Below, piece after piece: positions 1-24,947 of a DNA stretch of 24,947 nt (the stretch's first letter is position 1; every line of letters begins with the position of its first letter). A model generated the notes under the pieces. That model saw only the letters and a list, made by a program, of their open reading frames with translations, did not search any database and was not told the DNA's origin. Source of the DNA: a virus; the IMG/VR virus record IMGVR_UViG_3300003690_000348, positions 1-24,947 of that record; one strand, 5' to 3'. The position numbers and the translations under genes are program-made.

Positions 1-819
1 ACCGCCTGGGCGTCCGGCGCGGACAAGGATGCACGGGCCTTCTCCCTACCGAGCTATACGAATATGCACCTGTACCCCGGGGGAGTGAATGACCCCGAGA
101 TACAACGGCTCAAAGAAGTTTCAAGTGACGATTTCTTTATGGAACGGATCGAGGGGAAACCCTCACCGCCTAAAGGACTCGTGTTCCCGGAGTTCAGACC
201 AGACGTACATATAAGCGAGGTGGAATATGAACAGGGTGATCCGGTACATCTCTGGATGGACCCGGGCTATGCGGGGGCGTATGCGGTCGTCGCAGCCCAG
301 GTCAGGGGAGAACAGATCTGCGTCATCGATGAGATCTACGAGCAAGGACTCGTCACCGACGACATCATCGCAATCGCCCAGACCAGAGACTGGTGGAGAG
401 ACGTCCGCTTCGGGGTCATCGACATCGCAGGAACCCAACACCAAGCAATGGCAGCACCGGCGGAGGTCTGGCTGGAAAGGACTGGGCTTTACCTCTCCTC
501 CCAGAAGATACGAATCAACGAGGGGACAGAACGGCTCAAGGGGTGGCTCAAGATAGATCCAAAGACTCATGCCCCAAGGATAGTCTTCAACCCGAAATGC
601 CACGGCATCCTGTCAGAGTTCGGCTCCGCACCGAACCCGTTTGACGGCCAAACCAAGGCGTACAGGTGGAAAACTGACCGGGAAGGCAACCTAGTTGGCG
701 AAATTCCAGAAGATAAGTATAATCATAGCGTGAAAGCTGTGATCTACGGCCTGATAGACCGGTTCGGGTACGGATATGTCGAAGGACGTGCCCGTATCCA
801 TGTGAAGAGGTGGGTGTAG
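1..819 (+). CDS. terL: Terminase large subunit, C-terminal nuclease part (5' truncated by window)
   Basis: The frame is open from the first base, so the gene starts outside the window and the ATG at 64 is internal. What remains looks like the RNase H-fold nuclease domain that cuts concatemeric DNA during head filling. A hydrophobic strand ends in Trp-Met-Asp-Pro-Gly-Tyr (Asp codon 259-261). A second strand reads Phe-Gly-Val-Ile-Asp (Asp codon 421-423). Near the end there is an Asp-Lys-Tyr-Asn-His-Ser-Val-Lys-Ala stretch (about 712-738), where the third metal-binding motif of this family normally sits. The ATPase half with Walker motifs is not in the window. The stop TAG is directly followed by the portal ATG, the usual terL-portal order. 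The family is assigned from motif pattern and synteny; no database search was possible. Confidence 0.85.
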   Translation, partial: TAWASGADKDARAFSLPSYTNMHLYPGGVNDPEIQRLKEVSSDDFFMERIEGKPSPPKGLVFPEFRPDVHISEVEYEQGDPVHLWMDPGYAGAYAVVAAQVRGEQICVIDEIYEQGLVTDDIIAIAQTRDWWRDVRFGVIDIAGTQHQAMAAPAEVWLERTGLYLSSQKIRINEGTERLKGWLKIDPKTHAPRIVFNPKCHGILSEFGSAPNPFDGQTKAYRWKTDREGNLVGEIPEDKYNHSVKAVIYGLIDRFGYGYVEGRARIHVKRWV

Positions 820-2643
820 ATGGCAAGGCGCAAACCGGAAGATATCGTAGCCCTGGTTGAGGCTCACTACGATGCCACGGAGCCACTGCGCCAAAGGATG
901 CAGGACGACCACGCCCTTTATCGTCTGGAACCGTTTGATGCGGGTGAAGGATATCAGAGCTATACCAGCAACGACCCCCAGACCTATGCGGAAAAGGTGA
1001 TCGGCTGGGTCTCCGGGGCAGAGATGACGGTGCGTATCCCACATGACGGCGCAGAACCTGAGATCAGGGAACGCAACGACATGAAGGAACGGTTCCTCAT
1101 CGGTATGCTAAAAGCCGCCGATGAACGGCTGTGCAGGCTCATGCTCCCTACCCTGCGTGACCAACTCGGCTGGTACGCCGTTATCCGGGGCTGGTATGCC
1201 GGCAGGGCGCTCCTGGCGAAACGAGAGGACGGCTCCACATATGTCGATATCACGCCCTGGGATCCGCTCCACACCTACTGGGGCACGGGCCCAGAAGGGC
1301 TGGACTGGGTCTGCTATAAGGTCCCGAAGACCAAAGAACAGATATTCTCCCAGTACAACATCAAAGTAGACTGGGACGCCCAGTATACCGCAGACGGTAT
1401 AAACGTCTACGACTTCTATGACAAGGAATTTAATACCCTGCTGATCCATAACGGCTCAAGCACGCAGCCGCTGACACGGGTGGTGAAGAAACAGATACGG
1501 CATGGTGCCAATCAAGTGCCTGCCTTCTTGGGCCCGATAGGGTCAAACCCCTATATCATCGCTCTCTCCCAGTCCACCATGCAGGACACCATCGCCGATG
1601 TGGGCGAATCAGTGTTCAGCGCCACAAGAGACCTCTACCCGAAACATAACCTCATGATGAGCACACTGCTGGAACTGACCGCACGGTCCCGTCGGCAAGG
1701 ACTCATCGTACGTAGCAGGGACGGCACGAAGACACTCGATGAAGACCCCTACCTGGAAGGCTCAGAGATATCCCTCGCTCAGAATGAGAACGTGGAACCA
1801 CTGGGCCTGCTGGAAATGGCGAAGGAGACAGGAGCGTTCATGAGCCTCGTCTCGGGAGAGATGCAGCGCGGCTCCATCCCCCACTCAGTCTACGGGGAAC
1901 TGCCGTTCCAGCTATCCGGGTTCGCTATCAACACACTGCGCCAAGGCGTGGAAACCGTGGTGAATAAGTACCTCCGGGGCGTTGAGAAAGCCTACCAGAT
2001 GATGTTCAACCTCATCTCGGACCAGTACGTCGAAGGGTCGTTCAAGTCCCTGGAAGTCTCCGGGATGGACCGGCACCGGGTGTACTTCACCGAGGAGATC
2101 AACCCCGACGACCTGAAGGACACAGGGCAGCCTATCGTGAACCTGGTGGGCCAACTGCCGCAGGACGATATGACCAGATACTCCATGGCACAGATCGCAC
2201 GGGAAGGCCCGACACCACTGCTCTCGGACAGGGCAATCAGGGACAGGATACTGGCGATACAAGACTCAGACCAGATGGATGACTCAATCAAAGAGCAGCT
2301 CGCAGAGAGAATGCTGCCCGAAGCGGCACTCTGGACACTGCTCCGTGCATCAGAACGTCAAGGGCGGGACGACTTGGCACGGTTCTATGCTGGAGAACTG
2401 ACCTCCATCATCATGCAGAAACGTCAGGCAGCAGAGATGCGTAACGCCGGCGTAGCCGGCGGTCCCCCTCCTCCAGGCGGCCCTCCCCCTCCCGGTGGCC
2501 CCCCACCGGGTGGGCCGCCTATGGTGAACCCGGCGGTGATGCCCCCAGCTATGCAGGGCGTACCGCCACCACCTCCGACGCCGCAAGCAGGGCCGCTCGT
2601 GCCCCCAGGTACGTCCAGGCCGGGCGCGCAGGGAGGGGTATAG
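820..2643 (+). CDS. Portal protein
   Basis: This 607-residue protein follows terL with no gap and has the size and position of a portal, the dodecameric ring at one capsid vertex through which DNA is packaged and ejected. The N-terminus has the helical, charged lead seen in portals, then a wing-like region rich in Trp and Tyr (about residues 100-200). A long helical middle (about 250-400) contains the stretch AINTLRQGVETVVNKYLRG, resembling the portal stem/crown helices. The last ~60 residues (nt 2455 onward) are a Pro/Gly low-complexity tail with repeated PPPPGG units. This is not part of the portal fold and is probably disordered. Start: ATG directly after the terL TAG, with no clear Shine-Dalgarno, so translation is probably coupled. 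The portal call rests on synteny, size and general pattern. Confidence 0.83.
   Translation: MARRKPEDIVALVEAHYDATEPLRQRMQDDHALYRLEPFDAGEGYQSYTSNDPQTYAEKVIGWVSGAEMTVRIPHDGAEPEIRERNDMKERFLIGMLKAADERLCRLMLPTLRDQLGWYAVIRGWYAGRALLAKREDGSTYVDITPWDPLHTYWGTGPEGLDWVCYKVPKTKEQIFSQYNIKVDWDAQYTADGINVYDFYDKEFNTLLIHNGSSTQPLTRVVKKQIRHGANQVPAFLGPIGSNPYIIALSQSTMQDTIADVGESVFSATRDLYPKHNLMMSTLLELTARSRRQGLIVRSRDGTKTLDEDPYLEGSEISLAQNENVEPLGLLEMAKETGAFMSLVSGEMQRGSIPHSVYGELPFQLSGFAINTLRQGVETVVNKYLRGVEKAYQMMFNLISDQYVEGSFKSLEVSGMDRHRVYFTEEINPDDLKDTGQPIVNLVGQLPQDDMTRYSMAQIAREGPTPLLSDRAIRDRILAIQDSDQMDDSIKEQLAERMLPEAALWTLLRASERQGRDDLARFYAGELTSIIMQKRQAAEMRNAGVAGGPPPPGGPPPPGGPPPGGPPMVNPAVMPPAMQGVPPPPPTPQAGPLVPPGTSRPGAQGGV
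2455..2530 (+). repeat. Pro/Gly low-complexity repeat in portal C-terminus
   Basis: This is a C/G-rich, imperfectly periodic stretch encoding GGPPPPGGPPPPGGPPPGG-type units near the portal C-terminus. A similar Pro/Gly composition recurs in the separate gene at 13841-14272. Slippage-prone DNA of this kind is also a place where assembly length errors may occur. Confidence 0.8.
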
Positions 2644-3576
2644 ATGGCTAACGGCGACTTTGAAGAGGAATTCGGTGAGTGGAATTATCTCACCCATATG
2701 GCACAGCACGCATGGAAAGGCCTGCCAAAGGAGGTCTTATGGGAGATGGAAGCGGATAAATCAGGGGATGTTGACAAGGCGCTGGACAGCTTGATAGAAA
2801 GGTCCGAGCCCACCGACGGCGATGCCCTTACCGCGTATGAAGAGGAGGAGGAGAGTATGGGGGATGGCTGGGACGATGGAGACTATGATGACCTCGACTA
2901 CTTCTTCATCCCACAAGAGGGCGCAGCGTTGGAGGGGATCTTTGCCGCAATTGAAGATGGCAACATGGAGCAGGGACTCAGTGACGTAGGGACTATAGTC
3001 AGCTCAACCATACCACTCGACGATCCATATACCGGGGTCGGCCCGCCGTCTTGGGGCGATCTCTATGCCGGGGCGAATGCTTCCTATTTCGGCTCGCCGA
3101 TTGACGACGATCCATATGCCGGGGTCGGCGCGGGCGTGCAAGGCCCGCCGTCTTGGGGCGATCTCTATGCCGGGGCGAATGCTGCCTATTTCGGCCCGCC
3201 GCTTGAAGAACTACCGACTGGTCCTGGACTCCTGGGCACAATCGAAAAAGTCGTTACGCAAATGCTCGGCCTGCTCCCAGTGGGGACCGTGGGGGCCACA
3301 GGGGTAGGCGACCCCACCACCCCGCCTACCACTTTACAGAACGGTGAGGCATACGACCCGGAGGAGGACCCCGAGTACGATTACTACTTCGTTGCCAACA
3401 CCACTGACGTAGGTCGGCAACAGGAGGTCAGCGCCTCCAGCGATGTGTGGGCGGCATTGACTAAAGCATATTATGTGGGCGGCATAGACGAGGTAAGGCG
3501 GCTGATGGATGAGAAGATTGGTTGGATGCAGAGGACTACGGTGTCGCGGTCAACGAGGAGATACTTGATGCCCTGA
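2644..3576 (+). CDS. Acidic virion-region protein with internal tandem repeat; 3' end possibly frameshifted
   Basis: I do not recognise this 310-residue protein. It is strongly acidic (Glu/Asp clusters at residues 66-85 and 239-246). It contains two near-identical ~30-residue repeats with the core PPSWGDLYAGANA (about residues 126-152 and 155-187). The ATG follows the portal TAG directly. The last 17 residues (WMQRTTVSRSTRRYLMP) are abruptly basic and unlike the rest. At the same place the -1 frame encodes an acidic, natural-looking continuation that belongs to the next ORF. The true product may therefore be a longer fusion with the 3522-4526 frame. Lying between portal and the 1490-residue protein, it is most likely a minor virion component, but function is unknown. 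Confidence 0.7.
   Translation: MANGDFEEEFGEWNYLTHMAQHAWKGLPKEVLWEMEADKSGDVDKALDSLIERSEPTDGDALTAYEEEEESMGDGWDDGDYDDLDYFFIPQEGAALEGIFAAIEDGNMEQGLSDVGTIVSSTIPLDDPYTGVGPPSWGDLYAGANASYFGSPIDDDPYAGVGAGVQGPPSWGDLYAGANAAYFGPPLEELPTGPGLLGTIEKVVTQMLGLLPVGTVGATGVGDPTTPPTTLQNGEAYDPEEDPEYDYYFVANTTDVGRQQEVSASSDVWAALTKAYYVGGIDEVRRLMDEKIGWMQRTTVSRSTRRYLMP
3018..3201 (+). repeat. Tandem in-frame duplication within the acidic protein gene
   Basis: Copy 1 spans about 3018-3099 and copy 2 about 3105-3201. The core segments share roughly 42 identical consecutive bases, beginning at the GGCCCGCCGTC element in each copy. Copy 2 carries a 15-base in-frame insertion encoding five extra residues. The near-perfect nucleotide identity indicates a recent duplication, unlike the old, silent-diverged repeats of the tail fibre. 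Confidence 0.85.
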
Positions 3577-4526
3577 TGCAGGCTGGGGAAGAATCAGATG
3601 ATCTTGTTGCGGCGCAGAAGGGTACGGCGAAAGAACTGCCTCCGAGGTACTACTATCTCAACAAAAAAACCAAACAAAGAATCTTCGTGACCAAAAAGAT
3701 GTTTGAGGACGAGGAGTACGGGAAGCAGGGATTTGAATGGGACTCCGATCAAGAATCGGTCGCCGATTCTACATATGAGGAATACGTATCCGATGCCTTG
3801 CAGGCTGGCCTACCACAGCAAGCGCCAGCATACTCGGATCAATTTCGGGGTATTTTCAATACTCTCCCGGGCTCTCAGAGGTTTGAGGCGCAGAGTGGGA
3901 TACCAGCCATGTTCACTGATGCTGAAACGCTCTTCTATCTGACGGAGGACTGGACTGCAAGGGAAGGGGCATCTAGGGAATGGTTAACTGACGCCATGCT
4001 GCAAGACCCGGAAGCGGAGCTTTCTTTGAGGTTTGACGAGAAATACCGCAAAGAGGAAGAGAAGGTATTTGCAGACTGGGTGCGGAACACGTATCTGCAA
4101 GACCCACGCGGGACAAGATTTGGGCAAGGATTCTATGGCGAAGTACGGGACTTGCGGAAGAGGATGCTCGCAATCAAAGATATCTCTATGGAGGATCTCT
4201 ATGAGACGCTGACCGATGGTCCCATGCTCCAGCAGCGAGAGTTCCATCTGGTCCCCCCGTCACAGGGCAAGAAGACGGTGATGGACCGGTTCGTCTTTAT
4301 GGATCCTGGCGCACAAAGTAGTAATCGTCTGGCGCAACTCGTTGGGATGTACAATATCCATCCCGGCGCTGACCAGTGGCTGAAGACTAAGATGATGAAG
4401 TTCTATAGCGGCATGATGGCCAACTGGCAGGCTTCAGGGCGGGACTCGTATGACTTTATCGAGGCTTTTGTGAAGGATAAGCCGGCTATGCCAGGTGCCA
4501 TTGTAGCCCAGAGTCCAGAGGACTAG
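3522..4526 (+). CDS. Unassigned virion-region protein; start uncertain, possible continuation of upstream gene
   Basis: I do not recognise this ~334-residue protein. The coordinates use a TTG at 3522, which gives the acidic N-terminus LDAEDYGVAVNEEILDAL. The first ATG in frame is at 3576, overlapping the upstream stop as TGATG. That coupling style is used elsewhere in this genome and would give 316 residues. Neither start has a well-placed Shine-Dalgarno. The frame is open back to 3513, just after an in-frame TGA at 3510-3512, and the extra residues look like genuine coding sequence. So either translation restarts here or the two ORFs are one gene split by an indel. The middle is Tyr/Phe- and acid-rich and helical. 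The C-terminus AQSPED and the bases after the stop are echoed at the end of the next gene. Confidence 0.7.
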   Translation: MDAEDYGVAVNEEILDALMQAGEESDDLVAAQKGTAKELPPRYYYLNKKTKQRIFVTKKMFEDEEYGKQGFEWDSDQESVADSTYEEYVSDALQAGLPQQAPAYSDQFRGIFNTLPGSQRFEAQSGIPAMFTDAETLFYLTEDWTAREGASREWLTDAMLQDPEAELSLRFDEKYRKEEEKVFADWVRNTYLQDPRGTRFGQGFYGEVRDLRKRMLAIKDISMEDLYETLTDGPMLQQREFHLVPPSQGKKTVMDRFVFMDPGAQSSNRLAQLVGMYNIHPGADQWLKTKMMKFYSGMMANWQASGRDSYDFIEAFVKDKPAMPGAIVAQSPED

Positions 4527-4534
4527 ATGCTAGG
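4488..4534 (+). repeat. Shared gene-end repeat, copy 1
   Basis: These 47 bases, covering the last codons, the stop and the first bases after it, match 5335-5381 at 39 of 47 positions by hand comparison. The final 26 bases differ at only one position (4516). The encoded tails are MPGAIVAQSPED and VPGGTRPQSQED. Both copies continue past the stop with GATGCTAGG, so the similarity extends outside coding sequence. Confidence 0.75.
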
Positions 4535-4580
4535 GGCTACAATGCTTATACAGTCGAGGATTTGCAAGGGGATCTGAAGC

Positions 4581-4587
4581 AAAGGAG
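4581..4587 (+). promoter_or_regulatory. Shine-Dalgarno AAAGGAG for the 4594 gene
   Basis: AAAGGAG lies six bases before the ATG at 4594. It is one of the clearest ribosome binding sites in the window and fixes this start. The 67-base gap before the gene (4527-4593) holds the tail of the gene-end repeat and nothing else I can name. Confidence 0.7.
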
Positions 4588-4593
4588 AAAGAT

Positions 4594-5373
4594 ATGGCAA
4601 CGGACGAGGAGTTGATGGCGGAGCTATTTAAGGCCGCGGGCCTCCCGCAGATAGAGCTTACGCCAGAAGAGCAGTTTAGGGCGTATACGACACAGGCGTT
4701 CCGCCCGGCTAGCCCTGCGCGGGAGGCGTTTTGGGGGATGCGGTCGCCTTTGATGCAGCAGTATTACCTGCACCAACCTACGATGACTACTCTAGGGCAG
4801 GAATATGGTTCGTTTGCGGACTATATGAGGGATATTGGCACGGGGACGTATTCACCTCCTACCGCCACGGAGTGGGTGGCTCAGGCGACGGACGCAGCAA
4901 CTATGGCTGGGCTGACCTCGGGTCAGTTTTTTGAATATGTGAACCCGGAGGTGCGAATGGAAGATGCGGCGGCAGTCAACTATATGAGCCCGGAGGACTG
5001 GGAAACATACCAAGCAGGCGATGTGTACGGAGCACTACAAATCACCCCAGACGCAAAGAAGCGAATAGACGCGTTGACCGAGGCTCAACGGTACATGTAT
5101 AGGCAGACATACGGGACGGGGACGGAGGCTGAAGCGAACCAGTTGGCTCTTGCCGGTTTGCTGGCGCGGCAACGCTCAAGTGGCGGCATATACGGCGGGC
5201 AGTATGGCAGCGCACTCCAACGTGCTATGGGTGAGTTGCAGGGGCAGTATCAGGCGAGGAGCCCAGGAGGTAACTTCCTGGACTGGTACCTAGCACGAAC
5301 AGGTCCCGGAGGCGGTACTATCGGCTTAATGGATGTGCCAGGTGGCACTCGACCTCAGAGTCAAGAGGACTAG
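4594..5373 (+). CDS. Unassigned virion-region protein, 259 residues
   Basis: I do not recognise this protein. It is soluble-looking, with no signal peptide or membrane segment. It is rich in Tyr, Met, Gln and Ala, with a Tyr-rich segment near residues 65-90 (MQQYYLHQPTMTTLGQEYG) and a Gly/Gln-rich C-terminal part (about residues 190-259) that may be flexible. The start is well supported by AAAGGAG at 4581. It sits between portal and capsid genes, in the set of proteins that precede the giant 1490-residue protein, so a packaged or vertex-associated virion protein is plausible. Its 3' end carries the second copy of the gene-end repeat shared with the upstream gene. This could mean the two genes arose by duplication or exchanged ends by recombination, although I see no clear similarity in the rest of the two proteins. 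Confidence 0.75.
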   Translation: MATDEELMAELFKAAGLPQIELTPEEQFRAYTTQAFRPASPAREAFWGMRSPLMQQYYLHQPTMTTLGQEYGSFADYMRDIGTGTYSPPTATEWVAQATDAATMAGLTSGQFFEYVNPEVRMEDAAAVNYMSPEDWETYQAGDVYGALQITPDAKKRIDALTEAQRYMYRQTYGTGTEAEANQLALAGLLARQRSSGGIYGGQYGSALQRAMGELQGQYQARSPGGNFLDWYLARTGPGGGTIGLMDVPGGTRPQSQED

Positions 5374-5381
5374 ATGCTAGG
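5335..5381 (+). repeat. Shared gene-end repeat, copy 2
   Basis: This is the partner of 4488-4534; the final 26 bases differ by one substitution (position 5363). The copies lie about 850 bases apart in direct orientation, each spanning a gene end, so recombination between them would cleanly delete or duplicate the 4594-5373 gene. Confidence 0.75.
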
Positions 5382-5410
5382 CCACCACCTAATCATAGCG
5401 GGAGAATAAT

Positions 5411-5761
5411 ATGACAATGGGAGATGACCCCCTTGAAGACTGGTTGGCCGGTGGGGACTGGGGCAGCCTCCTGCTGGCGGAGATGCCGCGGGCGACATAC
5501 TATAGCTCTCCAGCAGGCGGCCAGTTCGCGGGGGGGAGTCCGCGCCGAAGACAATTCTACGAGCAGAACTACCAGGATATCTACGGTGACTTTCTCGGGG
5601 AGGTGGGAAGGGCAGTACGGGCAGGCCGGGAGCCGGCGAGATTCGAGGAATTCCTCCAAACGAACCCGTGGACCGTACGGTATGGACGCTTGCCTCAAGC
5701 TGCACGGGGGATGACCGGCATGATGGCTAATCCCAGAACAAGGTTCCTGTTTAATTACTAA
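5411..5761 (+). CDS. Unassigned small virion-region protein, 116 residues
   Basis: This short protein has a helical, aromatic core: RRRQFYEQNYQDIYGDFLGE (about residues 46-65), then a segment ending PWTVRYGRLPQAARGMTG (about 94-111), and a C-terminus FLFNY. From memory, small proteins with a similar Phe/Tyr-Gln core sit beside giant virion proteins in uncultured aquatic phages, but I cannot name a family. GGGAGA lies about seven bases before the ATG at 5411; a second ATG at 5417 is possible. The TAA overlaps the ATG of the next gene (TAATG), suggesting coupled, stoichiometric translation with the 1490-residue protein. Confidence 0.72.
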   Translation: MTMGDDPLEDWLAGGDWGSLLLAEMPRATYYSSPAGGQFAGGSPRRRQFYEQNYQDIYGDFLGEVGRAVRAGREPARFEEFLQTNPWTVRYGRLPQAARGMTGMMANPRTRFLFNY

Positions 5762-8700
5762 TGGGCACATTAACCCCAGAAGATATTGAACGGGCACGGC
5801 TTGCCAAGCAACGGCAAATCGCCGCCAGAGAGCGTGCACAAGGGCGTGCGCTAGGTGGCCCTCTAGCACGGCCACGGCCCACCCTCGTCCCCTTGCCGCC
5901 TGATCCTAGCATGTACACACCGGAGGACCTGTACGAGCTTGGTGTAGGACCCGGTGTTACACCGTTCCCGAGGCGCAAGCAACTCCCCCGTGCCCGAGGG
6001 TTTCAGTTAGCTGTGCCGCAGGCAACAAGCAAGCCCCCTCCGATGCTTTCTGTGGAAGAGTTTTTGGCAGGGGATCCCACACAGGAGCAAGTTACCCAAT
6101 ATGAGGAAGAGCAGTACAGGCGACGAGGAGAGCCGATACGCCGCTTCGTGCGGGGTGCTTTCACCGGCGAAACGATGCGACGGCTTGCCGGAGCAGGGAC
6201 CTACCTAGCGCAAACACTAGGGTTGCCCGGAGAGGATATCAGGCAGAGAGTTGATGATAAACGTGCACTGGGCATGAGTATCAGCGATGCTACACAAGAG
6301 GTGTGGCTAGAAGGTACGGGGTGGCCCAGTGTCGACATTGCTCCTGCGGTCATGCCACCAGTAAGGGCAGCTATTGGGGCATTCACGCCATTTACTATGT
6401 TCCCCTCGGCATCTGGACCCACCTTCCTGCCAGAGGCTGAGCTTGAAGTGGGCTGGCAGGGACTCGCGGAAGTTGTCGCCGACCCCATCAACTTCATCCC
6501 TCTCAGCTGGCTCGGCAAGACGGCCAAGGTGGCCAAGGTGGCTGATGGCATTCCTGGGCTACCCCCCGGCATACGCCGGCCAAGAGGAGTGGTAGGAGAA
6601 GCGGTCACACCCCCCACCGCACCCCCCGTCACGCCTGGTGGGGATATTTTGCCTACTAGGGTACGTGATGCAATCGTACGAGTTAGGAAGGCAGTTGAAG
6701 AAGGCGTAGAAGATTATCGTGTACATGGGCCTCGTGAGGAGCAAGTTGGGGGAATCCCAGAAAGGGAAATCCCAACTGGCTGGAGGGCGGGTGTGGATCC
6801 CCAGTTGGAATCTATGGGGATGAGAAGGGTGCTTCCCACAGAAGAGATGTACATTCCCGACGTACAGCTTGAAATGGCTATGGAGTTTAAGGCTGACTGG
6901 CTTGGAGGGCTTGCAGGGGAGATGGAAAAACGGGGCGTGAAGCTCACCAATGAAGTGCGTGGTGAGCTTGAAGCCGCACAGGCATTGCTAAATGAACCTG
7001 GTAAACGGGCTCCCGCCTTGTTGTTTGATGCCATTGCAAGACGACATGGGGGCAAATCTATAGCCAACGAGTTTGATATTCTAGACGATATTCGCCCTCA
7101 TGAGTTGGGTGAAACGACTGAGGCTGGAAAGCGGTTAGACTTGAACCGCTTTGCTGCGGATTGGGATGCGAGGGGCAGGCCCGATATAGGCGGTGCGGCT
7201 AGTAGGGATGCCGAGCAGATTGCATCAGAGGTAGAATCCCTATTATATAGACCCCCCACCGCAGCCCGTGGTGCGCCTGCGAGGGTGGTAGAAGAGGGGG
7301 CTGAGGGAGTGGGTGCGCCGCTAGGAGCAGGTGCCCCAGGTACAGGCGGCAATACGCAGAAGCTATCCGCCAATGTTGGGTCTAGGGCCGAGGCGCAGGC
7401 TAATATCGCCAAAGAAGTATTTGAGCCTGTCGAAGGCAGCCGGATAGACGAAGCAGCAACGGCGTATTTGCGTGCTAGCAAGGAAGGTGAGGAGGCTATT
7501 AGCGCTGCCGGGGCCGTCGATCTTACAGACCCAATAGGACAGTATAGTCGTCGGATAACAGACAATTATAACAAGTATATCCGAGGTATGGGCCCACCAA
7601 GCAAGGACTTCCCAGTCTCACTAGCCCTTATAACTCAACCAATGAGAAATATAGGTCGATGGATTCGGTATATGACTGATCCAACACGGATGCTCCAAGC
7701 TATAGATCAGGGCGTATTCGGTGATGCGGTGCAAAGGTACGTACTGTGGCCGACGCGAAGAACGGATATAGCTTCTAAGCATTTTGCTAAAGCGCACACG
7801 ATTCTCTATCGCAAGATTCAAGACCAATATGGGATGGTGGATAGCCTCGCACAGCAACTTACTCCGGGGATAGGTCCACTCCGTGACGTTAAACGCGCCA
7901 AAATGCTGCGAAGCCTGGCGGGGGATGTTCTAGAAGAGATTTCTTATAATGATGTCAATGTACCTGTGGTGGAGCTCTTATCTCGCCCTAGTATTGCACG
8001 GTGGCTCACAAAGATCACATTTCAAGAGAAAGAGCGTGTTGTTGGGTTTGCCCAGCGTACACGCATATTCTTTGACGATCTTTTAGTAAAACAAAACCAA
8101 GCAAGGGTGGCGCGGGGCCAAGATCCTATAGGATATATTGAGAACTACCGCCCTTGGGTAGCCGAAAGCAATATATGGTCAAAAATAGGATTTGGGAAAC
8201 AAACATCAGCGCAGCTTGCAGCAAAGAAGGAGCTACCTGACTTCGTTACGCCAAAGGCTTGGTTCAACCCCAGGGCGCAGATACGAAGGGAGGGGATGGT
8301 GGATTATTGGAAGGAGCGCGACCTTCAGATACTGGCTGGGGATTATGTTGAGACAGCCAGCAAGGATATCTTCTACACCAATATCATTCAGAATGCGAAG
8401 CCATACATAAAACAGCTGAGGTCGCGCAAAGGTCTTGGTGGGGCGGCAAGGGGTGTTGAGCAGTGGATTATGGAAAGCTATGCTGGGACAAAGCCTCCTA
8501 TTAGTAAGTTTGCTATAAGCGCAGAAGAAACTGTTGGAAGGGTTGTAAAGGGAGTGACCCGCGGCAAGGTGGCTGGCGGTATTCCTATAAGAAGGGGTAT
8601 GTTTGCTGTAAGGAAAAACCTGACGAGGGCGGTTTTCCCGTTCAACTGGTCATGGAATCTGGCGACTCAAACAGCGTCTACCGCAGGTGCATTTATGCGG

Positions 8701-10233
8701 TATGGAATCGTGAGAACTCTTCAGGGCTTTGGATACATTACCAATGCAGCGATAAAAAGAGAAGTTAGAAATAATACCTACAGTCTTCGCGTAAAGATGC
8801 AGCGTGGAGGCAAGGCAGTCTATCAGGATACTGGCGTAGGCACTATGGCCCAAATTGAACGAACCCCTATTGAGAAAGCGGAGGATTTAGCAAACTTCAT
8901 TACGAACACGCTAGAAGATAATCTAACGGGAATTTCAGCGCAGGCAGCTCGAAAAGAGGCAGAGAGTCTTGGGCTGACAGGGCGTGCTTTGTGGGAATAT
9001 GCCTCAGAAGGCGGTGCGAAAACTCAGTCCATGTACAACCTTGCGGATATGCCGGGGCTGTTGCGGGCACCAGAAGTAGGGTCAGTTGCCCCTTTCCAGA
9101 CATTTGCATTTGACATGATGAATAATGTACTTGAGGCTATGCCGCTTGTTCCAGGGCGTGCGAGGGTTGGGGCATATGCTGGAGTTCGGTTGCCGTCCGG
9201 TCAGGTAGTTAGTACTGCCATGAGTGGAACGACGCAGAACAGGCTCAAAGCTCTTGGTAGGTGGGTGGCAGGAATAACAGCATTCGCCATGGCTTCTGAT
9301 TATGCGCTGGGAAGGCAGCCGTGGAGATTGGGTTCCTTTCTCCCGTTTTACGGGTTGTTGCTTGAAGGGTATGTAGCAGGCAACCCATTTAACAAGCCAC
9401 TTCCGACTAAGTATGCCTATGATTTCACAAAGGCCATTCAGGCGTATACCAAATACGGAGACTGGAAAAAACTAAGAACTTGGTTTATTGGCTATCATGT
9501 GCTTGGCGGTACACAGTTTAACAGAACCATTAAAGGTATCGAGGCGGTGGCAGAGGGGAAAGTCACAGATGTACGTGGAGAAACCTTGTTTGATACTGAG
9601 CCGCCTGAAGGATGGGCGTCTGGCCGAGGTATATGGGAAGCGTTTAAGGCTGTTACGCAGGGCCCGTATGCTGTTACGGACGGCCGTGCATATGTGGAGG
9701 AATTAAAGGGAGGCTTGGTTGAAGAGTATATAGGAGACTGGCCTCGTGCCGTCCTTGCTTCGTTGGGAACGTGGACCGAGAGCGAAGAAGCCAAAGCCAG
9801 ACGAGCCGTCGATAGGTTTACCCTGACGCTTGGTGGCGAGGAGACCAATTACCCCGACTTGTATAAGCATCCTTTTGTACGTAGGTGGGTAAAAGAGCAA
9901 CTGCCATCCAATCTACGTGACAGTGTTGATGAGTATATAGACGCTGATTATGCTGAACGGAGAGAATTGATCCGCACTCAGGATTTTAGAGATATAAGGG
10001 ACGCTGTAGCCGAAGCTAGTAGGCCTGGGGGTATGCTGTATTACCTGCGAGGGGAGTTCTCAGGAGATGCTCCCTATGGCTGGAAGTTAGTAGCGGCCAG
10101 CGTAGGTAGAACGTTCCCGGCCATCAACGGTGTGCCGAGCTCTGACGATTTTCGGGAGTTTATACTCGAGTGGGAGGAAGAGGGGAAGAAGGTCCCAGAG
10201 TATGATTATGATACTTGGAGCGTGGTCAGATAA
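5761..10233 (+). CDS. Giant internal virion / DNA-ejection protein candidate, 1490 residues
   Basis: This is the largest gene in the window, starting inside the previous stop codon (TAATG). The N-terminal ~250 residues are Pro/Arg-rich with flexible linkers, and another Ala/Gly/Pro linker falls near residues 495-540. From about residue 600 the protein is helical and basic, with aromatic motifs such as TQPMRNIGRWIRYMTDPTRM (~623), FPFNWSWNLATQTAST (~958) and VAPFQTFAFDMMNNV (~1104). Such Phe/Trp-rich helical stretches resemble the C-terminal modules of phage large polyvalent or internal virion proteins. Its place between portal and scaffold, not after a tail-tube gene, argues against a tape measure and fits an ejected protein like the internal core proteins of podoviruses. 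I see no catalytic motif for a lysozyme or protease. Part of the gene is lower in GC than the portal: 28/60 at 8581-8640 versus 36/60 at 2041-2100, counted by hand. Confidence 0.8.
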   Translation: MGTLTPEDIERARLAKQRQIAARERAQGRALGGPLARPRPTLVPLPPDPSMYTPEDLYELGVGPGVTPFPRRKQLPRARGFQLAVPQATSKPPPMLSVEEFLAGDPTQEQVTQYEEEQYRRRGEPIRRFVRGAFTGETMRRLAGAGTYLAQTLGLPGEDIRQRVDDKRALGMSISDATQEVWLEGTGWPSVDIAPAVMPPVRAAIGAFTPFTMFPSASGPTFLPEAELEVGWQGLAEVVADPINFIPLSWLGKTAKVAKVADGIPGLPPGIRRPRGVVGEAVTPPTAPPVTPGGDILPTRVRDAIVRVRKAVEEGVEDYRVHGPREEQVGGIPEREIPTGWRAGVDPQLESMGMRRVLPTEEMYIPDVQLEMAMEFKADWLGGLAGEMEKRGVKLTNEVRGELEAAQALLNEPGKRAPALLFDAIARRHGGKSIANEFDILDDIRPHELGETTEAGKRLDLNRFAADWDARGRPDIGGAASRDAEQIASEVESLLYRPPTAARGAPARVVEEGAEGVGAPLGAGAPGTGGNTQKLSANVGSRAEAQANIAKEVFEPVEGSRIDEAATAYLRASKEGEEAISAAGAVDLTDPIGQYSRRITDNYNKYIRGMGPPSKDFPVSLALITQPMRNIGRWIRYMTDPTRMLQAIDQGVFGDAVQRYVLWPTRRTDIASKHFAKAHTILYRKIQDQYGMVDSLAQQLTPGIGPLRDVKRAKMLRSLAGDVLEEISYNDVNVPVVELLSRPSIARWLTKITFQEKERVVGFAQRTRIFFDDLLVKQNQARVARGQDPIGYIENYRPWVAESNIWSKIGFGKQTSAQLAAKKELPDFVTPKAWFNPRAQIRREGMVDYWKERDLQILAGDYVETASKDIFYTNIIQNAKPYIKQLRSRKGLGGAARGVEQWIMESYAGTKPPISKFAISAEETVGRVVKGVTRGKVAGGIPIRRGMFAVRKNLTRAVFPFNWSWNLATQTASTAGAFMRYGIVRTLQGFGYITNAAIKREVRNNTYSLRVKMQRGGKAVYQDTGVGTMAQIERTPIEKAEDLANFITNTLEDNLTGISAQAARKEAESLGLTGRALWEYASEGGAKTQSMYNLADMPGLLRAPEVGSVAPFQTFAFDMMNNVLEAMPLVPGRARVGAYAGVRLPSGQVVSTAMSGTTQNRLKALGRWVAGITAFAMASDYALGRQPWRLGSFLPFYGLLLEGYVAGNPFNKPLPTKYAYDFTKAIQAYTKYGDWKKLRTWFIGYHVLGGTQFNRTIKGIEAVAEGKVTDVRGETLFDTEPPEGWASGRGIWEAFKAVTQGPYAVTDGRAYVEELKGGLVEEYIGDWPRAVLASLGTWTESEEAKARRAVDRFTLTLGGEETNYPDLYKHPFVRRWVKEQLPSNLRDSVDEYIDADYAERRELIRTQDFRDIRDAVAEASRPGGMLYYLRGEFSGDAPYGWKLVAASVGRTFPAINGVPSSDDFREFILEWEEEGKKVPEYDYDTWSVVR

Positions 10234-10299
10234 TGCCACTATATATTGTATGCTTTACAGATTGGTGTAATATGTGTAGAGGAAAAGGGGTAATATAAT
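10234..10299 (+). promoter_or_regulatory. AT-rich leader before scaffold-capsid genes, possible weak promoter
   Basis: This 66-base gap is noticeably AT-rich for the region. TTGTAT (10246-10251) and TAATAT (10268-10273) are separated by 16 bases, an imperfect -35/-10 pair (3/6 and 4/6 matches to the sigma-70 consensus). AGAGGAAAAGGGG near 10278-10290 provides the ribosome binding site. A dedicated promoter for the abundant scaffold and capsid proteins would make sense, but the match is weak and phage or host consensus is unknown. Confidence 0.25.
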
Positions 10300-11037
10300 A
10301 TGGTTATGACAACGGAGCCACAGGGCTCGGACGAGTTTGTAGACATCATAGAACCTGATGTCGCAGAAGAAGAGAGCCGGGTTGAAGAGCCGGAGGCTGT
10401 TGACGCTGCGCCTATAGGGGAAGTAGAAGCTGCCCCCGCTGCGGCCACGGACGGATCAGCAGATACCGCAGCAGTGCCCCCCTCGCCGCCGGCTGCACCG
10501 CAGGTTGATCAGCGAGCTTTGCAAGAGCTACAGCAACGCAGATCTGCGGAGCAGGAGCGTACATGGCGGGATCAGGTGGGGCGTCAGGCGCGGGGTTATG
10601 AGCAGAAGCTACAGGAAGCCGGGTACATGCCTGAGCAGGCGCGTGACCAGGCCCGGCGCTATGTGCAGCAGGAGCAGAAGTTTCGGAAGCAGGACGAAGA
10701 AGCTGCCGGTATGATCGGGCACATCCAGGGCCGCCAGGCAGCGGCGGTCCATTTCATGCAGAAGCATGGGCTGGCGAACAAGCAGATGCTTGATGACCTC
10801 ACGGCTCTTCAGCAGACGAATAGCCCGGCGGAGATGGAGAAAGAAGCCCAGAGGATGAAAAATGACCGGGCTCTTCGGGCAGAGAATACTAGGTTGAAGC
10901 AGGGTCGAGTAGCACCACACAGTCAAGGTGCAGCGGAAGCGTCGTCGAATGACAACCGTCTCCTGGATGCGTACAATAACGGGGACAGGTCGGACGCGGC
11001 GATCCGAGCGGCGAGAAGACTATCGTTAGGGTCATAA
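10300..11037 (+). CDS. Capsid scaffolding protein
   Basis: This 245-residue protein immediately precedes the major capsid gene and has the composition of a scaffold, the internal protein that guides procapsid assembly and then leaves or is degraded. Residues 1-70 are acidic and Ala/Pro-rich and likely disordered. Residues ~70-205 are highly charged Gln/Glu/Arg/Lys helix, with the coiled-coil-like stretches RALQELQQRRSAEQERTWRD and QARDQARRYVQQEQKF. The C-terminus is short and basic (AAIRAARRLSLGS), as in scaffolds that dock onto coat protein through a basic helix. The ATG at 10300 follows a purine-rich Shine-Dalgarno; a second ATG two codons later is also possible. No protease domain is seen. 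The call rests on synteny and composition, since scaffolds are poorly conserved in sequence. Confidence 0.8.
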   Translation: MVMTTEPQGSDEFVDIIEPDVAEEESRVEEPEAVDAAPIGEVEAAPAAATDGSADTAAVPPSPPAAPQVDQRALQELQQRRSAEQERTWRDQVGRQARGYEQKLQEAGYMPEQARDQARRYVQQEQKFRKQDEEAAGMIGHIQGRQAAAVHFMQKHGLANKQMLDDLTALQQTNSPAEMEKEAQRMKNDRALRAENTRLKQGRVAPHSQGAAEASSNDNRLLDAYNNGDRSDAAIRAARRLSLGS

Positions 11038-11043
11038 AGGAGG
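11036..11043 (+). promoter_or_regulatory. Strong Shine-Dalgarno AAAGGAGG for the major capsid gene
   Basis: AAAGGAGG overlaps the scaffold stop codon and lies six bases before the capsid ATG at 11050. It is the closest match to the anti-Shine-Dalgarno in the window, as expected for the most abundant virion protein. Confidence 0.8.
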
Positions 11044-11049
11044 CCGTAA

Positions 11050-11928
11050 ATGGCACAGGCAGCAACGACTGGCAATCTGGAAAACGCCCAGAGAATCATT
11101 ATCGCGTCAGCGCGATATACAGAGGAGCATAATGCTCCGGCATTGGCGCTTATTGAGCAATTCACTTTGCCCAAGGGTTCCAAGCAGGTCACTGTCCCGA
11201 AGGTTGGTCAGATGACCATGAGTGACCTTGTTGATGGACAGGATATGGTGGACGAGGAAGACATTGGGATGACCACAGTGGATCTGACTGCATCAGAGGT
11301 TGGGGCTAAGGTCATTCTCACAGACAAGCTGGTGCGCCAGGCTGCTGACAACGTGTTCAGCATGATTGGCCGACAGCTTGGCGACGGCATGGCCCGCAAG
11401 AAGGACACAGACGTTATAGCTCTGTGGCCTAGTCTCAATGAGGGCACAGTGCTTGGAGCAGACGGTCGTGATATGAACACAGCGAATACCCATGCTGTTA
11501 TCTCTAATGCCAAAGCGGGCAAGTTTGGGAACCAACTGTATTTCATTCACCACCCTAACGCAGTCGCAACGCTTTCAAAACAATCAGCCACGACTGCCGA
11601 CACAGCCGCTGCTGCTGGACTAAGCAGTGGCTGGAGTGTAGACCTGCTACAGAATTTCTACAGCGGCCTGCGTCCCATCAACAACGTGTCCATATTTGAG
11701 GATGGGAACATTGCGAAGATAGCCGGCGTCGATTCTGGGTACGGTGTTATCGCTGACAAGACTGCTCTGGCTGCTCTGACTAGCGTAGCCACCAGAACTG
11801 AGAGGCAAAGAGATGCGTCACTCAGGGCTACTGAAGTTGTAATGACGGCAGACTACGGTGTTTTCGAGTTGGACGACACCCGTGGTGCAGCGGTACAGTT
11901 TGAAATCGGGGACCTTTCGACCTCATAG
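11050..11928 (+). CDS. Major capsid protein (HK97-like)
   Basis: This 292-residue protein follows the scaffold and is preceded by the best ribosome binding site in the window. The pattern fits an HK97-fold coat protein. It has a short N-terminal arm, then a strand-rich section with QFTLPKGSKQVTVPKVG (about residues 37-53). Next is the Glu/Asp-rich loop region with DEEDIGMTTVDLTASEVGAK (~71-90), a helical spine segment LVRQAADNVFSMIGRQLGDG (~97-116), and late A-domain-like strands such as QLYFIHHPNAVATL (~164-177). A closing section with RTERQRDASLRATEVVMTADYGV runs from about residue 250. It resembles coat proteins of aquatic podoviruses more than those with a fused prohead protease; no protease gene is seen nearby. 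Confidence 0.85.
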   Translation: MAQAATTGNLENAQRIIIASARYTEEHNAPALALIEQFTLPKGSKQVTVPKVGQMTMSDLVDGQDMVDEEDIGMTTVDLTASEVGAKVILTDKLVRQAADNVFSMIGRQLGDGMARKKDTDVIALWPSLNEGTVLGADGRDMNTANTHAVISNAKAGKFGNQLYFIHHPNAVATLSKQSATTADTAAAAGLSSGWSVDLLQNFYSGLRPINNVSIFEDGNIAKIAGVDSGYGVIADKTALAALTSVATRTERQRDASLRATEVVMTADYGVFELDDTRGAAVQFEIGDLSTS

Positions 11929-11941
11929 CCAGGAGTAGATA

Positions 11942-12328
11942 ATGGCAGGAATTACGGAACGGAATAGGCAAAAGAACGACTTGGCTAGTATCGGTTTCTC
12001 GTTGAAGTATATTGACGAGTGGCAGCCGAAGACCACGCTGTATCGGCATAAGCCAAGCCACACTGTTAGCGGAGAAATGGCGGAGGACATCGGATCGGCA
12101 GTAAAAGGCGTGCCTGGGAGCCCAGACTATGTGTTGAGTAAGGCAAAGATAGGGTTGTTCCCCTGGATGCCTGGTGACTCATGTAGCTGTAGATGGTGTG
12201 CACAGAGGGACCATGTCCCCCAACCCGTAGCACAGCCTGCGGAGCAGGTGGCAGAGAAGGTAGTGGAAGAGGATATATCCCCTAGAAGAGGGAAAAGGCG
12301 AACAGGGCCTTGGTTGCAGCAAAGCTAG
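11942..12328 (+). CDS. Small protein with CxCxxCx4H cluster
   Basis: I do not recognise this 128-residue protein. AGGAG at 11931 is correctly spaced for the ATG at 11942. The middle holds Cys81-x-Cys83-x2-Cys86-x4-His91, which could bind a metal (zinc-knuckle-like spacing). The C-terminal ~35 residues are a Pro/Gln/Val/Glu linker ending in a basic tail (SPRRGKRRTGPW). It sits directly after the capsid gene, where head-completion or decoration proteins are common. A metal-binding minor virion or DNA-contacting protein is an inference only. Confidence 0.65.
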   Translation: MAGITERNRQKNDLASIGFSLKYIDEWQPKTTLYRHKPSHTVSGEMAEDIGSAVKGVPGSPDYVLSKAKIGLFPWMPGDSCSCRWCAQRDHVPQPVAQPAEQVAEKVVEEDISPRRGKRRTGPWLQQS

Positions 12329-12398
12329 GTGTAAAGAAGGCCGTGCCTAGCGCACAAAATTTATAACGGCGTTCGCAGGACTTTGAGCCTGTAGAAAG

Positions 12399-12404
12399 AA
12401 GGAG
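12399..12404 (+). promoter_or_regulatory. Shine-Dalgarno AAGGAG for the 12411 gene
   Basis: AAGGAG lies six bases before the ATG at 12411 and fixes this start. The 82-base gap before the gene (12329-12410) shows no other recognisable element. Confidence 0.65.
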
Positions 12405-12410
12405 TTTGAA

Positions 12411-13124
12411 ATGGCATTTCCACAGACGCTTATGGGTAAATGGGGATGGGAGCAGGTAGTCACTACTGCTAAGAAGCATAAGCTAGGAACCATCATGCAG
12501 ATTGCTGGTACATTTTATGTATACGGATCTGCGGGCGAAGCCGTGGTAGCAGGGCAACTTATGGAAGGTGCTGCCAATATCTCCACTGAAGACGAAGACT
12601 TGGCTGTGGCAACAACTGCGGCAGGAGCAACCGCTGTTACCGTGACAATGGGTGCGGCTGTAGACCTCAATGAGTATGCGGATGCAATCATGTTTGTAAA
12701 TGATGGCGGTGGTACAGGGGAAGGATTCCGATACAGGGTAAAGAGTCATCCTGCTGGTACGGCGATAGTAGTTACGCTTGACCATGAGGACGGGCTGATC
12801 ACCGCATTGACCAACGGAACTGATAAAGTTGGATTTGCCAAGCCTCCAAGCTCTGGCTTTCTGATATCAAACACAACGGCACTAAACGCATGTGTTGGTG
12901 TAACGATGAATGACGTTGCCAGTGGTAGCTATGGATGGCTCCAATTCAAAGGACAGGGCGTTTGCTTGATACAGGGCACTCCAGGTGTTGGGACGGGCCT
13001 CATGAGGTCTAACGGTACTACTGGAGCAGTAGAGCTTGCAGATGGTTCTTTACAATACATAGGACATATGGGCAGAAATACTGGTGTAGACACTGAATAC
13101 CATGAGGTAATTCTCAACATCTAG
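12411..13124 (+). CDS. Beta-rich virion protein, possible capsid decoration protein
   Basis: This 237-residue protein is rich in Gly, Thr, Val and Ala with alternating hydrophobic strands: AVATTAAGATAVTVTMGAAV (~64-83), FRYRVKSHPAGTAIVVTLDH (~105-124), and a Gly-rich C-terminal half ending YHEVILNI. There is no signal peptide or clear membrane segment. Position two genes after the major capsid protein, size, beta character and a strong ribosome binding site all fit an abundant accessory head protein such as a decoration or cement protein. I cannot name the family. A head-fibre base or minor tail protein is the main alternative. Confidence 0.7.
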   Translation: MAFPQTLMGKWGWEQVVTTAKKHKLGTIMQIAGTFYVYGSAGEAVVAGQLMEGAANISTEDEDLAVATTAAGATAVTVTMGAAVDLNEYADAIMFVNDGGGTGEGFRYRVKSHPAGTAIVVTLDHEDGLITALTNGTDKVGFAKPPSSGFLISNTTALNACVGVTMNDVASGSYGWLQFKGQGVCLIQGTPGVGTGLMRSNGTTGAVELADGSLQYIGHMGRNTGVDTEYHEVILNI

Positions 13125-13144
13125 CCTATACTGGGACTAGAAAT

Positions 13145-13555
13145 ATGATTCAGGAATTATGGACTCCGGCGGGGGCTGCCTATAACGGTATAGTCCCCGT
13201 CGGACGGAATGCGGAAACAGGAAGCCGCATCGTATCCCACCAGCTACGGGTGGAGGCGAAGGACCGCTTTGGGCGAGTACACAAGCAGATTATACGCGTG
13301 CTTGCTGATGATGAGACCTCCCAGGCGGAAATAGAGGAAATGATGGGCCATGCCGCAGAGAACTTCGTGGCTGAGGTGCGTGAGAAGTATACCAAGCGGC
13401 CTCCCACGGAGGATGAACGCAAGCAGATAGGCAAAGCCCTCAACGAGTTTTTGAGGCACCGGACAAAACGCCAAGAAAGTACATCTAACAGGATATACTT
13501 CAAAGGAACAGGAAATGGAACAACAAGTAGATATACCACTAAGCGTCACGGCTGA
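13145..13555 (+). CDS. Hypothetical protein, 136 residues
   Basis: The family is not recognised. The N-terminal ~55 residues look beta-stranded (SHQLRVEAKDRFGRVHKQII). The middle is acidic-basic helix (DETSQAEIEEMMGHAAENF; VREKYTKRPPTEDERKQIG). The C-terminus is basic and Thr/Ser-rich. The last 41 bases overlap the next gene in another frame, so the final ~14 residues may be constrained by the overlap. The start has only a weak upstream purine run. The location in the small-gene cluster after the capsid genes suggests a minor virion or assembly role, not shown by the sequence. Confidence 0.6.
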   Translation: MIQELWTPAGAAYNGIVPVGRNAETGSRIVSHQLRVEAKDRFGRVHKQIIRVLADDETSQAEIEEMMGHAAENFVAEVREKYTKRPPTEDERKQIGKALNEFLRHRTKRQESTSNRIYFKGTGNGTTSRYTTKRHG

Positions 13556-13712
13556 AGACTTTCAGGCTGTCATGCGGTCTAACCCTATGGTGGCTGTGCA
13601 GGTCCAGAACCAAGCACTGATGCGTAAGATCAGAGAACAGGACCTCGAAGTGGCTAGGTTGACTGCGGAGCTGGAGCAGGCACAGAACGGTAAGTCTAAG
13701 AAGGAGGGATAG
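13515..13712 (+). CDS. Small coiled-coil protein, 65 residues
   Basis: This short ORF overlaps the upstream gene by 41 bases and has a purine-rich ribosome binding site (AAAGGAACAGGAA) inside that gene. Residues ~14-60 form a continuous heptad-compatible helix (ALMRKIREQDLEVARLTAEL) with a Lys-rich end, as in small oligomerising proteins. The acidic, strongly helical composition and clean stop just before a well-marked downstream gene support it as real. It lies close to the capsid genes, so a small structural or assembly factor is possible. I know no named family. Confidence 0.65.
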   Translation: MEQQVDIPLSVTAEDFQAVMRSNPMVAVQVQNQALMRKIREQDLEVARLTAELEQAQNGKSKKEG

Positions 13713-13714
13713 CC

Positions 13715-13837
13715 ATGCCAACTGTTGGCGGCAAGAAATTCCCTTATACGGCAGCAGGCACTGCCGCTGCCAAGCGTTATTCTAAACAGACAGGCAAAAA
13801 GATTACCCAGAAGAAAAAGAAAAAGGGAGGGTACTAA
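13715..13837 (+). CDS. Small Lys-rich protein, 40 residues
   Basis: This 40-residue ORF reads MPTVGGKKFPYTAAGTAAAK at its start and ends in a run of five lysines and GGY. A strong Shine-Dalgarno (AAGGAGGG, 13700-13707) lies at the end of the previous gene. From memory, tiny proteins opening MP-x-V/I-x-GKK-(F/Y)PYT and continuing Ala/Lys-rich recur in the structural operons of many phages. Their role is unknown; a strongly basic peptide could bind packaged DNA. The composition, ribosome binding site and this recurring pattern make it a real gene despite its size. Confidence 0.7.
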   Translation: MPTVGGKKFPYTAAGTAAAKRYSKQTGKKITQKKKKKGGY

Positions 13838-13840
13838 ATC

Positions 13841-14272
13841 ATGCCAATGATGCCACCTGGCGGAATGAGACCACCTGGACCTCCTCTTGGGCCACCTCCC
13901 GGGCCACCCCCTGGGCCACCTCCGGGGCCTGGTGGACCTGGTGGACCTGGTGGCCCGGGAGCAGACCCTATTTTTGCAGCGGCCCTGAAGATAGTCATGC
14001 CTACTCTCCAAGGCATTATGGCGACCCTCACCCCACAGGAGGCTCAACGAGTCTTGGCCGGTGGGCCAGGTCCGGGTGGGCCAGGTCCTGGTGGGCCAGG
14101 CCTGGGGCGACGCCCAATGCGAGGGCCGGGGCCTATGCCAGGGCGTGCAGCGCCCGGTGGGCCACCGAGGCCGGTGCGGGGAGCAGTGCCTAGACCAGCG
14201 CCTAGACCAGTGCCTCCTGGGCGTGCGCCAGCACGGCGGGTTGCTCAAAGGGCACCAGTTCGTCGGCGCTAA
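13841..14272 (+). CDS. Pro/Gly-rich low-complexity protein
   Basis: This 143-residue protein is built of GPPP repeats (residues ~12-30) then GGP repeats (~31-41), a short ordinary helix around residues 43-72 (DPIFAAALKIVMPTLQGIM), GGPGP repeats (~74-88), and a Pro/Arg/Ala-rich basic tail ending VRRR. The periods are four, three and five residues, so it is not a strict Gly-X-Y collagen. The ribosome binding site GGAGGG lies in the last codons of the previous gene. The antiparallel frame is also open but merely mirrors the repeats. The protein is probably disordered with one helix; a flexible virion linker or nucleic-acid-binding tail is possible. The same Pro/Gly style occurs in the portal tail. 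Confidence 0.6.
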   Translation: MPMMPPGGMRPPGPPLGPPPGPPPGPPPGPGGPGGPGGPGADPIFAAALKIVMPTLQGIMATLTPQEAQRVLAGGPGPGGPGPGGPGLGRRPMRGPGPMPGRAAPGGPPRPVRGAVPRPAPRPVPPGRAPARRVAQRAPVRRR

Positions 14273-14295
14273 ATTGATATTTATGAGGGACGACA

Positions 14296-15594
14296 ATGCC
14301 GGCAATACAGGGGCGAACGCGTGAGCAATTACGGCAGCACATAGGGTATGCCCTCGGAGGACTCTATGTGTCTGCTGCTAGCGCACAGGGTGATGCAGAC
14401 AACGATGACCTCGTAGACAACACTCTGGTTCTGGGCGGGGACGACACTCAGATAGGCAAGTGGATTCGATTTACAAGTGGGAGCAATGACACGCTAACTC
14501 GCCGTGTTACTGACTCTGAGATTAACACTACTACAAGAGTTACTACGCTCAGCTTTATGCCTGCTGTGGGGACACGGACTGCCGCCGATGACTCCTATGA
14601 GTTGTGGGAAGGGTCTTATAGCCCCGACGTGATTGACGACTTCATCAACCAGGCCATCCTTGCGGCGACTGGCTGGGTCTATGACCCGATAGAGAATATC
14701 GAGCTGCACGGAGACGGGCATCAGACACGGTTTGATATCCCGTCCAACATCTCCATGATTGCCAAGCTGGAGTACCGTCATAAGGTAAGCTCCACACGCA
14801 TCCATGCGGCGGCGGCGACCTTCGACGAGGCGACTACTGCATACGCTGCTGACCCGAATTACTTCACCCAGTCACTAGATACCAAAGACAGGAAACAAGG
14901 CACACAGGCACTGAAGATTGTTATAGCTACTGGTGCTTCTGCTGGAGATTTCCTTGCCGACTCGATCACCAGTAAGGACATCTCGGCGTACGACACCATA
15001 GAGATGTGGGTGAAGAGCACGGTTGCTACCAGTGCGGGCAACCTGAAACTGCTCCTTGATGATAATGCGGCTTGTGCAAGCCCCCTGGAAACGCTCAGTA
15101 TCCCTGCCCTATCAGCAGATACCTGGACATTCGTGAGGATGTCCCTCGAAAACCCCGAGACAGACACGGCAATTATCTCCGTGGGGCTGGAGTATGACTC
15201 CGACATCGGGGCCGTTACGGTGTGGATAGATGATATCGTAGCCGTGGCGAATGACACTGCCGAGTGGGAGACATTAGACCGGCGCTACTGGAAGATAGAT
15301 AAAGAGGCCCGTGATCTCGTCATTGTCCGAGACGGGCAGTGTGTTGTTGGTTATTCCCTAATCAAGATCACTGGAGGCGACAAGCCAGCCTTACTTACAT
15401 CAGATAGCACAACCACTGAGATTGACGAGGACTATATCATCGCCAGCACGGTGAACCTGGCGTTGTTATCGTCATCGGGAGGGCCTGCCACTGACCCTGA
15501 CGCCAAGAGGCAACTCAGTGCCTACTGGGCGCAGCAAGCTGAGAGAGCCCGCAGGTCCTTTCCGATGCTTGTTAATGCCAGGTCGGTTGACTGA
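14296..15594 (+). CDS. Head-tail connector-like protein with inserted jelly-roll domain
   Basis: This 432-residue protein precedes the nozzle-like gene and has GAGGGA before its ATG. Residues 1-150 and ~320-432 contain helices of the kind seen in podovirus adaptor (gatekeeper) proteins: RTREQLRQHIGYALGGLYV near the start, SPDVIDDFINQAILAATGW near 110-130, and a helical C-terminus with RQLSAYWAQQAERARRSF. Between them, residues ~158-318 look like a carbohydrate-binding-module-type beta-sandwich. There, DTIEMWVKSTVATSAGNLKL is followed by DTWTFVRMSLENPETDTAI and VTVWIDDIVAV, the strand pattern of CBM-like jelly-rolls. The stop overlaps the next start (TGATG). Adaptor assignment rests on position and pattern; the inserted domain call is inference from strand pattern. 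Confidence 0.65.
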   Translation: MPAIQGRTREQLRQHIGYALGGLYVSAASAQGDADNDDLVDNTLVLGGDDTQIGKWIRFTSGSNDTLTRRVTDSEINTTTRVTTLSFMPAVGTRTAADDSYELWEGSYSPDVIDDFINQAILAATGWVYDPIENIELHGDGHQTRFDIPSNISMIAKLEYRHKVSSTRIHAAAATFDEATTAYAADPNYFTQSLDTKDRKQGTQALKIVIATGASAGDFLADSITSKDISAYDTIEMWVKSTVATSAGNLKLLLDDNAACASPLETLSIPALSADTWTFVRMSLENPETDTAIISVGLEYDSDIGAVTVWIDDIVAVANDTAEWETLDRRYWKIDKEARDLVIVRDGQCVVGYSLIKITGGDKPALLTSDSTTTEIDEDYIIASTVNLALLSSSGGPATDPDAKRQLSAYWAQQAERARRSFPMLVNARSVD

Positions 15595-17537
15595 TGGCTA
15601 ATTCCGTTGTTGAGCAGAATGAGATCTTTCTCAACGGAGTGTACTACCCCACTACTCGCCCCGTTCGTTCTACCTTGGCGTCCATTTACCCGGCCAAGGT
15701 AGTTATTGGGGACACCACAAAAGACTCGCAGCTCCGCTCTTCCATTATCGCCTGGTCTGACTGGCGTGGCGGCATCGGGGTCAACCGCATGGAGGGGGCC
15801 GGAGAGGTCAACCGGGCATGGTATAGCACCTGCCAACTGCGGTATAAGAATCACCTCGTCCTTCCTGGATTAGTCACAGAGTCTGACAGCCCGACCCACA
15901 GCCTTACAGACGCCACGATAGGGGCCATCAACACGCTGTCTGATGAGGTCTATGCCTTCTGGAACGGCTCTACCTCAGAGTCTCCAAAGCTCTTCAAGTA
16001 CAACAACACGAATGACGATTGGGGTTCAGCACTGACCCAGAGTGCCACCGACCAGGTAACTGATAGCGTGGTCTTCACGAACGCTGGAGGCACAACCTAC
16101 CTTGTCTTTGCCCATTACGATACCAACGGTAGTGGGCACACGTACTCCTCAGACGGCTCCAGTTGGACTACTGACGCCACAGACACGAAGTATGTGACTG
16201 TCTGGGATGAGAGGCTCTGGGGCATATCCCATACAGGACAGCTCTGGTATGCCACTGTGATTGGTACTGAAGTGAATGATGCTGTCCTGCCCCTGCCTGA
16301 CGGGTCTATCACGAAGCTCTTCGTGGCCCGCAATGCTGCCGGGATACCTATCATCTATGCCGCTACCACAGAGGGTCTTTTCGCCCACAATGCGGACAAT
16401 GCTATGTTCGAGGCAACCCAGATGGACTTCCCTGTCCACCCGGACAACGGCAAAGGCACTGTGCGTTGGCGTGACTCGGTGTACATTCCCAGCGGCAATG
16501 GCATCTACAAGTACATCAATGGGAACAACGCAGCGGTTATCACGGTGGTGGGTCCTGATAGGGATGACGGCCTACCCTCTGACAGGCGTGGCGCTATTCG
16601 CCATATGGCAGGCTCCCACAACGAGCTGCTCGTAGGCATTGATGCCAGCGCAGCTCCTGGCACTATCGCATCGACATCAATACCCTATCAGTGGATAAGC
16701 CACCAGGGTTCGTCGGTCATAGCGTCAGACTCAGGATATAGCACCATCCTTGGCTACAACGATATGGGGTGGGAGACGAAGTGGCAGGCAGCCACATCGG
16801 GCAAGGGGTTCGACTCCATCCATGTGTCTGATGCCTACTCCAAGTACCGTGTCTGGTGGGGCCATAATGACATCGTGCACTTCATGGAGCTGCCCAAGGA
16901 CATCATCAATCCTTCAGAGGTATCGGAGTTCTCCTACGCCCTCCAGGGGATCCATGAGACACCGTGGTTCAATGCAGGCCAGTCGGAGGTGGATAAGCTG
17001 GCACTAAGCCTGCGGATCGAGGCACAGGACCTCACCACTACCGAGAAGGTCAAGGTGGAGTATGCCACGGACTACTCCGAGTCCTACACCACAGCCGTGG
17101 GTACTCTGGACTCCAGTGAGATGGGGGCGGCTTCAGGGACTCACACCTATACGTTTGGTAGTAGCTATGGCACGGCGTTCAGGGCCATCAAGTTCAAGCT
17201 GACCTTGAACCGTTCTACTGCTACCACCACAGGGCTTGAGAAGTTCGAGACACCGGATGTGGTATCCCTGACGCTTGAGTACCGCAAGAAGATAGCTGCC
17301 AAGTGGGGGCATACGGTGGATCTAGACCTGACCAACGAGTACAAAGGCAACGTGCCAAAGGATCTCCGCTCTAACCTTATCAGCGCCATCGAGAGCACGA
17401 CGTTGGTGGAATTCACCTTCAGGGATGATGCTGGCGGAACTAGGAATTACTACGTGGATGTAGTAGCAGCCCAAGGAATGGAATTTACCGGGCACGACGA
17501 ACGTGGATCGACCACGATTCAGGTCGTAGAGCCATAG
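15594..17537 (+). CDS. Tail nozzle-like beta-propeller protein
   Basis: This 647-residue protein is translationally coupled to the connector-like gene. From about residue 60 to 420 it shows repeated short strand blocks with Trp/Tyr and Asp/Gly turns, such as EVYAFWNGSTSESPKLFKYN, DERLWGISHTGQLWYATV and DSVYIPSGNGIYKYINGNN, the appearance of propeller blades. The last ~180 residues form an Ig-like/beta domain with FTFRDDAGGTRNYYVDVVAA near the end. In short-tailed phages the tubular nozzle below the adaptor is a beta-propeller protein of similar size (T7 gp12 type), so position and fold pattern agree. No sheath or tube gene lies nearby. A propeller-type receptor-binding protein is the alternative. 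Confidence 0.68.
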   Translation: MANSVVEQNEIFLNGVYYPTTRPVRSTLASIYPAKVVIGDTTKDSQLRSSIIAWSDWRGGIGVNRMEGAGEVNRAWYSTCQLRYKNHLVLPGLVTESDSPTHSLTDATIGAINTLSDEVYAFWNGSTSESPKLFKYNNTNDDWGSALTQSATDQVTDSVVFTNAGGTTYLVFAHYDTNGSGHTYSSDGSSWTTDATDTKYVTVWDERLWGISHTGQLWYATVIGTEVNDAVLPLPDGSITKLFVARNAAGIPIIYAATTEGLFAHNADNAMFEATQMDFPVHPDNGKGTVRWRDSVYIPSGNGIYKYINGNNAAVITVVGPDRDDGLPSDRRGAIRHMAGSHNELLVGIDASAAPGTIASTSIPYQWISHQGSSVIASDSGYSTILGYNDMGWETKWQAATSGKGFDSIHVSDAYSKYRVWWGHNDIVHFMELPKDIINPSEVSEFSYALQGIHETPWFNAGQSEVDKLALSLRIEAQDLTTTEKVKVEYATDYSESYTTAVGTLDSSEMGAASGTHTYTFGSSYGTAFRAIKFKLTLNRSTATTTGLEKFETPDVVSLTLEYRKKIAAKWGHTVDLDLTNEYKGNVPKDLRSNLISAIESTTLVEFTFRDDAGGTRNYYVDVVAAQGMEFTGHDERGSTTIQVVEP

Positions 17538-17547
17538 GAGAACAGGA

Positions 17548-17841
17548 ATGAGAGTTGATTCAGGAATTACCAATGTGTCGTCAGCAGGCACAGCAGTGCA
17601 GGTTGCTAATGCGACAAACAGGGTTAAGTATGTGGAGTTCAAGGCATTGGCTGGCAACTCAGGACTAGCCTATGTCGGCGAGAGCGACGTGTCGGCAAGC
17701 AACGGATACGAGTTGAGTGCAGGGAACACGAAGACGCTGAACTTTGGGGAGTTTGGTGGCAGCGTACCCGCGAACGTCTTCTATGTGGACGCTGCGACAA
17801 ACAACGATAAGGTGAGCTGGAGCATGATCCTGGAGGGCTGA
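17548..17841 (+). CDS. Small beta-rich virion protein, 97 residues
   Basis: This compact protein follows the nozzle-like gene after 10 bases, with AGGAGAACAGG before the ATG. It is all short strands and Gly/Ser/Asn turns: GTAVQVANATNRVKYVEF, then GLAYVGESDVSASNGYEL, NTKTLNFGEF and NVFYVDAATNNDKVSWSMI. The layout resembles small single-domain beta-sandwich proteins seen near tail genes of environmental phages (from memory). It may be a tail or head accessory subunit. The stop is one base before the next ATG. Confidence 0.65.
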   Translation: MRVDSGITNVSSAGTAVQVANATNRVKYVEFKALAGNSGLAYVGESDVSASNGYELSAGNTKTLNFGEFGGSVPANVFYVDAATNNDKVSWSMILEG

Positions 17842-17842
17842 T

Positions 17843-18022
17843 ATGGCCGGCAAGTGGATTCAGAAAGCCATTAAGAAGCCGGGAGCCTTGCGGAAGTCTC
17901 TCGGCGTCAAGGAAGGGAAGACGATACCTGCGGCTAAGTTGAAGGCTGCCTCCAAGAAGGGTGGTAAGCTGGGGCAGAGGGCCAGGCTGGCGATAACGCT
18001 GAAGAAGATGCACAAGAAGTAG
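17843..18022 (+). CDS. Small basic protein of a widespread phage type, 59 residues
   Basis: This 59-residue protein begins MAGKWIQKAIKKPGAL and ends RARLAITLKKMHKK, with a Lys-rich middle. I recognise the layout: an N-terminal W-I-x-K-A-I-K-K-P-G-A-L block, then K-G-G-K-L-G-Q-R-A-R-L-A-x-T-L-K-K-M. It recurs as a tiny protein of unknown function in the structural regions of many phages. It has about one third Lys/Arg and no acidic residues except Glu24. The TAG is directly followed by the ATG of the next gene. Binding to virion DNA is plausible but unproven. Confidence 0.75.
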   Translation: MAGKWIQKAIKKPGALRKSLGVKEGKTIPAAKLKAASKKGGKLGQRARLAITLKKMHKK

Positions 18023-18418
18023 ATGACAACACAAGCACAAGTGCAAGCTCCTCCCAATTGGCCTGGTTCGGTCCCGGAATACGTTGCCTTCCAGACGTTT
18101 ATTGAGCTTGGGCTGGAACCTGGCGAGGACTTTACCTACCAGTCGCCGCTCATGGGCGGACGCATGGAGAAGGGTGGGTTCATTCTTGACTTCCTGTTCT
18201 CCAACCCGCCTGATTTGGCAGTTAATGTGCAGGGTGTATACTACCACTATGAGTTTGGTGTGGAGGCGAAGGCCAGGGACGTTATGGCACGGGCAAGTTT
18301 AGCGGGCCAGAACCTGACACTGGTGTTCATTGATGACGACGACCTTATGAGTGACCCCACATACTACTGCCGGGAAGCTCTTAACTACCGAGACCATTCC
18401 AGGCTAGGAGGCGGCTAG
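18023..18418 (+). CDS. Small PD-(D/E)XK nuclease-fold-like protein
   Basis: This 131-residue protein has the outline of a Vsr/DUF559-type restriction-endonuclease fold. A helix carries Glu19 (VPEYVAFQTFIELG), then a strand with GGFILDFLFS (Asp56). The strand AVNVQGVYYHYEF follows, where Gln70 occupies the position normally held by the second acidic residue. A helix (KARDVMARASLAG) and the strand LTLVFIDDDDL complete it. A metal-dependent nuclease role, for example in DNA processing or against rival DNA, is therefore possible, but the Gln substitution and missing ExK lysine leave activity uncertain. It sits between structural genes with a gapless start, and its TAG overlaps the GTG of the fibre gene. 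Confidence 0.5.
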   Translation: MTTQAQVQAPPNWPGSVPEYVAFQTFIELGLEPGEDFTYQSPLMGGRMEKGGFILDFLFSNPPDLAVNVQGVYYHYEFGVEAKARDVMARASLAGQNLTLVFIDDDDLMSDPTYYCREALNYRDHSRLGGG

Positions 18419-21069
18419 TGACAGTTAACTTTGGTGGCAACATATATGATGACGCAGGCAATGCGGTAAGCGGTGCCAGCGTTAAGCTGCTTGAGACTGG
18501 GACCACTACGCAGGAAGGCTCTACCGTCACGAGTGACTCGAACGGGCGTTGGGACTTCCTTGAGGCCGACCAGGACCGCTACGACGTTGAGATAACGAAA
18601 GGCAGCTCAGTCAGGCGTATCAAATGGAGTGACGAGATCTCCCTCCAGGAGATAGATGTCCGCAATAACACGGGGGCAGCCTACCCCGCTGCTACGTTTA
18701 CTAACCTCACTAATTCTATTACTAACCAAGTTGCCGTATTCAGTGGGGCGAACTCCACAAAGGCAGACGGGGATGAGATCTACCTCTCGTTTAAGCTGCA
18801 CGATTCTGCTGGGAACCTCGATGAGTTTGCCCGTATGACCGTAGAAGCCACCGATGTAACGACAACAACTGAAGACGGACAAATACGGTTCGGGGTTATT
18901 GTTGGAGGCACACTGACTGATGTCTTCACGATTGACTCTTCTACTGGTGGTGCTGCCACGATCAGCTATGAGGTTGACTCCTTCACCATCAAGGGTGGCG
19001 AGGGTGAGGCCGGTGTCCTCTACCTGATGGCAGACCAGGGTGACGATGCTGGTGACGCGTGGAAGATTAACATCGCTGATGGCGGAGTGCTGACAATTGG
19101 GAACGACATCGCCTCCGCAGGGACATACGTCACCTTCCTGACCCTCTCCCCGCATGCTACGACAGCAAGTTCGACTGTTGCCATCGTGGGCGATGCCACT
19201 GTGGGTGATGATCTAAGCCTTACGAGCGATAACTCCGTGTTCAACATGGGGGCAGGGAACGACTTCACTATTACCCATGACGGCACAACAGGCGCAACCC
19301 TTGCAGGCAACCCGATTACCATCACAGCATCAGGTGCATCTACTTGGTCTACCAGCTCAGGCGCACTGACCATAACATCGGCTGCGGCAGCTACTTGGTC
19401 GACTGGGGCAGGGGCATTAACTATAGATGGTGATGACGGCATTATTCTCCAGACTACAGGAACAGGTAATGTAACTGTAAGTGAAATCCTAGACATCACA
19501 GATGCCACTGATTCCTCAGATGCTAGTGGTGATACAGGAGCACTAAGGACCGAAGGTGGAGCGAGTATAGCGAAGAGCTTGTGGGTAGGCTCTGGCCTAG
19601 ACGTAGACGGCATTGCCAACCTGGATGCCGTTGATATAGATGGCACCGTACAGGTTGACGGACCGATCACTGTTGGGATCAACACCAATGGCGAGGACGT
19701 GAAATTCTTTGGCGCTGCTTCTAATACCTATATGCTCTGGGATGAGAATACCGATGACTTGGTTTTGGCTCTTGGAGCGGAACTCTACTTCTATGACGCT
19801 GCTGGCGGGGAGCATATCAAGTCTGATGGCACCGATATGACCATCTACGCAGGGACTGACCTGAACCTCACTGCTGTCACTGACATCAATATCCCCGCAG
19901 ATGTAGGGCTCACCTTTGGGAATGACGGAGAAAAGATTGAGGGAAACGGGACGGATCTCACTATAGCGGGCAACAACATCAACCTTACGGCAACCGCAGA
20001 TGTTGTTATCCCAGCAGATGTAGGAATCACATTCGGTTCAGGAGAAAAGGTCATCCCTGCCAATGTGGGGATCACGTTTGGCTCTGGCGAGAAAATTGAA
20101 GGCGATAGTACGGACCTCACGATTACATCAGGCGCAAAGATAAACCTTACCGCTACCAGTGATGTTGTTATCCCAGCCAACGTAGGCGTTACATTCGGTA
20201 GTGGTGAGAAGATAGAAGGCGACTCCACCGACCTTACGATTACGAGTGGCGGGGATATCGTGCTGGCCTCGACAGAAAACGTGTTCATCAATGATACGGC
20301 CAATGGCAAGATGACAACAGGGCTGACGATCAATATGGGGGCAGCCGACGATGAAAACGTCGCCCTGAAAAGCAGCGATGTAGGCCATTCGTTCACCGAC
20401 GACACAGAAGCAGACACGTTCTGCCTTCTCAAGAAAGCCAGCGCAGCGGCTGGTGGACTCATCCTTGATAGCTATATTGACACGGGCGCAAATTCTTTTT
20501 ATCTGCGTGGCAGGGCAGTCTCTGCGAATACCACGAAGTCGACGTCAGCCTATGCCCCTATCCACCTTCAGGGCAGCATATTAGCTACTAATACCGCAGG
20601 AACCGTCAGCTCGAACGGGAACTTGGCGACCATTGATAACTTGTATGACGTCAAATTCATTTTCGATGCTGAAGGCGACTTGCACCTCGATGCAGGCGGC
20701 GGTGCTGGATCTACTGATCCAACGGCTGACCACAGCGATGGGATCATTGGGTACAACGTCTATGACGACCAGGCCGACTGGCAGATGGCCCGAGCCCTCC
20801 ATGCCTCGCTGGTGCCTGAGACAGACTTTGGGCAAGAGCACAAGGAGCTTGTGGAACGCTTCAGGCCGTTGCTTGAGGACAGGGGTATCGTAAGTTATAA
20901 CGATAACGGGCACCATTTTATTGCGATGAAGCGGCTGGCGCTTTTCCAGCTAGACGCGATGTATCAGATTGGGGAAGCCGTCATGGCAATGGCTACAACC
21001 CTTCAGGATGCTGGGATGTCACTGCCTGAGAATGTCAATAAACTACTGGCACTACAAGGAGCAGCGTGA
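18418..21069 (+). CDS. Tail fibre / receptor-binding protein with beta repeats
   Basis: This 883-residue protein starts with GTG overlapping the previous stop (TAGTG). Residues ~5-70 look like a carboxypeptidase-regulatory/Ig-like domain (NAVSGASVKLLETGTT; DSNGRWDFLEADQDRYDVEI). A long Gly/Thr/Asp-rich beta region follows, with a short TWSTxxGALTI duplication (~309-337). At ~466-626 there are repeats of 38-40 residues carrying the motifs DLTI, INLTAT, VIPANVG and TFGSGEKIEGD. The last ~100 residues turn helical (DFGQEHKELVERFRPLLED; FQLDAMYQIGEAVMAMATTL), as in trimerising or chaperone-like fibre ends. I recall this repeat type from fibres of uncultured marine phages. Function in host-surface binding is inferred from architecture and position. 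Confidence 0.78.
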   Translation: MTVNFGGNIYDDAGNAVSGASVKLLETGTTTQEGSTVTSDSNGRWDFLEADQDRYDVEITKGSSVRRIKWSDEISLQEIDVRNNTGAAYPAATFTNLTNSITNQVAVFSGANSTKADGDEIYLSFKLHDSAGNLDEFARMTVEATDVTTTTEDGQIRFGVIVGGTLTDVFTIDSSTGGAATISYEVDSFTIKGGEGEAGVLYLMADQGDDAGDAWKINIADGGVLTIGNDIASAGTYVTFLTLSPHATTASSTVAIVGDATVGDDLSLTSDNSVFNMGAGNDFTITHDGTTGATLAGNPITITASGASTWSTSSGALTITSAAAATWSTGAGALTIDGDDGIILQTTGTGNVTVSEILDITDATDSSDASGDTGALRTEGGASIAKSLWVGSGLDVDGIANLDAVDIDGTVQVDGPITVGINTNGEDVKFFGAASNTYMLWDENTDDLVLALGAELYFYDAAGGEHIKSDGTDMTIYAGTDLNLTAVTDINIPADVGLTFGNDGEKIEGNGTDLTIAGNNINLTATADVVIPADVGITFGSGEKVIPANVGITFGSGEKIEGDSTDLTITSGAKINLTATSDVVIPANVGVTFGSGEKIEGDSTDLTITSGGDIVLASTENVFINDTANGKMTTGLTINMGAADDENVALKSSDVGHSFTDDTEADTFCLLKKASAAAGGLILDSYIDTGANSFYLRGRAVSANTTKSTSAYAPIHLQGSILATNTAGTVSSNGNLATIDNLYDVKFIFDAEGDLHLDAGGGAGSTDPTADHSDGIIGYNVYDDQADWQMARALHASLVPETDFGQEHKELVERFRPLLEDRGIVSYNDNGHHFIAMKRLALFQLDAMYQIGEAVMAMATTLQDAGMSLPENVNKLLALQGAA
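19813..20292 (+). repeat. Fibre protein repeats, four long units plus one partial
   Basis: In protein terms the units are residues 466-505 (40), 506-543 (38), 544-558 (15, partial, KVIPANVGITFGSGE), 559-597 (39) and 598-~625. The protein units are near-identical while the DNA differs at many third positions. For instance, the two GEKIEGDSTDLTIT blocks use different codons for Gly, Glu, Lys, Ile, Ser and Thr. Confidence 0.8.
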
Positions 21070-21070
21070 T

Positions 21071-21319
21071 ATGGCAACAGGAGATGTGACGATTTCTTTG
21101 GCAGTCGAAGGCGGCGTTACTAAGACCGTGGTGCTGGACAATGCTACACGGGCATTGTCTAGGACGCACGTAGCTGGTCTAGATGCAGCCATTGATACGG
21201 ACGCTGAGTGGCAGGTCCATAACATCAACAAGCTGGGTAAGGTCATACTGGCCCAGGCCAACGCAGCAGCGCAAGCTGCGGCCTCATGGACGGCCCAGAC
21301 TTTCACGGCAGCCACGTAA
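21071..21319 (+). CDS. Small protein following tail fibre, 82 residues
   Basis: The frame is open further upstream, but the ATG at 21071 is chosen. It directly follows the fibre stop after one base and has AAGGAG at 21056-21061; longer starts would lie inside the fibre gene. The protein is strand-rich at first (GDVTISLAVEGGVTKTVVLD) and Ala-rich helical at the end (VILAQANAAAQAAASW). No membrane segment is obvious. It could be a small fibre-associated or tail accessory protein; no family is recognised. Confidence 0.7.
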   Translation: MATGDVTISLAVEGGVTKTVVLDNATRALSRTHVAGLDAAIDTDAEWQVHNINKLGKVILAQANAAAQAAASWTAQTFTAAT

Positions 21320-21342
21320 TAGCACGGCCCGATGTGGAATAA

Positions 21343-21522
21343 ATGAACATGGGAAGATTGCGTCCACAGATTATGGCGGCCATCGTTGCCGGCACGCTGT
21401 TCGGCATATTCGGTATGTGGGTAGGTATGCAGATGGGGGCCACGGAGATCGTGACCGCCGTGATTGGTAGCGTCTTCGGGTTCCTTGGGGGAGTCAGCCT
21501 CAAGGTCCTTGAGCAGGAGTAA
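21343..21522 (+). CDS. Two-helix membrane protein, holin candidate
   Basis: This 59-residue protein has two hydrophobic segments of membrane-spanning length, about residues 9-31 (QIMAAIVAGTLFGIFGMWVG) and 34-55 (EIVTAVIGSVFGFLGGVSLK), rich in Gly/Ala. The N-terminus is short and basic and the C-terminus short and acidic (LEQE). Small two-helix proteins like this at the end of phage late operons are often holins, which permeabilise the inner membrane at lysis. No endolysin is seen beside it, so the lysis role is unproven. An alternate ATG lies two codons inside. Its TAA overlaps the next ATG (TAATG), coupling it to the unusual cationic protein. Confidence 0.6.
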   Translation: MNMGRLRPQIMAAIVAGTLFGIFGMWVGMQMGATEIVTAVIGSVFGFLGGVSLKVLEQE

Positions 21523-22829
21523 TGCTGGTGCATAGATTGAGCTTCATTCTCTGGCCCTTCCGCAAGGCATTCAATGCTGCTAGGTGGTCGCTACGGCAAC
21601 TGGTGGCAGCTCTTGTCTGGGTGCTGCTGATCCCGTGGCGGGTTCTGCGGGTAGTTTGGAGGATGGCCGGGGTGGTTGGGAGGATTGCAGCGAGGATACC
21701 GGGGATGTTATTCCGAGGGGCCATTGCTCTTCCAGGGATGGTGTGGCGGTCCATGCTGGCTCTGCCAGGGCACCTCTGGAGAGGCCTCCTAGCGATACCC
21801 CGCCTTACATGGCAGGGGATACGCACCCTGGTGCGGTGGCTGTTGACTCCTCCAAGGTTGCTATGGCGGGGCATCGTGGCTGTAGCCCGAATGATTGGAC
21901 GCTCCCCCAGGAAGACCTATGAGTCGGCAAGGAGTGCTAGGGACTGGTTGCTTGCCAAAATCAACTATTTGAACAGCGAATCAGCCAAGTGGAAGATGCT
22001 GTTCAACGTCATCAAGTCGCCTTATTCACTTCTCCGGGCCGCCGGGTTCAGCCCCCAGATGGCGGCCACATTTCTTTTCGCCGGGTCTGCGGTTGGCAGT
22101 GGTGTTGTGGTAAATGAAGTGGTATTTTCAGAGGCGAGCTTTAGCCGTGGCGACCCTGGCATTTACTCTGCACCGAGTGATGCCCCGGTGTTCACAGCCG
22201 AAAACTTCAACACGTTACGCCTCGACCTGGGAACAACCCCTGTCGGGGCTGTGACGATTGAGAACATCACCGTAGGCACGGCTTATGCTAACTCAGCCCT
22301 TCCATCTGGTGAGACGAACGTAGTTATCATAGGTGGTACGGCTACGTCAACTAATCCCACGTTCAACGAAACGTATCTCCATGTGGGCCATATGGTCGTA
22401 GACCGATGGAGATGCACGACGCTCAAGCTGACCAACATAGAGGCGCATGAGCTTATCGTCAGCAGCAATGCCTCAGACGGGCAGTCGATAGCTGCCGTTG
22501 CAGGGACTCCACGAGATCGTGCCATTGGGGGTGGCAACCGTGCCGATGATATGCTGACTAGTGGCGGGTATTACGACCAGGTGAAGCTGACCAGTGCCAC
22601 GTCTGGGATCAATGGGCAGATTGATAAGCTAACACTGAGCAATTTGTACACAAAGGGCGGTGGGTGTGTCCTCGATAGAATCAAGGCCGGGACGCTGGAA
22701 ATAATTTTGAATGAGACGGGTGCGGGGGACGGTTTCGCAACTAAAGACTTTCAGATCGCAACGAGCGTGATCTACAAGTCATTCGTGAACCTAGACAACG
22801 TAGAGGTTTCTATCAGTCCGCCGTCATAG
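21522..22829 (+). CDS. Cationic Trp/Arg-repeat membrane-active-like protein with beta C-terminus
   Basis: I do not recognise this 435-residue protein. Residues 1-133 contain no Asp or Glu but 20 Arg and 2 Lys, with many Trp and aliphatic residues. At 61-93 there are three perfect-length 11-residue units (GMLFRGAIALP, GMVWRSMLALP, GHLWRGLLAIP), and related units at 94-104 and 111-121. This is the pattern of tandem amphipathic cationic helices that lie in or disrupt membranes. A mixed helical linker (134-180) leads to a hydrophobic segment (~181-202, FLFAGSAVGSGVVVNEVVF). Residues ~230-430 are then strand-rich and Asn/Thr/Gly-rich, resembling a beta-helix or beta-sandwich (IDKLTLSNLYTKGGG). It overlaps the two-helix protein gene. 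Membrane perforation for DNA entry, or lysis, is inference. Confidence 0.7.
   Translation: MLVHRLSFILWPFRKAFNAARWSLRQLVAALVWVLLIPWRVLRVVWRMAGVVGRIAARIPGMLFRGAIALPGMVWRSMLALPGHLWRGLLAIPRLTWQGIRTLVRWLLTPPRLLWRGIVAVARMIGRSPRKTYESARSARDWLLAKINYLNSESAKWKMLFNVIKSPYSLLRAAGFSPQMAATFLFAGSAVGSGVVVNEVVFSEASFSRGDPGIYSAPSDAPVFTAENFNTLRLDLGTTPVGAVTIENITVGTAYANSALPSGETNVVIIGGTATSTNPTFNETYLHVGHMVVDRWRCTTLKLTNIEAHELIVSSNASDGQSIAAVAGTPRDRAIGGGNRADDMLTSGGYYDQVKLTSATSGINGQIDKLTLSNLYTKGGGCVLDRIKAGTLEIILNETGAGDGFATKDFQIATSVIYKSFVNLDNVEVSISPPS
21702..21884 (+). repeat. Undecapeptide Trp-Arg repeats
   Basis: The consensus is G-h-h-W-R-G-h-h-A-h-P (h, hydrophobic), with the aromatic at residues 64, 75, 86, 97 and, after a short insertion, 115. 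Eleven residues make three helical turns, placing Arg on one face in every unit. Confidence 0.75.
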
Positions 22830-22854
22830 GATCATAGGAATAGGAGGAATAGGA
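22826..22854 (+). promoter_or_regulatory. Iterated ATAGGA with Shine-Dalgarno AGGAGG
   Basis: ATAGGA occurs four times (22826, 22834, 22840, 22849), spanning the upstream stop codon. AGGAGG at 22842-22847 is the correctly spaced ribosome binding site for the ATG at 22856; the flanking AGGA copies may act as stand-by sites. Confidence 0.55.
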
Positions 22855-22855
22855 A

Positions 22856-23074
22856 ATGAATTGGTTATTGAAGTTGTTGCCTGCGGATAAGAGGGCTCTA
22901 CTGGAGCTGGCTATAAGGATCACCGCCTCGCTCGACACGGCAGCGGAACGCAAGGCCGTGGCCGAGTATGGGATGAAGATGCTCTCCGCCGACTCAAAAG
23001 GTGGGCATCTCTGTACTGTGGGCGAGTGGGCGAAGTTCGGGTCTAAGTTAGGCATCTTGAAAGGCCCTCGCTAA
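22856..23074 (+). CDS. Small conserved-looking phage protein, 72 residues
   Basis: This is the last gene of the + strand operon, with AGGAGG eight bases before the ATG. The sequence is helical and amphipathic: MNWLLKLLPADKRALLELAI, TAAERKAVAEYGMKMLSAD, then a Gly/Trp-containing end (VGEWAKFGSKLGILKGP). I recall similar short proteins, ending in a VGEW-x-KFGSKLGIL-type motif, at the end of tail or lysis regions of environmental phages, but their role is unknown. The N-terminal hydrophobic stretch is too interrupted by charge to be a clear membrane helix. Confidence 0.68.
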   Translation: MNWLLKLLPADKRALLELAIRITASLDTAAERKAVAEYGMKMLSADSKGGHLCTVGEWAKFGSKLGILKGPR

Positions 23075-23096
23075 GGCCCTTACCCTACCCAGAGTA

Positions 23097-23116
23097 CCCC
23101 CGGTATACCGGAGGGG
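23097..23116. terminator. GC-rich hairpin between convergent operons
   Basis: A perfect 12-base palindrome (CCGGTATACCGG, 23100-23111) extends to CCC/GGG arms with one bulged A, giving a short GC-rich hairpin. It lies in the 67-base gap between the + strand operon and the - strand synthetase, where a bidirectional terminator would be useful. No T-run follows on either strand, so intrinsic termination is doubtful; a protein-binding palindrome is the alternative. Confidence 0.35.
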
Positions 23117-23141
23117 CCTCTACGGCTATTCTAGGGGGCTT

Positions 23142-24524
23142 CTAGATAGGGGCTGGTTTGCCCCTGGCGGCGCGGGCGCGTTGCCGCTGGCCCTCCATCT
23201 CCCGCTCGAAGCCTTCCATGTCCACTGCCAGGCCGTGTTCCTTGGCAATCTCTTTCGTCAGTTCTACGGGGAAGCCGTGGGTGTCATGGAGAATGAAGGC
23301 ATCCCTGCCCGAGATTTCCCTGCGTGGAGGTTCAATGTACGCTTCTAGCAGCCCTAACCCCACTTTAAGGACACGGCTGAACCGCTTCTCCTCCAGTCCC
23401 AGCACTTGCAGCACGAAGGCACGACCACTGGTTAGCTCCGGGTAGACGCTGCCCATCTGTTGGATAACAGTTTCCGCAACAGTAGCAAGGAAGCCTCTAA
23501 ACTCATCCGGCAGAGTTGGGGGGATCTCGGACTTCAGGCCCAACTTGCGGCCAAATCGGACTGCCCGCCTGATGAGGCGGCGCAGCACGTAGCCTCGTCC
23601 CTCGTTGGATGGCACCACGCCGTCAGCGATTAGGAACGAGGCGGCACGGGTGTGCTCTGCCACCACACGGATAGCCACGTCCGTCTCGTGGTCATGGCCG
23701 TAAGGTTTCCCTGCCAGTTCTCCGACACGGTACACAATGGAGTCAAACAAGTCCGTTTCATATATGGAGGAAACCCCCTGTAGGATCATGGCGGCTCGCT
23801 CTAGCCCCATGCCAGTATCTACGTTAGGGTTGGGCAGCGGAGTACGCCTCCCCTCCGCATCCTGGTAGAACTGCATGAACACCAGGTTCCACAGCTCCAG
23901 GAAGCGGCCACACTGGCAGTTGGGGCCGCACTCCGCGTCGGGCTTGCCCAGGCGGCACGCCCCACCGAAATCGTAGTGTATCTCGCTGCACGGGCCGCAG
24001 GGGCCTTCGCTTCCGGCGGGCCCCCACCAGTTGTCCTCCTCGCCGAAGCGAAGGATGCGCTCTGCGGGGATGCCAGTCTCCTGCCACAGGCCATGGGCCT
24101 CGTCGTCGTCCCTGAACACCGTCGCCCACAGCCGCTCCGGGGCCAGCCCCATGTGCTGCGTGACGAACTCGTACCCCCAGGCGATAGCCTCATTCTTGAA
24201 ATAATCGCCAACGCTGAAGTTGCCCAGCATCTCGAAGAAGGTGAGGTGGCTGGTGTCGCCCACCTCGTCTAGGTCAGACACGCGGAAGCACTTCTGCACG
24301 CTGGTGAGCCGAGGGTGCGGCGGCGTCATCTCGCCGGTGAAGTAGGGCTTGAACTGGACCATACCTGCGCTGGTGAGCAGCAGCGTGGGGTCACCTGCCG
24401 GGATCAACGACGAACTGGGGACAAGAAGGTGCTCCTTGCCCTGGAAGAAGGCCAAGAACGCTTCCCTGATCTCTTTAGTATCCACCATGGGCATCTCATA
24501 GTGGTGGGGGGCTAGGTCGTCCAT
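23142..24524 (-). CDS. alaS: Alanyl-tRNA synthetase, catalytic and tRNA-binding part only (no editing domain)
   Basis: This 460-residue protein matches the N-terminal part of AlaRS, the class II enzyme that charges tRNA-Ala. Motif 2 lies at about residues 79-110 (Arg81, FFE at 96-98), with GNFSVGDYFK following. Motif 3 lies at 236-243 (DTGMGLER). Helical tRNA-recognition elements follow, with SNEGRGYVLRRLIRRA from 306 and HDTHGFPVELT from 413. Asn307 and Asp414 align with the E. coli Asn303/Asp400 pair that reads the G3:U70 identity base pair. A Cys cluster (190, 199, 203, 205) lies in the aminoacylation part. Full AlaRS has ~870 residues; this one stops near E. coli position ~440, with RGKPAPI replacing the linker. 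The editing domain and C-Ala are absent. Alternative starts exist at residues 11 and 13. Confidence 0.9.
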   Translation of the reverse strand: MDDLAPHHYEMPMVDTKEIREAFLAFFQGKEHLLVPSSSLIPAGDPTLLLTSAGMVQFKPYFTGEMTPPHPRLTSVQKCFRVSDLDEVGDTSHLTFFEMLGNFSVGDYFKNEAIAWGYEFVTQHMGLAPERLWATVFRDDDEAHGLWQETGIPAERILRFGEEDNWWGPAGSEGPCGPCSEIHYDFGGACRLGKPDAECGPNCQCGRFLELWNLVFMQFYQDAEGRRTPLPNPNVDTGMGLERAAMILQGVSSIYETDLFDSIVYRVGELAGKPYGHDHETDVAIRVVAEHTRAASFLIADGVVPSNEGRGYVLRRLIRRAVRFGRKLGLKSEIPPTLPDEFRGFLATVAETVIQQMGSVYPELTSGRAFVLQVLGLEEKRFSRVLKVGLGLLEAYIEPPRREISGRDAFILHDTHGFPVELTKEIAKEHGLAVDMEGFEREMEGQRQRARAARGKPAPI

Positions 24525-24543
24525 TCTACTTCGTTCTTTACGC

Positions 24544-24947
24544 TCACCGATTTACATCATAGATTTTTGAAATCATTGGCGCATCATTTGGCCCCTTTAG
24601 ATGTTCATTTATCCAGATGAGCTTATGTCCTTTTATTGAAGAATGCCATTGTGCACGGATATGCCCTCGCACCCACCATTGGTGGTGAAACTTACGCTCG
24701 CTGTCACCGCCAACAGTACGAGGTGTAGTTGACGACCTCAATGAAACCACATGGATGGTCGGGTCTGGGCCTGCAACCGATGCCCTTGCCAAGGCACGGC
24801 GCATTGGACGTGGAAGTCGCTGGAGTTCGTCTGAGACATATTGGGAGTTTAAGAATGCCAGCTTTGCCAAGATCGGGGCTATCGTGTGTTGTGTGTCTTT
24901 GTCAAAGTCATCAGGCCATGTAGACCCTAGCCGAAATGAGGCTACCG
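24544..24947 (-). CDS. Hypothetical mobile-element-type protein, 5' truncated by window
   Basis: On the - strand the frame is open from the window edge, so the TTG at 24870 is internal and the true start lies outside. The visible C-terminal ~134 residues are basic. They end in a distinctive block HHQWWVRGHIRAQWHSS, then KLIWINEHLKGPNDAP and a Tyr-Asp-Val-Asn-Arg end. From memory, similar RGHxRxQW...W-I-x-x-x-x-KGP blocks end uncharacterised proteins of phages and plasmids, mainly actinobacterial; I cannot assign a function. It ends about 18 bases before the alaS start on the same strand, so the two are probably co-transcribed. Its DNA looks lower in GC than alaS. This neighbour suggests the synthetase is viral cargo more than a host housekeeping locus. 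Confidence 0.65.
   Translation of the reverse strand, partial: VASFRLGSTWPDDFDKDTQHTIAPILAKLAFLNSQYVSDELQRLPRPMRRALARASVAGPDPTIHVVSLRSSTTPRTVGGDSERKFHHQWWVRGHIRAQWHSSIKGHKLIWINEHLKGPNDAPMISKIYDVNR

Follow-up and report, generated by a model that had tools for sequence, protein, structure and literature searches.

What does a phage protein do whose first 133 residues hold no acidic residue and which ends in a predicted beta domain, and how might a phage that encodes it leave its host? Tailed phages normally exit by endolysin digestion of peptidoglycan, and SAR202 bacteria, the type of host suggested below, are abundant in the ocean. In the literature searched we found no account of how SAR202 phages exit their host, and egress from S-layered cells is an open question for most archaeal viruses too (PMC4456609). 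The stretch of DNA analysed here, referred to as the window, comprises the 24,947 bases of an IMG/VR virus record, and FAM is our own label for the family of the protein encoded at 21522-22829. The reading we prefer, to which we give a probability of about 0.4, is that FAM is a late envelope or egress factor acting with the product of the neighbouring gene c1.

The window FAM protein begins with an acid-free Trp/Arg repeat module

21522..22829, plus strand: FAM protein, 435 aa (ORF; family of well over 100 viral loci)
21522..21920, plus strand: acid-free Trp/Arg N-terminal module with a basic stripe, residues 1-133 (composition, periodicity)
21696..21818, plus strand: 11-residue repeat core, residues 59-99 (homologous variable-copy repeats in L193, L173 and L183)

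The composition count agrees with the initial annotation, which had described an acid-free N-terminus with 20 Arg and 2 Lys: residues 1-133 contain no Asp or Glu, 20 Arg, 2 Lys and 10 Trp, and the first acidic residue is E134. The runner-up acid-free runs among correctly framed proteins of the window measure 77 and 68 residues (an 82-aa gene, ATG at 21071, was left out of this comparison and of that of the long contigs). An 11-residue repeat had also been proposed, and shuffle tests of this periodicity were significant: at a lag of 11 we counted 11 Arg pairs where 2.6 are expected (0 of 5000 shuffles) and 4 Trp pairs where 0.6 are expected (p=0.0014), and the self-identity at this lag is 31/102, compared with about 4-10 at most unrelated lags. 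The units read approximately IPGMLFRGAIA, LPGMVWRSMLA, LPGHLWRGLLA and IPRLTWQGIRT (residues 59-99), and the aromatics recur, as first noted, at F64, W75, W86 and W97. No tandem repeat was detectable by TRF in the DNA of window FAM, which argues that the repeat is old or maintained at the protein level.

On a helix turning by 99 degrees per residue, one face holds the 22 basic residues (phase coherence 0.78, reached in 0 of 3000 shuffles), so that the cationic amphipathic character ascribed to this N-terminus is borne out; the Trp residues alone form no significant stripe. The 11-residue period and the one-faced helix at about 99 degrees per residue recall the 11-mer helices of perilipin and synuclein. 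The FAM repeats differ from these in that each contains a proline, that acidic residues are absent and that Trp is abundant. With a proline in every repeat, window FAM does not have the long array free of helix-breaking residues that characterizes the perilipin type, and the FAM array is of low copy number, most family members having other modules in its place.

FAM is a large family with a variable, always cationic N-terminus

One close relative was found in IMG/VR, and an alignment search seeded from that relative gave 70 FAM loci; a later scan with c1 yielded 55, and these overlap the first set by at least one record. Judged from these sequence comparisons, which give well over 100 loci, FAM is a large and widespread family of marine tailed phages; its members measure 300-480 aa. 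The initial annotation knew of no phage family with this architecture, and window FAM indeed has no match in Pfam, PHROGs, NCBIfam, INPHARED or the PDB sequences; nor were relatives of FAM found in 84,980 bacterial and archaeal genomes. None of the five strong matches to FAM in BFVD is named, and two of them, by their length, may belong to the sister family FAM2 described below. The reading frame of one FAM copy (L063 7524-8423) stops resembling the family short of the end of the beta domain, probably owing to a frameshift or an assembly error.

A hydropathy scan of the 70 members predicted two N-terminal TM segments in 26, one in 19, none in 24 and three in 1, and in some members the conserved part is preceded by a mere 2-20 residues. 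All 91 distinct N-termini carry a net positive charge (medians of 2.1 acidic and 11.7 basic residues per 100), as expected for the cytoplasmic side. The Trp/Arg hendecad form is present in the window and in L193, whose N-terminus is identical at 79 of 122 aligned residues, the indel between the two corresponding to one 11-mer. Lys-containing versions (AIPKMLWLGL/AIPKMLWKSL) occur in L173, L174 and L183. Among the versions of this variable, always cationic membrane module, the Trp/Arg hendecad array is a rare one. Most relatives have TM helices or a short basic stretch in its place, so that the array is not the defining part of FAM, and the earlier idea that it is the working part of the protein finds no support: it is the beta domain and the juxtamembrane helices that are conserved instead.

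The conserved half carries a probably exported beta domain

21903..22052, plus strand: juxtamembrane amphipathic helices, residues 128-177, RSPRKTY...RDWLLAK..ESAKW...SPYSLLR.AGFSP (family alignment)
22053..22121, plus strand: hydrophobic segment, residues 178-200, proposed outward-crossing anchor (family alignment; clear TM at the FAM2 equivalent)
22128..22826, plus strand: C-terminal solenoid-like beta domain, residues 203-435 (AlphaFold2 pLDDT 94.3, pTM 0.90)
22413..22415, plus strand: Cys298, invariant (77/77 members)
22665..22667, plus strand: Cys382, invariant (77/77 members)

Conservation starts near residue 128 with the family motif RSP..Y....RDWLLAK..YLN.ESAKW..F...KSPYSLLR..GFSPQMA and extends through the hydrophobic segment into the beta domain, an arrangement in which we recover the hydrophobic link to a C-terminal beta domain seen in the initial annotation. 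The AlphaFold2 model of the beta domain was built with 77 sequences; in the full-length model, most of the N-terminal 189 residues are helical, at lower confidence. The segment 178-200 is of moderate hydrophobicity (Kyte-Doolittle 1.49), and 2 of the 70 members pass a Kyte-Doolittle cut of 1.8 at the anchor position. The hydropathy segments of FAM (about 27-45 and about 179-197) lie in its N-terminal half only. A unimolecular spanin was considered and rejected, hydropathy giving no C-terminal TM segment and the N-terminal sequence no lipobox. A signal-peptidase site after the hydrophobic segment was also dropped, because the candidate positions vary among the aligned members.

Exactly two cysteines are present in the C-terminal domain of 76 of the 77 members. 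We read the invariant pair as a disulfide, and the disulfide as a sign of export of the beta domain; FAM would thus have an N-in/C-out topology. The possibility of homology to a known cytosolic enzyme had been raised at the outset, and no such homology was found, the Cys pair pointing outward.

Foldseek searches of the PDB with the full model and with the C-terminal domain gave no match below E 0.001, and the best structural Z obtained for this domain in a second look was 3.4, to a tailspike. The best aligned chains have tailspike, adhesin and lyase folds, and FAM has a solenoid-like beta domain in common with the tailspike or pectate-lyase-like beta-helix; FAM differs in these low scores and in that its domain is joined to a membrane anchor. 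Since no close solved relative was found, we go no further than to call the fold a solenoid-like beta domain. No lysin (muralytic) domain was matched in Pfam, PHROG or NCBIfam in 52 members. The anatomy of FAM is well supported, and we regard FAM as a well-defined, previously undescribed protein family for which a confident structural model is available.

FAM is linked to a small holin-like gene

21343..21522, plus strand: c1, 59-aa two-TM holin-like partner (PHROG holin phrog_785, E=3.3e-4; FAM/FAM2 linkage)
22856..23074, plus strand: 72-aa helical protein, recurrent small neighbour (similar small genes near FAM/c1 elsewhere; 79% identical in G062)

The TAA stop of c1, which lies upstream, overlaps the ATG of FAM (TAATG), and the two genes are translationally coupled, as had been proposed for FAM and a two-TM gene. 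Members of c1 measure about 50-70 aa and have two hydrophobic segments (16 aligned); the phrog_785 match is weak and is found for only one of these 16, the window copy. Relatives of c1 are present in 30 of 40 FAM records. A search of viral contigs with window c1 alone returned 80 loci. Within 6 kb of c1, FAM is encoded at 55 of them and FAM2 at 12; of the 13 loci with neither, most end within about 1.3 kb of c1, and two have FAM elsewhere in the record. Hence c1 is linked to FAM or its sister FAM2 (67/80 loci); the distance between c1 and FAM is large in several long contigs.

FAM2 proteins (284-314 aa) comprise a cationic stretch, one clear TM segment and a beta domain, a layout that suggests the same topology as in FAM, and the Cys pair of FAM is not kept in them. 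Immediately before FAM2, L201 (1363-1677), L157 (4605-4856) and L176 (4495-4830) encode a two-TM protein of about 84-112 aa that in some of them begins in a coiled-coil-like manner, a further holin-like candidate.

Helical proteins of 60-100 aa with no convincing family match recur by FAM or c1 in many loci (22856-23074 in the window; L061 2722-2943; L157 6199-6390). Small HExxH metalloprotease-like genes are also found near FAM or c1 (L053 9122-9610; L198 4439-4909, minus strand; L231 15502-15936). One of the three has an SprT-like Pfam match below the cut-off; such genes could encode an S-layer protease.

FAM and c1 occur in phages with unrelated virion genes

Window FAM directly follows same-strand tail genes, and in many loci the neighbours of FAM are tail or packaging genes; in one lineage it sits between NrdJ and portal, outside a lysis-like cassette (the gene names are our reading of the sequences). 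Among 15 long contigs compared, 14 contain FAM and the remaining one FAM2, and nine have no convincing match to the terminase, portal and capsid of the window (one has a 25% capsid match). In G062, a close relative, the portal is 91% and the terminase 92% identical to those of the window, compared with 61% for FAM and 59% for c1, and G066, otherwise dissimilar to the window, has a c1 that is 89% identical. The presence of FAM across phages with unrelated terminase, portal and capsid indicates that it follows the host and not the virion. This distribution agrees better with two genes that are under selection by the host envelope and pass from phage to phage than with a component of the virion, and it makes genome entry, one of the two functions first suggested, less likely.

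In an alternative reading, superinfection exclusion or surface masking, the beta domain displayed on the infected cell would block adsorption or DNA entry of related phages. An anchored and apparently outward beta domain would suit this role, as would a module that crosses unrelated phages and an arms-race-like divergence of FAM relative to portal and terminase in G062. Exclusion genes are usually expressed early, however, whereas the position of FAM after same-strand tail genes and its coupling to the holin-like c1 suggest late expression; its near-universal presence in these phages would also be unusual for an accessory gene, and we consider this explanation unlikely. It is equally doubtful that FAM is a virion component contacting the host membrane at entry. 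Its amphipathic N-termini could interact with membranes and it adjoins tail or packaging genes in many loci, but it is conserved in phages whose terminase, portal and capsid have no convincing similarity to those of the window, and the invariant Cys pair and cationic N-terminus fit a protein of the host membrane better.

The probable hosts belong to a group reported to lack peptidoglycan

The AlaRS core gene of the window nests in Chloroflexota among SAR202/Dehalococcoidia (tree support 100/99). The encoded AlaRS (23142-24524, minus strand) is only 460 aa long and consists of the catalytic core without the later domains. In L001, a 63.7-kb FAM phage, the quinolinate synthase-like NadA (6043-7239, minus strand) is 55-59% identical to that of five SAR202/Dehalococcoidia genomes, compared with 27-34% to that of two gammaproteobacteria. 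One host-like gene in each of two phages thus suggests, at the level of sequence, that the FAM phages infect Chloroflexota of the SAR202/Dehalococcoidia type. The peptidoglycan transpeptidase domain was found in none of the five SAR202/Dehalococcoidia genomes and in both gammaproteobacterial controls. SAR202 bacteria are described as having an S-layer and no peptidoglycan (PMC11994032, PMC10444878), and the same holds for the wider class to which they belong (PMC10284905).

We screened 36 module-bearing contigs, some of them possibly incomplete, for five lysin families: Amidase_2, Phage_lysozyme, M15_4 and M15_3 gave no match, and SLT gave a single match below the cut-off. As a weak control, for M15_3 only, 3 of 13 pelagiphage records were positive. 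In the pelagiphage HTVC112P, whose capsid is about 31% identical to that of the window, a peptidase M15 follows the tail fibre region, which is the position of c1 and FAM in the window.

A possible role in egress from S-layered cells

The preferred reading, a late envelope or egress factor, can be formulated as follows. FAM would be a membrane protein encoded by the phage and synthesized in the infected cell, kept on or in the cytoplasmic membrane by its cationic N-terminal module, and its hydrophobic segment would carry the disulfide-stabilised beta domain outside. In the window, a long Trp/Arg hendecad helix would serve as the anchor, its basic stripe level with the lipid head groups, a task that in most relatives would fall to a short basic stretch or to one or two TM helices. 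FAM and c1 would act together on the peptidoglycan-free, S-layered Chloroflexota envelope at the end of infection, c1 opening or collapsing the membrane and the outward beta domain binding or displacing the S-layer. The family itself, its linkage to c1, the variable and charged N-terminus, the cysteine pattern, the confident beta fold and the host markers come out of the computations, and export topology, late expression, S-layer contact and a role in egress are what we infer from them. A more specific version is that FAM (or FAM2) and c1 constitute the egress machine of tailed phages on such hosts, in which no endolysin is used and the anchored beta domain breaches the S-layer; this we put forward only tentatively. 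The membrane-perforation device initially imagined survives in a modified form, with the array as anchor, and not as a lone device with the array as effector.

The FAM locus resembles holin-containing lysis cassettes in its small two-TM partner, in its frequent position directly after tail genes and in the small TM or coiled-coil genes that neighbour it, one of which has weak Rz-like spanin matches. It differs from them in having no recognised endolysin and, as the partner, an anchored beta protein of non-enzymatic appearance. PVAP, a protein of about 100 aa with a single transmembrane domain and without a beta domain, forms sevenfold pyramids by self-assembly; FAM has 300-480 aa, a beta domain and a holin-like partner, and no homology between the two was seen. 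The parallel with PVAP (SIRV2 P98 and STIV C92, from viruses of S-layered archaea) is proposed as an analogy only, that of a viral membrane protein and a peptidoglycan-free, S-layered host (PMC4456609).

A non-lytic envelope-remodelling protein or S-layer-associated adhesin, for example one keeping infected cells attached or altering the S-layer, would agree with the weak similarity in structure to adhesins and tailspikes (Z up to 3.4) and with the lack of any recognised catalytic family in FAM, but is improbable given the tight linkage to c1 and other small TM genes, which is typical of lysis cassettes.

If FAM and c1 do replace an endolysin, they would represent a distinct solution to egress from S-layered cells. 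Even without a role in egress, the pair could flag phages of SAR202-type hosts in marine metagenomes. Elsewhere in the window, which has no tRNA genes, a 131-aa protein (18023-18418) with no Pfam or PHROG match is kept in related phages and looks like a small nuclease-type fold.
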